Part shown: positions 1-64,000 of the stretch, in pieces | How the letters are laid out: each line of letters opens with the position of its first letter | Position numbering within the stretch: position 1 is the first letter of the stretch | DNA from: Arenibacter sp. 6A1 | GTDB taxonomy: Bacteria; Bacteroidota; Bacteroidia; Flavobacteriales; Flavobacteriaceae | Direction: 5' to 3' | DNA: 64,000 nt | Assembly (NCBI RefSeq): GCF_012272855.1 | Contig: NZ_JAAXCQ010000006.1 | Span: 124,001-188,000 of the forward strand | Notes under the pieces: model-generated | What the model saw: only the letters and a program-made list of their open reading frames with translations | What the model was told of the DNA's origin: nothing | Databases searched by the model: none | Translations under genes and position numbers: made by a program

Positions 1-94
1 AGCTGTAGGAGGCTATCATGACTTTTTTTAACTCTTGATAGTCGTCTAGACTCAAATAGGTTAATTCAACATTTTCAATATCTTCCATATTCAT
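1..94 (-). CDS. N-terminal fragment of a protein, possibly a GNAT / carbon-nitrogen hydrolase fusion (cut by window edge)
   Basis: The reverse strand is open from an ATG at 94 to the left edge and gives 31 residues, including ELTYLSLDDYQELKKVM. A second in-frame ATG lies at 88. This opening (a short strand, then an acidic 'DDYQELKKVM' helix) is how GNAT domains commonly begin. From memory, flavobacterial proteins that join a GNAT domain to a nitrilase-type hydrolase start in this way and lie next to the pseudouridine synthase gene. Only the first 31 residues are present, so no catalytic motif can be checked and the family call is an inference. Confidence 0.45.
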   Translation of the reverse strand, partial: MNMEDIENVELTYLSLDDYQELKKVMIASYS

Positions 95-139
95 GATAAT
101 AGCCTTTAAAAGGGGGTGTTGCTGGTTGGTATACTGTTA

Positions 140-874
140 TTATTTGTGGTGGGTCTTTTGGGAGTCCGAAATTAAGTCGTCCAGGTCTTTAAGTTCCTTT
201 TCGGTTAAATCGCGCCACTTTCCTACTGGGACATCCAATTCTATATTCATAATTCTTATCCGCTTTAGGGCCACTACATTATAGTTGAAGTATTCGCACA
301 TTCTTCGAATTTGGCGGTTTAGCCCTTGTGATAAGATAATTTTAAATTGGTATTTACTTATTTTTTCTAAATGGCATTTTCGAGTAACCCGATCTAAAAT
401 AGGGACCCCGTTGCTCATTTTTTCCAAAAAATCTTGTGTAATAGGTCTGTCAACCTCTACGATATATTCCTTTTCGTGATTGTTTCTTGCCCTAAGTATT
501 TTATTGACAATATCGCCATCATTGGTCAAAAGAATAAGGCCTTCACTAGGTTTGTCCAATCGGCCAATAGGGAAAATACGACTGGGATAATTAATGTAAT
601 CTATAATATTGTCTTTTTCTACCCTTGTATCCGTAGTACAAACAATGCCCAAAGGCTTGTTAAAGGCTATATAAACGCGTTTATCTTTCTCTTCGGAAAT
701 AAGCTTCCCATCTACCCGGATTTCATCCGCAATGGTGATTTTTGTCCCCATTTCCGGAACCTTTCCATTAATGGTTACACGCCCCTGATCTATGAGTTTG
801 TCTGCAGCCCTGCGGGAACAATACCCCATTTCGCTTAAAAACTTATTAATTCTTTTGCCCTCCTTCTCTTCCAT
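140..874 (-). CDS. rluF: 23S rRNA pseudouridine synthase, RluF/RsuA type
   Basis: Converts uridine to pseudouridine in rRNA. The 244-residue protein has an N-terminal S4 RNA-binding domain (about residues 7-65, with RINKFLSEMGYCSRRAADKL) followed by the RsuA/RluB/E/F catalytic domain. The catalytic motif GRLDKPSEG is at residues 104-112, with Asp107 as the nucleophile. The late motif LNRQIRRMCEYF is also present and is typical of RluF/RluB enzymes. The length fits RluF. The ATG at 874 is well placed for the S4 domain. The gene is codirectional with the fragment at the left edge and may share a transcript with it. The exact target uridine is inferred from the family. Confidence 0.85.
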   Translation of the reverse strand: MEEKEGKRINKFLSEMGYCSRRAADKLIDQGRVTINGKVPEMGTKITIADEIRVDGKLISEEKDKRVYIAFNKPLGIVCTTDTRVEKDNIIDYINYPSRIFPIGRLDKPSEGLILLTNDGDIVNKILRARNNHEKEYIVEVDRPITQDFLEKMSNGVPILDRVTRKCHLEKISKYQFKIILSQGLNRQIRRMCEYFNYNVVALKRIRIMNIELDVPVGKWRDLTEKELKDLDDLISDSQKTHHK

Positions 875-1045
875 ATTTACACTCCTAATTCTCTATATAT
901 TGCGTTATCGGTTCTTGAACCTTTTAGCTGAAATGGTTCAGAAACTAATAGCAAATTTATGGCTTTTTTTGATTGGTTACGCTATTAAAAAATTACGGGT
1001 ACGCCTGTAATTATGTCAAAATTATAAAGCCATAGCTGTCATAAA

Positions 1046-1082
1046 TATCCAACCTAGTTCTTACTAGGAACTAGGTTGGATA
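1046..1082 (-). terminator. 15-bp hairpin after the GH20 gene
   Basis: Perfect inverted repeat with arms 1046-1060 and 1068-1082 and a 7-base loop. It starts 9 bases past the stop codon of the minus-strand hexosaminidase gene. In that direction it is followed only by TTTAT, so the U-tract is weak. The stem is unusually long and could also stabilise the 3' end. Confidence 0.55.
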
Positions 1083-1091
1083 GAAATGGTT

Positions 1092-3197
1092 TTATTTTTT
1101 TAAAGCATCTGAGTTCTCCATATAAACTTCCTTATTCATCTCCTGATTTAATTTTTCGAAGAACAGTATTTCCGCATAAAATTGCCAGTCAAAATTTAAG
1201 GATTGGTTGGCCAAATGAACGTGATGGTCCTGATCTAAAATATAGTTGTCTGGTTTTGATAAGATACGCGTTTTTCCATAAACCTCCTCTAATTCCCTTC
1301 TCAAGGATGTGAATGTTTTTTGCAATTCTTTTAAATTAGTAGCTGCCAGTGCTAATTGTTCTTGGTTCTCGGCATTGTCGTACGCTTGTAAGGCTAAAAG
1401 GATTTGTGGACTAAATTGGGCCAATTTGTTTACTTGCTCATAGACTTCTAAGTTATAAATGTTTCTTAGGGCTTTGGCTTTAGAGGCTTCAATTTTCTTA
1501 GCGATGCTATCCGTCGTTTGTTTTATTTCGGATGCTTGTTGTAGGCGCTCGGCATATTTTGTGCTCCAGGCACCTTTATTGTTTGGGTCTGGAAAATCTA
1601 TGACTGCCTTCTCCAATGCGTTTTTCATAGAAGGAAGGTAATTGCGCTGATTGCCTTGGAGCAAAGCATTTTTCCAGAAGGCAACAGGTTGTTCAAGCTC
1701 GGTAATAAAACTGTTCTCTTCCCCAGCCATAGTGTAACCATATTGTCTATGTCTAATGGCAGTTTTTAAAGCATCCTTAGATTGTTTGTCTCCAGACCAA
1801 CCGTATTCTGAAAAAGCCAAAATACCACGCATATATAATTCAAAATGTGGGGAATCGTCGTCCCATAAGGTCAATAATAATCCGTCAAGGCCACTTTTAA
1901 TAGAACTCTCGGCAAAGGACCTGATATTTTCTATATTGCCGTCTTCTTGTGGCATGAGTACCCACCTGGTTTGTCCGGCAGTGGCTCCCATAACCTGTAA
2001 GTCGTGACTAGAAAACCATTGCATAGCCTTGATGTTTCCCAATGCTTGTGGCGAGTTATAGTTCCAACGCATATAGATACAGTTCTTTGGAAATAGGTCT
2101 AAAAACTCCAGTAGCTTATGCTCGTTTTCTTCCCAAACCTTGTCTACCTCTTCTTGGGTCAAATCCTTGTTAAACATGGGGCTATAAACATCTGCTTGTT
2201 GCAAGGGCATGTCGTCCCAGAAAATAGGGGTTCTTCCGTGTTCTTCGGCAAATTTGGCAACTTTATTTAACCAGGTCAACTGAAGTTTTAAGGCGGGTTC
2301 TTTGCTGCCCCTTCCTGTAGTGTGTACTTCATCGCCACCTACGTGTAAATACTTTCCGTGAGGAAAGGCTTCCATAGCGTCTAAATATAGGTCAAACTGT
2401 ACCTCGTATGTTTTTGGGTCGAGCGGATTAAAAGCCCAGTCGCTTTCTAAGTTATCTCGAAGGTTTTTATATTCGTCGTGCTTTAAAATAAAAGAGGCGT
2501 GTCCCAGTCCTTGTACCAAAGGGCTGATTTCTATATGGCGCTCCTTGGCGTAATCGCTTAATTTTCGCCATTCCTCGATACTCCAAGCATCGGCAGAGGC
2601 CACCACAGGTTGCCGTTTGAATTTTAATTTGTCCTCTATTTCAATAATGATTCCATTAACCTTATAACCGGCTAGTTTGTCCATTAACTGATAGTAGTAA
2701 TCTCTTTTTTCCAAATGATGTTTTACATCTAATTGTATAGATCTATACGCTAAGGCGGGGTAATCCGTAACCTTGCAAAGTGGAAGGTTTACCTTTTGGT
2801 CCCTAGCATCGATAAAGAGTTGTTCTAAGGTTTTAAAAGCATAAAAGAGTCCGGCTTTATCTTTACTGTTAATAATGATTTCGTTGTCCGTGATATTTAA
2901 AGTGTAGCCTTGAGGTTTCACACCAAGGGTTTCATCAATAGAGAATTTTAGCAGCGTAGGAGTACCGTCGGTCGTTTCCTTAAGAAGAATCAATTCCTTG
3001 TTAACAATAGGAAGTTCCGAAGAGGATGCTGCCTGATAGGTTAAGGGAGTGTCAAAGGAAATTGAACTTACCCCGTTAATTTCAAATTCTTGAGGTAAGG
3101 GTAAAATTTTAAAATCTCCTAATTTGTTTTCTTTTGGTGTGCACGAGAACATCAGAGCAACAATGGTCAAAAGATAAATGCAATTAATTTTGTTCAT
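1092..3197 (-). CDS. GH20 beta-N-acetylhexosaminidase-like lipoprotein
   Basis: Probably removes terminal GlcNAc or GalNAc from glycans or chitin/peptidoglycan fragments at the cell surface. The 701-residue product starts with a lipoprotein signal peptide (lipobox LMFSC, Cys19). A GH20b-like alpha/beta N-terminal domain follows (about 30-145), then the GH20 TIM barrel. The GH20 catalytic pair is visible in LHVGGDEVH, Asp289-Glu290. The barrel entry motif YRSIQLDVKHH is near residue 151, where classical GH20 enzymes have 'RG.mlD..R', so this is a divergent member. A helical C-terminal region (about 520-660) follows the barrel. The gene appears monocistronic and ends in a strong hairpin. Confidence 0.8.
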   Translation of the reverse strand: MNKINCIYLLTIVALMFSCTPKENKLGDFKILPLPQEFEINGVSSISFDTPLTYQAASSSELPIVNKELILLKETTDGTPTLLKFSIDETLGVKPQGYTLNITDNEIIINSKDKAGLFYAFKTLEQLFIDARDQKVNLPLCKVTDYPALAYRSIQLDVKHHLEKRDYYYQLMDKLAGYKVNGIIIEIEDKLKFKRQPVVASADAWSIEEWRKLSDYAKERHIEISPLVQGLGHASFILKHDEYKNLRDNLESDWAFNPLDPKTYEVQFDLYLDAMEAFPHGKYLHVGGDEVHTTGRGSKEPALKLQLTWLNKVAKFAEEHGRTPIFWDDMPLQQADVYSPMFNKDLTQEEVDKVWEENEHKLLEFLDLFPKNCIYMRWNYNSPQALGNIKAMQWFSSHDLQVMGATAGQTRWVLMPQEDGNIENIRSFAESSIKSGLDGLLLTLWDDDSPHFELYMRGILAFSEYGWSGDKQSKDALKTAIRHRQYGYTMAGEENSFITELEQPVAFWKNALLQGNQRNYLPSMKNALEKAVIDFPDPNNKGAWSTKYAERLQQASEIKQTTDSIAKKIEASKAKALRNIYNLEVYEQVNKLAQFSPQILLALQAYDNAENQEQLALAATNLKELQKTFTSLRRELEEVYGKTRILSKPDNYILDQDHHVHLANQSLNFDWQFYAEILFFEKLNQEMNKEVYMENSDALKK

Positions 3198-3379
3198 AAT
3201 GGATTAATATTTGGTAATTAGAATTTCTGTCCGTAGGATTTTAACTCTTAAAAAGCTAGGATTTAGTTTTAAAACGACTGCTGAAGATACGTTCTTTTAA
3301 AAAAAGGAACAAAAACAATTTAATATTAGGCGATAAAGATTTGAAAACAAAAATGTAATCCATTAGCTATAAGATGTGC

Positions 3380-3832
3380 TTATACGCCAAATTGGCTTAA
3401 ATGATGGTCTAGGTGTTTGTAACATAAATTGCTCCATTCTGTCTTGGTTAAAGGGCCAAAAGAATGCGATTCCTTTAAATGGAAGTGTGTTTCTCCAAGT
3501 TCTTGAGTCTTGATAAGGTAGTCGATAAGGCGTTTTTTTTCGGCTTCAAAATCCCTTTCGCCTGCAATTACAAATTGCGGAGCGGTTTTGGTGTTTTTTT
3601 TATAGGGCTTCTCATTAACGACCATAGGTTTTACTATAAGGGTAAGAATGAATCGCATGAATGAATTGGGCTTGGGATGTTTGTCGGTATAGATCATTTC
3701 GTAGGTGACGTTGCAATGAGCTAGCATTTGGCCTACATTCATTGTGCCCCAAAGGTTATTGCTTTGTGGACTAAGCAGCTGTATTCTATCGATTAATTCT
3801 GTAAGATCGTTTTTGTCAAAAACATTTTTCAT
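3380..3832 (-). CDS. DUF1569 (DinB-like fold) protein
   Basis: A 150-residue soluble protein of the DUF1569 family, which has the four-helix DinB/YfiT-type fold. Candidate metal ligands are His39 (MLAHC) and the C-terminal HLDHH (140-144). The hydrophobic segment FILTLIVKPMVV is typical of the family. The biochemical role is unknown; related metal-dependent DinB-fold proteins include thiol transferases. bshC (bacillithiol synthesis) lies about 4.3 kb away on the other strand, but I see no direct link. Confidence 0.75.
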   Translation of the reverse strand: MKNVFDKNDLTELIDRIQLLSPQSNNLWGTMNVGQMLAHCNVTYEMIYTDKHPKPNSFMRFILTLIVKPMVVNEKPYKKNTKTAPQFVIAGERDFEAEKKRLIDYLIKTQELGETHFHLKESHSFGPLTKTEWSNLCYKHLDHHLSQFGV

Positions 3833-3973
3833 AGTAAAGAGGATGGTAAGTTGTGAGTATAATGTTGGGCCAATCTGAAAACAAGCCGAGCTTTATATGT
3901 CCAATATAGGAGTGTATTTCTTTTGAAGGATAGGTGAGCAAGCTTATTCTGGGTAAAAAACCAAAAGAATTTT

Positions 3974-5332
3974 TTAGCCAAAGAGGAGTTTTATCAATTT
4001 TAGTTTGAAATTGGTATGGGGGTAATATTTTATACTGGGTTCTAACCAGGTGGGTTTGTCCAAGACGCCCTTGTAATGCGAAAAAGCTTTAAAGCCATAC
4101 TCGCCATGGTACGATCCTATGCCGCTTTCGCCGACACCACCAAACCCCATATTGCTATTGGTAATATGCATAAGCGCATCATTTATGGCGCCTCCGCCAA
4201 AAGAAATTTCATTTAAGACCTTCTGCTTAGTTTTATTATCATTGGTAAAAACATAACAGGACAAAGGTTTAGGGCGCAATTTTATTTGTTGCAGAATGTC
4301 TTCTAAGTTGTCATATTCTAGAACGGGTAAAATAGGGCCGAAAATTTCGTCTTGCATGACCTTGTCCTCAAAGGTAACATCGGTCATAATCGTGGGCGAT
4401 AATAGCCTGTTTTCTATGTCGTGTTTACCACCATAGAATAGCTTGTCCGTATCAATTAAAGCCAGCAGCCGTTCCAGGTTTTTTTGGTTGATGATCTGTA
4501 CATAGTTATCGGCTTCGATCAAAAAATTGGATGCTTCGATTTCTTTTTTCGCCAATGCTAAGAATTCAGCTTTTTTCGAAGCATGGACCACCACATAATC
4601 TGGGGCTATACAGGTTTGGCCGGCATTTAAAAACTTGGCCCAAATAAGGCGTTTTACGGATACCTTTAGGTCGCAGTTTTCCGTGATAATGGCCGGACTT
4701 TTTCCACCGAGTTCCAAGGTAACCGGGATGAGGTTTTTAGCTGCTGCCTGGTAGACTATTTTGCCTACTTGTACGCTGCCCGTAAAGAATATTTTGTCGA
4801 ATGCTTGTTTTAGCAGGGCTGAAGTTTCTGGGACACCTCCCTCAACGACCTTAAAGAATGAAGGGTCAAAATTTTCATTGATAAGTTTGGCCATCGCATT
4901 ACTGGTGTGTATGGGCAGTTCGCTTGGTTTTAATATAACCGTGTTTCCCGCAGCAATAGCGGCAATGGCCGGAGCAAGGGAAAGTTGGTAGGGATAGTTC
5001 CAAGCCCCAATGATAAGGGTTACGCCTAAGGGCTCGGGAATGATATACGATTTGGCGGGAAAATTGGCCAGATTGGTCTTTACCCTTTTAACGGCCGACC
5101 ACTTTTTAACCTTTTTTATGGCTTGCTGTATATCGTGATAAAGCAAACTTAACTCAGCCGTATAGTTCTCAAAGGCCGATTTTTTAAAATCGGCATAGAT
5201 AGCCCGATGCAAGACTTCTTCATTGGCCTTGAGTAAGGATTGCAATTTTTTTAACTGTGCTATTCTAAAGCGAATGTCCTTGGAGGCGTTGGTGTTGAAG
5301 AATGTTTTTTGTAAGTCTACTAGTTCTTGCAT
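3974..5332 (-). CDS. Aldehyde dehydrogenase, class 3-like
   Basis: NAD(P)-dependent oxidation of aldehydes to acids. The 452-residue length suits the compact ALDH3 group. Visible motifs are the catalytic Cys241 in NAGQTCIAPDY, general base Glu207 in ELGG, oxyanion Asn112 in GAWNYP and the cofactor motif FFTGS (182-186). The C-terminal motif GESGIGSYHGEYGF is also typical of class 3 enzymes, which act on medium or long-chain and aromatic aldehydes. There is no signal peptide. The substrate cannot be read from the sequence. The M14 peptidase gene lies 59 bases upstream on the same strand, so co-transcription is possible. Confidence 0.88.
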   Translation of the reverse strand: MQELVDLQKTFFNTNASKDIRFRIAQLKKLQSLLKANEEVLHRAIYADFKKSAFENYTAELSLLYHDIQQAIKKVKKWSAVKRVKTNLANFPAKSYIIPEPLGVTLIIGAWNYPYQLSLAPAIAAIAAGNTVILKPSELPIHTSNAMAKLINENFDPSFFKVVEGGVPETSALLKQAFDKIFFTGSVQVGKIVYQAAAKNLIPVTLELGGKSPAIITENCDLKVSVKRLIWAKFLNAGQTCIAPDYVVVHASKKAEFLALAKKEIEASNFLIEADNYVQIINQKNLERLLALIDTDKLFYGGKHDIENRLLSPTIMTDVTFEDKVMQDEIFGPILPVLEYDNLEDILQQIKLRPKPLSCYVFTNDNKTKQKVLNEISFGGGAINDALMHITNSNMGFGGVGESGIGSYHGEYGFKAFSHYKGVLDKPTWLEPSIKYYPHTNFKLKLIKLLFG

Positions 5333-5391
5333 CTTGTTTCTTGTTACACTGTGATCTTATGGTTATTGAATTGAAATTTAGCGTTTTATTT

Positions 5392-7845
5392 TTATTGAAC
5401 CATGAATAGGGCGTTTACAAAGAATAGTTTGCCATTTTCCCAAAACCCTCTAAATACCGGATTGTCTACCATGTATATAATTTGTCCTCTTCCATATTCT
5501 TCTACGCCAAAAACAAGGGTGTTTCCAATTTTTTTCTTGGCTTCGCTCCCTGCAAAACCAGAAACTGGCTGCGGGTCGTTCTCCAAATAAACCACGGTGC
5601 CGCGATCCAAATATTCATAGGCATCCTGCCCGAGTTTTAAACTGAAGTAGGTGTCGTCATACCCATAGGCCAAAGGATGGGTGTGGTCTACCTTGGTTTT
5701 AAAAATGGCGCCAGTAATCATGTTTTTAATCCCTTCTCGTTCTGTTGCGGCGTACGGCAGTAGCGTAGCTGTGCTGTCTGTTTTGTAATCTCTTTCTTGT
5801 ATTTGAAATCCATCGTCGCCCTTAAAGGCATTAATGGCACCTTCCATGGCAATGATTTTACCGCCATTTTGAACATACTCCTTTAAATTGGCCAACAGCT
5901 CTTGATCTATAAAACTACTGTAATTACCATTGGGTAAAATAAGAATATCATAGGCAGATAAATTAATGCCTTTAAAATAATCGGCGTCTAGTACAGCAAT
6001 GGGATATTCTAATTGTTGCTCAAAAAAGTGCCAAACTTCACCAAATTGTAGCGTGTTTGTAGGTGCTCCCGATAGCACCGCTACTTTGTTGTGCGGAATC
6101 ATAGAAACAGAGCTAGAGCCAAAATCTTTCCCTTTTTCTACCCATGAAGTATTGCTTGCCGCCAAGTTTATGTGATGCTTTTGAGCAATCTCGGTGAGGG
6201 ATTTAAGAAAGTTGGGGTTTGATTTGTTGTCGGCGCGATTGATGATTAAACTTCCTCTTCTGAACTCTTTTCCCTCTATTGTAAAAGGCTCCTTGGCATG
6301 GCGTACCCGTATTTTGTTTTTAAGAAGATCGCTTAAGAATCGGGCATCGTTCATACTGCTCCAATCCGTTAAATAGGCGAGTGCATTTTCAGGGAGGGTT
6401 TTATTTGATATAGGTATGTTCCAATTATCTACAGCATCGGCTGAAACCTTGCTTTCTGAAGCAATAGCGTCCAATCCATAGGCATAGGGTAGGGACCAAG
6501 CCGTAATGTCATAAGTAAGGGAGTCACTTAGTTTGGTGTTTGGTTCCATCAATACCTTAACCAAGGTTCCTTTGGTCTGGTCGGTCGAAATCACCATGCT
6601 ATTAGAGGTGGTTTTGTGAGTAGAAGTCTTTCCATTACGGTAATCATATCCTTTTACAGATCCAGATTTGGCACGGCCATAGGTAATTTCATGTTGGTTT
6701 AATAGGTGGGCAAGGGCGTTCATTTTATCGTCATCGCCACTTAAAACATAGCTCTTGTATTTGAAATTTTTATGCTGGTAGAATTTCTTAAACTCTTCGT
6801 TTAATACCTTGCTATGGTTGGCGGCTACTTCTACGGTTGATAGGCCCGTAGTGATATGGTGAATCATCCGATCCTTTAAGGTTAAGACATCGCCTATGCT
6901 AGTAGTTATCCCTAGTCCGGCACGTCCGCTGCCGCCCTGTTCGTAGGTCATGCCAATTCCCCCATTGTAGGTAGGGTAGGTGTCTCCATAACTAGGGTAT
7001 AAGAGGTCAAAAACCTCCTTTGTAAAATAAAACCATCCTTGGGCATCAAAGTATTTGGCGTGGTTATTGCCTACGGTTTCTTGAAACGCTCGCTGAAAAT
7101 CGGTCACCACTTCGTGAAAGGGTTCGGCCGCAGGAGCAAAGAAATAAGGGTTATCTACCCCTTGTTCGTGAAAATCGACATGGATGTGCGGCAACCATTG
7201 GTTGTAAAGCTTAATCCTTTGTTGGCTCTCTATTTGGGTGAGCCATGCCCAATCTCGGTTAAGATCGAACATATAATGGTTGGGACGCCCATTTAGCCAG
7301 CCTTCATGGTGTTCCTTACTATTTGGGTCTATGTTAAAAGGAGTGTTTTTATATTGATAGTACCAATTGACATAGCGGTCGCGTCCATCAGGGTTTATAC
7401 AAGGATCCATAATAACCACGGTGTTCTCTAAATAAGAGGTATTGGTAGTCAATAGCTCATAGATAGTCTGCATGGCTGCCTCAGTACTAGTGCTTTCATT
7501 GCCGTGTACATTATAGCTCAACCAAACAATGGACTTATTCGCGTTCCCTTGCCCTTGGGTGGCTTTTAAGTGTTCTGACCGTATGCTTTCTAGATTTTCG
7601 ATGTTTTCGGCCGAAGAAATATAGGCCAATAGCAAAGGTCGTCGTTCATTGGTTTTACCGTATTCTATTAATTTTACCCTATCCGATGCGTTTTTAGAAA
7701 TATGATTGAAGTACGCAACAACCTCGTGGTGACGTGTAAATTCGGATCCCAGTTCATACCCTAAAAATTCGGAAGGGGAACTGATGGTTTGAGAAATTCC
7801 GAATGTTGAGATAAAAAGGATAAGGACAATGAATAGATTTTTCAT
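5392..7845 (-). CDS. M14 family zinc carboxypeptidase, secreted
   Basis: Predicted exported metallopeptidase that removes residues from peptide C termini. I place the start at 7845, the ATG of MKNLFIVLILF, because a signal peptide (ending near Ser18-Gln19) begins there. An earlier in-frame ATG at 7899 would only add a charged extension. The 817-residue product has the M14 zinc motif NVHGNE (His114, Glu117), an INPDGRDRY segment, DLNRDW, and HVDFHEQG carrying the third ligand. The C-terminal half resembles a glutamine-amidotransferase-like/Rossmann domain (VAVLSGAPTNTLQFGEVWHF), an arrangement common in large Bacteroidota M14 peptidases. Confidence 0.85.
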   Translation of the reverse strand: MKNLFIVLILFISTFGISQTISSPSEFLGYELGSEFTRHHEVVAYFNHISKNASDRVKLIEYGKTNERRPLLLAYISSAENIENLESIRSEHLKATQGQGNANKSIVWLSYNVHGNESTSTEAAMQTIYELLTTNTSYLENTVVIMDPCINPDGRDRYVNWYYQYKNTPFNIDPNSKEHHEGWLNGRPNHYMFDLNRDWAWLTQIESQQRIKLYNQWLPHIHVDFHEQGVDNPYFFAPAAEPFHEVVTDFQRAFQETVGNNHAKYFDAQGWFYFTKEVFDLLYPSYGDTYPTYNGGIGMTYEQGGSGRAGLGITTSIGDVLTLKDRMIHHITTGLSTVEVAANHSKVLNEEFKKFYQHKNFKYKSYVLSGDDDKMNALAHLLNQHEITYGRAKSGSVKGYDYRNGKTSTHKTTSNSMVISTDQTKGTLVKVLMEPNTKLSDSLTYDITAWSLPYAYGLDAIASESKVSADAVDNWNIPISNKTLPENALAYLTDWSSMNDARFLSDLLKNKIRVRHAKEPFTIEGKEFRRGSLIINRADNKSNPNFLKSLTEIAQKHHINLAASNTSWVEKGKDFGSSSVSMIPHNKVAVLSGAPTNTLQFGEVWHFFEQQLEYPIAVLDADYFKGINLSAYDILILPNGNYSSFIDQELLANLKEYVQNGGKIIAMEGAINAFKGDDGFQIQERDYKTDSTATLLPYAATEREGIKNMITGAIFKTKVDHTHPLAYGYDDTYFSLKLGQDAYEYLDRGTVVYLENDPQPVSGFAGSEAKKKIGNTLVFGVEEYGRGQIIYMVDNPVFRGFWENGKLFFVNALFMVQ

Positions 7846-8172
7846 GTTAATTTTCTTGATAGACTTTTTATCAAAACTAAGAAATATAAGTGATAACAAA
7901 ACTAAGGGTAGGGAGAAAGCTACACCTTTCTTACTATGGAGTGTTTATGTATAAAACACTGTAAGACAATGGTTGGAAGTCTTGGGGAGTCATAAGGTAT
8001 GGATAATTAAACTTCTTAACGTATTTTTAGGCTTTCAAAAAAGGGATAATTTTACCTTTACGCGACAATTAGTAACGTTTCCATTAAATGAGCATGACCC
8101 AAAACTGGTCCCAAATACCAATGAAGAAATGCGAATTACATATGACCGTTAAAAAACAAGAAATATCTGCAT
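7846..8172. other. 327-base divergent intergenic region between the M14 peptidase and bshC
   Basis: It holds the leaders of two divergent genes. The right-hand 87 bases are copy 1 of the paired element described separately. A -7-like TACCTTTA at 8053-8060 is the only promoter-like string I see for bshC, and no good TTTG partner is visible. I see no RNA gene. Confidence 0.5.
8086..8172 (+). repeat. 87-base paired leader element, copy 1 (upstream of bshC)
   Basis: Aligns without gaps to 61985-62071, with 14 mismatches in 87 and only 9 in the first 81. Both copies end at the base before a start codon (bshC here, rnz there). GACC (8097-8100) and GGTC (8107-8110) can form a small hairpin. GGTC can instead pair, as AAC-t-GGTC, with GACCGTT (8144-8150); all three pieces are identical in both copies. 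A 31-codon mini-ORF (8088-8183) runs through the element and overlaps the bshC start out of frame. The function is unknown. Confidence 0.75.
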
Positions 8173-9774
8173 ATGAAAGTTAAAGGCATACCTTTTAAAA
8201 ACACTGGCTATTTTTCCGATTTAATATGTGATTATCTAAATGGGAAAGAAGCTTTGTCTCCATTTTATAATAGGCAGCCTACCTTAGCACAGTTTAAGGA
8301 ACAGATAAAAGAGAAGAACAGTTTTTCACAAAACAACAGGGATGTTTTGCACGATGCGCTTATTGGGCAGTACGCAAACACCCAGACTTCTGCAGATACA
8401 GCAACTAATATCTCTTTGCTCAAAGCACCCTCTACTTTTACGGTGGTTACCGGGCACCAGTTGAATTTGTTCACCGGACCCTTGTATTTCCTATATAAAA
8501 TTATATCGACCATTAATCTAGCGAAGGAATTAAAGCGCGATAATCCCGAATATAATTTTGTGCCCATTTATTGGATGGCTACCGAAGACCACGATTTCGA
8601 AGAAATCAACTATTTTAATTTTAGGGGAAAGAAATTACAGTGGAATAAAAAATCTTCTGGAGCAGTAGGGGTTTTGGAAACCGATGGTTTGGAAGCAATA
8701 TTAGAGGCCTTTTCCAATGAAATAGGGAATAGCCATCATGCTAATAAGTTAAAGGAAATGTTCCAAAAGGCCTATCTGGAGCATAATACCCTAACGGATG
8801 CTACCCGCTTTTTGGCCAATGAGCTCTTTGGAGAGTATGGCTTGGTGATTTTGGATGGTGACGATAGAGCATTGAAGCAGTTAATGGTGCCCTATATAAA
8901 GAAGGATTTGCTGGCAAAAACCTCCTTCGAAAACGTAAAGACGACCATAGAAAAACTTCAGGCCTTACCAGAAAATTATGGGATACAGGTAAACCCTAGG
9001 GAGATAAATTACTTTTATATAAAGGATGGTCTCCGGGAGCGGATTATAGAACAATCAGGAAGATTTTATGTGAATGATACCAAAATAGAATTCTCCCAAG
9101 ACGAAATTCTAACAGAACTTAACAATCACCCCGAGCGGTTTTCGCCAAATGTAATCTGTAGGCCCTTATTTCAAGAGGTGATATTGCCAAACCTTTGCTA
9201 TATCGGTGGTGGGGGAGAACTGGCGTATTGGTTAGAACTAAAAGAGGCCTTTTCGGCCATGGAAGTGCCTTTTCCAATATTATTGTTGCGTAACTCGGCC
9301 TTGGTGATTACAGAGAAGCAATTTGGAAAACTAGAGCGAATGGGAATTTCCTTAACCGATATATTTCTAAAACAGAGCAGTTTTATCAATAAAAAAATCC
9401 GGGAAATTTCGAATATCGATATCGATTTTACTCCACAAAAAAATCTCCTAAAAGAACAGTTTACAGGAATGTACGAACTGGCAGCTCAAACAGACCCTTC
9501 CTTCACTGGAGCCGTAAAAGCTCAGGAAATTAAACAATTGAAGGGATTAGAACACTTGGAGAAGCGGTTGTTGAAAGCCCAAAAGCGAAAATTGGAAGAT
9601 CAGGTGAAACGTATGACGGCACTTCAGAACGAACTTTTTCCTAACAAATCCCTGCAAGAGCGGAACCTTAATTTTTCTGAACTGTACCTAGAATATGGTC
9701 AAGAGTTGATTCCAGTCCTAATGAACGCCCTACAGCCATTGTCTGGTGAGTTTTCTATCGTAATAATGGATTAA
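8173..9774 (+). CDS. bshC: Bacillithiol biosynthesis cysteine-adding enzyme BshC
   Basis: Catalyses the last step of bacillithiol synthesis, adding cysteine to glucosaminyl-malate. The 533-residue length matches the family. Motifs include VVTGHQLNLFTGPLYFLYK (TGHQ at 93-96), PIYWMATEDHDFEEIN (about 131-145), a central Rossmann-type core, and a C-terminal coiled coil (about 430-495) used for dimerisation. The final segment NFSELYLEYGQELI is typical. The start ATG directly follows the 87-base paired element, whose mini-ORF stops 11 bases inside bshC. bshA and bshB are not in the window. Confidence 0.93.
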   Translation: MKVKGIPFKNTGYFSDLICDYLNGKEALSPFYNRQPTLAQFKEQIKEKNSFSQNNRDVLHDALIGQYANTQTSADTATNISLLKAPSTFTVVTGHQLNLFTGPLYFLYKIISTINLAKELKRDNPEYNFVPIYWMATEDHDFEEINYFNFRGKKLQWNKKSSGAVGVLETDGLEAILEAFSNEIGNSHHANKLKEMFQKAYLEHNTLTDATRFLANELFGEYGLVILDGDDRALKQLMVPYIKKDLLAKTSFENVKTTIEKLQALPENYGIQVNPREINYFYIKDGLRERIIEQSGRFYVNDTKIEFSQDEILTELNNHPERFSPNVICRPLFQEVILPNLCYIGGGGELAYWLELKEAFSAMEVPFPILLLRNSALVITEKQFGKLERMGISLTDIFLKQSSFINKKIREISNIDIDFTPQKNLLKEQFTGMYELAAQTDPSFTGAVKAQEIKQLKGLEHLEKRLLKAQKRKLEDQVKRMTALQNELFPNKSLQERNLNFSELYLEYGQELIPVLMNALQPLSGEFSIVIMD

Positions 9775-9932
9775 ATTTATGCTGAGCTTCACTTAAATCT
9801 AGTGTTGAGCTTAATTTTATTAGGGTAAATTATTAATTGTCGGTGTTACTGTAAGCATATCGGAGTATTAGTTTGTGTTTGGGCTTCTAAAATTTTTCAA
9901 AAAGTTATCTTTGGTGAAAACTCAACGAATCC

Positions 9933-11306
9933 ATGCATAAAGTAGATTTTGAAATGGTGGAAATGACCTTAGATGTCATGAAATACGCCATCGGTAGAAT
10001 AACGCATCCTTCACCAGAATTAGGAAAACCCAAAAAAGAAACGGAATTAAAGGCTTTGGTAGGTGAAACCATTACTGAAGCGGGAATTGGAGGAGAAAAA
10101 GCTTTTCAATTGTTCAAGGATGTGTTGGTAAAAGCCACCGTTCCTATAGATCACCCACGACACTTGGCCTTTGTACCGGCCTCCCCGACAAGGGCAGCAG
10201 TGATGTTCGATTTGGTAACCTCGGCTTCCAGTATCCATGGAGCCTATTGGATGGAGGGTGCCGGAGGTATCTTCTGTGAGAATGAAGCGATGAAATGGTT
10301 GGTGTCCCTTACCGGAATGCCCAAGGGGGCTTTCGGAGTTTTTACGAGCGGCGGTACCGCGGCCAATCTTTCGGCAATGGTAACGGCAAGGGAGAACTGG
10401 CGTAAAAATCCAAAACACCAAAACGAAAAAGGCTTGATCATAACCTCAAGCGGGGCCCATTCTTCGGTAAAATCAATGGCAAAAGTGATCGATTGCGATG
10501 TGCTTTTGGTAGAAACCGAAGAGGAGATGACAGCTGTGGCTTTGCAAGAGAAAATAACCTCCCTAGACCCACAACAACGACATAGGTTATTTGCCGTGGT
10601 GGGAACAGGCGGGACTACAAATGCAGGGATCATCGATGATTTGTCCGGGATCGCCGCGATTTGTGAACAGGAAAACCTTTGGTTTCATGTCGATGCCGCC
10701 TATGGAGGTGGTGCTTTGGCCTCTACTTCTAGCAAACATTTGTTTAACGGAATAGAAAGGGCAGATAGTATTACTATTGATCCCCATAAATGGCTCTTTT
10801 CCCCATATGATTGTGGGGCCATATTGTATAAAAACCCTGAACTCGCCAAGGAAGCCCATGCACAAGAAGGTTCTTATTTGGATATTTTTAAAGATGAGGG
10901 CGCACACGGATTTAATCCATCCGATTACCAGATTCAATTAACACGACGGGTAAGGGGCTTGCCGCTTTGGTTCTCCTTGGCCATGCATGGGACCGACAAA
11001 TATGCCTGGGCCGTAGATAAGGGAATCGAATTAGCTAATTTAGCAGGGAAACTTATCCAAGAACACCCTTTGGTAGAACTGGTCAGAGAACCTAGTCTGT
11101 CTTGTGTTTTATTCCGTAGAAAAGGATGGTCGCCCTCGGATTATACCAACTGGACCTATAAAAACCATAGAGAAGGTTTTGCCTTGGTAACCCCTACCAA
11201 ATATAAAAAGGACGGAGTGTACGAAACCGTAGCACGGTTTTGTTTTATCAATCCAGATACCAAAGAAGAAGATATTACCATGATTTTGGCGTCAATGGAG
11301 GCGTAA
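9933..11306 (+). CDS. PLP-dependent amino-acid decarboxylase (group II)
   Basis: Fold-type I pyridoxal-phosphate enzyme of the aromatic-L-amino-acid/glutamate/diaminobutyrate decarboxylase group. The cofactor lysine is Lys286 in TIDPHKWLFSPYDCG. The upstream HVDAAYGGG (His252, Asp254, Ala256) stacks on and holds the pyridinium ring. TSGGTAANLSAM (138-149) is the phosphate-binding turn. The 457-residue length and His-Pro-Arg-His (75-78) fit the family. The true substrate (aspartate, tyrosine, tryptophan, phenylalanine or diaminobutyrate) cannot be decided by eye. There is no signal peptide. The gene converges on the flavin-binding protein gene, with 28 bases between their stops and no obvious terminator. 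Confidence 0.85.
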   Translation: MHKVDFEMVEMTLDVMKYAIGRITHPSPELGKPKKETELKALVGETITEAGIGGEKAFQLFKDVLVKATVPIDHPRHLAFVPASPTRAAVMFDLVTSASSIHGAYWMEGAGGIFCENEAMKWLVSLTGMPKGAFGVFTSGGTAANLSAMVTARENWRKNPKHQNEKGLIITSSGAHSSVKSMAKVIDCDVLLVETEEEMTAVALQEKITSLDPQQRHRLFAVVGTGGTTNAGIIDDLSGIAAICEQENLWFHVDAAYGGGALASTSSKHLFNGIERADSITIDPHKWLFSPYDCGAILYKNPELAKEAHAQEGSYLDIFKDEGAHGFNPSDYQIQLTRRVRGLPLWFSLAMHGTDKYAWAVDKGIELANLAGKLIQEHPLVELVREPSLSCVLFRRKGWSPSDYTNWTYKNHREGFALVTPTKYKKDGVYETVARFCFINPDTKEEDITMILASMEA

Positions 11307-11334
11307 AGAATATACAAATATGGGGGGAGTGGGT

Positions 11335-11880
11335 TTAAGGAACGATAAACTCCCCCTCCCAATGGGTTTCGGTCCTGGAAAAGCGAACACGGATATGGTT
11401 GGGTTGGGCCAATTGTAAATACTCCATTTTAAAAGGAATGATCTCCACAGTGCAAAAATGATTTTCATCGTTTAAAAACTCAAGATTCTGAGGGTTTGTA
11501 AGGGCGCTGCCAGGGGCCATGCTGGTGGTATATGCTTTTTTGGCAGCTGGGGTTATGGTAGACCAAAATTGCGCTTTTGTCCCTTCGTCGTCCTTATAAG
11601 TGGCAATGCCTTCTATTTTTAACTGTAGCATTTTTGCGGGGTTGTAAAAAAGGAGGCTTACTTTTTTGTTTTCTTTGATATGGGTGATTTTTTTGGAACG
11701 CTTATCCGTAAAGAAAGTGAGTGTTAAGTCCTTGCTTACTTTCCGCAATACGACCGTGCGCAATCGGGCAACCTGATCTAGGCCGACTGTGGCGAAAGTG
11801 AAATATCGGAATGGATGGTTTGCTTCCGTTGGTCCCTTTTGTAGTTCGTCCTTAATTTGCTCAAAAAAATGACTTGTCAT
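11335..11880 (-). CDS. Pyridoxamine 5'-phosphate oxidase-like FMN-binding protein
   Basis: A 181-residue split-barrel flavoprotein related to PdxH and the Alr4036 group. The pattern VARLRTVVLRKVSKDLTLTFFTDKR gives the FMN-contacting 'R.V.LR' strand and 'TD.RS.K' turn seen in PNPOx enzymes. WSTITPAAKKAY and the C-terminal HWEGEFIVP follow. Such proteins often bind FMN without being true PNP oxidases. The genuine pdxH appears to be the partial gene at 63561, so this paralogue probably has another, unknown role. Confidence 0.75.
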   Translation of the reverse strand: MTSHFFEQIKDELQKGPTEANHPFRYFTFATVGLDQVARLRTVVLRKVSKDLTLTFFTDKRSKKITHIKENKKVSLLFYNPAKMLQLKIEGIATYKDDEGTKAQFWSTITPAAKKAYTTSMAPGSALTNPQNLEFLNDENHFCTVEIIPFKMEYLQLAQPNHIRVRFSRTETHWEGEFIVP

Positions 11881-12242
11881 CCTTGGAAAATTTTAATGTA
11901 TATAAAGGTAAAAATAAAAGTTGGTGCGAGGCATATCATAGACTGGCTTTCTGAGGAGAAATTAAAGGCCTGCTAAAGCGAAAAAAGGAAAGATCAAAGT
12001 AGGTGTTTTGATTATTGGCGGCGGCGATTTGACGGTGTTGCACTATTTTTTCTGATTATGAAGTGCATGATCGGCATTATTGTGAGAATTTTTTTGCTGA
12101 AAAGATCTTTAAAAGCCCTAAAAAACAGTGGTATTAACATATAATTAAAAATTAACTTCCTATGTTTGTTGGTTTTAATACTTAATAGCAAAAAAAATGC
12201 TAAAGATATTTTTACAAAATTTTCAAATGACTATTTTTGCCC
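11881..12242. other. 362-base divergent intergenic region before guaA
   Basis: I see no ORF of useful length, no RNA gene and no strong hairpin. The only clear signal is a Bacteroidota -7 box TATTTTTG at 12232-12239, directly before the guaA start codon. The rest is AT-rich. Confidence 0.45.
12232..12239 (+). promoter_or_regulatory. -7 promoter box placed at the guaA start codon
   Basis: TATTTTTG matches the Bacteroidota -7 consensus TAnnTTTG and ends 3 bases before the ATG at 12243. If used, transcription would start at or very near the A of the ATG, giving a leaderless or nearly leaderless mRNA. No good TTTG -33 box is visible at 17-23 bases upstream, so this is a weak call. Confidence 0.35.
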
Positions 12243-13775
12243 ATGCAAAATAACGTCCTCATATTAGATTTTGGTTCCCAGTATACTCAACTCATAGCTA
12301 GAAGGGTTAGGGAGCTTAATATTTTCTGCGAAATAAAACCATTTAACCACCTGCCCGAAGACTTGTCGGCGTATAAGGCGGTAATCCTTTCGGGATCTCC
12401 ATTTTCTGTTAGAGCCGAAGATGCCCCTCATCCGGACTTGTCCCAAATAAAGGGAAAAAAGCCATTGTTGGCCGTTTGTTATGGCGCACAATATTTGGCC
12501 CATTTTAATGGTGGTAATGTAGCACCTTCCAATACTAGGGAATACGGAAGGGCAAAATTGTCTTTTGTGGAAGATAACGAGCCTTTTTTCAACGGAATAT
12601 CCGTAGGTAGTCAGGTATGGATGAGTCATAGCGATACCATTAAAAGCTTGCCTACAGGCGCTAAAAAATTAGCCAGTACGCACGATGTAGAAAATGCAGC
12701 CTACAGAATTGAAGGCGAAGATACATATGCTATTCAATTTCACCCAGAAGTGTATCATTCTACAGACGGGAAACAATTGTTAGAAAATTTCTTGGTTACT
12801 ATAGCCGGCGTAGCTCAAAGCTGGACACCAGATTCTTTCGTAGAAACTACGGTTGCCGAGTTGAAGGAAAAAATCGGTAATGAAAAGGTAATCCTTGGTT
12901 TGTCTGGTGGAGTAGATTCTACTGTGGCTGCCGTGTTGTTGCACAAGGCCATCGGGAAAAATTTACACTGTATTTTTGTAAATAACGGCTTGTTGCGTAA
13001 AAATGAGTTCCAAGGCGTATTGGATCAATACGAAGGAATGGGACTAAATGTGAAAGGTGTAGACGCTTCGGCACGCTTTTTGGAGAACTTGGCAGGAGAA
13101 AGTGATCCAGAGAAAAAAAGAAAAGCCATTGGAAGAGTCTTTATCGAAGTCTTCGATGACGAATCGCACTTGGTGGAAGATGCACAATGGTTGGCGCAAG
13201 GAACAATCTATCCAGATGTGATAGAATCTGTTTCGGCAACCGGAGGCCCATCGGCAACAATTAAGAGCCATCATAACGTTGGTGGTTTGCCAGATTATAT
13301 GAAATTAAAGGTCGTAGAGCCTTTGCGAATGTTATTTAAGGATGAGGTTCGTAGAGTAGGTGCTAGTTTAGGCATAGATCCAGAACTTTTAGGGAGACAC
13401 CCTTTCCCAGGTCCTGGTTTGGCTATTCGTATCTTGGGCGATATTACCGCTGAAAAAGTTGCTATTCTACAAGAAGTTGATGCTATTTTTATCAATGGAT
13501 TGAAAGAATGGGGACTTTATGATAAAGTTTGGCAGGCAGGAGCAATGCTTCTTCCTGTAAACAGTGTAGGAGTTATGGGCGATGAACGTACCTATGAAAA
13601 ATGTGTAGCATTACGTGCGGTAGAAAGTACCGATGGGATGACTGCAGATTGGGTGAATTTGCCATATGAGTTTTTACAGAAAACATCGAACGATATTATC
13701 AATAAGGTAAGAGGGGTCAATAGAGTTGTTTATGATATAAGCTCTAAACCACCGGCTACCATTGAATGGGAATAA
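12243..13775 (+). CDS. guaA: GMP synthase (glutamine-hydrolysing)
   Basis: Converts XMP to GMP with ATP and glutamine. The start is the ATG at 12243. A TTG two codons upstream is less likely because it overlaps the -7 promoter box. The 510-residue protein has a class I glutamine amidotransferase domain (Cys79 in LAVCYGAQ; His167 and Glu169 in FHPEVYHS), an ATP-pyrophosphatase P-loop SGGVDST (221-227), and the GMP synthase C-terminal dimerisation domain ending [10 protein letters not shown] strong hairpin follows the gene. The LysM/binding-domain gene comes next on the same strand. Confidence 0.97.
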
Positions 13776-13795
13776 ATACGATGTGGGTAAAACCA

Positions 13796-13832
13796 AAACA
13801 AACAATTCCTTTTTAGAAGGAATTGTTTGTTT
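13796..13832 (+). terminator. Terminator after guaA
   Basis: 16-bp inverted repeat with arms 13796-13811 and 13817-13832 and a 5-base loop, starting 20 bases after the guaA stop. The T-rich segment lies inside the right arm rather than after it, so it may act as a terminator in both directions. Confidence 0.65.
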
Positions 13833-13923
13833 ATGGAGGTCTGTAAGAATTAGGACCGGAGCATTTTTAGCTTCTCGGATTTTAATTAGATTAGTGTTCT
13901 TATAATTTTTTAAATAAAAACGT

Positions 13924-16083
13924 GTGAAAATTTACAGGAAAACATTTTTGTCAACGGTGCTCGTATTGTTGTTGAGTGGTAGTCTTTTTGCTCAGGAATT
14001 TAAGACCCATGCCGTAAAACAAGGCGAAACATTAGAAAGTATTGCCAAACAATACAAGGTGTCGCAGGAGTCAATATTAAAATTAAATAGGGAAATCCAA
14101 AGAGGTGGAGCTGTTAAGGCCAATACCATTTTAGTAATTCCTGTTAGTAATGAGCCTGTGACAAATGTGGTTTCTGTGCGTTCTATGTTACAAGAAATTA
14201 CAGGGAAGGAAAAGGCCGAAAAACAAAAAGTTCCCGTAGGTTTTTATACACACAAAACCCGTAGAAAGGAAACCTTGTATGGTATCTCTAAGAAATACAA
14301 GGTATCCGAAGACGATTTAAAGCGCTACAATACGGAATTGTATTCTATTCAGTTGAAAAAAGGAATGGAATTAAGAATTCCTAAATTTCGTAGCGAAACC
14401 TCAAAAGAACAGCAGATTAATGAGGCCGACTATGAGATTTATACCGTACAGCCCAAAGAAACACGCTGGAGTATAGCTCATAAATACGGGATTACAATTG
14501 ATAGTTTATTGGTGTTAAACCCTGTGTTGTCCAAGACTTCCAACTATATTGCCGGTGGTCAACAATTGTTGCTTCCTAAAATAGGTACCGAAGGGGCAAA
14601 AGCTCAAAGTCCACAAAAATATATATGGTACACCGTACCGGCAAAACAAACATTTTACAGCCTTGAGAAAAAGTTTGGAATAGCGTCTAACGATATTATT
14701 GCTCTAAATCCCGAAATAAAGGAAAGAGGAGGCTTAAAGGAAGGAATGGTGTTGCGCATTCCTGATAAATCGTCTGAAATAGCTACTGGGGTTACCACGG
14801 AAAATTTTATATTTTACGAGGTTAAAGCCAAGGAAACACAGTTTTCCCTTTCTAGGAAATTAGGGATTGGGTATGGCGAACTGCTTGCCCTGAACCCCGA
14901 TTTAAAGGATGGGCTGAAAGAAGGAATGATCTTAAAATTACCGAAAACCCAAACGGGTGATTTCGATGTTAGAAACGCTCTTATTTTAGATAAAATATCT
15001 TTGTTAGACAGTATTCATTCAGGGAATAGGGCCAAATTACTTTATTTGTTGCCTTTCAGATTAGATCGTTTAAATGTCTCTGATAAGGAAAGCACTATGT
15101 TGGCCATAGAAAACAGAAAAGATGTCAACTATAGTCTCGGACTGTATTCAGGAGCTATGGTGGCGTTGGATTCTATCGCTAAATTAGGAGTTTCTGTCGA
15201 TGTAAAGACCATTGATACGCAGTTAGATGCGACGCATGTTAGAGGGGTGTTGCAGAGGGAAAATTTAAATGGTGTTTCGGCTGTATTTGGTCCTTTGGAA
15301 CCAAAAATGTTGAATGAGGTTGCTGCCCAAGTGGCGTCTTATAATATACCGGTCATTGCGCCTTTGGCAGATGGTGCCGCTCAAAGTCCCGCTAATGTGT
15401 TTTTTGCCATGCCTTCCGAAAAGGTGTTGCGAGAGCAAATGCTTGCTTATATCGCAAGGGTGAAGACTAATGAGAACATCATTATTATTGCAGATCAAAA
15501 AAATAAAGGCATAGAACAAGTTTTAGTAAGTAAATTTCCACAGGCTAAGACCGTGGTCCTAAAAGACGATCGTACCCTGAGTATAGATAAGTTGAATCAA
15601 ATGTTCGCCTTGGATCGTGAGAACTGGATTTTCCTGGAAACAGATCAGGCAAATTTGGTGTACCATGTAGGTTCTGTATTGAATTCTTCGATCAGTAAGG
15701 ATGTAAAATTAAGGTTGTTTACCACGAATAAGAACAAAGCTTTTGATGCAGAAGTGGTTTCCTATTCCCATTTGTCCAATCTTAGGTTTACCTATCCTTC
15801 GGCGTCTAGGGAAGTTACATCTAACGGATTTATAGCAGCCTACAAGAAGCGGTTTGGCGCCGAACCCGATGCCTTTGCGGTACGTGGTTTTGACCTGACC
15901 ATGGATATTCTTTTAAAAATTGCTTATAAAAATGACTTTATCGGAGCCACCAATACCATTGGGGAGACTAGTTATACTGGGAATAAATTTAATTTTGTGA
16001 AAGAATTCAATTCGGGTTATTTTAACAAAGGCGGGTATATCCTAGGTTTCGATAAGATGCGTATTGTAGAAATAAAAGAGTAG
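13924..16083 (+). CDS. Five-LysM protein with a C-terminal periplasmic-binding-like domain
   Basis: The start is GTG at 13924. It is supported by a clean signal peptide beginning MKIYRKTFLSTVL and ending near SLFAQ (about residue 24). Five LysM repeats follow at about residues 27-72, 105-150, 173-218, 234-280 and 297-342. Each has a 'Y.V...ET..SI...Y.I....L..LN' core and ends in '.IP' or '.LP'. The remaining part (about 360-719) looks like a type I periplasmic binding domain (GVSAVFGPLEPKMLNEVAAQ, IPVIAPLAD). This is a peptidoglycan-anchored periplasmic protein. The ligand is unknown, and the family is often annotated as an amino-acid ABC transporter substrate-binding protein, but no transporter genes are next to it. 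Confidence 0.82.
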   Translation: MKIYRKTFLSTVLVLLLSGSLFAQEFKTHAVKQGETLESIAKQYKVSQESILKLNREIQRGGAVKANTILVIPVSNEPVTNVVSVRSMLQEITGKEKAEKQKVPVGFYTHKTRRKETLYGISKKYKVSEDDLKRYNTELYSIQLKKGMELRIPKFRSETSKEQQINEADYEIYTVQPKETRWSIAHKYGITIDSLLVLNPVLSKTSNYIAGGQQLLLPKIGTEGAKAQSPQKYIWYTVPAKQTFYSLEKKFGIASNDIIALNPEIKERGGLKEGMVLRIPDKSSEIATGVTTENFIFYEVKAKETQFSLSRKLGIGYGELLALNPDLKDGLKEGMILKLPKTQTGDFDVRNALILDKISLLDSIHSGNRAKLLYLLPFRLDRLNVSDKESTMLAIENRKDVNYSLGLYSGAMVALDSIAKLGVSVDVKTIDTQLDATHVRGVLQRENLNGVSAVFGPLEPKMLNEVAAQVASYNIPVIAPLADGAAQSPANVFFAMPSEKVLREQMLAYIARVKTNENIIIIADQKNKGIEQVLVSKFPQAKTVVLKDDRTLSIDKLNQMFALDRENWIFLETDQANLVYHVGSVLNSSISKDVKLRLFTTNKNKAFDAEVVSYSHLSNLRFTYPSASREVTSNGFIAAYKKRFGAEPDAFAVRGFDLTMDILLKIAYKNDFIGATNTIGETSYTGNKFNFVKEFNSGYFNKGGYILGFDKMRIVEIKE

Positions 16084-16136
16084 TTTAGTTCTACAGGATA
16101 AGAAGATAGTTTACTATTTCTTAAGGGGAATATTTA

Positions 16137-16216
16137 GGGCGTTCCCTCCTTCGTCGGTCGGGCACTTGGCTATATCCCTTGCGCTGCTGCGGGGATGCCG
16201 CCGCGGTCCCTAACGC
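16137..16216 (+). repeat. 80-bp GC-rich palindromic repeat, copy 1
   Basis: Differs from copy 3 (63061-63140) at 3 of 80 positions and matches copy 2 (25324-25403) in reverse complement. Ends pair as GCGTT/AACGC. An inner hairpin joins GGC-ATCCC (offsets 32-34, 38-42) to GGGAT-GCC (56-63). This copy lies 53 bases after the stop of the LysM-binding gene and 27 bases before a bidirectional terminator. It is REP/MITE-like, with no coding frame of interest. Confidence 0.9.
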
Positions 16217-16243
16217 AAAAATTTAGCAGTGTGTTATACTGCC

Positions 16244-16280
16244 TATAAAAAAAGGAGCATTTTGCTCCTTTTTTTTATAG
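16244..16280. terminator. Bidirectional terminator between two convergent genes
   Basis: The core stem AAAGGAGCA (16251-16259) pairs with TGCTCCTTT (16263-16271). It is flanked by A-runs on the left and T-runs on the right, so it works for the LysM-binding gene (plus) and the hydroxypyruvate isomerase gene (minus). Confidence 0.85.
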
Positions 16281-16289
16281 ACTGACTTT

Positions 16290-17078
16290 TTAAATATCAC
16301 AGATAGTGACCCCTTCTTTTAAGGCGGCAATTTTATCGGGCCAAGTAGGGATAAATTCCTGGGCCACATATCCCTTATAGCCGGTTTTATGAATAGCCTT
16401 CATAATGGCAGGGTAGTTTAATTCCTGACTGTCGTTAATTTCATTTCTTCCAGGGTTTCCTCCGGTGTGGTAATGTCCAATATAAGCATGGTTTTCTTGT
16501 ATGGTCCTAATAATATCCCCTTCCATAATTTGCATATGGTATATATCGTATAGAAGTTTAAAATTATCAGACCCCAGTCTCTTGCAGAGCGCAACGCCCC
16601 ATTCGGTCTTATCGCACATATAATCTTCGTGGTCTACCTTGGCATTTAGTAACTCCATATGTATAATTACACCATGTTGTTCGGCCAGGGGAAGGATCTG
16701 TTGTAATCCTTGTACACAATGTTCTAATCCTTCCTTGTCATTCATACCTCTCCGGTTTCCACTAAAACAAATAAGGTTGGTATATCCTGCATGGGCCACC
16801 TTAGGAATCATCTTGGTGTAATTGGCGATCAGGGTTTCATGGTATTTAGGATCGCACCATCCCTCGGTAAGGCTAATTTCGGCCCCATTGCACATAGCGC
16901 TATCAATGTTGTATTTTTTCAGTAAAGGCCAATCCTTTTCGCCAATTAAATCAATACCCTTTATTCCAAGTCCATTCAAAGAAATTAAAAAATCTTCTAG
17001 GGGAATGCTGTCGTAACACCAATAACATACACTTTGGTTGATATTGTATTTTAAGAGGTTTTCTGTTTTTGGTTTCAT
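16290..17078 (-). CDS. Hydroxypyruvate isomerase / sugar-phosphate isomerase family TIM-barrel protein
   Basis: A 262-residue xylose-isomerase-like TIM barrel of the hydroxypyruvate isomerase group (Hyi-like). Visible family signatures are IHMELLNAKVDHEDYMCD (a strand with the catalytic Glu), KLLYDIYHMQIMEGDII, IGHYHTGGNPGRNEI and VAQEFIPTWP, where the second catalytic Glu sits. There is no signal peptide, and this protein starts 'MKPKTENLLKYNINQSVCYW'. The reaction is probably isomerisation of hydroxypyruvate and tartronate semialdehyde, but the family also holds epimerases. The gene is transcribed toward the bidirectional terminator at 16244 and appears to be alone. Confidence 0.78.
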   Translation of the reverse strand: MKPKTENLLKYNINQSVCYWCYDSIPLEDFLISLNGLGIKGIDLIGEKDWPLLKKYNIDSAMCNGAEISLTEGWCDPKYHETLIANYTKMIPKVAHAGYTNLICFSGNRRGMNDKEGLEHCVQGLQQILPLAEQHGVIIHMELLNAKVDHEDYMCDKTEWGVALCKRLGSDNFKLLYDIYHMQIMEGDIIRTIQENHAYIGHYHTGGNPGRNEINDSQELNYPAIMKAIHKTGYKGYVAQEFIPTWPDKIAALKEGVTICDI

Positions 17079-17315
17079 TATATTTCTGTTTTTTAGGTAA
17101 ATATGGCAACAGAAACCACAGTCACTGTGCCAGTAAAGGTGTTGTTTTTTATATTAAATGTATTTTTTACATGAATAAAGATACTAGAATTGGAATTAAG
17201 GCGGAGTGCTTCGAAAAAAAAATAATGGAAGCCAATGTTGGCAATACGTTTATTTCTGTCAAAAATTGATAGGGTTACTAAGGTGTAGTTAGTATATTTG
17301 AAGATATATTTAATA

Positions 17316-17549
17316 ATGAATATCACTCCAGATTACAAGCAGTTAATTGAGTTGGCACATTATAGGATGCCTTTTGGGAAGTATAAGGGCAGGTATTTGG
17401 TAGAGCTTCCAGAGCCGTATTTGATATGGTTTCAACAGAGTGGATTTCCACCAGGGAAGCTTGGGCTCTTATTAAGATCTATGTTGGAAATTAAAATAAA
17501 TGGGCTGGAAGGTTTAATTCGAAAAATTCAAAAAGATTTTCCCAAGTAA
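17316..17549 (+). CDS. DUF3820 family protein
   Basis: A 77-residue protein starting at the ATG at 17316 (MNITPDYKQL). An upstream TTG at 17298 is unlikely. The family core is MPFGKYKGRYLVELPEPYLIWF, in the DUF3820 family also called a putative quorum-sensing-regulated virulence factor domain. That name derives from a Pseudomonas protein and says little about the role here. It is cytoplasmic. pyrG follows 63 bases later on the same strand but has its own -7 box. Confidence 0.75.
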   Translation: MNITPDYKQLIELAHYRMPFGKYKGRYLVELPEPYLIWFQQSGFPPGKLGLLLRSMLEIKINGLEGLIRKIQKDFPK

Positions 17550-17575
17550 TATCGGTAAATTGTACTAGTAATTCG

Positions 17576-17583
17576 TATTTTTG
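17576..17583 (+). promoter_or_regulatory. -7 promoter box upstream of pyrG
   Basis: TATTTTTG matches the TAnnTTTG consensus, 29 bases before the pyrG ATG. No clear TTTG is found at the expected -33 spacing. Confidence 0.4.
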
Positions 17584-17606
17584 CTCGCGTTACGAATTCA
17601 ACCTAA

Positions 17607-19229
<1,623 letters not shown>

Positions 19230-19240
19230 ACTTACGCCAC

Positions 19241-19274
19241 TTTGGCATAAAGTTTACAATTGGGCATATATTTG
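19241..19274 (+). promoter_or_regulatory. Bacteroidota-type promoter for yidC
   Basis: TTTG (19241-19244), a 22-base spacer and TATATTTG (19267-19274) fit the -33/-7 consensus. The box ends 76 bases before the yidC ATG. Confidence 0.55.
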
Positions 19275-19350
19275 CACATTATTTAGACCTATTGAAAGCC
19301 TGTTCTTAGTGGAGTGCTTCTTCAATAGGTCTCATAAAATTATAAATTAG

Positions 19351-21207
19351 ATGGAAGAAAAGAAGTTAGATATTAATTCCATAATCGGCTTTGTGCTGAT
19401 TTTCGGGATTCTTATTTTTATGTTTTGGCAAAATCAGCCAACCCCTGAAGAGCTTGAAGCCCAAAAGGCTAAACAAGAACAATTGCAAGCTGCGAAAAAA
19501 GCAGAGGAGGCCGCAGGGGAATTTAAAATCGCTGAGCCTAAAGAAATAAATCTACAGGATTCTACGGCAATAGCCAATTACAAAAGTGCTATTGGAGCAT
19601 TTGGCTTTACAGCTCCGTCCAATGAGACTACCATATTAGAAAATGACTTGGTATACTTAGAGATAAGTAATAAAGGTGGACAGATCATTGAAGCAAAGAT
19701 GAAGGAATTTGTGACCTACGATTCTATTCCTGTTTATCTTGTCAAGGATGGTAATGCCAATTTTGGACTTACTTTTACCACTACGGACAATAGATTGTTA
19801 AATACAAATGATCTGTATTTTGAGCCTACCCTTACTACCGTTGGTGATAACCAAGTGCTTTCTATGAAAGCAAAGGTGGCTTCTGATAAGTTTTTGGAAT
19901 ATCGTTACGAAATGAAATCCGATGAGTATTTGGTCGGATTTACGGTGCGTTCCCAAGGGTTGAACCAGGTGATCAATAATACCAATCCTATTAAATTAGA
20001 TTGGAAACTTAAGGCAATACGCCACTCTAAAAGTATTCAGTACGAAAACCGTTATACTAGGCTAACCTACAACCACGATGACGGTAAAATTAGTAAATTA
20101 TCGGAGGGAAGTGAAGATGAGGAATTAGAGAAAGATGTTAAATGGTTGTCGTACAGACAGCATTTTTTCAGCTCTATTCTTACAACAGATGAAGCTTTTG
20201 AGTCCGCCAAGCTAAATTCTATCAATTTGGTAGAAGATGATAGCAAAACCCAAGGGTATACCAAAGAATTTGCTGCCGAAGTACCTCTAAAACTAAAAGG
20301 AGGAGAACTAGCTTATAATTTTAATTGGTTCTATGGTCCTACCGATGTAAAGGTGTTGGCACAATATAAAGAACTGGGACTCGAAGATTCTATCCCATTT
20401 GGATGGGGAATATTTGGATGGATTAACAGATATATCTTTACCCCTTTATATGCCTTGTTAAGTTCGTTCTTACCATTTGGTATTGCTATTGTAGTAATGA
20501 CTATTTTGGTTAGATTGTTAATGTCTCCAGTAACTTATAAATCATACTTGTCGCAGGCCAAGATGAAGGTTTTAAAGCCCGAAATCACGGAATTGAACGA
20601 AAAGTTCAAGGACAATGCCATGAAAAAACAGCAAGAGACCATGAAATTGTATAATAAGGCCGGAGTAAGCCCTATGAGCGGTTGTGTACCTGCTTTGTTG
20701 CAGATGCCGATTTTCTACGCCTTGTTTATGTTTTTCCCCACCTCTTTTGCATTGAGACAAAAGTCGTTCCTATGGGCAGAAGATCTTTCTTCTTATGATG
20801 CTATTGCTCAATTGCCTTTTACAATACCATTTTACGGAGATCATATTAGTTTGTTCCCTATCCTGGCTTCCGTGGCTATCTTCTTTTATATGATGATGAC
20901 TACAGGGCAGAATATGCCTACCCAACCGGGAATGCCAAATATGAAATTTATACTGTATTTGTCTCCATTAATGATGTTGGTTTTCTTTAACAACTATGCA
21001 AGTGGATTGAGTTTGTATTATTTTGTATCCAACTTAATTACCATCTTTATAATGTTGGCTATTAAGAATTTTATTTTGGACGAGGATAAAATTCATGCTC
21101 AGATTCAGGAGAACAAAAAGAAACCTAAAAAAGAGAATAAATTTCAGCGTAAAATGAGAGAGATGATGGAACAGGCTGAAGAACAAAAAAAACTAGGTAA
21201 GAAATAA
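19351..21207 (+). CDS. yidC: Membrane protein insertase YidC
   Basis: Inserts and folds inner-membrane proteins, alone or with SecYEG. The 618-residue protein has an N-terminal membrane segment (about 10-27), a large periplasmic beta-sandwich domain (about 80-350), then the conserved five-helix insertase core (IFTPLYALLSSFLPFGIAIVVMTILVR and following). MSGCVPALLQMPIFYALF is the family signature. The C-terminal tail is strongly basic, as expected for ribosome contact. pyrG upstream is a known flavobacterial neighbour, but a promoter and a terminator flank yidC here. Confidence 0.96.
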   Translation: MEEKKLDINSIIGFVLIFGILIFMFWQNQPTPEELEAQKAKQEQLQAAKKAEEAAGEFKIAEPKEINLQDSTAIANYKSAIGAFGFTAPSNETTILENDLVYLEISNKGGQIIEAKMKEFVTYDSIPVYLVKDGNANFGLTFTTTDNRLLNTNDLYFEPTLTTVGDNQVLSMKAKVASDKFLEYRYEMKSDEYLVGFTVRSQGLNQVINNTNPIKLDWKLKAIRHSKSIQYENRYTRLTYNHDDGKISKLSEGSEDEELEKDVKWLSYRQHFFSSILTTDEAFESAKLNSINLVEDDSKTQGYTKEFAAEVPLKLKGGELAYNFNWFYGPTDVKVLAQYKELGLEDSIPFGWGIFGWINRYIFTPLYALLSSFLPFGIAIVVMTILVRLLMSPVTYKSYLSQAKMKVLKPEITELNEKFKDNAMKKQQETMKLYNKAGVSPMSGCVPALLQMPIFYALFMFFPTSFALRQKSFLWAEDLSSYDAIAQLPFTIPFYGDHISLFPILASVAIFFYMMMTTGQNMPTQPGMPNMKFILYLSPLMMLVFFNNYASGLSLYYFVSNLITIFIMLAIKNFILDEDKIHAQIQENKKKPKKENKFQRKMREMMEQAEEQKKLGKK

Positions 21208-21237
21208 TTCAAGAAACTTGAACTTCTTATAAAAGTT

Positions 21238-21285
21238 AAGCTCCTTAATGCGCATCGGAAGATTTGCTTTAAGGAGCTTTTTTTT
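21238..21285 (+). terminator. Terminator after yidC
   Basis: 11-bp stem (21238-21248 with 21269-21279) and a 20-base loop, followed by an uninterrupted T-run to 21285. Confidence 0.85.
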
Positions 21286-21419
21286 ACCTAGGTTTAGTTT
21301 GGTAACATTTGGGATTACAAATATTGTCAATCTGTAGGGAGCATTAAACTAATAGTTGTCTACGCTTACTTTTTGTATGTTAGGGAGTATACATTTGTGG
21401 TTTAAGGATCATGGAAAAT

Positions 21420-21456
21420 AAAAGCCCCTTGGTAAGTTTGGTACCAAGGGGCTTTT
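21420..21456. terminator. Bidirectional-type terminator at the end of the FAS1 gene
   Basis: 15-bp stem (21420-21434 with 21442-21456) and a 7-base loop. On the minus strand it is followed by TTTTATTTT, so it ends the fasciclin transcript. Confidence 0.85.
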
Positions 21457-21488
21457 GTAATTAGTAAGGAAACAATTTAAGGAACATC

Positions 21489-22444
21489 TTACAGAGATGC
21501 CACAAAATCTAGTGCCGATTGCGGCAGCAACACCTTATCTATTACATGAACGACTCCGTTGGAGGCATCTATATCTACGGCAGTAATATTGGCGTCTGTG
21601 TCCGAGGCGTCTCCTATTACAAAGGTATCCCCAGTAGCGATTACTTCAATGCTATTACCCGTAAATGCAGTTTCGACACTCCCTTCGGCTAGCGCATGAG
21701 AAAATACTTCTACAGGAAGCACATGATACAATAGAATATCTCTAAGAAGATCTTTTTCTTCTTGAGTATCAAAATCGCTCAAGCTGTTATAATTGTCTCC
21801 CAAGGCGGCCAACAAAGCGGTAAAGGCCGCGTTGGTAGGGGCAAATACAGTATAGGTGCCCTCGGCGCTCAAGGTTTCTACCAAGTCGGCATCGGCCTGT
21901 TGCAAAGCAGCTACCAAAACACTTAAATCATCGGTGGCTACCGCTAGTTCCACAATGGTCTTGGCGTTCAAGGAGGCTACAAAGTCTATGGCTGACTGAG
22001 GTAGCAACACTTTATCTATTAGGTGAACTACTCCATTAGAAGCATCGACATCCACAGCAGTAATGTTGGCGTCGGTGTCCGAGGCATCTCCTATTACAAA
22101 GGTTTCCCCAGAAGCGATCACATCTATACTATTGCCGGTAAAGGCCGTTGCAACACTTCCTTCAGAAAGCGCAGAGGAAAATACTTCTATAGGAAGCACA
22201 TGGTACAATAGAATATCTCTAAGAAGGTCTTTTTCTTCTTGAGTATCAAAATCTTGTAAACTGTTATACTCGTCTCCCAGGGCAGCAAGCAAGGCTGTAA
22301 ATGCCGCGTTGGTAGGGGCAAAAACGGTATAAGTGCCCTCGGCGCTCAAGGTTTCAACCAAACCGGCATCGGCCTGTTGCAGAGCAGCTACCAAAACACT
22401 TAAATCATCGGTGGCTACCGCTAGTTCTACAATAGTCTTGGCAT
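21489..22444 (-). repeat. Tandem 477-bp duplication encoding FAS1 domains 3 and 4
   Basis: Two adjacent copies (about 21489-21967 and 21968-22444) align in register with a 477-base period and are nearly the same at the DNA level, including the borders. Domains 1 and 2 are clearly less similar. Confidence 0.85.
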
Positions 22445-23507
22445 TCAAGGAGGCTACAAAGTCTATGGCCGACTGCGGTAGTAGTACCTTGTCAATGGTA
22501 TGGGCTACACCGTTAGTAGCCAAAATATCAGTGGCAGTAATATTTGCGTCTGTATCAGAGGCGTCTCCTATTACAAAGGTATCGCCAGAAGCAATCACTT
22601 CAATACTATTATTGACATAGGCGGTAGCTACCATCCCTGGCGCCAAATCAGCAGCCAATACCTGTACAGGAAGAACGTGGTATAGCAATATGTCTTTCAA
22701 TAACATGATTTCGGCTTCCGTGTCAAAATCATCCAAACTATTGTAATCATCACCAAGTACATTTAATAAAGCCACAAAAGCATCATCGGTTGGGGCAAAA
22801 ACGGTAAAGGGACCGTCACCACTTAATGTAGTTGCTAAATCGGCTTTAATAACCGCTGCTTCTAAAATGGATAGACTTTCAGTGGCTACTACAATTTCTA
22901 CAAGGTTATTGGTGGGCTCTTCTTCATTTAAGGCGTCCAAAACGCTTTGCGGAACCAATACCTTATCTATAATATGTACAATACCATTGTTAGCGACAAT
23001 ATCGGCAGAAATAACTTTGGCATCCGTATCGGTTGCATCATCTATAAATATGTCAGTACTGATACCTACGGTAAGTTTTTCGCCCTGAACGGTCGTCAGT
23101 TCTTGGCCATTGGTTAGGATGGATGAATCTGCGGCTGCGCCAGCAATAACATGATAGGTCAGGATTTCTGCCAACAAGGCTCTTTTTTCATCGGTATCAA
23201 AATCCTCCAAACTATTATAATCGTCTAAACTCGCCAAGAGAGCGTCAAAAGCTTCATTGGTGGGAGCAAATACGGTAAAGGGCCCTTCGCCACTTAAGGT
23301 AGCGACTAAATCGTTGGCAGTGCTCTCGTCTGCCTTTAGCAAAGCTTTCACTAATAGGTTTAGTGAAGACGCGCCTTGAGCTGTTTGTACTATGTTTTTA
23401 GTTTGTGGAAAGTCGGTGTTGGCATTGTCGTCATTGTCGCAAGAGAAGACTAGTAACGCCATGAGCATTAAGGAAACAGCTTTGAGTAATCCAAATAAAT
23501 TTTTCAT
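21489..23507 (-). CDS. Lipoprotein with four fasciclin (FAS1) domains
   Basis: Surface adhesion-type protein. Signal peptide with lipobox LLVFSC (Cys23), then an acidic linker and four FAS1 domains at about residues 38-195, 197-355, 356-514 and 515-672. Each has the H1 box (GPFTVFAPTNEAF or a variant), the 'YHV' motif and the H2 box (NGVVHVIDKVLLPQS). Domains 3 and 4 are exactly 159 residues (477 bp) apart and differ at only about 13 residues, which points to a recent duplication. Domain 1 is the most divergent. A palindrome ACAATATATATTGT lies 20 bases upstream. The binding partner is unknown; FAS1 repeats usually mediate cell or matrix adhesion. Confidence 0.92.
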   Translation of the reverse strand: MKNLFGLLKAVSLMLMALLVFSCDNDDNANTDFPQTKNIVQTAQGASSLNLLVKALLKADESTANDLVATLSGEGPFTVFAPTNEAFDALLASLDDYNSLEDFDTDEKRALLAEILTYHVIAGAAADSSILTNGQELTTVQGEKLTVGISTDIFIDDATDTDAKVISADIVANNGIVHIIDKVLVPQSVLDALNEEEPTNNLVEIVVATESLSILEAAVIKADLATTLSGDGPFTVFAPTDDAFVALLNVLGDDYNSLDDFDTEAEIMLLKDILLYHVLPVQVLAADLAPGMVATAYVNNSIEVIASGDTFVIGDASDTDANITATDILATNGVAHTIDKVLLPQSAIDFVASLNAKTIVELAVATDDLSVLVAALQQADAGLVETLSAEGTYTVFAPTNAAFTALLAALGDEYNSLQDFDTQEEKDLLRDILLYHVLPIEVFSSALSEGSVATAFTGNSIDVIASGETFVIGDASDTDANITAVDVDASNGVVHLIDKVLLPQSAIDFVASLNAKTIVELAVATDDLSVLVAALQQADADLVETLSAEGTYTVFAPTNAAFTALLAALGDNYNSLSDFDTQEEKDLLRDILLYHVLPVEVFSHALAEGSVETAFTGNSIEVIATGDTFVIGDASDTDANITAVDIDASNGVVHVIDKVLLPQSALDFVASL

Positions 23508-23935
23508 GAGATTGTTTTTAAAGGTTTACAATATATATTGTTTAATAAAATCGAGGGAATGTTAAACAAAAATAATAATAAATAAAACAACAACGATAGT
23601 GTTTGATAATAAATATTTTATAACTGACTAAAAATTAACATTATATGGGTGTTTTTTAAGATATGTGAGGGTGTTTTTTGCAAAACGTGTGCTAGTTGGA
23701 AGGGAAAGAAGGTACTTATGATTGCTAACGACAAGTGTATGGAAAATGGATAGAAGATATTTTTTAGGGTATTCAAGTTCCATTTTTGTATTTTTGCATA
23801 TTGTATTTGCTACAATATAACAAATATGTCTAGGGGCCAGCAGGAGTGTTATTTTTATTGATCACCATGAAAATCAGGAAATTATAAAGAGCTTCGGCAA
23901 AGGGCTTGGGCAATATAAATATTATAAATAAATAG
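23508..23935. other. 428-base divergent intergenic region between the FAS1 gene and mnmA
   Basis: No RNA gene or ORF seen. It carries a 14-base palindrome ACAATATATATTGT (23528-23541) near the FAS1 start and an inverted repeat ATATTGTA-5-TACAATAT (23798-23805 and 23811-23818) on the mnmA side. There is a -7-like box on the minus strand (CAAAAATA on plus, 23567-23574) and TATTTTTG (23789-23796) on the plus strand. Confidence 0.5.
23798..23818. promoter_or_regulatory. Inverted repeat in the mnmA upstream region
   Basis: Arms ATATTGTA and TACAATAT with a 5-base centre, just downstream of a TATTTTTG box. The same ACAATAT/ATATTGT half-sites form the palindrome at 23528-23541 in front of the divergent FAS1 gene. 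This may be a regulator site; no regulator is identified. Confidence 0.3.
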
Positions 23936-25126
23936 ATGAAAAAAGTTGTTGTCGGTCTTTCGGGGGGCGTAGATTCTAGTGTTACTGCATATCTTTTGCA
24001 GCAACAGGGCTATGAGGTGATTGGGCTTTTTATGAAGAATTGGCACGATGATTCCGTGACAATATCCAATGAATGTCCATGGTTGGAAGATAGTAATGAT
24101 GCACTTATAGTAGCCGAAAAGTTAGGTATTCCCTTTCAAACCGTAGATTTAAGTGAACAATATCAGGAACGTATTGTAGATTATATGTTTAAGGAGTACG
24201 AAAAGGGGAGGACTCCCAATCCGGACGTACTTTGCAATAGGGAAATAAAATTCGATGTTTTTATGAAGATAGCCCTGCAACTGGGAGCCGATTATGTGGC
24301 GACAGGTCATTATTGCAGAAAGGGTGTTATTGTTCATGAAGATGGTTCTGAAACCTATCAGTTATTGGCAGGAGCCGATAATAATAAGGATCAGTCTTAT
24401 TTCCTTTGCCAACTTTCCCAAGAGCAGTTGGCCAAAACATTGTTTCCTATTGGGGAACTTTTAAAGCCCGAGGTTCGTAAAATTGCAGCAGAAAATGACT
24501 TGATCACGGCTGATAAGAAAGATTCTCAAGGGCTGTGTTTTATAGGAAAGGTTCGGTTGCCCGATTTTTTACAGCAAAAATTAAAGCCTAAAAAAGGAGT
24601 CATTGTAGAGGTGCCAGCTGTAAACGAACTATATCACCATACCGTTCCTTCTTTTGCAGGAAAGGAAGAAGAATTGGCCTTTTATGCAGAAAAACCTACC
24701 TATCAGCTTAGCGATGGAAAAGTGGTGGGCGAGCATCAAGGAGCTCATTATTTTACGAAAGGTCAGCGAAAAGGATTGGACGTAGGAGGAACCAAAGAAC
24801 CCTTATTTGTGATAGAAACCGATGTAGCTGAAAATGTGATCTATACGGGCCAGGGAAAAAGTCACCCAGGGCTGTATCGCAGAACCTTGTTCGTGGGTAA
24901 TGATGAACTGCATTGGGTACGTAAGGACTTGGCATTGGATATAGATGAGACCATGGAAGTAATGGCTAGGATTAGATACCGACAGCCGCTACAGAAGGCC
25001 ACCCTATATAAGGTGAATGGTGGATTGTATGTGGATTTTGACGAAAAACAGTCGGCTATTACCGAAGGTCAATTTGTAGCTTGGTACATAAAAGATGAAC
25101 TCATAGGCTCTGGAGTAATCTCCTAA
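23936..25126 (+). CDS. mnmA: tRNA-specific 2-thiouridylase MnmA
   Basis: Thiolates U34 of tRNAs for Lys, Glu and Gln. The 396-residue protein has the PP-loop GLSGGVDSS (7-15), the catalytic Cys100 in [12 protein letters not shown] and the second catalytic Cys201 in [11 protein letters not shown]. The tRNA-binding segments ATGHYCR and DQSYFL are present. The C-terminal beta-barrel carries the usual GQFVAWY. It is slightly longer than E. coli MnmA owing to an insert around residues 220-245. It has its own upstream region and a terminator, so it appears monocistronic. Confidence 0.96.
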
Positions 25127-25249
25127 TTACGAGAAGTACCCTGTCAATGTCAAGGTGTTATGGTTCAATTTAGTTGCGTAGAAAATTGACTAGTAGTCGG
25201 TAGATGGCAAGAATATAAGAACTGCTGTTTAAGAAACATAAACTTATAG

Positions 25250-25323
25250 AAACAGCCCGTTTACAAGGTGTTAAGAGAATAATTTTTATTCCTTGACCTT
25301 TTATAAACGGGCTGTTTTTTTTT
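25250..25323 (+). terminator. Long-loop terminator after mnmA
   Basis: 14-bp stem (25250-25263 with 25304-25317) closing a 40-base loop and followed by a T-run to 25323. The T-run abuts repeat copy 2. Confidence 0.65.
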
Positions 25324-25403
25324 GCGTTAGGGACCGCGGCGGCATCCCCGTAGCAGAGCGAGGGATATAGCCAAGGGCCTGCCCGACGAAGGAGGGAACG
25401 CCC
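25324..25403 (-). repeat. 80-bp GC-rich palindromic repeat, copy 2 (inverted)
   Basis: Reverse complement of the element at 16137 and 63061, with 5 differences from copy 3, 4 of them in the loop of the inner hairpin. It begins on the base after the T-run of the mnmA terminator. Confidence 0.9.
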
Positions 25404-25681
25404 AAAGCATAGACCATCAAATATAGAAAAACCCTGACCTTGCTATTGTCCTCCAATACTTGCCGATCTTAATACTATTACAGCGTTCCATACTAAAAAC
25501 CTATCGTTTTCCAGATAGGGAATGTGTTTTTTAGCGGTTGTAATCCAAAGTAGGAAACCGTATCTTGGAATCCACAAAAGTTGAAGTCAAGGCTTAATTT
25601 TCGAAGAATATTTTAGGAGTGCGTCTCCTAATATTGAGCCATGGGATAGCTTTATGGAAGGTTTAAATTTAGCAAGAACAG

Positions 25682-26623
25682 ATGGAAAATAGGATTACAA
25701 AACTTTTCGGTATTCAGTATCCGATAGTACAGGCAGGTATGGTTTGGGCAAGTGGATGGCGATTGGCCTCTGCAGTATCCAATGCTGGAGGCTTGGGTAT
25801 TATCGGGGCCGGTTCTATGTATCCGGAGGTGTTGCGAGAGCATATTCTAAAATGTCAAAAAGCAACGGACAAGCCATTTGGGGTCAATATCCCCATGTTA
25901 TATCCGGATATTGATAAATTGATGGAAATTATTGTAGCATTAGGGGTTAAGATTGTTTTTACATCGGCAGGAAACCCGAAGACCTGGACCTCCTTTTTAA
26001 AAGAAAAAGGCATTACCGTGGTGCATGTGGTAAGCAGTGTCAAGTTTGCCCAAAAGGCGCAAGAAGCAGGGGTAGATGCGATTGTGGCCGAAGGTTTTGA
26101 GGCTGGTGGGCATAACGGACGGGACGAAACAACAACCATGACCCTTATTCCTGCCGTCAAAGAAAAGATTTCTATTCCTTTAATCGCCGCTGGAGGTATT
26201 GCTACCGGGGCCGCGATGTTGGCGGCCATGGTGCTTGGTGCCGATGGGGTGCAGGTAGGAAGTAGGTTTGTTGCCAGTGAGGAAGCTTCGTCTCATCCCT
26301 CATTTAAACAAAAAGTGGTAGAGGCAGGGGAAGGAGATACGCAGCTGACGCTAAAGGAATTGGCGCCTGTAAGACTTTTGAAAAATAAATTTTATCAAGA
26401 TATTCAACAACTCTATGCCAAAGGACCTTCTGTGGAAGAACTAAAGGCTTTATTGGGGCGTGCTCGTGCCAAAAAAGGAATGTTCGAAGGGGATATGGAA
26501 GAGGGGGAACTAGAAATTGGTCAGGTTGCCGCTTTAATCCACAATATTAAACCCGCAGCAGGGATTGTAGCGGATATGATGGCAGAGTTTTCATCGGCAA
26601 AAAATAATGTTCTAATGCTTTAA
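25682..26623 (+). CDS. Nitronate monooxygenase / FabK-like FMN enzyme
   Basis: A 313-residue TIM-barrel flavoprotein of the NPD (2-nitropropane dioxygenase) family. Motifs are the N-terminal PIVQAGMVWASGW, the central VAEGFEAGGHNGRDE with the catalytic-type His, and the FMN-phosphate loops IPLIAAGGIATGAAM and GADGVQVGSRFVASEEA. The family includes nitronate monooxygenases and the enoyl-ACP reductase FabK, and these cannot be separated by eye. It is cytoplasmic. The gene converges on the DinB-fold gene, with about 40 bases between their stops. Confidence 0.82.
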   Translation: MENRITKLFGIQYPIVQAGMVWASGWRLASAVSNAGGLGIIGAGSMYPEVLREHILKCQKATDKPFGVNIPMLYPDIDKLMEIIVALGVKIVFTSAGNPKTWTSFLKEKGITVVHVVSSVKFAQKAQEAGVDAIVAEGFEAGGHNGRDETTTMTLIPAVKEKISIPLIAAGGIATGAAMLAAMVLGADGVQVGSRFVASEEASSHPSFKQKVVEAGEGDTQLTLKELAPVRLLKNKFYQDIQQLYAKGPSVEELKALLGRARAKKGMFEGDMEEGELEIGQVAALIHNIKPAAGIVADMMAEFSSAKNNVLML

Positions 26624-26665
26624 TATCGTTGGTATTCCTTGTGATGGGCTAGTTTTTTCACGAAT

Positions 26666-27187
26666 CTATGTCGGTTGCAATACACGAACGGTAACCAGTA
26701 ATTGCCCAATATGGCGTTGACTGTGTTCTGCGGCGTGAAATAAAAGACCCAGTACCGTAGAAGGCAATTTTTTTCGACCGACGGTTCGGGGCAGAGTGAG
26801 TTCCGACTCTGGTAGTTGTTGGAAAAATAAAAGCGCTTCTTCTACCTTTTTATCAAAATTGCTTACCAGATCGGCAAGGGTTATTTGTGGGTTTGGATCG
26901 CCTTCTTGTCTTAGATACTGAAATTGTTGTTCGGAGAGCGATTTCTCTTGTGCATAGCTAAGCATCCGGTCCAAGACCCCGGTGATATGCTGCATATGAA
27001 ATCCTACCGAGGCACAACCGGAAGGTTTTTCCCAAAGTAAACTGTCCGGGAAATCGGTGGTGTATTTGCCGAGTTCTTCCCTAGATTGCAGCAAAGCATG
27101 GGCTGCTGGTTGTAATACGGCAGGAATCCCGTCAAGGGGACCCCTAAGCCAAAATTCGGGCTGTTGTGGAATGGGGGTTTTGGTCAT
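26666..27187 (-). CDS. DinB-family putative metal-dependent enzyme
   Basis: The start is the ATG at 27187 (MTKTPIPQQPEFWLRG), giving 173 residues. A longer reading frame to 27517 exists, but its extra part overlaps the DUF2007 gene in another frame and looks non-coding. The four-helix DinB/YfiT fold has the expected metal ligands: a histidine in GFHMQHITGV and two in FHAAEHSQRHIGQ. Such proteins are often thiol (bacillithiol) transferases or related hydrolases. With bshC in this window a bacillithiol link is plausible but inferred. It lies 5 bases after the DUF2007 gene, so the two form an operon. Confidence 0.82.
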   Translation of the reverse strand: MTKTPIPQQPEFWLRGPLDGIPAVLQPAAHALLQSREELGKYTTDFPDSLLWEKPSGCASVGFHMQHITGVLDRMLSYAQEKSLSEQQFQYLRQEGDPNPQITLADLVSNFDKKVEEALLFFQQLPESELTLPRTVGRKKLPSTVLGLLFHAAEHSQRHIGQLLVTVRVLQPT

Positions 27188-27192
27188 AGGGA

Positions 27193-27429
27193 TTATTGAG
27201 AATCTATAGCGGCTAGTATTTTTTGGACAAGGTTCTTGGCTTTGTCTGCTTCCGTAAGCTGGACATAAATTTCTAGATCTCCCTGCATTGGAGAAGCAAA
27301 GCCGGCCAGCCGTCCTGATTCCGACTCGTCTTTTACTATCGGATTGATCCCGGATAGTTTTAATTCTGCTATAATCCGACTTGCAATAATAAAATTGCCG
27401 GAAAAAATATGGTTGTAATCGGAATTCAT
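27193..27429 (-). CDS. DUF2007 putative signal-transducing protein
   Basis: A 78-residue protein: IFSGNFIIASRIIAELKLSGINPIVKDE is the DUF2007 core, a ferredoxin-like fold related to PII-type proteins. The rest, LEIYVQLTEADKAKNLVQKIL, completes the domain. The role is unknown. It is 5 bases upstream of the DinB gene, so co-expression is likely. Confidence 0.75.
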   Translation of the reverse strand: MNSDYNHIFSGNFIIASRIIAELKLSGINPIVKDESESGRLAGFASPMQGDLEIYVQLTEADKAKNLVQKILAAIDSQ

Positions 27430-27633
27430 AGGTTGCTGTTTTAATCTGCGAGGATCTTCCCTTATAAATGTACAAAAAATTACAGGTCTCCAAAACTAAA
27501 AACTCCGTCTTACACAAGTATAGTAGGTAGAATGGAATACTTTTCCTTTTTATGAAATCTATGGTGGGCTATATATTATAGCTGCTCTTGGTCTATAGGC
27601 TACTTGCTTTACGCTAAAGAGTAGGGAATGCTT

Positions 27634-28968
27634 TTAGAGTAATCCTCTTGCTTTTATTTCCAGATACTTGTTAATCGTATCGATGGTCAGGTTTTCGGGT
27701 TTGGTGAGGATGGTTTGTATCCCGTGTTTCCGCAATTCGTTTACGATCAATTTCTTTTCATAAACGAATTTTTCAGCGATCGTTTTTTCAAATATTTGAT
27801 GGGTAGTTTGTGCTTTTTCATTCATAAAAGCTGTCAGGGCCGAGTTTTCGAAAAAAATAACCACCAATAAATGTTGTTTTGAAATCCCTTGCAAATAAGG
27901 GAGCTGCCTTTGTAAGGCGTCCAAGGTTTCAAAATTTGTATAGAGGAGTAATAAACTTCGGTGAGTAAGACGTCGCTTAATTTGGGCGTATAGTCTACCG
28001 TAATCGCTCTCGACAAAGTTGGTTTTTAAATTGTACAAGGTCTCTAGAATAAGATTCATTTGCGAACTGCGTCTTTCGGCTACCACTACATTTTCTATGG
28101 TATAGCTAAAGGCAAACATACCGGCTTTATCTTGCTTTTTTAGGGCAATATTAGAGATAACTAAGGTGGCGTTTATGGCATAGTCCAATAAGCTTAGCCC
28201 CTCAAAAGGCATCTTCATAATCCGACCCTTGTCGATAACCGAATAAATGGGCTGCGATTTTTCGTCCTGATATTGGTTCACCATCAACTGACCTTTTTTG
28301 GCGGTCGCCTTCCAATTGATGTTTCGTATGTCATCGCCCTGGACATAATCTTTAATATGCTCAAATTCCATCGTATGGCCTATACGTCTTATTTTTTTTA
28401 AGCCGTGCTCAAAAAGGCGGTTCGAAAATGCCAATAATCCATATTTGCGCAATTGTAAAAAAGAGGGGTAAACAGCTAGTTGTTGTTCCTTGTTAAAAGG
28501 AAATTTTTTAGAAACCAATCCAATAGGCGATTTCGCAAAGACATTTAGGAAACCGAAGGTGTATACACCTCTTTCCGTAGGACGTAGAGAGTAGGTGAAT
28601 GTTTTATGTTCGCCCTTTTTAAGGCTTGTTTTTATTTTAAAATCACGTTTTTGAAACTGATGGGGAATTTCATCCAAGACTTTTATTTCAGCCGTAAAAA
28701 GAAATGAATTGGAAAGTGATACTTTAACTTCGTTTTCATCACCGTTAGACAATTTTTCGGGCACTAATCGGCTAGCATCAACACCTCCTTTAGAGCCAAA
28801 AAGCAATAGAATATCTGTAAGTAGGAATACTAGGAATACATAACACAGTAGCTTTATAGCTCCAAAAACATCCGGTATCAGATAGGAGGTCAAAAAGCCA
28901 AGGACAAGGCCAGTCAATACCAAAAAACATCGACCTTCTAAATAGAGGTTTTTAAAGAGCTGTTTCAT
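27634..28968 (-). CDS. DUF58 membrane protein of the MoxR cluster
   Basis: The 444-residue product begins with two membrane segments (about 14-32 and 38-56). A beta-rich domain follows, then the DUF58 core with KDYVQGDDIRNINWKATAKKGQLMVNQY (about 207-234), the signature block of the family, and a von Willebrand A-like fold in which the metal site is altered. DUF58 proteins are the usual partners of MoxR AAA ATPases. This is the last gene of the six-gene operon, separated from the MoxR gene by 117 bases with no clear signal. No terminator is evident after it. Confidence 0.85.
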   Translation of the reverse strand: MKQLFKNLYLEGRCFLVLTGLVLGFLTSYLIPDVFGAIKLLCYVFLVFLLTDILLLFGSKGGVDASRLVPEKLSNGDENEVKVSLSNSFLFTAEIKVLDEIPHQFQKRDFKIKTSLKKGEHKTFTYSLRPTERGVYTFGFLNVFAKSPIGLVSKKFPFNKEQQLAVYPSFLQLRKYGLLAFSNRLFEHGLKKIRRIGHTMEFEHIKDYVQGDDIRNINWKATAKKGQLMVNQYQDEKSQPIYSVIDKGRIMKMPFEGLSLLDYAINATLVISNIALKKQDKAGMFAFSYTIENVVVAERRSSQMNLILETLYNLKTNFVESDYGRLYAQIKRRLTHRSLLLLYTNFETLDALQRQLPYLQGISKQHLLVVIFFENSALTAFMNEKAQTTHQIFEKTIAEKFVYEKKLIVNELRKHGIQTILTKPENLTIDTINKYLEIKARGLL

Positions 28969-29085
28969 TCTTAAGACAATGGTATTGGAGGTTGTTCATA
29001 AATTGTATAATTAAGGCAGCGTATAAGCAAAGGTTTTTTTGCCGAGGTATGGCGGAAAACGTTATCTATATTGTTACTGCGGAGA

Positions 29086-30090
29086 CTATCTAGGGACTTC
29101 TATGGTTTCTAAAATTTGTTTTACCACCTTGTCCGTAGTAAAACCTTCCATTTCTCGTTCTGGTGTCAACAAAATACGATGCCCAAGAATCGGGACTGCT
29201 ACTTTTTTTATATCATCTGGTGTAACAAAATCGCGTCCGTTGATGGCGGCCATTGCTTTTGAAGCGTCCATAATGGCTATAGAAGCTCTAGGGGAAGCTC
29301 CTAAATATAAGTTGGCATTGGTCCTAGTATTGTTGACAATACCTGCAATATACCGCATAAGATTGTTCTCTAGAACAATCTTATGTATGGTGGCTTGGTA
29401 ATTTTCAATCGCTTCGGCCGAGAGAATTGACGAAATAAGGCTTCCACTGTGCTGGTTCTTTTGATGGTGCTTGCTTTCCAAGATTTGGATCTCTTCTTCC
29501 AGGGAAGGATAGTTGACCTTTATTTTAAAAAGGAAACGATCTAATTGTGCTTCTGGCAAACGATAGGTGCCTTCCTGCTCAATAGGATTTTGGGTAGCAA
29601 ATACCAGAAAAGGCAACTTCATGGTATAGGTATTGCTATCAATGGTAATTTGGCGTTCGGCCATAGCTTCGAAAAGGGCAGCTTGAGTCTTTGCCGGGGC
29701 ACGGTTTATCTCATCGATTAAAATAATATTAGAAAACAAAGGGCCCTTTTTAAACTCGAACTCCGAGGTCTTTACATTAAAAACAGAAGTGCCCAAAATA
29801 TCACTGGGCATCAAATCTGGGGTAAACTGTATACGGCTAAAGGCTACATTCATGGTTTTGGCCAATAGTTTTGCCGTTTCGGTTTTTGCAACGCCCGGAA
29901 CACCTTCAATTAAAGAGTGTCCATTGGCAAGAATAGAAATAATCAAGAATTCGATCATGTCTTGCTGTCCAATAATAACCTTGCCTAACTCCGACTTTAT
30001 CTTTTCTACCGAGGTTTGCAAATGACTGAGATCAATTCTGCTTTTAAACTCTAGTGAATTTTTATCTTGTTGCTGTTGTGCTTCTTCCAT
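29086..30090 (-). CDS. MoxR-family AAA+ ATPase
   Basis: A 334-residue AAA+ chaperone-type ATPase. Walker A EGVPGVAKTE is at 62-71, Walker B IILIDEINRAP has Asp126-Glu127, and sensor FATQNPIEQEGTYRLPEAQLDRF follows. MoxR proteins work with VWA-type partners to mature or remodel complexes, often at the membrane. The cluster here (SpoIIM-like, membrane protein, DUF4129, DUF4350, MoxR, DUF58) is the common Bacteroidota set. The gene starts 3 bases after the DUF4350 stop, so translation is probably coupled. Confidence 0.92.
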   Translation of the reverse strand: MEEAQQQQDKNSLEFKSRIDLSHLQTSVEKIKSELGKVIIGQQDMIEFLIISILANGHSLIEGVPGVAKTETAKLLAKTMNVAFSRIQFTPDLMPSDILGTSVFNVKTSEFEFKKGPLFSNIILIDEINRAPAKTQAALFEAMAERQITIDSNTYTMKLPFLVFATQNPIEQEGTYRLPEAQLDRFLFKIKVNYPSLEEEIQILESKHHQKNQHSGSLISSILSAEAIENYQATIHKIVLENNLMRYIAGIVNNTRTNANLYLGASPRASIAIMDASKAMAAINGRDFVTPDDIKKVAVPILGHRILLTPEREMEGFTTDKVVKQILETIEVPR

Positions 30091-30093
30091 AGG

Positions 30094-31311
30094 TTATTTC
30101 TTAAAAGTGCTTGTTTTTTTATGCAAAGCAATTAGATCTTCTTCGCTATGCTTGGTTTTCAGTTTTAGTTGCTTTAAAAACTCTAGGACTTCCTTTGTTT
30201 CTTTTAGGGGTTTGCCTGATTTTGCCGATAATTCTTTGGCAGTTTTATCCGATAGGTCGTCCGTGTTAATGTAATAATGGGTACGGAGATATGCTAAAAA
30301 GTAATTGATTTTCTTAGCGATCAAGTCGCTGTAATCTTTGTGTTCAAAATATAGGGAGCCGATGGTTTTTGCAAATTCTATAGAAGAGTTTTCTAATGGC
30401 TCTATTACCGGAATAATGCGTTGTTCTCGCTTAGCCCTAAAAATAACAAATAACAGTATTCCTATAATACTTGTATAATATCCCCATTTTAATGCAGATT
30501 GACTCAAAATAAAGCGCAAGGGAGAGTCTATAATTTTACGGCCTGCTTTTTTATAATTGTCCCAATAGATAGGGTTGTTTTTTAAGTAAGAGAGGCTAAA
30601 GGAAACATAATCTTCATTTCCCCTAAGCATATAATAATTGGTAAATGCCTGGGGGGCAGTGCAGAGGTAAAAGTTGCCCTGGCCATATGGCACCCTAATA
30701 AAATTTGGACTTTTTGTTTTCAAACCGTTTGAAACATCATCTAGTAGCGAAGAGGCTTTTTTCTTAGGCTCAATATAGCCTAGGATACTGGTTTTTAAAC
30801 TGTCTACAGCCGTAAAGTAGGTATGGTTTAGCCCCTTAGAATACAAATGCTTTTTAGTAGGAAAGGCAGGGTTGGTATGGCTTAATAATACCGTGTCTTC
30901 TAGAACTGAATAAGACGTTTTTACCTTTATTTTCAGCGTATCAGACAAGTAGGAATCAAAACTTGTGGCAGCTATAAAAGCGTCGTTTCCTTGATGTACA
31001 TAGTGTAATAACTGCTTTGCTTCCTGCTTGTCGAACACCACTACATCGTTGATGACGATATAATTGGACATTGTTGATGAGTCCCTTTTCCGTAATATCG
31101 GATAGATGCTTTCTTCGACAAGGGTAATCGCTTCGTTGGGGAATAATTGTGATAATTCCTTAAAAAGAACATAGCCGCCAAAAGGTATTTTGTCCATGGC
31201 AGAATAGGAAGGCTTCCAATCAATAGGTCTAGGACGGCTTATTTCTATAGCGATAATCGCTAGGAGAACCGCAAAAAAAATACCTATTATTATTTTAGAA
31301 CGCTTATCCAC
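30094..31311 (-). CDS. DUF4350 membrane protein of the MoxR cluster
   Basis: The start is GTG at 31311, which overlaps the end of the DUF4129 gene by 8 bases. The 405-residue protein has an N-terminal membrane anchor (about 8-24), a DUF4350 domain facing the periplasm (PFGGYVLFKELSQLFP and following), a second membrane helix near residue 280 (LKWGYYTSIIGILLFVIF), and a cytoplasmic helical tail (about 300-405). The soluble domain looks like a Rossmann-type fold of the glutamine-amidotransferase type without a visible catalytic triad. Its function is unknown, but it belongs to the MoxR machinery by context. Confidence 0.8.
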   Translation of the reverse strand: MDKRSKIIIGIFFAVLLAIIAIEISRPRPIDWKPSYSAMDKIPFGGYVLFKELSQLFPNEAITLVEESIYPILRKRDSSTMSNYIVINDVVVFDKQEAKQLLHYVHQGNDAFIAATSFDSYLSDTLKIKVKTSYSVLEDTVLLSHTNPAFPTKKHLYSKGLNHTYFTAVDSLKTSILGYIEPKKKASSLLDDVSNGLKTKSPNFIRVPYGQGNFYLCTAPQAFTNYYMLRGNEDYVSFSLSYLKNNPIYWDNYKKAGRKIIDSPLRFILSQSALKWGYYTSIIGILLFVIFRAKREQRIIPVIEPLENSSIEFAKTIGSLYFEHKDYSDLIAKKINYFLAYLRTHYYINTDDLSDKTAKELSAKSGKPLKETKEVLEFLKQLKLKTKHSEEDLIALHKKTSTFKK

Positions 31312-32035
31312 GATTGTTTACAATTTTATTAAAACTCATAAATTTTAGACTCGCGGCCTCATAATTAATGGCATCTATCTGCTGTTCTCCATACCAGATA
31401 TAATCGTAGAGATAGGATATCTCCTTAAAGATCAATTGTAATTGGGGACTTTTAATTTCTTGTTGGTATTCTAGGTTAGTTTTATCGGCATGCCAGGCTA
31501 TAACGTCTTTTTGCGATAAGTTTTTTAGAGACTTCAAATGATGGTAACGGATGGCGAGTCGGTAGTTTTTCTGACCCAAGGCCTCTCCTATGAGCAGATC
31601 CAAGTCTAAATTTTCCAATTCTTCCTCGGAAAGGTTAAGGTCTATGATCGGTGTCGTTTTTTTGTTAAATAGAGATCTTAGGTTTTCCCTAATCAAGAAT
31701 CTAATGACCAAATAAATGGCCAATAGCCCTAAAAATAAGTAAATGATGATTTCTAATAAGATGAGTACATTGGCAGGGAGTGTTATGCCAAAAAAGTTCT
31801 CCATTGTAGTGCTAATCCATTGAAGTGCCCTCATTAAGAAATTTTCGGAAACTCCTTCCTTACTGTCGTATTCAAAGGCATTCCCCGAATATTTTTCATT
31901 GAAATCATCTCCAAAAGACCGTATTTGTATAGGCGAATGAAGATCTTCTGCCAAGGCAATAGTGTCCGTATTCTGTTGGGAGTACCCAAAGAAATAAATG
32001 CAAAAGCAAAAAAAGGCGTGGATATATTTTATCAC
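31304..32035 (-). CDS. DUF4129 membrane protein of the MoxR cluster
   Basis: The start is GTG at 32035, overlapping the stop of the upstream gene by 4 bases (GTGA). The 243-residue product has a signal peptide or first helix (about 4-19), a periplasmic stretch, a helix near residues 87-107 (VLILLEIIIYLFLGLLAIYLVIRF), and the cytoplasmic DUF4129 domain (about 130-240, with 'LIGEALGQKNYRLAIRYH'). This domain is usually at the C terminus of transglutaminase-like membrane proteins; here it stands alone, as is normal in flavobacterial MoxR operons. Confidence 0.78.
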   Translation of the reverse strand: MIKYIHAFFCFCIYFFGYSQQNTDTIALAEDLHSPIQIRSFGDDFNEKYSGNAFEYDSKEGVSENFLMRALQWISTTMENFFGITLPANVLILLEIIIYLFLGLLAIYLVIRFLIRENLRSLFNKKTTPIIDLNLSEEELENLDLDLLIGEALGQKNYRLAIRYHHLKSLKNLSQKDVIAWHADKTNLEYQQEIKSPQLQLIFKEISYLYDYIWYGEQQIDAINYEAASLKFMSFNKIVNNRG

Positions 32036-32979
32036 TGGTCTGTGTTTCCGATTTGATCTATTTTGTTTCTGGTATTTATATTATATGTCTTTTCGTGTAA
32101 AGAGAAATAAAGTAATCCATTCACAAATTGTGACAGACATTGTACATAAACAGTAATAATTAAAAAGAAACAAGTACCCAAGGTGTAGAGGATGGTAGGG
32201 ACAAGAGAACTAAGCTCAACCTCATTTTGAATCACATGAAAGGTGTACACTCCTACGATTACACTAGGAATCATTAGGATGATCATAAATAAAATGGTGA
32301 TGAGCAATCCAAGGATGAAATTTACACCAATAGCCTTCCAGAAGTTTTGGGTAATCAAATTCCACCCTTCTCCAAGGGCATCCACTACATTTTTGTCTTC
32401 TTTGAGCATCACAAAAAAGGAAACTCCAACCCATGCCATTAAAAAGTATTGGGCGATATATTGAAAAAACATGCCTATAATGGGGATGAAGGTCAAAAAT
32501 ATGATTAGAATCATAAATCCAAAAAAGAGCAACATCAATGTTAAAATAAAGGAGATAATTTTTCCTAGCTTGTTTTTTACGGTATCCCAAACATCTCCTT
32601 TTTTAAAATCTTGCCCTTTTTGTTCTTCATATTTGATCATATAGGCAGTGCTTAAACTATAATTTAATACGGCTACCATTATAAAGATGACAAAAAACAA
32701 CAGGCCGCCAACGATAAAATAAAGCGAATATGCGGCCTCGCTATTGCCAAACGAGGATAGGAGGGAATTATCGTTGGAAGTAATAATTCCAATAACTCCC
32801 GAGACTAACAGGTAGCTCACGAGTAAAAGGCCTATTAAAAAAATACCGTTATAGCTCAAAAATATATTGGTGAATTTTTTGAGATTTTGCTTAAAAAACT
32901 CGAAATAGAGCGAGATGATTTCTCCAAAATCACGATCTATTCTAAGTTCTATAAACTTTTTAGGCTGGTCTTTGGTCAT
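32032..32979 (-). CDS. Multi-pass membrane protein of the MoxR cluster
   Basis: A 315-residue hydrophobic protein with about six membrane helices (near 44-67, 87-113, 138-164, 166-197, 213-245 and 262-285). It resembles the DUF975/DUF4013-type or 'glycerophosphoryl diester phosphodiesterase membrane domain' proteins, with no catalytic residues. Its start overlaps the SpoIIM-like gene by 20 bases and its stop overlaps the DUF4129 gene by 4 bases, which shows tight translational coupling. The function is unknown. Confidence 0.7.
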   Translation of the reverse strand: MTKDQPKKFIELRIDRDFGEIISLYFEFFKQNLKKFTNIFLSYNGIFLIGLLLVSYLLVSGVIGIITSNDNSLLSSFGNSEAAYSLYFIVGGLLFFVIFIMVAVLNYSLSTAYMIKYEEQKGQDFKKGDVWDTVKNKLGKIISFILTLMLLFFGFMILIIFLTFIPIIGMFFQYIAQYFLMAWVGVSFFVMLKEDKNVVDALGEGWNLITQNFWKAIGVNFILGLLITILFMIILMIPSVIVGVYTFHVIQNEVELSSLVPTILYTLGTCFFLIITVYVQCLSQFVNGLLYFSLHEKTYNINTRNKIDQIGNTDQ

Positions 32980-33928
32980 GTTTTTGCTGTAATAGGATTG
33001 GATATAAAATGTAATAAAAAATAACGAATACTAGGGAACTGCCAATGATTAAAAATGCCAACCAAGAAGGCATATGTGAGTAGCGGGTAATAAAACCTTC
33101 AATAAACCCTGCTATGATAAAAAATGGAATGGTGCTGACGACTACTTTTAGTCCGTCCTTGGCACCTTTCATAAAGGAAATTCGCCTAGAATATGTTTTT
33201 GGGAATAAGATGCTATTTCCCATAATAAGGCCAGCACAACCCGCTATGATAATAACCGATATTTCGATGGTTCCATGTAACCATATTTGCTTATTGGCCT
33301 GTAAAAAAACATCTTGGGTATAGAAAAAAGTAATAAAGGACCCCAACATGACACCATTACTAAATAAAATATAGGCGGTGCCAAGACTGGTTATGACCCC
33401 AAAAGAAAAGGCTAGGAAGGCTACTCTGATATTGTTTATTGTGATTCCCAAAAAAGAACCAATTTCACTCCCTCCCTTATAAATGGCCGTAGGATCGCCT
33501 TTGGCAATATTGTTCAAGGTCTCATTTACATAGGCATCACCCAAAATTAACCTCACAAAACTGTCATCATTCAAAACAGATAAACTGCCGATCGCGGTAG
33601 CTACAGCAAAAATTAAAAAGGCGAATCCTAATGTTTTATGATATTGCCGAAAAAACAAGGGGAATTCCGTTGTCCAAAAATCCAGGATCCTATGACGACT
33701 TTCTTTTTTGTTTTTATAAATCCTCTGATGGGCTTGAGAGGCCAAAGAATTTAAATATAATAGGGTCTTGCTTTCTGGGTAATAGGTCTGTGCGTAGGCT
33801 AAGTCATTGGTAAGTTGGATGTAGCCGCTGGCAAGCTGGTCTGGATCAATTTTGGTATTAAAGTGAATAGCCTTTTCAAATGCTATCCATTTTTCCTTAT
33901 TTTGCTTTACAAAAGCAGCTTCACGCAT
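32960..33928 (-). CDS. SpoIIM-like (stage II sporulation protein M family) membrane protein
   Basis: A 322-residue protein with a cytoplasmic N-terminal helical part (about 1-95) followed by about five membrane helices. The family signature LGITINNIRVAFLAFSFGVITSLGTAYILFSNGVMLG and the later LHGTIEISVIIIAGCAGLIMG are clear. In Firmicutes SpoIIM acts in the peptidoglycan-remodelling DMP complex during engulfment. This organism does not sporulate, so the role is different and unknown. It is the first gene of the six-gene operon, divergent from an RDD gene across 38 bases. Confidence 0.85.
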   Translation of the reverse strand: MREAAFVKQNKEKWIAFEKAIHFNTKIDPDQLASGYIQLTNDLAYAQTYYPESKTLLYLNSLASQAHQRIYKNKKESRHRILDFWTTEFPLFFRQYHKTLGFAFLIFAVATAIGSLSVLNDDSFVRLILGDAYVNETLNNIAKGDPTAIYKGGSEIGSFLGITINNIRVAFLAFSFGVITSLGTAYILFSNGVMLGSFITFFYTQDVFLQANKQIWLHGTIEISVIIIAGCAGLIMGNSILFPKTYSRRISFMKGAKDGLKVVVSTIPFFIIAGFIEGFITRYSHMPSWLAFLIIGSSLVFVIFYYILYPILLQQKHDQRPA

Positions 33929-33950
33929 AGTGGGATTGTCCTTTAAAAAA

Positions 33951-33982
33951 TAAAAATAGCACTAATATGTCCAACCTTCAAA
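33951..33982 (-). promoter_or_regulatory. Candidate promoter of the MoxR operon, inside the start of the RDD gene
   Basis: On the minus strand TTTG (plus 33979-33982), a 20-base spacer and TATTTTTA (plus 33951-33958) match the Bacteroidota promoter with one mismatch in the -7 box. The -33 half lies inside the first codons of the divergent RDD gene, because only 38 bases separate the two starts. Confidence 0.4.
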
Positions 33983-34692
33983 TCAATACCACACAAAATG
34001 TTCCCCTGGATTATAAAATAGTTGGGGTTGGAGAGCGTATTATCGCCTTTTTAATAGATGGTTTTGTGCTTTATCTGTATGCGGTATTGGTGCAATTTAT
34101 CGGAAAGGGGATAGGATATGTCTTTGAAGATAACTGGACCCAAATTGGTTTGGTGAGTTTGATTTTTTTGCCCGCCATGTTCTATAGTCTAGTAATGCAT
34201 AGTTTATTCAATGGCCGAACTATAGGGAAAATGTTATTAAAAATGCGAGTGGTACGCTTAGACGGAACCCCGGTTCATTGGTCCAATTTATTGGTCCGTT
34301 GGATGCTGAGGTTAGTCGATATTTGGTTGTTTTTTGGGTCTGTAGGATTGTTGACCATTTTATTTTCCGATAAAAAACAACGCTTGGGTGATGCTGCGGC
34401 CGGAACAGTGGTTATCAGTACTAAAAACCACACAAAGGTTTCCCATACCATCTTGGAAGAAATAGAAGAAACCTATGTCCCTCAGTTTGCAAATGTTATC
34501 GTACTATCCGATAAAGATGTTAGATTAATAAAAGAAACCCTTTATATTGCGAAAAAAAGTGGCGATCATAAAACGCTAAATATCTTAAGGAACAAAGTAG
34601 AGAGTATTTTGAATACAAATTCCGATTTATACGACATCCCCTATATAGATACTGTTTTAAAAGATTATAACTATTTCACTCAAAAGCTATAA
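33967..34692 (+). CDS. RDD-family membrane protein
   Basis: The 241-residue protein contains the RDD domain in its first two thirds: VGVGERIIAFLIDGFVLYLY (Arg and Asp of the first helix), FNGRTIGKMLLKMRVVRLDG, and LRLVDIWLFF followed by SDKKQRLGDAAAGTVV. There are about four membrane helices and a cytoplasmic helical C-terminal tail (about 165-241). RDD proteins are thought to be transporters or ion exchangers in some species. The gene is divergent from the MoxR operon and 3 bases upstream of the TRIC-type gene, so it links the two. Confidence 0.85.
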   Translation: MSNLQINTTQNVPLDYKIVGVGERIIAFLIDGFVLYLYAVLVQFIGKGIGYVFEDNWTQIGLVSLIFLPAMFYSLVMHSLFNGRTIGKMLLKMRVVRLDGTPVHWSNLLVRWMLRLVDIWLFFGSVGLLTILFSDKKQRLGDAAAGTVVISTKNHTKVSHTILEEIEETYVPQFANVIVLSDKDVRLIKETLYIAKKSGDHKTLNILRNKVESILNTNSDLYDIPYIDTVLKDYNYFTQKL

Positions 34693-34695
34693 CCT

Positions 34696-35313
34696 ATGTT
34701 TTATTTTTTTATTGATGTATTAGGAATTATAGCCTTTTCTATTTCAGGGGTTTTGGTGGCCATGGAAAAAAAACTCGATCCTTTTGGCGTTTTTATCATT
34801 GCATTCGTCACTTCAGTGGGTGGCGGTACACTAAGAGATGTGCTGTTAGGAGCTACGCCCGTATTTTGGTTAAAGGAGATGGTTTATATTATCGTCATTA
34901 CGGTGACTGTAATTTTCGCTATTATATTTAGGGATAAATTAAAATATGTAAGAACATCACTGTTTTTGTTCGATACCATAGGTATAGGCCTCTATACGTT
35001 GGTAGGGATAGAAAAAGGGCTAAATGTTGGACTGGTGCCAGTGATGTGTGTAGCCTTGGGAACTATGACCGCTTGTTTTGGTGGTGTTACCAGGGATATT
35101 CTTTGCAACGAAATTCCAGTTATCTTTAGAAAGGAAATTTACGCAACAGCTTGTATTATTGGTGGATTTAGTTACTTCTTAATTATTCAATTTCCTATTG
35201 AGGTTACTTATGCGAATATTATGGCCATTTGCATAGTAATCGGCATACGATTGCTGGCGGTAAAATTTAACATTGCGCTACCCAATATTTATCGAATCGC
35301 TAAGAAAAAGTAA
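34696..35313 (+). CDS. TRIC-type (UPF0126) cation channel family membrane protein
   Basis: A 205-residue protein with seven predicted helices in two homologous halves. Each half carries the diagnostic motif: VGGGTLRDVLLG (about 41-52) and FGGVTRDILCN (about 130-140). The 'GG.xRD' motifs are hallmarks of the trimeric intracellular cation-selective channel family (bacterial YicG and similar). The gene starts 3 bases after the RDD stop. The physiological role in bacteria is not settled. Confidence 0.88.
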   Translation: MFYFFIDVLGIIAFSISGVLVAMEKKLDPFGVFIIAFVTSVGGGTLRDVLLGATPVFWLKEMVYIIVITVTVIFAIIFRDKLKYVRTSLFLFDTIGIGLYTLVGIEKGLNVGLVPVMCVALGTMTACFGGVTRDILCNEIPVIFRKEIYATACIIGGFSYFLIIQFPIEVTYANIMAICIVIGIRLLAVKFNIALPNIYRIAKKK

Positions 35314-35392
35314 GAGCATTGCCTATTCTCAGGGAAGTAAACCTACCTTGCTTTCCTCATTAGAAACTCTTTCTAAGGGATATGTACCACGG

Positions 35393-36118
35393 TTATTTTA
35401 TAACCTCGGCCTTTAAGATATAAATGTTTTTTGAGGGCCAATCACCATTGTCGACCGGCTGTCGGTTTATCTCGTCTACCACATCCATGCCTTCTATTAC
35501 TTTTCCAAAGGGAGTATAACTGCCATCGAGATGGTAGGAGCCGGGTTTGGTAACCACGATAAAAAACTCGTAAGGCGAGGCAAGTTTATGTGGATTGTTT
35601 ACTTCACTGCTAGGCATTGATATGGTGCCCCTATGGTGTTTATGTCCTTTTTTGGCATCGGGAGGTAAAAGGTAACGTCCTATTTCTCCTCTTTTTTTGG
35701 CTGTTTCCAAATTATCGGCATTGCCACCTTGGATGATGAAGTTTTTTACGACCCTGTGAAAATAAGTGTTGTTAAAATACCCCTGTTTGGTGAGGTATAT
35801 AAAATTGGCCTTGTGATAGGGAACATTGTCGAATAATTGTATCACAATAGATCCAAAGCTAGTAGTTAACTTCACCTTGTCTTCCTTCAAGGTTTTGCTG
35901 TAATTAAAGAAAAATTCTATCGCATTTTCCTCGGTAAGCTTAAAAGGTTCTTCTTCCTCGACCACAGGGGGAGGCAGGGAGTCGGGTTTACTTAAGGTGT
36001 CGGCTTTAACTTTGGTCTCGGTAATATTTGTTGTTTTTGTAGCCGATGACTCTTTACAGCTTAGTAGCAAGAGGCTAAAGATAAATAATAAGGAAAGGGC
36101 AATTCTTGTCAGTGTCAT
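35393..36118 (-). CDS. Cyclophilin-type peptidyl-prolyl isomerase lipoprotein
   Basis: A 241-residue lipoprotein (lipobox LLLLSC, Cys21) with a Pro/Glu-rich linker (about 40-60) and a cyclophilin domain (about 78-240). The domain shows TTSFGSIVIQLF, YFHRVVKNFIIQGGN (active-site Arg) and a late GKVIEGMDVVDEIN. It lacks the classical 'NGSQFF' block; the equivalent region reads LASPYEFFIVV, so the active site is atypical but similar to many bacterial cyclophilins. It probably assists folding of envelope proteins. Confidence 0.87.
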   Translation of the reverse strand: MTLTRIALSLLFIFSLLLLSCKESSATKTTNITETKVKADTLSKPDSLPPPVVEEEEPFKLTEENAIEFFFNYSKTLKEDKVKLTTSFGSIVIQLFDNVPYHKANFIYLTKQGYFNNTYFHRVVKNFIIQGGNADNLETAKKRGEIGRYLLPPDAKKGHKHHRGTISMPSSEVNNPHKLASPYEFFIVVTKPGSYHLDGSYTPFGKVIEGMDVVDEINRQPVDNGDWPSKNIYILKAEVIK

Positions 36119-36263
36119 TCAAGTTAAATTAATAATTTGTAAGGAAGAACATATCCTGGAACTTCCTTTTTTATAGCTTATTTTTTGGCGTTAAATGATA
36201 GTTTCAAGCATTTGGTTGCTTGTTTTTACTTAATTTGCTGAAAATTACAAAAAAAATAACAGT

Positions 36264-36905
36264 GTGAATTTTGATGACTTTTCAGATAGAATTTCAAAAA
36301 TAGAAAATCTACCGCTTCCTGGAAGGGCTTCGCATTATAAAATGACCCCTTTAATGAGAATTAGGGAATTGGAATCGGAAGCATTCATAAAGAAAAACCC
36401 CAAACAGGCCGCGGTTATGGCCTTGTTTTATCCCAGCCTAAAGCACGAGGCTAATCTTTTGCTAATTCTTAGAAACACCTATAAGGGGGTACATAGCGCT
36501 CAAATTGCCCTTCCCGGAGGTAAATTGGAAAAGGGCGATGCCAACTTATTGGCTACAGCATTAAGGGAAACTCAAGAAGAAGTAGGGGCGGTGCCAGAAA
36601 GAATAAAGGTTATTAAATCATTATCCGAAATTTATATTCCACCTAGTAATTTTGAGGTACAACCCTTCCTAGGTTTGTATAGAAAGGAACAGCCTTTTTT
36701 GTTGCAGGCCGAGGAAGTGGCTGCCTTGGTAGAAGTGTCTGTGACAGATTTTATGGATGATAGTAAGGTGGTGCAAAGGAGAATTACTACTTCCTATGCT
36801 CAGAATATTCCCGTTCCCGCATTTAATTTTATGGGGTATACCGTATGGGGAGCAACAGCTATGATGCTTAGCGAAATTAAAGAATTATTAAAACAGGTGT
36901 TATAA
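36264..36905 (+). CDS. Nudix hydrolase, CoA pyrophosphatase type
   Basis: The start is GTG at 36264 (MNFDDFSDRI). The 213-residue protein has the UPF0035/CoA-diphosphatase signature LLLILRNTYKGVHSAQIALPGGKL preceding the Nudix box (GGKLEKGDANLLATALRE, then TQEEVG). The box has one extra residue before RE, as in the NudL/CoA pyrophosphatase group. It probably splits CoA or oxidised CoA into 4'-phosphopantetheine and 3',5'-ADP. The gene stands alone on the plus strand before the acyltransferase gene. Confidence 0.85.
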   Translation: MNFDDFSDRISKIENLPLPGRASHYKMTPLMRIRELESEAFIKKNPKQAAVMALFYPSLKHEANLLLILRNTYKGVHSAQIALPGGKLEKGDANLLATALRETQEEVGAVPERIKVIKSLSEIYIPPSNFEVQPFLGLYRKEQPFLLQAEEVAALVEVSVTDFMDDSKVVQRRITTSYAQNIPVPAFNFMGYTVWGATAMMLSEIKELLKQVL

Positions 36906-37052
36906 AATATAAATAGTGAATTGTATGGTGTGTATAGTTCTGATAATACAGTAAAATTATACTAGCTTATGCCTATAAGAACATTTTGTAAATTTCCAAG
37001 CGGTGTCTAAGATACTTATTTTGTAATTTTGGCCTTAAACCTAAAAAAACAT

Positions 37053-37856
37053 ATGGGCTTATTTAAGAAAAACCCTTTCGGACATAATTTGTTTATTAAA
37101 AAATGGCTTATACGTATTCTTGCCCTTTTAACACATAAAAGATACCGAGGATTTAATACCTTAGAAATTGAAGGGTCGGATATAATTAGAAATCTGCCTT
37201 CAGAAAATGTGTTGTTCGTCAGTAACCACCAAACCTATTTTGCCGACGTAGTGGCTATGTTTCACGTATTTAATGCCAGTTTAAGTGGACGGGAAGATTC
37301 TTTGAAAAATCTCGGCTATATATGGCAGCCCAAGCTAAATATGTACTACGTAGCAGCGGCCGAAACCATGAAGAAAAGTCTGTTGACTAAAATTATGGCC
37401 TATGCAGGATCGGTAAGTGTAGAGCGTACGTGGAGAGCGGAAGGCAAGGAAGTAAAGCGTCAAGTGAAAATGAGCGATATTACTAATATCGGTACCGCCT
37501 TAAATGATGGATGGGTAATTACCTTTCCTCAGGGAACCACTACGCCATGGAAACCCTTAAGAAAAGGAACCTCGCATATAATAAAGAAATATAGACCAGT
37601 GGTGGTGCCTGTTGTAATCGATGGTTTCAGACGTTCTTTTGACAAAAAAGGACTTCGCATAAAAAAGAAAGGGATTTTGCAATCTATGGTAATTAAAGAG
37701 CCCTTGAATATTGACTATGATAATGAATCTTTTGATTCAATCTTAGAAAAATTGGAATATGCCATAGAACAACACCCTTCCTTTTTAAAGGTGATTTCCA
37801 AGGCAGATTTAATGGCCCTGGAAGAGGAAAATAAACAACGTAGGTTTAGAGCCTAA
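37053..37856 (+). CDS. 1-acyl-sn-glycerol-3-phosphate acyltransferase-like (PlsC family)
   Basis: The start is the ATG at 37053 (MGLFKKNPFGHN), giving 267 residues; a TTG 24 bases earlier is less likely. The catalytic motif NHQTYFADVV (H...D) near residue 58 and the substrate motif FPQGTTTPW (about 164-172) identify the PlsC/LPLAT superfamily. It acts in phospholipid or membrane-lipid synthesis. The stop codon overlaps the convergent gene by 4 bases, and the transcription terminator lies inside that neighbour's coding sequence. Confidence 0.82.
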   Translation: MGLFKKNPFGHNLFIKKWLIRILALLTHKRYRGFNTLEIEGSDIIRNLPSENVLFVSNHQTYFADVVAMFHVFNASLSGREDSLKNLGYIWQPKLNMYYVAAAETMKKSLLTKIMAYAGSVSVERTWRAEGKEVKRQVKMSDITNIGTALNDGWVITFPQGTTTPWKPLRKGTSHIIKKYRPVVVPVVIDGFRRSFDKKGLRIKKKGILQSMVIKEPLNIDYDNESFDSILEKLEYAIEQHPSFLKVISKADLMALEEENKQRRFRA

Positions 37857-38497
37857 ACATCGATATCTTGAAGCTCCTTAAAATTCTTAAGGAGCTTTTT
37901 TAATAGAATGCCGTAGAGTAAGAAGTAGATAAAACCCATGACTAGGGTAACTACAAAGCCCAAGATAACTATAGATATGGATAAGGAAACCTTTAGTTTT
38001 TCGGGGTTTAACTGCTCTATAGCGTAGCTGTTTCCTAAAACAGACATTGGGTCTTCATTTAAATAAATGCCCCCAGCCATTACTAAAAAGGATATTAAAA
38101 TTAGAGACAGACAAAAGATGACATAGTACTTTACAGTCTTTCTTGTTTTTAAAATATTCTTCATCAGTTGTTTGGCGTCGTCCAATGCAGAAATTTCCTT
38201 GTAGCGTTTGTAGAATTGGAATATAAAATAGAGAACTATGGTGTATTGTAGTACCGTGGAAAATACCAAATAGTTACCTAGGCCCAAATCCTTCCACACC
38301 GCCAAGCTTTTAGACATAGCGGGTAAAAAATATATTAAGTGCGGTACTAAAAACTCAATTATACTGATGTAAAATATCCATTTAACAATAGAGGAAGATC
38401 TTTTCCATAACATCGTATAAATTTCCTTATAGCTTAACTTGGGGAGTTGCTCCCCCTTTTTTTGCCAATCCTTTTTTAATAACTCCAGCTCGTCCAT
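37853..38497 (-). CDS. Membrane partner of the ECF sigma factor (putative anti-sigma factor)
   Basis: A 214-residue protein with a short charged cytoplasmic N-terminal part (MDELELLKKDWQKKGE) and four membrane helices (about 38-62, 72-93, 122-145 and 172-198). It lies 6 bases after the ECF sigma factor gene. This arrangement and the N-terminal 'LLKKDW' type are typical of flavobacterial anti-sigma factors, but no zinc-binding or ASD domain can be seen. The call rests on context. The last coding segment doubles as the terminator of the convergent acyltransferase gene. Confidence 0.6.
   Translation of the reverse strand: MDELELLKKDWQKKGEQLPKLSYKEIYTMLWKRSSSIVKWIFYISIIEFLVPHLIYFLPAMSKSLAVWKDLGLGNYLVFSTVLQYTIVLYFIFQFYKRYKEISALDDAKQLMKNILKTRKTVKYYVIFCLSLILISFLVMAGGIYLNEDPMSVLGNSYAIEQLNPEKLKVSLSISIVILGFVVTLVMGFIYFLLYGILLKKLLKNFKELQDIDV
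37871..37901 (+). terminator. Terminator of the acyltransferase gene, inside the convergent coding sequence
   Basis: 11-bp stem (37871-37881 with 37887-37897), a 5-base loop and a T-run from 37896 to 37901. It lies entirely within the last codons of the minus-strand putative anti-sigma gene. Confidence 0.85.
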
Positions 38498-38503
38498 GGT
38501 TTC

Positions 38504-39034
38504 TTAAGGATTAAGAATTGTTCTTAATTTATGTTTAATTCTATTCATTTTTACACGGGCATTTACTTCGGTAATTCCTAAAGTTTCTGCTATTTCCGAA
38601 TAATTCTTGTCTTCTAAATACAGAAAAACTAAAGCTTTGTCTATATCTCCCAATTGCTTTAGAGCATTGTATAGTAGCTTTAATTGTTGTTCTTGAGCAT
38701 CATCATATTGGTCTGCCGTAATCTTAAAAATAACCGACTCATAATCTTGGGTAGGGACACTCTTCTTAGATTTTCTATATAGGGTTATCGCCGTATTTAG
38801 AGCCACGCGGTACATCCAAGTACTAAATTTGGAGTCGCCTCTAAATTTGGGGTAGGCCTTCCATAATTGAATGGTGATTTCCTGAAAAAGATCATTATGA
38901 GAATCTCGGTCATTGGTATATAAAGTACATACCTTATGAACAATGTTCTGATGCCGCTCTAGTTCGGTAACAAATTGATGTTCTAAATCTTTGGTCAAGT
39001 TGGTGTTTATAGAGATTTTCTGATTAGTAGTCAA
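38504..39034 (-). CDS. ECF-type RNA polymerase sigma factor
   Basis: The 176-residue protein has sigma region 2 (HNDLFQEITIQLWKAYPKF, then FSTWMYRVALNTAITLYRK) and region 4 (LEDKNYSEIAETLGITEVNARVKMNRIKHKL). No region 3 domain is present, as in the ECF group. The start is TTG at 39034 and no ATG fits better. It is followed after 6 bases by its membrane partner. The target promoters are not visible in the window. Confidence 0.85.
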   Translation of the reverse strand: MTTNQKISINTNLTKDLEHQFVTELERHQNIVHKVCTLYTNDRDSHNDLFQEITIQLWKAYPKFRGDSKFSTWMYRVALNTAITLYRKSKKSVPTQDYESVIFKITADQYDDAQEQQLKLLYNALKQLGDIDKALVFLYLEDKNYSEIAETLGITEVNARVKMNRIKHKLRTILNP

Positions 39035-39251
39035 TTTAATGGTTTTGTTACAGAAAAAGTATGGGTTTTATAGATAATTATACATTTTACTTTTGTTAGT
39101 TCATAGGGCCATTGGGAGGTGCCTTGGTTAAACTTAGCAAAGCTGTAGAGAAGCCTTGTGTAAAACCTTGATATTCTTACTGTAAACATAAAAAATATTC
39201 TTTTTCATTGGTATCGACTGAATGTTTATTTTAGTAGTACAATCCTTATAT

Positions 39252-40544
39252 ATGAATATACCACAGTCTAGTTTTCCCAGAGTAGTAATTATTGGTGGTG
39301 GTTTTGCCGGAATAGCGCTGGCCAAAAAATTGAGCAAGAAGGAGGTACAAGTGGTACTGATCGACAAACATAACTATCATGCCTTTCAACCTTTGTTGTA
39401 TCAAGTGTCTACAGGCGGACTAGAGCCTGACTCTATAGCATACCCTATTCGGAAGATATTAAAGGACTTTCCTAATTTTTTCTTCCGCTTGGCCAAGGTT
39501 GAAGAAATAAGGACCGAAGGGCATTTGGTGTTGACCAATATAGGAAATATAGCGTACGATTATTTGGTGATGGCTACGGGAGCGGAGACCAATTATTATG
39601 GTAATACTGAGATAGAAACCAATAGTATGGCCATGAAATCTATTCCTCAGTCCTTAAACCTAAGGAGTCTTATCCTAGAAAATTTTGAACAGGCACTCTT
39701 AACCGATCAATACCATGAAAGGGATGCCTTAATGAATTTTGTCATTGTAGGCGCTGGCCCTACCGGTGTAGAATTGGCCGGGGCCTTGGCAGAAATAAAG
39801 AAAGGGATTTTACCCAAGGATTATCCGGATTTAGACACTAGAAGGGTGCAAATTAACCTTATACAATCAGGCGATCGTATTTTAAAGGAGATGAGTGTGC
39901 AAGCTTCGGAAAAGGCCGAAGGCTTTTTGGAGGGATTGGGTGTACAAATATGGAAAAACATGAGGGTAACCGGCTTCAATGGAAAAACCGTCACAACCAA
40001 TACCGGGGAAAGTTTTGAAACGGCTACCCTTGTTTGGGCGGCAGGAGTGAAAGGGGTAGGGGTTAAGGGGTTGGATGCTAAAGAGTTGTTGGTGGGCGGA
40101 AATAGATTGAAGGTAAATACCTATAATCAAGTAATAGGACATAATAATATTTTTGCCATTGGCGATGTCGCCTGTATGCAAACAAAGGAAGCTCCCAACG
40201 GACATCCTATGATGGCACAGCCCGCCATGCAACAGGGAAAACAATTGGGGGAAAACCTAGTAGCTTTATTGGAAAACAAGCCATTAAAACCTTTTAGGTA
40301 CAAGGATAAGGGAAGTATGGCAACCGTAGGAAGGAACAAGGCGGTGGTAGATATGGAAAATTTTAAGTTCCAAGGTGTATTTGCTTGGTATGTGTGGATG
40401 TTTGTACACCTATTTTTCCTCATAGGATTTAGAAACCGGATGGTGGTTTTTGTAAATTGGGTGTATAACTATGTGCGCTTCGATAGGGAAGCGCGACTCA
40501 TTATACGGCCCTTTAACAAAGATTATAAAATGTTTAAGGACTAA
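39252..40544 (+). CDS. Type II NADH:quinone oxidoreductase (NDH-2)
   Basis: The start is the ATG at 39252 (MNIPQSSFPR); an in-frame ATG 30 bases earlier adds an unlikely extension. The 430-residue flavoprotein has the FAD-binding VVIIGGGFAGIALAKKL near the N terminus, the second Rossmann motif FVIVGAGPTGVELAGAL, and the FAD motif NIFAIGDVA. The C-terminal region has the membrane-associated hydrophobic helix pair (GVFAWYVWMFVHLFFLIGF, then NWVYNYV) typical of NDH-2 enzymes. It transfers electrons from NADH to quinone without pumping protons. The gene converges on xerD. Confidence 0.88.
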   Translation: MNIPQSSFPRVVIIGGGFAGIALAKKLSKKEVQVVLIDKHNYHAFQPLLYQVSTGGLEPDSIAYPIRKILKDFPNFFFRLAKVEEIRTEGHLVLTNIGNIAYDYLVMATGAETNYYGNTEIETNSMAMKSIPQSLNLRSLILENFEQALLTDQYHERDALMNFVIVGAGPTGVELAGALAEIKKGILPKDYPDLDTRRVQINLIQSGDRILKEMSVQASEKAEGFLEGLGVQIWKNMRVTGFNGKTVTTNTGESFETATLVWAAGVKGVGVKGLDAKELLVGGNRLKVNTYNQVIGHNNIFAIGDVACMQTKEAPNGHPMMAQPAMQQGKQLGENLVALLENKPLKPFRYKDKGSMATVGRNKAVVDMENFKFQGVFAWYVWMFVHLFFLIGFRNRMVVFVNWVYNYVRFDREARLIIRPFNKDYKMFKD

Positions 40545-40582
40545 GAAACTCTCCCTGATCCTTATGTAAGGTTTTTAAGGGT

Positions 40583-41485
40583 TTAATAATTGTTCCTAGG
40601 GTGGTAATATTCCATTACTTTCGTTAAATCTTTCCGGTTTAAATGCATGTATATTTCTGTAGTAGTAATGCTTTCATGGCCCAGCATTTGTTGGATAGCC
40701 CTTAAATCTGCTCCGTTTTGTAACAAATGGGTCGCAAAGGAATGTCTAAAGGTATGCGGACAAATGGTTTTCTTTAAGCCAATGACTACCGCCAATCGTT
40801 TTACAATAGTAAATATCATGGCCCGGGTAAGTTGTTTTCCCCTTCGGTTTAAAAATAAAATATCTTCATGGCCTTTCTGTATATTTAAATCTAAACGGGT
40901 GTTCTCCTTATAAAGGTTGATATATTTTTTGTTGATTTCGCTAATGGGTACAAACCGCTGCTTTTTCCCTTTTCCGGTAACCTTGATAAAATCTTCTTCA
41001 AAATAAAGGTCCGATATTTTTAAATCTATTAGCTCCGAAACCCTTAATCCACATCCGTAAAGAGTTTCCAATATAGCCATGTTACGCTCGCCTTCCTGCT
41101 TAGAAAGGTCAATGGCCTTAATTAAGGCATCAATTTCTTCCTTGGATAAGGTGTCTGGTAACTTGCGGCCAACCTTGGGCGATTCTATTAAATCCATAGG
41201 ACTATCCTTGCGATAATCCTCAAATACTAGATAGTTAAAAAAACTCTTTAATCCAGATATTATTCTAGATTGTGACCGTGGATTTAAAGTTAACGATACC
41301 TTGTAAATAAACTGTTGAATGGTAGCTGGTGTAATGTCTAGAGGTGATTCCGAAAGTTTGTGGTGCTCTAGGAATTGAATCAGTTTTTCTATGTCCAAGG
41401 TGTAATTGGATATAGAATTTAAAGAGAGTCCCCGCTCAATCTTCATATAATGTTGGTAATCTTTTACTGCCTGATGCCATTTCAT
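40583..41485 (-). CDS. xerD: Tyrosine recombinase XerD
   Basis: Acts with or as XerC to resolve chromosome dimers at the dif site. The 300-residue protein has the SAM-like N-terminal DNA-binding domain (about 5-87) and all catalytic residues: Arg148 (GCGLRVSEL), Lys172 (TGKGKKQRF), His244 and Arg247 (HTFRHSF), His270 (MLGHES) and Tyr279 (TTEIYMHL). The gene is divergent from the outer-membrane barrel gene, and the flavobacterial pattern of xerD close to aroQ is seen. No dif site was recognised in the window. Confidence 0.92.
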   Translation of the reverse strand: MKWHQAVKDYQHYMKIERGLSLNSISNYTLDIEKLIQFLEHHKLSESPLDITPATIQQFIYKVSLTLNPRSQSRIISGLKSFFNYLVFEDYRKDSPMDLIESPKVGRKLPDTLSKEEIDALIKAIDLSKQEGERNMAILETLYGCGLRVSELIDLKISDLYFEEDFIKVTGKGKKQRFVPISEINKKYINLYKENTRLDLNIQKGHEDILFLNRRGKQLTRAMIFTIVKRLAVVIGLKKTICPHTFRHSFATHLLQNGADLRAIQQMLGHESITTTEIYMHLNRKDLTKVMEYYHPRNNY

Positions 41486-41642
41486 GGGTTAAATATAAAA
41501 TAGATTTTGTGTGTATTGTGTGTTGAGATACAATAATTAGTTGTTTGCAACACATCTCTTTAGTTTAACAACATATTTTGTAGTACTATTCTTATTCGCT
41601 CTATATTTATGGCTAAACTATAAATCAATTTAAAATTTTATT

Positions 41643-42149
41643 ATGAGAAAAGTATTATTGATTGCAGTGTTGGCATTGTTTGGGTTTAGTGTTAGTGCAC
41701 AAGAAGGATTTAAAGTTGGGGTCATTGCTGGCTTGCCGGTAGGTGATGCAGCAGACTTATCTAGTTTTAATCTTGGACTGGATGTAGTATATCATTGGGA
41801 GGTTTCCGATAGCTTTAGGCTAGGTGTTGCTACTGGTTTTACCAACGCTTTTGGAAAAGAAATGACTTTTAATGATGGTGGAAGTTCCTTTACGATAGAC
41901 ATGGACGATGTTCAGTTTTTGCCAATTGCGGTATCCGGAAGGGTGCTGGCAACAGAAGAATTATCTATAGGTGCAGATCTGGGGTATGCTGTGGGTATTA
42001 ATGAATTTAATGATGGTGGATTTTATTACCGCCCTATAATAGGTTATAATGTTGGTGAAAAAACTGAATTAAATTTTTCGTATTCCGGTGTTAGTCTAGA
42101 TGGCGGGTCCTGGTCTACGATTAATTTGGGTGTTTTATTTACGTTATAA
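41643..42149 (+). CDS. Small outer-membrane beta-barrel protein
   Basis: The 168-residue product has a signal peptide (MRKVLLIAVLALFGFSVSAQ, cleavage near residue 19-20). The rest alternates aromatic and small residues (FKVGVIAGLPVGD, SFRLGVATGF, YYRPIIGYNVGEKTELNFSYSG) as in eight-stranded barrels. It ends with a hydrophobic strand (WSTINLGVLFTL), the usual BAM-recognition position. It belongs to the broad porin-family/outer membrane beta-barrel group; the role is unknown. A terminator separates it from aroQ. Confidence 0.78.
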   Translation: MRKVLLIAVLALFGFSVSAQEGFKVGVIAGLPVGDAADLSSFNLGLDVVYHWEVSDSFRLGVATGFTNAFGKEMTFNDGGSSFTIDMDDVQFLPIAVSGRVLATEELSIGADLGYAVGINEFNDGGFYYRPIIGYNVGEKTELNFSYSGVSLDGGSWSTINLGVLFTL

Positions 42150-42294
42150 TATAAAATATAGCCCCTATAGTTGAAGTCCGAATAACTCGGTGACCAATAG
42201 TAGGGGCGATATAAAAGATTGAGAATTATATGTTTAAATTGTGTAATTCGTCATCACAAGAAAAATAAGGGAAATCGCGTTTTCTCTAAGAAGG

Positions 42295-42332
42295 AAGAGG
42301 ACTAAGGAATACTTTTTAGTCCTCTTTTTTTT
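42295..42332 (+). terminator. Terminator before aroQ
   Basis: Stem AGAGGACTAA (42296-42305) pairs with TTAGTCCTCT (42316-42325), extended by A-T pairs, with a T-run to 42332. It ends 28 bases before the aroQ start. It closes the barrel-gene transcript. Confidence 0.85.
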
Positions 42333-42360
42333 ATGGAATACAATTTCTTACTTTTATCGC

Positions 42361-42777
42361 ATGAAGATTATAATTATTAACGGTCCCAATCTTAACCTTT
42401 TGGGGAAAAGGGAGCCCGAAGTTTACGGAAAAACTACATTTGAGGAATATTTTGCTTCCTTGCAATTTAAATTCACAAGCCTGCAATTAGAGTATTATCA
42501 GTCTAATATAGAAGGTGAAATTATCAACAAATTGCATGAATGCGGTTTTGATGGCTACGATGGTATTGTGCTCAATGCAGGGGCGTATACGCATACTTCC
42601 ATAGGAATTGGCGATGCCGTTAAAGGCATAGAAACTCCTGTGGTGGAAGTCCATATCAGCAATACTTTTGGACGCGAAGAGTTTAGACATGTATCTTATA
42701 TTTCACCTGTTGCCAAAGGCGTTATTTTAGGTTTTGGATTAAAAAGTTATGATTTGGCCATTCATAGTCTATCGTAA
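42361..42777 (+). CDS. aroQ: Type II 3-dehydroquinate dehydratase
   Basis: Third step of the shikimate pathway: 3-dehydroquinate to 3-dehydroshikimate. The 138-residue length fits. Catalytic Tyr22 is in REPEVYG, with the Asn and His blocks at GIVLNAGAYTHTS and VEVHISN, and a final Arg in REEFRHVSYIS. It forms a dodecamer in known members. The stop TAA overlaps the ATG of the next gene by one base, so the two are translationally coupled. Confidence 0.95.
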   Translation: MKIIIINGPNLNLLGKREPEVYGKTTFEEYFASLQFKFTSLQLEYYQSNIEGEIINKLHECGFDGYDGIVLNAGAYTHTSIGIGDAVKGIETPVVEVHISNTFGREEFRHVSYISPVAKGVILGFGLKSYDLAIHSLS

Positions 42778-43496
42778 TGAAAAAGGCCTATTTTAATTGG
42801 AGCAGCGGTAAGGATTCTTGTTTGGCATTATATAAGTCCCTGAAAGAGGGTACGTATACAATATCTAAACTAGTAACAACTGTAAATACAGATTTTCACC
42901 GGGTATCCATGCACGGTTTAAAAACCATCTTACTAGAAAAGCAGGCAGCTTCAATAGGAATTCCGTTGTTACAAGTAGGGCTTCAAGGAAATATTAGCAT
43001 GAAGGCCTACGAGCTTAAAATGAATGAATTGCTCTCAGAACTCAAATCCGATGGGTACCAATATGGGTTTTTTGGGGATATTTATTTAGAAGATCTACGG
43101 GCTTATCGGGAACAGAAATTAGTAGAATTTGGCGTGAAGGCTGTTTTTCCTCTTTGGAAACAAGATCCTAAAACCTTGATGTCAGAGTTTTTAAAAGCCG
43201 GTTTTAAGGCGGTTACGGTTTGTGTAAATGCCAAATATTTGGACAGCTCCTTTTGTGGGAGGCTCGTTGACGAAAGTTTTATAAACGATTTGCCTGCCAA
43301 TGTAGATATAGCCGGAGAGAACGGGGAATTCCACACCTTTGTGTTTGATGGGCCTATTTTTAAGGCACCAGTCACTTTTGAGATAGGGGAAAAGGTCCTT
43401 AGAACCTATCATCCCTCGGGAGATGATGACGATTGTTTTTCCAAGGATACTTCTTGGGATAACTCGTTTTGGTACTGTGACCTTTTGCCTATTTGA
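42777..43496 (+). CDS. Diphthine-ammonia ligase-like ATP pyrophosphatase
   Basis: A 239-residue protein with the PP-loop SSGKDS (9-14) and the family motif GENGEFHTFVFDGP (about 181-194), both diagnostic of the Dph6/MJ0570 group. Bacteria lack diphthamide, so the name is inherited and the true substrate is unknown; a role in cobamide or another amidation is possible but not shown. It overlaps aroQ by one base and converges on the DUF3817 gene. Confidence 0.8.
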   Translation: MKKAYFNWSSGKDSCLALYKSLKEGTYTISKLVTTVNTDFHRVSMHGLKTILLEKQAASIGIPLLQVGLQGNISMKAYELKMNELLSELKSDGYQYGFFGDIYLEDLRAYREQKLVEFGVKAVFPLWKQDPKTLMSEFLKAGFKAVTVCVNAKYLDSSFCGRLVDESFINDLPANVDIAGENGEFHTFVFDGPIFKAPVTFEIGEKVLRTYHPSGDDDDCFSKDTSWDNSFWYCDLLPI

Positions 43497-43499
43497 TAA

Positions 43500-43790
43500 T
43501 TATTGTACTACTGCGGTGGGTTTTAAATACTTTTTATCGATGTAAAAAGTCCCAAATGGCAATAGAGAGGCAATAAATAGGATTGTAAATGTTTTAAATC
43601 CCCATTTCTTTTCCGATGTCAATAAGACTGCCAATACAACATAGGCAATGAATAAAAAACCATGTGCGTACCCAATAAAAATATTTGGTTCTGGCATTTG
43701 GGCCAAATATTTTAAAGGCATTCCAAGACCAAATAGCATTAAATAAGAGATGCCTTCTAAAATGGCGGTAATTCTAAAAATTTTTAACAT
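43500..43790 (-). CDS. DUF3817 small membrane protein
   Basis: The 96-residue protein starts at the ATG at 43790 (MLKIFRITAILEGISY). An extended frame reaches 43892, but it covers the lpdA terminator and is rejected. Three membrane helices are visible (about 5-22, 38-58 and 65-85). The motif ILEGISYLMLFGLGMPLKYL and GYAHGFLFIAYV are the DUF3817 signature, shared with some glucose/mannose-binding-like small membrane proteins. The function is unknown. Confidence 0.78.
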   Translation of the reverse strand: MLKIFRITAILEGISYLMLFGLGMPLKYLAQMPEPNIFIGYAHGFLFIAYVVLAVLLTSEKKWGFKTFTILFIASLLPFGTFYIDKKYLKPTAVVQ

Positions 43791-43800
43791 CGGTAAGGGG

Positions 43801-43854
43801 TTTAAAAATAAAATAAAGGCTTGCGCTAGGTGTTTATAAACATGCGCAAGCCTT
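43801..43854 (-). terminator. Terminator after lpdA
   Basis: Stem 43816-43826 with 43844-43854 (AAGGCTTGCGC type) and a 17-base loop. On the minus strand it is followed by ATTTTATTTTT. Confidence 0.8.
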
Positions 43855-43863
43855 ACTAAAATA

Positions 43864-45255
43864 TTATAGGTGAATAACTTCTCCGTAAGCATCTGCTACA
43901 GCCTCCATCACCGCTTCACTCATGGTTGGGTGTGGATGAACTGCCTTCAAGATCTCATGTCCGGTAGTTTCCAATTTACGGGCTACAACAGCCTCGGCAA
44001 TCATATCGGTAACGCCGGCACCAATCATATGGCATCCTAACCATTCACCGTATTTAGCATCGAAAATAACTTTTACAAATCCGTCCTTTGCACCAGAAGC
44101 ACTTGCTTTACCACTGGCAGAAAACGGGAATTTTCCAACTTTTATCTCGTATCCTTTTTCTATAGCTTGTTTTTCGGTAAGTCCAACAGAAGCAATCTCG
44201 GGAGAGCAATAGGTACAACCTGGGATATTGCCGTAATCTAAAGGCTCTACGTGTAAATCTGCCAATTTTTCAACACAAAGAATTCCTTCTGCAGAAGCAA
44301 CGTGGGCCAAGGCCTGTCCTGGAGTAACATCGCCAATAGCATAATATCCTGGGATGTTTGTTTGGTAGTAATCGTTCACTAAAATTTTGTCCCTATCGGT
44401 AGCTATACCAACATCTTCTAAGCCGATGTTTTCAATGTTTGTCTTAATTCCAACTGCAGATAAAACGATATCGGCTTCTAAGGTAATTTCACCTTTGGCC
44501 GTTTTTACGGTAGCGACAACACCTTCTCCTGAGGTATCTACCTTCGTAACCTCGGCAGAAGTCATGATTTTGATCCCTGTTTTCTTAAGGCTACGCTCTA
44601 GTTGTTTAGAAACTTCCTCGTCCTCAACAGGAACAACATTTGGCAAAAATTCCACTACGGTTACTTCGGTACCCATAGCATTATAGAAATAGGCAAATTC
44701 AATACCAATGGCACCACTACCTACTACAATCATCTTCTTAGGTTGGTTTTCCAAGGTCATGGCCTGTCTGTACCCAATAATTTTTTTACCGTCTTGTGGT
44801 AAACTCGGCAATTCTCTACTACGTGCTCCAGTAGCAATGATGATATTGTTGGCTGAATATTCGGTTTCCTTGCCATCGGCACTTTTTACGCTAACTTTTT
44901 TACCTGGTTTTAAGGTTCCATATCCATTGATGACTTCGATTTTATTCTTTTTCATCAAAAACTGAACCCCTTTACTCATGCCATCGGCAACATTACGGCT
45001 ACGTTTTACAACCGCATCAAAGTCCTTGTCTACGTTGTCTGCCTTTAGGCCGTAATCGCTGGCATGTTGTAAATATTCAAAAACTTGAGCCGATTTCAAT
45101 AGTGCTTTTGTAGGTATACACCCCCAATTTAAACATACGCCTCCAAGGTTCTCTTTTTCTATAATTGCGGTTTTAAAACCCAATTGAGAAGCTCTAATTG
45201 CTGTTACATAGCCACCTGGGCCACTACCTAGTACAATGATATCGAAATTGCTCAT
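43864..45255 (-). CDS. lpdA: Dihydrolipoyl dehydrogenase
   Basis: E3 component of 2-oxoacid dehydrogenase complexes and the glycine cleavage system. The 463-residue protein has the FAD motif VLGSGPGGYVTAIRA, the redox disulfide Cys41 and Cys46 in GGVCLNWGCIPTK, the NAD motif VVGSGAIGIEFAYFYNAMG, the FAD motif YAIGDVTPGQALAHVASAEG, and the catalytic His-Glu pair in HPHPTMSEAVMEA at the C terminus. No E1 or E2 genes are adjacent, so this is the separately encoded, shared E3. Confidence 0.96.
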   Translation of the reverse strand: MSNFDIIVLGSGPGGYVTAIRASQLGFKTAIIEKENLGGVCLNWGCIPTKALLKSAQVFEYLQHASDYGLKADNVDKDFDAVVKRSRNVADGMSKGVQFLMKKNKIEVINGYGTLKPGKKVSVKSADGKETEYSANNIIIATGARSRELPSLPQDGKKIIGYRQAMTLENQPKKMIVVGSGAIGIEFAYFYNAMGTEVTVVEFLPNVVPVEDEEVSKQLERSLKKTGIKIMTSAEVTKVDTSGEGVVATVKTAKGEITLEADIVLSAVGIKTNIENIGLEDVGIATDRDKILVNDYYQTNIPGYYAIGDVTPGQALAHVASAEGILCVEKLADLHVEPLDYGNIPGCTYCSPEIASVGLTEKQAIEKGYEIKVGKFPFSASGKASASGAKDGFVKVIFDAKYGEWLGCHMIGAGVTDMIAEAVVARKLETTGHEILKAVHPHPTMSEAVMEAVADAYGEVIHL

Positions 45256-45524
45256 TTATATATTTTTTTTGATGTCTTAAATTATGAAGTCGCAAAGTTA
45301 CAAAACCATACTGAATTCCGATTGATGCTGTTTTAAATTAATTGTAATTAAAAAAGAAGCGCAGGCCCACTCGGCTGTCCTGCTCTAGAAGATGCTTTTT
45401 CCTAGGCAAGTGGGAAGTAGATGACCAAAGAATGCTTTTTTAGCGCTAAGTGCTGGTGGCGGTTTTCTCTAATGAATTCTTATGGGATGATTTTTATCCC
45501 AAATTACGTTTCGGGAATAGGTAT

Positions 45525-46022
45525 TTAGTTTTCGGGTACAAATTTTAAGGCAGCACCATTGATACAATGCCGTTCTCCCGTTGTTTTTCTTGGGCCATCG
45601 TTAAAAACATGGCCTAAATGTCCACCGCATACAGCACAGTGTTCTTCGGTTCTTATCATTCCTAGCTTATTGTCCGTCTTAAAGGCAACATTGCCCTTAA
45701 TTTCCCTATCAAAACTAGGCCATCCAGTTCCCGAATCGTATTTGTGTTCGCTTTTAAAGAGGTGGGTGCCACAACCGGCGCAAACATAGACGCCTTTTTC
45801 TTTATTATGTAGTAGTTCGCTCGATCCGGCCGTTTCGGTGCCCGCCTTCCGCAATACATAAAACTGAATATCTGTGAGCTGTTTGCGCCATTCCGCTTCT
45901 GTTTTTGTGACCTTATACTGCGTAGCCTTAGCGGTATTGTTTGACTCTACATTTTCTTTTTCCTGAGAATTTCCTTTGCACCCTATAAATAAAATACAAA
46001 TGATTAGTATTAATTTGTTCAT
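45525..46022 (-). CDS. msrB: Peptide-methionine (R)-S-oxide reductase, lipoprotein form
   Basis: Reduces methionine-R-sulfoxide in proteins. I set the start at 46022 (MNKLILIICILF); an in-frame ATG at 46079 adds 19 unlikely residues. The 165-residue product has a lipobox (LFIGC, about residue 15), a linker, and the MsrB domain with the zinc-type motifs CAGCGTHLF and CAVCGGHLGHVF, and the catalytic Cys153 in RHCINGAAL. Being a lipoprotein, it should act in the periplasm or at the surface rather than in the cytoplasm. The neighbour is a collagen-like lipoprotein gene. Confidence 0.9.
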   Translation of the reverse strand: MNKLILIICILFIGCKGNSQEKENVESNNTAKATQYKVTKTEAEWRKQLTDIQFYVLRKAGTETAGSSELLHNKEKGVYVCAGCGTHLFKSEHKYDSGTGWPSFDREIKGNVAFKTDNKLGMIRTEEHCAVCGGHLGHVFNDGPRKTTGERHCINGAALKFVPEN

Positions 46023-46116
46023 GATATGAGATTTTTTGAAGATTCGATCCGCACTCCTTTGTAATGTTAATTGCAGCATTAAAATAAGTACGTAATTTAC
46101 CAGTAAAAGGTTTGCT

Positions 46117-46158
46117 TAAAAAAATAAACCCCTGAAGCTCAACAGCAATAGGGGTTTA
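46117..46158 (-). terminator. Terminator after the collagen-like lipoprotein gene
   Basis: 9-bp stem (46125-46133 with 46150-46158) and a 16-base loop, followed on the minus strand by a T-run. Confidence 0.75.
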
Positions 46159-46182
46159 GGTAATTAGTTTAATAATGCTGAT

Positions 46183-46758
46183 TTACTGCACAGTAAAACG
46201 CGGTACGTCCTCATTCTTAATCCCTATGGTTTTCATGACTGCATTTATATTGGATTTGTCCATTTTGGCTGCAGCAAATTCGCTTGGCAGAATAACAATT
46301 CGGAACAATTGGTTGTCCGTAAAGTCAGGATTTAAGTTGGATAGATTAAAATTTCCATCGATAAAAATTTCTACATCTTTATAAGTATGGGCATTGCTAT
46401 ATTGTATGGTGCCACTCGGTAAAAAGAAATTCTGAGGAATAAGGCTCCAGGCATCTGCGCTAGAGTTATCTTGGAACTCAATAGTGCCATCGTATCTATA
46501 AACCAATACAGCATCAGATTCAAAGACTTCAAAACTGGTAAAGTCCGAAAAGGTAATAAGGTAAGAATACAAGTTGTTTCCCGCATCGTAATCAAAGTCA
46601 ATATTATCTACTTCAAAAACTTGAGCTTGGATAGCGTCTTGGCCGTCTTGCCCGTCTTCACCGTTCAATCCATCAAAACCTGGAGGGCCTGCCGGGCCTT
46701 CACAAGAAATAATAAATAAAGATATAAACGCGCCGAGTAGTAGAGTGATTTTTTTCAT
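46183..46758 (-). CDS. Lipoprotein with a short collagen-like Gly-X-Y segment
   Basis: The 191-residue product has a signal peptide with lipobox LFIISC (Cys19), directly followed by seven Gly-X-Y triplets (GPA GPP GFD GLN GED GQD GQD, about residues 21-41). The remainder (about 45-191) is an acidic beta-rich domain, possibly a beta-sandwich (IDFDYDAGNNLYSYLITF and following). A run of Gly-X-Y this short is unlikely to form a stable triple helix but could trimerise the head domain. The role is unknown. I recall similar small lipoproteins in other Bacteroidota, but the domain family is not one I can name. Confidence 0.7.
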   Translation of the reverse strand: MKKITLLLGAFISLFIISCEGPAGPPGFDGLNGEDGQDGQDAIQAQVFEVDNIDFDYDAGNNLYSYLITFSDFTSFEVFESDAVLVYRYDGTIEFQDNSSADAWSLIPQNFFLPSGTIQYSNAHTYKDVEIFIDGNFNLSNLNPDFTDNQLFRIVILPSEFAAAKMDKSNINAVMKTIGIKNEDVPRFTVQ

Positions 46759-46924
46759 AATGAGTATTTTTAAGGGTTGAAGAATAATTGTTGGTATAAT
46801 TATTTCAAAAAGCGTTCCACTTTTTAAATAACGGCTTAAAAGTACTGTTTGTTGTTAAAAGTTAAAGCGGTTAAGTCCGATAATTTAATCAAAGTTGTTT
46901 AATATTGTAGTAAATAACATAACC

Positions 46925-48820
46925 ATGACTAAAGTAATACCCCATAGTATATTTTCTGAATTTGATATTAATCTTTTTAAGTCAGGAAAACACTTCAAAC
47001 TATATGAAAAATTAGGATCTCATCCTCTTGAGGTAAATGGAGTTAAAGGTACTTATTTTGCGGTTTGGGCACCGTCTGCAAGGTCGGTCGCTGTTGTTGG
47101 CGATTTTAACCATTGGAACGAGGCAGAACATCACTTGCATGTCCGTTGGGATGGCAGTGGTATTTGGGAAGGTTTTGTTCCCGAACTAGGGGTGGGAACA
47201 TTGTATAAATATCTTATCCACTCTAGTAACCATGGCGTTGTTACTGAAAAGGCAGACCCATTTGCCAAAAGTTGCGAGCATCCACCAAAAACGGCCTCTA
47301 TTGTCTCTGAAGCTACTCACCAATGGAATGACAAGACTTGGATGGCAACGAGAAAAGATAAAAATGCCCTGGACAAACCTTACGCTGTTTATGAGGTTCA
47401 TTTGGGTTCATGGAAGCGAAAGGGCGATAATGAGTTTTTAACCTATACCGAGTTTGCCGATGAATTGGTGGCCTATGTAAAAGAAATGAATTTTACCCAT
47501 GTAGAGTTTATGCCTATTATGGAATATCCCTACGATCCGTCTTGGGGGTATCAGCTTACCGGTTATTTTGCGCCTACCTCTAGATTTGGGTCTCCAGAAG
47601 ACTTAAAGCTCTTGATTGATAAAATGCACCAAAACGATATAGGGGTCATCCTAGACTGGGTGCCTTCCCATTTTCCTGAGGATGCCCATGGATTAGGATT
47701 CTTTGATGGTTCTCATCTTTTTGAGCACCCAGATCGTAGAAAAGGATACCACCCCGATTGGAAGAGTTTAATCTTTAATTATGGTAGAAACGAAGTAAGG
47801 GCGTTTTTGATCAGTAATGCCATGTATTGGTTAGATCAATACCACGTCGATGCCTTACGGGTCGATGCCGTAGCCTCTATGTTGTATTTGGACTACTCAA
47901 GGGAAGAAGGGGAGTGGGAGCCAAATATTTATGGAAACAACGAAAATTTAGACGCTATTTCTTTTTTGAAGGAACTCAACGAAACCCTATATGCCAATTT
48001 TGAAGGAATTCAGATGATCGCAGAAGAATCTACCTCTTTCCCAATGGTAACTAAGCCAGTGAACATGGGTGGACTAGGATTTGGTATGAAATGGATGATG
48101 GGATGGATGCACGATACCCTGGAATATTTTAAGAAGGAAGCAATCTATAGAAAACATCATCAAAACGATTTGACCTTTAGTGCTACATATGCCTTTTCCG
48201 AAAATTTCATGCTCCCTTTCTCTCATGATGAGGTGGTTTATGGCAAAAAATCTTTGTTGTATAGAATGCCAGGCGATGAATGGCAGCAATTTGCCAACCT
48301 GAGATTGTTGTTCGGTTATATGTACACCCATCCAGGAACAAATTTAATTTTTATGGGTGGCGAATTTGGGCAGACAGCAGAGTGGAATTTTCAGAAGAGT
48401 TTGGACTGGCACTTATTGCAATATGATTATCATTCCGGTATACAACAATTGGTGAAGGATTTAAATAAACTCTATCAATCCTATCCAGCTCTGTATGAAA
48501 AACAATTTAGTCAGGATGGATTTCAATGGATAGATTACGGAGATCATGAAAACTCTGTTCTTACCTATGTTAGAAAAGGACACAATCCTGATAAAGAAAT
48601 TATAATAGCCTGTAATTTTACCCCCGTGCCAAGAAAAAAATATAGAATGGGAGTCACAAAATCCGGTTCCCTAAAAGAAATATTCAATACGGACGATAAA
48701 AAATATGGGGGTTCTGGTATGAAAAATAAGACACTAAAAGTCAGTGATATTTCTTGGCACGGCTTGGATAATTCCGTTGAAATAACGATTCCGCCTTTAG
48801 GAATGGTGGTTTTTGAATAA
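46925..48820 (+). CDS. glgB: 1,4-alpha-glucan branching enzyme (GlgB)
   Basis: Adds alpha-1,6 branches in glycogen synthesis. The start is the ATG at 46925 (MTKVIPHSIF); a TTG ten codons earlier is unlikely. The 631-residue protein has an N-terminal carbohydrate-binding module (GTYFAVWAPSARSVAVVGDFNHW), the GH13 barrel with DALRVDAVASML (nucleophile Asp), MIAEESTSFP (acid Glu) and LPFSHDEVVYG, and the C-terminal beta domain. The GH31 glucosidase gene follows 99 bases later. No glgA, glgC or glgP lies in the window. Confidence 0.95.
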   Translation: MTKVIPHSIFSEFDINLFKSGKHFKLYEKLGSHPLEVNGVKGTYFAVWAPSARSVAVVGDFNHWNEAEHHLHVRWDGSGIWEGFVPELGVGTLYKYLIHSSNHGVVTEKADPFAKSCEHPPKTASIVSEATHQWNDKTWMATRKDKNALDKPYAVYEVHLGSWKRKGDNEFLTYTEFADELVAYVKEMNFTHVEFMPIMEYPYDPSWGYQLTGYFAPTSRFGSPEDLKLLIDKMHQNDIGVILDWVPSHFPEDAHGLGFFDGSHLFEHPDRRKGYHPDWKSLIFNYGRNEVRAFLISNAMYWLDQYHVDALRVDAVASMLYLDYSREEGEWEPNIYGNNENLDAISFLKELNETLYANFEGIQMIAEESTSFPMVTKPVNMGGLGFGMKWMMGWMHDTLEYFKKEAIYRKHHQNDLTFSATYAFSENFMLPFSHDEVVYGKKSLLYRMPGDEWQQFANLRLLFGYMYTHPGTNLIFMGGEFGQTAEWNFQKSLDWHLLQYDYHSGIQQLVKDLNKLYQSYPALYEKQFSQDGFQWIDYGDHENSVLTYVRKGHNPDKEIIIACNFTPVPRKKYRMGVTKSGSLKEIFNTDDKKYGGSGMKNKTLKVSDISWHGLDNSVEITIPPLGMVVFE

Positions 48821-48919
48821 AACCTCTGAAGCCTAAAGTGTAAGTAATAATTGTTGTCGATTGCATTTCGTAGATTGTTTCGAATATGCTTTTTTTGTAA
48901 TGCAAAAAATTAACGGAAT

Positions 48920-51319
48920 ATGATTACCAATACTGAGCTTGAATATAAAGGGAATTTATATCCGAATGACATAGTTGACTTCCGCAGGGATGCCGAAAAA
49001 TTATACTTTACAACCTCTAATGGGGTTGTATTGGAAATATCCGTCCTTAGAGATAGTGCCTTTAGGTTTAGATATGCCACGGAAAATATATTTGAACCCG
49101 ACTTTTCATATGCTATTAGTGAAAGCGCTAGTATAGGGTATAATAAGTTGGAGGTAGAAGAGACTGTAACCGAGTATTTGATCATTACTGCAAAACTTAA
49201 AATTCTTGTAGATAAACGAACCTTACGGATACAAATATCAGATTTAGAAGGCACCATTATCAATGAAGACGAATTAGGGTTTCATTGGGAAGAGAATTAT
49301 CAGTTTGGCGGGAATACCGTAAAAATGAGTAAGATTACCCAAAATGCCGAAAGTTTTTATGGTATGGGGGATAAAGCTACTCATTCCAACCTGAAAGGGA
49401 AGCGCGTCAATAATTGGGTCACCGATCAGTATGCTTTTAGTAAGGATCAGGATCCTTTGTACAAGGCGATTCCTTTTTATATTGGTTTGCACAACAATAG
49501 TGCTTATGGGATATTTTTTGACAATACCTTTAGGACTCAATTCGATTTTGCTCACGAAAGAAGAAATGTAACTAGCTTTTGGGCCGATGGAGGAGAAATG
49601 AATTATTACTTTTTCTATGGACCAAAAATAGCAGAGGTTGTCAATTCTTATACAGATTTAACGGGTACGCCAGAATTGCCACCGATGTGGACCCTTGGTT
49701 TTCATCAGTCAAAATGGAGTTATTATCCGGAAAATAGAGTCTTGGAAATCGCTAAAAAATTTAGGGATTTACGGATTCCTTGCGATGGTATTTACCTGGA
49801 TATAGATTATATGGAAGGTTTTCGATGTTTCACTTGGAACAAGGAGTATTTTCCAGATCCTAAGAAAATGGTGCAGGACTTAAAGAACGACGGATTTAAA
49901 ACCATTGCAATTATAGACCCGGGTATAAGAATAGACAAAGACTATTGGGTTTACCAAGAGGCTAAGGATAATGATTATTTTTGTAAAAGAGGCGATGGTC
50001 CTGCCATGCGCGGCAAGGTGTGGCCTGGAGAATGTAATTTTCCAGATTTTACAAATCCCGAGGTACGCGAATGGTGGGCCGGACTGTACAAGGAATTGAT
50101 TGCTGAAATTGGAATTAAAGGTGTTTGGAACGATATGAACGAACCTGCTGTCATGGAGGTGCCTACTAAAACTTTTCCTTTAGATGTCAGACATGACTAC
50201 GATGGACATCCTTGTAGCCACAGAAAAGCGCATAATGTTTATGGTACCCAAATGGCAAGGGCTACCTATGAGGGGGTTAAGAAGTTTTCTTTTCCAAAAC
50301 GTCCTTTTGTGATTACCAGAGCGGCCTATTCAGGGGCGCAACGCTATACCTCTACATGGACAGGAGATAACGTCGCTACTTGGGAACATTTGTGGATTGC
50401 CAATGTACAAATTCAGCGTATGTGTATCAGTGGGATGTCTTTTGTGGGGTCCGATATAGGTGGGTTTGCAGAACAACCTAGTGGTGAGCTCTTTGCTAGA
50501 TGGATTCAGCTGGGGGTGTTCCATCCCTTTTGTAGGGTGCATTCTAGTGGGGATCACGGCGATCAAGAACCTTGGTCTTTTGATGACGAGGTAACCGATA
50601 TCGTGCGTTCCTATATTGAACTCCGTTACCAATTACTGCCTTATTTGTACACCATGTTCTATAGGTATACCAAAGAAAATGTACCCATGATAAAACCTTT
50701 GGTACACTTTGATCAGGAAGACCATCAGACACATTTTAGAACCGATGAGTTTATTTTCGGGGAACAAATATTAGTATGCCCAGTGCAAGAACCAAACGCC
50801 CAAGGAAGAAGAATGTATATTCCGAGAGGGACTTGGTACAATTATTGGACTGATGAAGTGATACTAGGTGGTATGGAAAAATGGGTGGTTGCCGGTCTAG
50901 AAAAAATCCCCCTCTTTGTTAAGGAAGGCGCTATGATTCCAAAATATCCCGTACAGCAATATGTAGGAGAGGTTGAGGTTAAGGAGCTTATTATGGAGGT
51001 TTATTATAAAAATGGGGTGGAAAGATCTTCTGTTTACGAAGACGGACAAGACGGATACGATTATAAAAAAGGAAGGTTTAGTCTTCGAAACTATAAACTG
51101 ACAGGAAGGGAAAATGAACTTATAATTCAGCAGTATAAAGGTGGAAGTTATATTTCGTCCTATGAAACCATAAAGTTGAATTTCCATGGACTGCCCTTTA
51201 CGATAGATACCATTGAGATCGACCACGTACAAGTGCCGATAGAAGCGGTGCAGTTGGAAGGTAATAGTAGTATAGTAGTGGATAAAGGTTTTACGAATTT
51301 GCACATTTCTGGCTTTTAA
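48920..51319 (+). CDS. GH31 alpha-glucosidase
   Basis: The 799-residue protein hydrolyses alpha-glucosidic bonds. The family motif WNDMNEPAVMEVP holds the nucleophile Asp, and TWTGDNVATWEHL holds the acid/base Asp. The N-terminal beta-sandwich (about 1-230, with SFYGMGDKATHSNLKG) and C-terminal beta domains fit GH31. The lack of a signal peptide suggests cytoplasmic glycogen or maltodextrin breakdown, fitting the neighbour glgB. No pullulanase or phosphorylase is present. Whether it acts on alpha-1,4 or alpha-1,6 bonds is not decidable here. Confidence 0.9.
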   Translation: MITNTELEYKGNLYPNDIVDFRRDAEKLYFTTSNGVVLEISVLRDSAFRFRYATENIFEPDFSYAISESASIGYNKLEVEETVTEYLIITAKLKILVDKRTLRIQISDLEGTIINEDELGFHWEENYQFGGNTVKMSKITQNAESFYGMGDKATHSNLKGKRVNNWVTDQYAFSKDQDPLYKAIPFYIGLHNNSAYGIFFDNTFRTQFDFAHERRNVTSFWADGGEMNYYFFYGPKIAEVVNSYTDLTGTPELPPMWTLGFHQSKWSYYPENRVLEIAKKFRDLRIPCDGIYLDIDYMEGFRCFTWNKEYFPDPKKMVQDLKNDGFKTIAIIDPGIRIDKDYWVYQEAKDNDYFCKRGDGPAMRGKVWPGECNFPDFTNPEVREWWAGLYKELIAEIGIKGVWNDMNEPAVMEVPTKTFPLDVRHDYDGHPCSHRKAHNVYGTQMARATYEGVKKFSFPKRPFVITRAAYSGAQRYTSTWTGDNVATWEHLWIANVQIQRMCISGMSFVGSDIGGFAEQPSGELFARWIQLGVFHPFCRVHSSGDHGDQEPWSFDDEVTDIVRSYIELRYQLLPYLYTMFYRYTKENVPMIKPLVHFDQEDHQTHFRTDEFIFGEQILVCPVQEPNAQGRRMYIPRGTWYNYWTDEVILGGMEKWVVAGLEKIPLFVKEGAMIPKYPVQQYVGEVEVKELIMEVYYKNGVERSSVYEDGQDGYDYKKGRFSLRNYKLTGRENELIIQQYKGGSYISSYETIKLNFHGLPFTIDTIEIDHVQVPIEAVQLEGNSSIVVDKGFTNLHISGF

Positions 51320-51458
51320 ATTATTTTGTCTTCAAGAATTGTAAAGGCACTTGATCAAAATCATACTATTGTCGAGATTTCAATGTACGTATGAATCACA
51401 CAAAAGGCTATCTCTGAGGTAGCGGGGAACAACAAAACGAACTCATAAAATAGAACAG

Positions 51459-52265
51459 ATGAAAAAAATAGCAATAATACTTTTGGTTTTTCTTGGTGTA
51501 GCGGCTTGTAAAACCAATCCTTTTACAGGAAAGAAAGTTTTGAATTTTTATCCAAACAGTCAGATTTTTCCAACTGCTTTCGCGCAGTACGATCAGTTTT
51601 TAGGGGAGCATAAGGTCATCAAAGAAACTGCTGAAGCCAAAATGATCACGAAAGTTGGGCAGCGTATTTCTACGGCAGCCGAGAGATGGTTAACTGCAAA
51701 TGGCTATCCTGGATATTTGAAGGATTATAAATGGGAATATAACTTGGTTGATGATAAAACGGTAAACGCATGGTGTATGCCTGGCGGAAAAATTGTTTTT
51801 TATACCGGGATACTTCCGATTTGTCAGGATGAAGCCGGTATTGCCGTGGTGATGGGGCATGAGGTTGCCCACGCCTTGGCCGATCATGGCGCCCAAAGAA
51901 TGAGTGCTGGAACATTACAGCAGTTAGGTGCCGTAGCAGGGAATGTTGCGATACAGGACGAAGAGAAAAGAAATATTTTTAACCAAGCCTATGGGGTAGG
52001 TACCCAATTGGGCGGAATGTTGCCTTTTAGTAGAAGTCATGAAACCGAAGCCGATAGGATTGGGTTGCAAATTATGGCTATTGCAGGCTATAATCCTGAT
52101 GAAGCTGCGGAACTTTGGAAAAGAATGAAGGCTAATGGAGGACAAGCACCACCAGAGTTTTTAAGTACTCACCCTTCCAATGATACCCGTATAGCCAACC
52201 TCACCGAATGGGCACCCATGGCTAAAAAAGAAGCCGCAAAATATGGGGTAACCTCTTTCCAGTAG
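51459..52265 (+). CDS. M48-family metallopeptidase lipoprotein
   Basis: A 268-residue zinc metallopeptidase with a lipobox (GVAAC, Cys17). The zinc-binding HEVAHA (His134, Glu135, His138) and the third-ligand motif SHETEADRIG (Glu) are present; PGGKIVFYTGIL precedes them. It resembles the M48C/BepA-like periplasmic peptidases that control outer-membrane protein assembly, without the TPR region of BepA. The gene ends just before a terminator and the MFS gene. Confidence 0.87.
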   Translation: MKKIAIILLVFLGVAACKTNPFTGKKVLNFYPNSQIFPTAFAQYDQFLGEHKVIKETAEAKMITKVGQRISTAAERWLTANGYPGYLKDYKWEYNLVDDKTVNAWCMPGGKIVFYTGILPICQDEAGIAVVMGHEVAHALADHGAQRMSAGTLQQLGAVAGNVAIQDEEKRNIFNQAYGVGTQLGGMLPFSRSHETEADRIGLQIMAIAGYNPDEAAELWKRMKANGGQAPPEFLSTHPSNDTRIANLTEWAPMAKKEAAKYGVTSFQ

Positions 52266-52296
52266 TGAGTAGTAGCTAAAAGTAAAATTTAAAATA

Positions 52297-52328
52297 AAGA
52301 AGCTGTTTTCTCATAACAGCTTCTTTTT
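52297..52328 (+). terminator. Terminator between the M48 and MFS genes
   Basis: Stem AAGAAGCTGTT (52297-52307) pairs with AACAGCTTCTT (52315-52325), with a T-run to 52328. The next gene's ATG is only 4 bases further on (52333). Confidence 0.8.
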
Positions 52329-52332
52329 ATAT

Positions 52333-53664
52333 ATGGTCAAAAATCCCCCAATAAAAGGTAGTAGGCAATTGTTAAATGCATGGGCATTTTATGATTGGGC
52401 AAATTCAGTATACAGTTTGGTAATTACTTCGGCAATTTTCCCCATCTTTTATGGGGCCCTGTTTCGAATGGCCGAAATAGAAAAGGTGGTAGTTTTTGGG
52501 GGTGAAATAGCAAGAGGTCCCCTGATAAGTTATGTTACTTCCGCGGCCTTTCTTTTTATAGCGCTCATAACTCCAATTTTGTCAGGTATAGCCGATTATT
52601 TGGGGAACAAGCGCCTTTTTATGAAATTTTTCTGCTATGTGGGGGCTATATCCTGTGTTGGGTTGTATTGGTTTTCCCTAGAACAAATTTATTTTAGCCT
52701 AGGCTGTTACTTTTTTGGCTTGGTAGGGTTTTGGGTAAGCTTTGCCTTTAATAATTCCTATTTGCCAGATATTGCTTTTCCAGATCAGCAAGACAGGATA
52801 AGTGCTAAGGGGTTTTCCCTAGGGTATATCGGGAGTGTTCTTTTGCTGTTGGTGAATTTAGCGATGGTAATGTATCCAAGTTTATTTGGGATAGAGACAG
52901 ATGCCGCTGGAGTAGCTGAAATTAAAGCGATGAGGTATTCTTTTTTAACCGTAGGTGTGTGGTGGGCATTATTCGCCCAATATACCTTTTTTAAACTGCC
53001 TAAAGGGTATAAAAAAGAAGGCGAAAGAAAACATATTCTGCTAAACGGGTTTAAAGAGCTTAAAAGTGTCTGGCATCAATTGGGCGACCAAGTGCAATTG
53101 AAGAGATATTTGGGGGCCTTCTTTGTATACAGTATGGCAGTACAGACCGTAATGTTAATTGCTACTTTTTTTGGGGAAGAAGAAATACAATGGGGATCTG
53201 ATGGTGAAAGAACCACTGGGTTAATTGTTAGTATTTTGGTAATACAGTTGGTGGCAATTTTAGGAGCGACTGTAACAGCAAGGGCTTCCAAAATGTTTGG
53301 AAATATAAAAACCCTGATCGTTGTAAATGCTCTTTGGGTATTGATCTGTATTTATGCCTATTTTGTGGTTACTCCCATAGATTTTTATATTGCAGCAGGC
53401 TTTGTTGGAATAGTAATGGGAGGTATTCAGGCGCTTTCCCGATCTACGTATTCCAAATTTATTCCAGATACCACCGATACAACCTCCTTCTTTAGTTTTT
53501 TCGATGTTGCCGAAAAAATCGGGATTGTGTTGGGGACATTTATGTACGGCTATGTGGCTCAGGTCACGGGGAATATGCGAAATGCAATTATATTTCTAGG
53601 CCTTATTTTCGTGGTGGGTGCCCTAATGTTGACTAGAGTGCGTCAAACTAATAAAGAGGTATAA
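52333..53664 (+). CDS. UMF1/ATG22-like MFS transporter
   Basis: A 443-residue carrier with about 12 membrane helices. The N-terminal signature LLNAWAFYDWANSVYSLVITSAIFP and the middle GFWVSFAFNNSYLPDIA are diagnostic of the UMF1 family of major facilitator proteins, related to yeast vacuolar ATG22. The C-terminal half has RSTYSKFIPDTTDTTSFFSFFDVAEK, also typical. The substrate is unknown; amino-acid efflux has been suggested for ATG22. The start codon lies 4 bases behind a terminator, so its own promoter is not evident. Confidence 0.85.
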   Translation: MVKNPPIKGSRQLLNAWAFYDWANSVYSLVITSAIFPIFYGALFRMAEIEKVVVFGGEIARGPLISYVTSAAFLFIALITPILSGIADYLGNKRLFMKFFCYVGAISCVGLYWFSLEQIYFSLGCYFFGLVGFWVSFAFNNSYLPDIAFPDQQDRISAKGFSLGYIGSVLLLLVNLAMVMYPSLFGIETDAAGVAEIKAMRYSFLTVGVWWALFAQYTFFKLPKGYKKEGERKHILLNGFKELKSVWHQLGDQVQLKRYLGAFFVYSMAVQTVMLIATFFGEEEIQWGSDGERTTGLIVSILVIQLVAILGATVTARASKMFGNIKTLIVVNALWVLICIYAYFVVTPIDFYIAAGFVGIVMGGIQALSRSTYSKFIPDTTDTTSFFSFFDVAEKIGIVLGTFMYGYVAQVTGNMRNAIIFLGLIFVVGALMLTRVRQTNKEV

Positions 53665-53962
53665 AAAGTACTGCAATATTTTATTGGTTAAGAGTGGTTT
53701 TTAATCAATGAAATACCTTCGCTTAGGCTCCTTGTAGGTATAAAACTCTTACCGTTATTACTGTACTATTCCTCCTAGTGAAAATTGGGGCAGGATTTTT
53801 TCTAAAAGTTTTTCCTTGTTGGCACAACAATTGCAAAAACAGAGTGGAAAACAAAGTAAGAAGTTGTCAGCCCCTATGGTTATAGGAGGTTAGCACAATG
53901 TGTCTTGAATAAATAAAAATAGTTGTACTGTCTTTCTATGACAGAATGACTGAATAAATAAT
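53665..53962. other. 298-base region upstream of lon
   Basis: Contains a sigma-54 promoter (next entry) and a leader of about 117 bases. The leader has two small hairpins: CCTAT/ATAGG at about 53876 and CTGTC/GACAG at about 53930. No ORF is seen. Confidence 0.5.
53820..53834 (+). promoter_or_regulatory. Sigma-54 (RpoN) promoter of lon
   Basis: TGGCAC (53820-53825), 5 bases and TTGC (53831-53834) form a perfect -24/-12 element TGGCACN5TTGC. Transcription should start near 53846, about 117 bases before the lon ATG. rpoN and its enhancer-binding regulator are not in the window, and no upstream activator site was recognised. Confidence 0.7.
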
Positions 53963-56413
53963 ATGAGTAAATTGAAGAATATAAATTTTGACAGTATGTC
54001 ACTGCAAGGGCTTGATGAGGATTCGGAGCTAATTCCTTTGATGACACCGGAAGATGAGGAGGAAATAAACAATGAGGCCTTACCGGAAACCTTGCCTATT
54101 TTGCCATTGCGCAATACCGTTTTATTTCCCGGTGTCGTTATTCCGATCACTGCAGGAAGGGATAAATCTATCAAGCTAATAAAAGACGCCAATAATGGAT
54201 CTAAGGTTATCGGTGTAGTTTCTCAAAAAGATGAAGAAACTGAAAACCCTGGTGTTAACGACATTAATACCTTGGGTACAGTAGCCAAGATTCTTAGGGT
54301 GCTTCAGATGCCCGATGGGAATACTACCGTTATCATTCAAGGAAAAAAACGATTCGAAGTAGCTGAGGTTCTTACTGAAAAACCTTATTTAACCGCTACG
54401 GTTAGAGAGGTGAATGAAGAAAGGCCTATGAAGGATAATAAGGAGTTTTCGGCCATAATAGAGTCTATTAAAGAGCTTTCTTTACAGATTATAAGGGATA
54501 ATCCTAATATTCCTAGCGAGGCTTCTTTTGCTATTAAAAACATCCAAAGTGATTCGTTTTTAATCAATTTTGTGTCTTCTAATCTCAACTTGAGTGTTAA
54601 GGAGAAACAAGAACTTTTAGAGATTCCGAATCTTCAGGATAGGGCATTGGCAGCCTTGAAATATATGAATGTTGAACTTCAAAAATTGGAATTGAAAAAT
54701 GATATTCAATCCAAAGTAAGAAGTGATATGGATCAGCAGCAGCGCGAGTATTACCTGCACCAACAAATGAAAACCATTCAGGAAGAACTGGGGGGCTTGT
54801 CTTATGAGGAAGAGGTTGAGCAAATGCGCGCCAGGGCTAAAAAGAAAAAATGGTCCAAGGAGGTTAAGGAGCATTTTGAGAAAGAATTGACAAAGATTCA
54901 GAGAATGAATCCCCAAGTTGCGGAATATTCTATTCAAAGGAATTATTTGGACCTGTTTTTAGACCTGCCTTGGAACGAGTTTTCTAAGGATAAATTCGAT
55001 CTGAAAAGAGCTCAGAAAATATTGGATAGGGATCATTACGGACTAGAGGACGTAAAGAGAAGGATTATCGAATATTTGGCGGTATTGAAACTGAGAAACG
55101 ATATGAAATCGCCTATATTGTGTTTATACGGACCTCCAGGAGTAGGGAAAACTTCCTTAGGGAAATCGGTAGCCGAGGCCTTGGGAAGAGAATATGTACG
55201 TATTTCATTAGGAGGGTTGCGCGATGAAGCAGAAATTCGAGGGCATCGTAAAACCTATATCGGGGCTATGCCTGGAAGAATAGTTCAAAGTCTTAAAAAG
55301 GCAGGGAAATCTAACCCTGTGTTTATTTTAGATGAGATAGATAAACTTTCCAATAGTCATCAAGGAGATCCTTCTTCGGCTATGTTGGAGGTCTTGGATC
55401 CAGAGCAAAATTCTGAATTCTATGACAATTTCCTGGAAATGGGCTATGATTTGTCTAAAGTGATGTTTATTGCTACAGCTAATAACCTTTCTGGAATTCA
55501 GCCTGCTCTTAGAGATAGAATGGAGATCATTAACGTTACCGGATACACGATAGAAGAAAAGGTAGAGATCGCCAAAAGACATTTGTTGCCTAAGCAATTA
55601 AAAGAACACGGCCTAACGGTGAAGGATCTGAAAATAGCGAAGCCACAATTAGAAAAAATTGTGGAAGGTTACACCAGAGAATCCGGAGTAAGATCCCTAG
55701 ATAAACAAATAGCGAAAATGGTGCGTAATGCAGCAAAATCGATCGCTATGGAAGAAGAGTACAATCTTAAGGTGACTTTTGAGGATGTAGAAAAAGTATT
55801 GGGGCCATCGCGTATGGAACGCGATAAGTATGAAAATAATGATGTAGCAGGAGTCGTAACCGGACTAGCATGGACTAGTGTAGGTGGAGATATTCTTTTT
55901 ATAGAATCTATTTTGTCAAAGGGGAAAGGTACTATGACCATTACCGGGAACCTAGGGAAAGTAATGAAAGAATCGGCGACAATAGCCATGGAGTTTATTA
56001 AGTCTAATGCCGATAGGTTTGGTATCGATCCTGAGGTATTCGATAAGTATAATGTGCATATCCACGTGCCAGAAGGGGCAACCCCAAAAGATGGTCCAAG
56101 TGCTGGGATTACTATGCTGACTTCCCTGGTGTCTTTGTTTACACAAAAGAAAGTGAAGAAAAGCTTGGCCATGACAGGTGAAATTACGCTAAGAGGTAAA
56201 GTGTTGCCTGTGGGTGGTATTAAAGAGAAAATATTAGCCGCTAAACGTGCTAGGATCAAAGAAATTATCCTTTGTGAAGACAATAGAAAGGATATTTTAG
56301 AGATTAAAGAAGAGTATGTAAGTGGATTGACTTTTCATTATGTTACCGATATGCAAGAAGTAATAGATGTTGCTATTACCGAAGAGTCGGTTAAAAACGC
56401 AAAAAGTCTCTAA
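53963..56413 (+). CDS. lon: ATP-dependent protease Lon
   Basis: Degrades misfolded and regulatory proteins. The 816-residue protein has the LonN substrate domain (about 43-240), a coiled coil, the AAA+ module with Walker A GPPGVGKT (390-397), and the C-terminal serine protease domain with the Ser713-Lys756 dyad ([15 protein letters not shown]). An acidic N-terminal extension of about 40 residues precedes the LonN domain. The upstream sigma-54 motif suggests inducible expression rather than simple housekeeping control. Confidence 0.97.
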
Positions 56414-56423
56414 TAGTTTAAAG

Positions 56424-56461
56424 AAGGTGTCTCCATAGGATTTTCGAGACACCTTTCTTTT
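56424..56461 (+). terminator. Terminator after lon
   Basis: 10-bp stem (56424-56433 with 56446-56455), a 12-base loop and a T-rich tail. It lies 11 bases after the stop codon. Confidence 0.8.
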
Positions 56462-56528
56462 CATTCAGTAACCATTGGATTTATAAGGAATCCTTCGAAA
56501 ATTCGTTTATTCTTTTTATTTTAACTGC

Positions 56529-57224
56529 ATGGGAAAAATTACAATTGCAATTGATGGATTTTCATCAACGGGAAAAAGTACTATTGCCAAACAATTGGCT
56601 AAATCCTTAGGGTATATTTACGTCGATACAGGTGCTATGTACAGAGGGGTGACCCTTTTTGCGATGCGCCACGGATATGTAGGGGGTGAAGAAGATAATA
56701 TTGACGGACTGATAGAGGCGCTGCCCAATATTAACCTGAAATTTGTCTATAACGAAGCCTTAGGGTTTGCGGAATTGTATCTTAACGGTGAAAATGTAGA
56801 GCGAGAAATTAGAACCCTAGCGGTTTCCAGACAGGTGAGCCGGGTTGCTACCATTGAAGCGGTACGCCTTAAATTGGTAGCCATACAACAAGAGATGGGA
56901 AAGGATAAGGGAGTTGTAATGGATGGAAGAGATATTGGGACCGTGGTTTTTCCTGATGCCGAGCTTAAAATATTTATGACGGCTTCCCCTGAAACAAGGG
57001 CGGCAAGAAGGTATAAGGAGCTTTTGGGGAAAGGTGAAAAGGTGACCTATGAAGACGTTCTTAAAAATGTACAACAAAGAGATTATATAGATTCGCACAG
57101 GGAGTTTTCTCCCTTGAAAATTGCAGAAAACTCCATAGAATTCGATAATAGTGATATGGGGCTAAAAGAGCAATTAGACAGGATCCTCAATTTTGCGCTC
57201 CGTATTATTGAAAAAGAAAAGTAA
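56529..57224 (+). CDS. cmk: Cytidylate kinase
   Basis: Phosphorylates CMP and dCMP with ATP. The 231-residue protein has the P-loop GFSSTGKST (10-18), the CMP-binding motif VDTGAMYRG (33-41) and the lid motif MDGRDIGTVVFPDA. The usual order cmk then rpsA is kept here, with a minus-strand LysM gene between them. A shared terminator lies between cmk and the LysM gene. Confidence 0.94.
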   Translation: MGKITIAIDGFSSTGKSTIAKQLAKSLGYIYVDTGAMYRGVTLFAMRHGYVGGEEDNIDGLIEALPNINLKFVYNEALGFAELYLNGENVEREIRTLAVSRQVSRVATIEAVRLKLVAIQQEMGKDKGVVMDGRDIGTVVFPDAELKIFMTASPETRAARRYKELLGKGEKVTYEDVLKNVQQRDYIDSHREFSPLKIAENSIEFDNSDMGLKEQLDRILNFALRIIEKEK

Positions 57225-57225
57225 C

Positions 57226-57256
57226 AAAAAAGGCCTCTTAAAAGAGGCTTTTTTTA
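57226..57256. terminator. Bidirectional terminator between cmk and the BON/LysM gene
   Basis: GCCTCTT (57233-57239) pairs with AAGAGGC (57242-57248), flanked by A-runs and T-runs, so it serves both convergent genes. Confidence 0.8.
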
Positions 57257-57268
57257 TTTATACACCCC

Positions 57269-57649
57269 TTATAAATTGGGGATTACTAAAACCTGATCAG
57301 GATGAATAACATCTGGGTTTTTTAGAATGTTGCTGTTGGCCTCAAAAATTTTATGATATTTCATAGGGTCGCCATAGTAGTGTTTGGAAATCTTACTTAA
57401 GGACTCGCCTTTTTGTACGGTATGCCTGTGATACACGCTTTCATCGGCAACAGTTATGTTTGCTTTGATATCCGAAGGCTTTTCGCCTCCGATTTCCTTT
57501 ATTTTATCCCACAATAAGTTTTTTTCGTATTGGGTGTTGGCTTCTCCTTTAATCTTTAAAACACCATCTTCCTCTTTTACGTCGCCATTTTTAATCTCCA
57601 AGGCTTGGCCTAGGTTTAAAACTTCCTGATATTTTGTTTTTATGCTCAT
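57269..57649 (-). CDS. Kbp/YgaU-like protein with BON-like and LysM domains
   Basis: A 126-residue protein: a short BON-type N-terminal part (about 15-70, NGDVKEEDGVLKIKGEANT) and a C-terminal LysM domain (about 74-124, HRHTVQKGESLSKISKHYYGD). E. coli Kbp with this order binds potassium in the cytoplasm. No signal peptide is seen here either. The potassium role is inferred from the architecture only. Confidence 0.8.
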   Translation of the reverse strand: MSIKTKYQEVLNLGQALEIKNGDVKEEDGVLKIKGEANTQYEKNLLWDKIKEIGGEKPSDIKANITVADESVYHRHTVQKGESLSKISKHYYGDPMKYHKIFEANSNILKNPDVIHPDQVLVIPNL

Positions 57650-57762
57650 AATCGAACTTTTTTAACGGTTAATTCTTCAGTAATCAAGATAAGTAAAATT
57701 CAATTCTTTCCCGTTACATTCTACGAAATAGTTAAAATATTAATTATCAATAGGTTTTAGAG

Positions 57763-57793
57763 TTTGTTAAATCATTTTAAAGTTGTATTTTTG
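57763..57793 (+). promoter_or_regulatory. Strong Bacteroidota-type promoter of rpsA
   Basis: TTTG (57763-57766), a spacer of exactly 19 bases, TATTTTTG (57786-57793). This is a full match to the -33/-7 consensus and the best promoter in the window. It leaves a leader of about 115-120 bases before the rpsA ATG. Confidence 0.7.
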
Positions 57794-57916
57794 CACACCT
57801 TTTTTAAACAAAGCATCAAGAGGAGAAAGGGTATTAAAAAAAAATCTAATATAACATCTTTCACAGGTATTGTTTAACTCTTGCATCTCCGTGGAATACA
57901 AATTATTTATCAGCAA

Positions 57917-59758
57917 ATGGCTGAAGACAAAAAAACGGCGCAGGTAGAGGAATCTACTGAGGCCACACAAGAAACAAAGGTTGCGGCCCAAGTACAAGAT
58001 CCAAAAGAATTTTTGGAAAACTTTAACTGGGACAAGTATGAGCAAGGAATTGAGCGTGTAGATGATTCTAAATTAAAGGAATTTGAAATCTTGGTCGCTG
58101 AAAACTTTGTAGATACAGCAGACGAAGAAGTGGTTCAAGGTACAGTAGTATACTTAACCGAACGCGAAGCTATTATTGATATTAACGCAAAGTCTGAAGG
58201 TGTAATTTCACTGAACGAATTTCGCTACAATCCTGACTTAAAAGTTGGTGATAAAGTAGAAGTATTGATAGATATCCGTGAGGATAAAAGTGGTCAGTTA
58301 GTGCTTTCTCACAGAAAAGCAAGAACTATCATGGCTTGGGATAGAGTGAATGCTGCTCACGACAATGAAGAAATTGTTAGTGGTTTTGTAAAGTGCAGAA
58401 CAAAAGGTGGTATGATCGTAGATGTTTTCGGTATCGAAGCATTCTTGCCAGGTTCTCAAATCGATGTTAAGCCTATTCGCGATTACGACCAGTATGTGAA
58501 TAAGACTATGGAATTTAAGGTGGTGAAAATCAACCATGAGTTCAAAAACGTAGTTGTTTCTCATAAAGCGTTAATCGAAGCTGATATTGAAGAGCAGAAG
58601 AAAGAAATCATCGGTCAATTAGAAAAAGGACAAGTATTAGAAGGTGTTGTTAAAAACATTACTTCTTACGGTGTCTTTATCGATCTTGGTGGTGTTGATG
58701 GTCTGGTACACATTACTGACCTTTCTTGGAGCAGAATCAACCATCCAAATGAGGTGGTAGAATTGGATCAGAAGTTGAACGTTGTTATCCTTGATTTCGA
58801 TGAGAACAAATCTAGAATCCAATTAGGTCTTAAGCAATTAGAGAAACATCCTTGGGATGCTCTTAGCGAAGACATTAAAATTGGTGATAAAGTTAAAGGT
58901 AAAGTAGTTGTTATTGCAGACTACGGTGCGTTTATCGAAGTTGCTGAAGGTGTTGAAGGATTGATCCACGTTTCTGAAATGTCTTGGTCTACACATTTAC
59001 GTTCCGCTCAGGATTTCGTAAAAGTTGGAGATGAGGTAGAAGCTGTAGTATTGACCTTGGATAGAGAAGACCGTAAAATGTCTCTTGGAATTAAGCAATT
59101 GACTCCAGACCCATGGACTGATATTACTGATAAATATCCTGTAGGTTCTAAGCATAACGGTATCGTTAGAAACTTTACTAACTTTGGTGTATTCGTAGAA
59201 TTGGAAGAAGGTATTGATGGATTGATTTACATCTCTGACCTTTCTTGGACTAAGAAAATTAAACACCCATCTGAATTTGTAACCGTAGGTGATAAATTAG
59301 ATGTTGAGGTATTGGAATTAGATGTTGAAGGTCGTAAGTTAAGCTTAGGTCACAAACAAACTACTGAAAATCCTTGGGATAAGTACGAAAACGAATTTGC
59401 AGTTGATACTTTACACAAAGGTACCATTGCTGAATTAGTTGATAAAGGTGCTACTATTGAATTTAACGAAGATATCGTTGCATTCGTACCAGCTCGTCAT
59501 TTAGAAAAAGAAGATGGCAAGAAATTGGTAAAAGGTGAAGAAGCAGAATTTAAAATCATTGAATTCAATAAAGAATTCAAGAGAGTTGTTGCTAGTCACA
59601 CTGCAATCTTTAGAGAAGAAGAACAACGTAATGTAAAAGCTGCTGCTAAAAAAGCTGTTGCTTCTGCTGATGAGGCTAAACCTACTTTAGGGGATGCTAA
59701 CGAAGCATTACAAGCGTTGAAAGAAAAAATGGAAGCTAACGACAAGAAGAAGAAATAA
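57917..59758 (+). CDS. rpsA: 30S ribosomal protein S1
   Basis: Binds mRNA to the 30S subunit. The start is the ATG at 57917 (MAEDKKTAQ); a TTG at 57881 is rejected. The 613-residue protein has an acidic N terminus (1-45) and six S1 (OB-fold) repeats, the clearest being VVKNITSYGVFIDLGGVDGLVHIT, VVIADYGAFIEVAEGVEGLIHVS and IVRNFTNFGVFVELEEGIDGLIYIS. It is about 56 residues longer than E. coli S1. With few Shine-Dalgarno sites in Bacteroidota, S1 is thought to be particularly important for translation initiation. It is followed by a strong terminator. Confidence 0.95.
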   Translation: MAEDKKTAQVEESTEATQETKVAAQVQDPKEFLENFNWDKYEQGIERVDDSKLKEFEILVAENFVDTADEEVVQGTVVYLTEREAIIDINAKSEGVISLNEFRYNPDLKVGDKVEVLIDIREDKSGQLVLSHRKARTIMAWDRVNAAHDNEEIVSGFVKCRTKGGMIVDVFGIEAFLPGSQIDVKPIRDYDQYVNKTMEFKVVKINHEFKNVVVSHKALIEADIEEQKKEIIGQLEKGQVLEGVVKNITSYGVFIDLGGVDGLVHITDLSWSRINHPNEVVELDQKLNVVILDFDENKSRIQLGLKQLEKHPWDALSEDIKIGDKVKGKVVVIADYGAFIEVAEGVEGLIHVSEMSWSTHLRSAQDFVKVGDEVEAVVLTLDREDRKMSLGIKQLTPDPWTDITDKYPVGSKHNGIVRNFTNFGVFVELEEGIDGLIYISDLSWTKKIKHPSEFVTVGDKLDVEVLELDVEGRKLSLGHKQTTENPWDKYENEFAVDTLHKGTIAELVDKGATIEFNEDIVAFVPARHLEKEDGKKLVKGEEAEFKIIEFNKEFKRVVASHTAIFREEEQRNVKAAAKKAVASADEAKPTLGDANEALQALKEKMEANDKKKK

Positions 59759-59778
59759 GCTTTCGTTAATTTTATTGG

Positions 59779-59811
59779 AAAAGCCTGGACAACCGTCCAG
59801 GCTTTTTTTTT
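59779..59811 (+). terminator. Terminator after rpsA
   Basis: 12-bp stem (59779-59790 with 59795-59806), a 4-base loop and a nine-T run. Confidence 0.9.
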
Positions 59812-59928
59812 GCTTTTTGTTTCATGTCTTTCAGAAGGTTAGATCGTAATTACTCTTTTGTTTAGAATAGATTGTATATTTTAGTTGCTATATTTGATAG
59901 CAAACGATTTTTTTTAGTTAGAAATTCC

Positions 59929-59936
59929 TATTTTTG
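59929..59936 (+). promoter_or_regulatory. -7 promoter box upstream of pyrR
   Basis: TATTTTTG matches TAnnTTTG, 28 bases before the pyrR ATG. The -33 region is a T-run lacking the G. The resulting leader (about 20-25 bases) is too short for a classical PyrR attenuator. Confidence 0.4.
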
Positions 59937-59964
59937 TGAATCAAAAGCGTTGGCCAAATTGTCT

Positions 59965-60504
59965 ATGAGTCAAAAAATATTACTCTCCTCGAAAGAAATA
60001 AATATCATCCTGCATCGCTTGGCTTGTCAGTTATTAGAAAATCATTTAGATTTTAAGGATACCGTACTAGTTGGAATACAACCCAGAGGTACCTTTCTGG
60101 CGGCAAGACTTGCAAAACTCCTAAAAGAAGAATACGGGGTAAAAGAAATAAATCTAGGCTTCCTGGATATTACCTTTTATCGGGACGATTTTAGAAGGGG
60201 AGAAAAACCCTTGGAAGCCAATAAAACCAAAATAGATTTTCTGGTAGAAGATAAGAAAGTGGTTTTTGTAGACGATGTCCTGTACACAGGACGCAGTATA
60301 AGGGCAGCTCTAACGGCAATCCAATCTTTTGGAAGACCATTGGAAATAGAGCTGTTAACGTTAATAGATCGTCGTTTTAGCAGACATTTACCAATTCAAC
60401 CTAATTATAGGGGGCGTCAAGTCGATGCCATTAATGGGGAGAAAGTAAAGGTCTTGTGGCAAGAGAACGATGGGGAAGATGTTATATATTTAGTAAAAAA
60501 TTAA
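59965..60504 (+). CDS. pyrR: PyrR bifunctional protein (pyr operon regulator / uracil phosphoribosyltransferase)
   Basis: A 179-residue PRTase-fold protein starting at the ATG at 59965 (MSQKILLSSK); a frame extending to 59872 is rejected. The PRPP motif VVFVDDVLYTGRS is at 99-111, and GIQPRGTFLAARLA (37-50) is the PyrR signature. In Gram-positives it attenuates pyr operons by binding mRNA. Here no PyrR-binding hairpin is visible, so it may act mainly as a uracil phosphoribosyltransferase. It is 3 bases upstream of pyrB. Confidence 0.93.
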   Translation: MSQKILLSSKEINIILHRLACQLLENHLDFKDTVLVGIQPRGTFLAARLAKLLKEEYGVKEINLGFLDITFYRDDFRRGEKPLEANKTKIDFLVEDKKVVFVDDVLYTGRSIRAALTAIQSFGRPLEIELLTLIDRRFSRHLPIQPNYRGRQVDAINGEKVKVLWQENDGEDVIYLVKN

Positions 60505-60507
60505 AAC

Positions 60508-61434
60508 ATGGCTGAATTAAGTGTAAATCACTTGTTGGGAATTAAATATCTTAAAGAATCGGATATTCAGCTCATTCTAGAAACAGCAGATCATTTTAAA
60601 GAGGTTATCAACCGATCCATAAAGAAAGTACCTTCATTACGCGATATTACCATTGCAAATATCTTTTTTGAAAATAGTACGCGTACAAGACTCTCTTTTG
60701 AATTGGCAGAAAAAAGATTATCGGCCGATGTGGTCAATTTTTCTGCAGGACAATCTTCTGTGAAAAAAGGGGAAACCCTTATCGATACCGTTAACAATAT
60801 TCTTTCTATGAAGGTAGATATGGTGGTGATGCGTCACCCCAATCCCGGAGCAGGAATATTTTTGTCGAAACATGTAAAGGCCGCTATTGTAAATGCTGGA
60901 GATGGCGCCCACGAACACCCTACCCAAGCCTTATTGGACTCTTATTCTATTAGGGAAAAATTAGGCGATGTCGCTGGGAAAAACGTAGTGATCGTTGGCG
61001 ATATTCTACACTCAAGAGTAGCGTTGTCCAATATTTTTGCCTTAAAATTGCAGGGAGCAAACGTAAAGGTTTGTGGGCCTAAAACTTTAATGCCCAAATA
61101 TATTGAGTCTTTGGGAGTGACGGTAGAAACAGATTTGCGAAAAGCTTTGAATTGGTGCGATGTTGCCAATATGCTGAGGATCCAAAATGAAAGACTCGAT
61201 ATAAGTTATTTTCCGACCACAAGGGAATATACCCAACAGTATGGGGTAAACAAGGCCTTGCTAGACAGCTTGGACAAGGAAATAGTGATCATGCACCCTG
61301 GACCCATCAATCGCGGTGTGGAAATAACCAGTGATGTGGCAGATTCGAAACAATCCATTATTCTAAATCAGGTAGAAAATGGTGTAGCCATTCGTATGGC
61401 AGTGATTTATTTATTGGCATCAAAAATTAAATAA
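60508..61434 (+). CDS. pyrB: Aspartate carbamoyltransferase, catalytic chain
   Basis: Second step of pyrimidine synthesis. The 308-residue protein has the carbamoyl-phosphate motif FFENSTRTRLSFE (53-65), GDGAHEHPTQALLDSYS, and IVGDILHSRVALSN, with the late MHPGPINRGVE. No regulatory chain pyrI is adjacent, so a trimeric class B/C-type enzyme is likely. It forms an operon with pyrR (3 bases) and the STAS-like gene (7 bases). Confidence 0.96.
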   Translation: MAELSVNHLLGIKYLKESDIQLILETADHFKEVINRSIKKVPSLRDITIANIFFENSTRTRLSFELAEKRLSADVVNFSAGQSSVKKGETLIDTVNNILSMKVDMVVMRHPNPGAGIFLSKHVKAAIVNAGDGAHEHPTQALLDSYSIREKLGDVAGKNVVIVGDILHSRVALSNIFALKLQGANVKVCGPKTLMPKYIESLGVTVETDLRKALNWCDVANMLRIQNERLDISYFPTTREYTQQYGVNKALLDSLDKEIVIMHPGPINRGVEITSDVADSKQSIILNQVENGVAIRMAVIYLLASKIK

Positions 61435-61441
61435 TGTTATT

Positions 61442-61774
61442 ATGATTCTGACTAAAGAAGGGAATACCACAGTTGTACTTCAAGAGAATACCTCATTAAA
61501 TAGTTTTTTGAGTAATCTAAATGAAGCGTATCCAAAAATTAAAAACGATCATATCGTTTTAAACCTTTTTTCATTTTCTAAACTTACTCCGGATCACGTA
61601 TTAGAATTTTTGGAAATTTCCGATACCCATCGCAAATCAAAAAAATCATTTGTTTTGGTGACCGATAAGGTTTCTTATGAGGAGGTTCCAGACAAGATCT
61701 GTGTGGTGCCAACCTTGCAAGAGGCGATGGATATTATAGAGATGGAAGAAATAGAAAGAGATTTAGAGCTTTAA
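61442..61774 (+). CDS. Small STAS-like protein of unknown function
   Basis: A 110-residue acidic protein, 7 bases after pyrB. The alternating beta-alpha pattern (TTVVLQENTS, then HIVLNLFSF, then SFVLVTDKVSYEEV, then the helix TLQEAMDIIEMEEIE) resembles STAS/anti-sigma-antagonist folds such as SpoIIAA. The phosphoserine position of SpoIIAA is not clear. From memory, such small proteins near rnz are sometimes labelled 'ribonuclease Z' by error; this one has no HxHxDH motif. Co-transcribed with pyrR-pyrB by spacing. The function is unknown. Confidence 0.65.
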   Translation: MILTKEGNTTVVLQENTSLNSFLSNLNEAYPKIKNDHIVLNLFSFSKLTPDHVLEFLEISDTHRKSKKSFVLVTDKVSYEEVPDKICVVPTLQEAMDIIEMEEIERDLEL

Positions 61775-61984
61775 GTTAAGGTACTTTAATCTAACACCAA
61801 TATTTCTATAATTATTTTGGTGGCCGTAGACGGCCTAAATGATGCTTGCCTTTCAACGTATGCCCTAGACCCACAAGCTGGTTTCTAAACAGAAATCAGT
61901 TGTTGATTTTCTAGTACGGGTAAGGGAAAAATATGTGTTCAGCGGAAATAATAATCGCAGTCTTTACAATTTACCTACCTTATG
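61775..61984. other. Non-coding stretch before the paired element and rnz
   Basis: Contains a compact GGCCGT-AG-ACGGCC palindrome (61822-61835) without a T-run, and otherwise nothing I can name. Confidence 0.45.
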
Positions 61985-62071
61985 AAATGAGCACGACCGA
62001 AAACTGGTCGCAAATACGAATGAAGATTTGTGAATTACATATGACCGTTATAAAACAATAAATATACATAG
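61985..62071 (+). repeat. 87-base paired leader element, copy 2 (upstream of rnz)
   Basis: Ungapped partner of 8086-8172; it also ends at the base before a start codon (rnz at 62072). It carries GACC-7-GGTC and the alternative AAC-t-GGTC / GACCGTT pairing. A 24-codon mini-ORF (61987-62061) ends 10 bases before rnz. Compared with copy 1 the shared codons show 6 amino-acid changes and 2 silent changes, so the peptide is not clearly under selection. Confidence 0.75.
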
Positions 62072-62977
62072 ATGAAATTAAATATACTGGGTTGTTATGC
62101 GGCTACACCAAGGTCTTTAAATAATCCGACAGCCCAAGTTCTCGAAATTAAAAATCACTTGTTTTTAATAGATTGCGGGGAAGGTACCCAAGTACAATTA
62201 CGCAAGAGTAAAGTCAGGTTTTCGAGGATCAACCATATTTTTATTTCACATTTACATGGAGATCATTTTTTTGGACTACCAGGACTAGTCTCTACTTTTC
62301 GTTTGTTGGGAAGGAAGACGCCATTGCATGTATACGGCCCCAAGGGCATTAAGGAAGCTATAACCTTACTTTTAAAACTAGGGGATTCATGGACCAATTA
62401 TCCGCTGTTGTTCCATGAATTGACATCTTCGGAATCAGAACTTGTTTTTGAGGACAATACAGTAACCGTTTCTACTATTCCACTACAGCATAGAGTCTAT
62501 ACCAATGGTTTTTTGTTCAAGGAAAAGCCGGGGCAAAGGCAATTGAATGTCGCGGCAGCCGAAAAATATAGTATAGACCGCTGCTATTACCAGAATATAA
62601 AGAATGGCAGAGATATTAGGTTAGAGGATAATAGGCTTATCGCTAATGCCGAGCTTACCTTTGATCCGCCAAAGCCAAAGAGCTATGCTTTCTGCAGCGA
62701 TACAGCTTATACAACATCAATTGTTCCGCTGATTAAAGATGTAGATGTATTGTATCATGAGGCTACATTTTTGGAGACCGAAAAAGATTTGGCGCCAAAA
62801 ACAAAACATGCTACGGCAAAGGAAGCAGCTAGTATTGCAAAAGCGGCCAATGTGGGGCAGCTTATTCTAGGGCATTTTTCAACCCGCTATAAATCTATAG
62901 AGCTGTTTAAAGAAGAGGCTCAGACAATTTTCTCCAATGTCGCCCTAGCCGATGACGGCAAGGAATTTCAACTGTAG
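62072..62977 (+). CDS. rnz: Ribonuclease Z
   Basis: Endonuclease that trims the 3' ends of tRNA precursors. A 301-residue metallo-beta-lactamase-fold protein with HLHGDH (60-65), the later His in STIPLQHRVYTNGF, the Asp block FCSDTAYT, and the final His in GHFSTRY. All usual metal ligands are present and the length is right for the short form. It is preceded by the 87-base paired element. Confidence 0.95.
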   Translation: MKLNILGCYAATPRSLNNPTAQVLEIKNHLFLIDCGEGTQVQLRKSKVRFSRINHIFISHLHGDHFFGLPGLVSTFRLLGRKTPLHVYGPKGIKEAITLLLKLGDSWTNYPLLFHELTSSESELVFEDNTVTVSTIPLQHRVYTNGFLFKEKPGQRQLNVAAAEKYSIDRCYYQNIKNGRDIRLEDNRLIANAELTFDPPKPKSYAFCSDTAYTTSIVPLIKDVDVLYHEATFLETEKDLAPKTKHATAKEAASIAKAANVGQLILGHFSTRYKSIELFKEEAQTIFSNVALADDGKEFQL

Positions 62978-63560
62978 GTTTGTAATCGTGCTAAGTCTTG
63001 TTAAAAGGTTTGGACGCAATTAGAAATTGTGAATTCGTAGAGTCTTTAGCATATTACTTTGGGCGTTCCCTCCTTCGTCGGGCGGGCCCTTGGCTATATC
63101 CCTTGCGGTGCTGCGGGGATGCCGCCGCGGTCCCTAACGCATAATAATCTGCAAATGTACTAAGGTCCTTAGGTGAGATAGAATGGAATTAAATTGAAAT
63201 ATAGTAAGGTAGATGTAACTTGTAAGCAAGGTATATAAGAGGAGGGTAAATAGGAGAAACCAGTATGCCGACCCAAGAAAAATTTGCGGCAGCTAGCAAC
63301 AGATCAAATTTTAGGATAGAAGAATGTATTTTCGTGGGTTGCTCTTGCATAATGCAGCGATGAAAAAATAAAAATTATTCCCGATTCCATCTGTTAAAAA
63401 TATATTCTATATCTTCTTCGTTAAAATCTTATCCTATTAATAATAGTTTGTTTTAATTAGGAAACATATCTAAAATAAACCGACGTACTTTTCGTGATTA
63501 GGTTTGTTTTGCGCAAATTTGTGTAAATACAGGTATAGTTTAAAATATTAAAGATTTCGC
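62978..63560. other. 583-base intergenic region between rnz and pdxH
   Basis: Holds repeat copy 3 and otherwise AT-rich sequence. A 32-codon ORF at 63265-63363 with AGGAGA upstream is the only coding candidate and is not convincing. No RNA gene recognised. Confidence 0.5.
63061..63140 (+). repeat. 80-bp GC-rich palindromic repeat, copy 3
   Basis: Full 80-base copy in the same orientation as copy 1. It lies 83 bases after the rnz stop. In contrast to copies 1 and 2 no terminator hairpin lies beside it. Confidence 0.9.
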
Positions 63561-64000
63561 ATGCAAAAAGACCTAGGGAATTATCGAAAATCCTATGAGA
63601 AAAGTGCCCTGACAGAAGGCACTATTTCTGCTAATCCTATGGAGTTGTTTCAAAAGTGGTTTTATGAGGTAGAGGCTTCGGAAGGAGTAGATGAGCCCAA
63701 CGCTATGACGGTATCAACGGTAGGTTTAGATGGTTTTCCTAAAAATCGGGTGGTATTATTAAAGAAATACACCTATGAAGGCTTTATATTTTATACTAAT
63801 TACGAAAGTGAAAAAGGAAAGGCCATCGCGCAAAATCCTAAAGTTTGTATTTCATTTTTTTGGCCTAATATGGAAAGACAAGTCATCATAAAAGGAAATG
63901 CCGAAAAAATTGCCGAAAATTTATCCGATGGCTACTTTGAGTCTAGACCGCTAGGGAGTAAATTAGGGGCTATTGTCTCTGATCAGAGTTCCGTGATTCC
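63561..64000 (+). CDS. pdxH: Pyridoxamine 5'-phosphate oxidase, N-terminal part (cut by window edge)
   Basis: Open from the ATG at 63561 to the right edge (146 residues). It makes pyridoxal 5'-phosphate from pyridoxamine or pyridoxine phosphate with FMN and oxygen. The text MQKDLGNYRKSYEKS, NAMTVSTVGLDGFPKNRVVL, FIFYTNYESEKGKAIA and SFFWPNMERQVIIKG are the PdxH signatures, including 'R.VLLK' and 'F.W....RQ'. The last visible part, ESRPLGSKLGAIVSDQSS, holds the 'SRP..S..GA..S.QS' motif. The C-terminal third lies outside. Confidence 0.92.
   Translation, partial: MQKDLGNYRKSYEKSALTEGTISANPMELFQKWFYEVEASEGVDEPNAMTVSTVGLDGFPKNRVVLLKKYTYEGFIFYTNYESEKGKAIAQNPKVCISFFWPNMERQVIIKGNAEKIAENLSDGYFESRPLGSKLGAIVSDQSSVI

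Follow-up and report, generated by a model that had tools for sequence, protein, structure and literature searches.

A putative very small transposable element of Bacteroidota placed at gene start codons

We describe a family of short non-coding DNA elements, two copies of which lie directly before bshC and rnz in a stretch of 64,000 nucleotides of the Arenibacter sp. 6A1 genome (hereafter, the window). The explanation that best covers all observations, and that we consider probable, is that each of the two represents a non-autonomous transposable element of very small size that occurs in Bacteroidota. That the family is mobile and targets ATGAA(A) words in non-coding DNA, for the most part those that open a gene, is almost certain.

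The two copies in the window and the extent of the family

A preliminary description of the window had aligned two stretches of 87 bases without gaps, with 14 mismatches, and this alignment was reproduced. In a BLAST search of its own genome, copy 1 finds copy 2 at 89% identity over 81 bases (E = 5.0e-24); five of the last six positions differ, bringing the total to 14 mismatches in 87. As had been reported, both copies end directly before an ATG, and the genes behind them are bshC and rnz (Table 1). The 87 bases stand as delimited at the time, but the similarity reaches three bases further 5′, beginning at 61982 (ATG) and 8083 (ATT), and thus takes in the triplet that we read as the old start codon. 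No third copy was detected in the window at E ≤ 0.01. The copy orthologous to copy 2 in genome G009 is about 120 bases long and has an insert at the middle site, which is lacking in the G000 copy.

Table 1. Features of the two element copies in the window and of the genes that follow them
Feature	Position	Strand	Basis or remark
Left-hand triplet ATT, read as decayed old bshC start codon	8083..8085	+	G009 copy before bshC has ATG
Element copy 1, 87 bases, 5′ of bshC	8086..8172	+	Alignment, BLAST
Region of copy 1 closed by stem A	8087..8137	+	Coordinates from the alignment; helices from covariation counts
Arms of stem A, copy 1	8087..8093 (AATGAGC) and 8131..8137 (GCGAATT)	+	
Hairpin B of copy 1, inside stem A	8096..8099 (GACC) with 8107..8110 (GGTC)	+	
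Stem C of copy 1; terminal CATATG includes the bshC start codon	8139..8175	+	CATATG 8139..8144 with CATATG 8170..8175
bshC, 533 aa, start codon from the element junction	8173..9774	+	TIGR03998, E = 7.7e-147
Left-hand ATG, read as old rnz start codon	61982..61984	+	
Element copy 2, 87 bases, 5′ of rnz	61985..62071	+	Alignment, BLAST
Stem C of copy 2, partly decayed	62038..62074	+	CATATG 62038..62043; TAGATG 62069..62074 includes the rnz start codon
rnz (ribonuclease Z), 301 aa	62072..62977	+	NF000801, E = 8.3e-111

Used as an 87-base BLAST query, copy 1 gave 43 matches in its own genome at E ≤ 10, and a profile (A3) built from 40 copies recovered 73 copies there at E ≤ 1e-3. The single query also matches 15 of the 17 other Arenibacter genomes. 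By profile, 17 of 18 Arenibacter genomes are matched, its own included, with 85, 73, 59, 49, 24, 18 and 16 copies at the top of the range and 0 to 8 in the remainder. The preliminary description had judged chance a poor explanation of the likeness and had named a lack of other copies as the outcome that would point to a local duplication. That outcome did not arise: chance likeness or a single local duplication, already at odds with the E value, is excluded by copy number and by the Arenibacter matches, and its probability is negligible.

Beyond Arenibacter, model R1 matches 113 of 299 Flavobacteriaceae genomes at E ≤ 1e-3, in 97 of 236 genera. All 28 new Flavobacteriaceae loci inspected precede an ORF of at least 57 aa, which starts with ATG in 27 cases and with TTG in one. 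Model R2 matches 43 of 395 Bacteroidota genomes, other classes among them; 21 of the 27 loci shown run directly into an ORF of at least 75 aa, and the remaining six comprise one tandem copy, three apparently orthologous loci at which the start is displaced and two cases that are unclear. Copy counts per genome obtained with R1 and R2 are lower bounds, 10 to 14 candidates having been scored per genome under stricter filters. Moreover, both models hold ATGAAA at both ends and are thereby biased toward such sites; ATGAAC and ATGAAT are also used in some genomes of other families (G467).

The element matches no Rfam family at the gathering threshold or at E ≤ 10, the four matches listed falling elsewhere in locus L254. 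A phage or plasmid origin was rejected: searches of 50,697 phage records and 72,556 plasmid records gave no match at E ≤ 1e-5, and the 20 viral contigs with an exact 16-base pattern diverge from the element beyond it when compared by eye. Searches of open-licence PMC papers listed no description of such an element, although one may already exist in print.

Target word, placement and evidence of movement

Placement was surveyed for copies at E ≤ 1e-4 in 946,428 bases of the own genome, made up of 46 stretches: the window, 40 picked for holding copies and five neighbouring ones on contig C57. Forty of the 53 copies lie directly before the initial ATG of an ORF that is at least 100 aa long; 13 do not, several of which are truncated or decayed. 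None of the 53 lies clearly within a coding frame; L135 was flagged as doing so, and there the start was called further upstream, in the element itself. With ORFs defined in the same way, ATGAAA words in non-coding DNA occur 173 times at ORF starts and 211 times elsewhere. Once element sites are removed from this background, the ratio of start to other positions at ATGAAA is 34:4 for the copies versus 139:211 (p = 3e-9), and the word is present at 34 of 40 start-codon copies versus 139 of 692 other starts (p = 4e-17). These counts indicate that ATGAA(A) is the target word and that gene starts are over-represented even given the word, an excess to which retention may contribute, since a copy that supplies a start codon is hard to lose. 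A further caution is that the search model itself includes ATGAAA. With the 87-base BLAST query, which has no 3′ ATG, 22 of the 30 loci among the matches listed adjoin ORFs of at least 100 aa, the gene at L005 being taken from the later placement survey.

In G023, a genome of the same family and another genus, 11 copies at different sites show no difference over 97 bases, and identity is at least 96.9% among 23 full-length copies. Of the latter, 17 run into an ORF of at least 77 aa (L320 has ATA for ATG) and six are intergenic (L285, L287, L291, L322, L334 and L335). By comparison, non-coding ATGAAA words in 113 kb of G023 DNA number 20 at starts and 31 elsewhere (p = 0.011). Copies in a further genome, G520, are up to 100% alike.

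A sugar-isomerase-like gene (named by eye; protein MKTIKGPAVFLAQF...) carries copies in both G023 (L278) and Arenibacter (L040, L057). These belong to different subfamilies in two genera, as if the gene had been hit independently.

Occupied and empty sites were compared for four genes, most orthologues of two genes being unreadable and the gene at L039 left out. In occupied sites, the position of the old ATG remains upstream, followed by 87 bases and then by a new ATG joined to the gene; the approximately 25 bases before the new ATG are A+T-rich. Four candidate empty sites were tried by setting G009 copies against their G000 counterparts, and at both readable ones the left junction is the position of the empty-site ATG; in one case the left triplet is now AGG, so that the junction rests on position. 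A thiE-like gene is empty in G008 (ATGAATAAA) and occupied in G004 (ATGAAATGAG...ATGAATAAA), from which it follows that the bases 3′ of the new ATG are the target's, while the last A after the old ATG is the element's. Two other genes have an odd second codon, which looks like a later mutation because G009 has ATGAAG and ATGAAA there.

Among readable orthologues, lpxB is occupied in two of 12 and rnz in two of seven, in both cases in G000 and G009; this confinement points to gain. All nine readable kdsB loci hold at least a remnant, and some of them (L190, L195, L196) have undergone decay or deletion; L190 and L196 exemplify old copies from which a part is missing or in which pairing is lost. 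Orthologues were read by start pattern, by which fabF was readable in none of seven loci, bshC in none of four beyond G000 and G009, kdsB was unreadable in G000, G009 and G015, and rnz was unreadable in four of 11 loci. Taken together with the large number of copies, the burst of identical copies in G023 and the exact placement at unrelated start codons, the empty orthologous sites support the mobile leader first suggested for the two copies in the window.

Tandem copies have a period of 90 to 97. Head-to-tail tandems in which adjacent units have ATGAAA in common are seen at L292 (G128), L194 (G004) and L376 (G165), and in G520 at L442, L443, L446 and L448.

Of 18 copies that are not at starts, four run antisense to the genes on either side, which argues for DNA, not mRNA, as the target. 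An element carried as RNA, which would enter mRNA or return by reverse transcription, would strike starts as parts of transcripts, and the strong excess at starts and a conserved fold with a pseudoknot including the start codon (see below) would both suit it; these antisense copies and the lack of Rfam similarity at E ≤ 10 speak against it, and we judge it improbable.

A conserved fold with covarying ends

Comparison of subfamilies yielded four helices: stem A near the left end, hairpin B within A, stem C at the right end and stem D. Judged from the pairing pattern, stem D crosses C and probably forms a pseudoknot. In an alignment of 40 diverse copies (A4), 86.7% of cells in the four helices are paired, compared with 74.7% after shuffling and at most 41.7% when slid, and two-sided changes number 85, compared with 34.7 after shuffling, covariation counts being inflated by kinship among copies. 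Stem C forms between an internal CATxxx and the xxxATG at the right end, with a variable pair that is GC in 21 copies, AU in 11 and CG in 5. Stem A contains G.A in 34 of 40 copies and A.G in 33 of 40, both replaced by Watson-Crick pairs in the CATCC/GGATG subfamily.

A second test was carried out with 30 of 47 further copies, leaving out duplicates and near-duplicates, much shorter or longer forms, N-containing sequences and, unnecessarily, L388. Pairing amounted to 97.8% in stem C (shuffled mean 86.2, maximum 90.5), 87.4% in stem D (67.0, 77.0), 72.9% in stem A (59.4, 63.8) and 69.8% in hairpin B (59.4, 66.2); as C, B and three pairs of A were part of search model R2, only D and the remaining A pairs are independent here. 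Within Arenibacter alone the fold signal is weak (79.0% versus 74.3%), RNAalifold returned no structure for the first, Arenibacter, alignment, and folding energies are ordinary (z from +0.40 to −3.28).

The borders of the insert coincide with the outer ends of stems A and C, suggesting that the fold defines the mobile unit. The covariation is real, yet it is equally expected if the fold serves transposition, and it does not tell RNA and single-stranded DNA apart.

Several length variants were observed. Short forms of 64 bases (L398, L400) lack the region of hairpin B, and long forms of about 122 bases (L401, L457-L460) have approximately 25 extra bases; both ends are kept in either. Differing hairpin-like inserts of approximately 10 to 30 bases occur at, or close to, a single internal position, in most cases separating the CAT from the ATG of the internal CATATG (L009, L020, L044, L045, L204, L263, L264, L293 and L294). 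On a first reading, the inserts of about 24 bases would be an independent REP; the strict core pattern of one insert has four occurrences in 946 kb of the own genome, all within element copies.

In genus g147, a locus that is apparently orthologous in L383, L384 and L388 has ATA (GTA in L388) in place of the terminal ATG, and the gene probably begins at the ATGAAA that comes next. Coupled C-to-T and G-to-A substitutions preserve the outer stem C pair in L383 and L384, a hint of a cis role at that locus.

The preliminary description had also considered a shared post-transcriptional control element, and this does not hold as the general case. A cis-acting leader that controls translation and is kept by selection wherever it has landed could draw on the start codon lying within stem C, and on L383 and L384, where the outer pair is retained though the triplet is no longer ATG. 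Set against this, one genus holds anything from 0 to 85 copies per genome, the genes behind the copies have no common theme, copies decay and are partly deleted, and some are antisense. In addition, just 20 of 40 copies in A3 and 19 of 40 in A4 contain an open internal frame for a leader of 20 aa or more, and lengths vary out of frame. A selected leader is therefore very improbable; a leader peptide was rejected on the grounds that its reading frame is not conserved in A3 or A4.

Possible mechanism, related systems and meaning

Since the element has no evident protein, it is probably moved in trans. By analogy with IS200/IS605, we tentatively propose that a folded single strand would be excised and inserted by a trans-acting HUH (Y1-type) transposase, the enzyme type that we consider most likely, although the chances of the HUH step fall somewhat short of even. 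The enzyme would cut 3′ of ATG at both ends, and an internal guide (CAT) would pair with the end ATG to locate the cut sites, as it does in IS200/IS605. The gene proceeds in frame from the new ATG and hence stays readable; with the new ATG serving the gene, most copies would go on to erode in the leader by neutral change. Survival of the gene would be due to the new ATG being in frame and preceded by A+T-rich bases. Bacteroidetes are described as generally lacking Shine-Dalgarno sequences (PMC3155529), and an AT enrichment around −12 is reported for Flavobacteriaceae. The paper reporting that enrichment also describes upstream structure as inhibiting translation, so that stem C may carry a cost.

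No mobilising gene was identified among the loci examined. Both of the examined genomes with near-identical copies have Y1 genes (14 matches in G023, six in G520), Y1 presence being common generally. Y1_Tnp gave no match in nine element-carrying genomes (G013, G181, G110, G150, G022, G327, G308, G512 and G527), and in one of these, G512, two copies are 93% alike. At the four Y1 loci of G000, no adjacent copy stood clearly above the shuffled level. Among 30 Y1 loci from 25 genomes, three (L354, L357, L372) have one clear copy within approximately 1.2 kb, and none has a copy on both sides of the Y1 gene. Two copies of an IS200-like unit in G023 have ends that differ from the element. The element as part of a Y1 unit was thus tried on the Y1 loci of G000, the set of 30 loci, the IS200-like unit and the flanks of RAYT genes, with nothing decisive resulting.

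The nine genomes with no Y1 match would fit movement in double-stranded form, brought about by a transposase with a target duplication of 3-5 bp (ATG or ATGAA) or else by a recombinase that crosses over at an ATGAA core common to the target and a circular form. ATG or ATGAA is indeed common to both flanks, and tandem copies fit recombination of a circle into a resident element. Such a route nevertheless leaves unexplained why the ends are conserved single-strand helices with covarying outer pairs, and no terminal inverted repeats are evident; we regard it as a real possibility, though less likely than not.

The proposed single-strand route invites comparison with IS200/IS605 and its non-autonomous derivatives, which likewise insert beside a short fixed target word (here ATGAA(A)) and have hairpins near both ends (here stems A and C, which covary). 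They also have a guide beside a hairpin that is able to pair with the cleavage word, a putative role in our element; in IS200/IS605 the guide 5′ of the hairpin is described as pairing with the target word (PMC6006769). In contrast to IS200/IS605, the element has no internal transposase and, at the loci examined, does not flank a Y1 gene on both sides, although lack of its own enzyme is also expected of an IS200/IS605 derivative. It further differs in that its right-end helix includes the cut word itself, in the support for a pseudoknot, and in that it targets a start codon and re-supplies one. The target of the element requires AA after ATG, and IS200/IS605 insertion is not known to depend on bases in such a position, a point against the HUH step.

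REP sequences and their RAYT (TnpA_REP) enzymes offer a second parallel, in that REPs are also short, multicopy, non-coding, foldable and extragenic. REPs are described as hairpins of 21-65 nt with a GT[AG]G foot (PMC6006769), whereas the element measures approximately 87-91 nt, ends in ATG and has no such foot. The palindrome flanking the Bacteroidota RAYT-like genes shown is different and GC-rich in four of six cases, as assessed by eye. Bacterial MITEs, compared here by description, resemble the element in being small, encoding no protein, probably moving in trans and reaching many copies; the element differs in its consensus, in which no terminal inverted repeats are visible by eye, its ATGAA(A) target and its start-codon placement. 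HEARO RNA, a further lead, has ATGA/GTGA sites. TAACTGA repeats are described upstream of start codons in Beggiatoaceae (PMC4679880) and are likewise concentrated before genes, but they are seven-base direct repeats in another phylum. Flavo-1 and other structured RNAs of Bacteroidetes, reported as present in Rfam (Weinberg 2010, PMC2864571), are conserved folds like the element, which itself has no Rfam match.

Small non-coding mobile elements are already known; the novelty lies in the choice of start codons as target, in the ATG that is supplied anew and in the probable pseudoknot. That the element represents a protein-free class of its own, widespread in Bacteroidota, in which a folded strand encodes its own target recognition through pairing of an internal guide with the ATG end and which has specialised in start codons by re-supplying the codon together with a leader, is a reading to which we give nearly, although not quite, even chances. 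If it is true, the element would be a transposon adapted to near-invisibility to the gene it hits.

Insertions into a start codon normally destroy the gene. The sequences suggest that this element strikes the start codon with the gene left in working order, also where the gene is usually essential: copies precede genes that we named by eye from their proteins as methionyl-tRNA synthetase (L391), fabF (L031) and kdsB (L035). Owing to the burst in G023, the question of which enzyme mobilises the element can be tested directly. If confirmed, the element would represent a new strategy of harmless transposition and a new target rule, would explain the leaders of many genes in Bacteroidota along with their start codons, and would affect start-codon annotation across the phylum.
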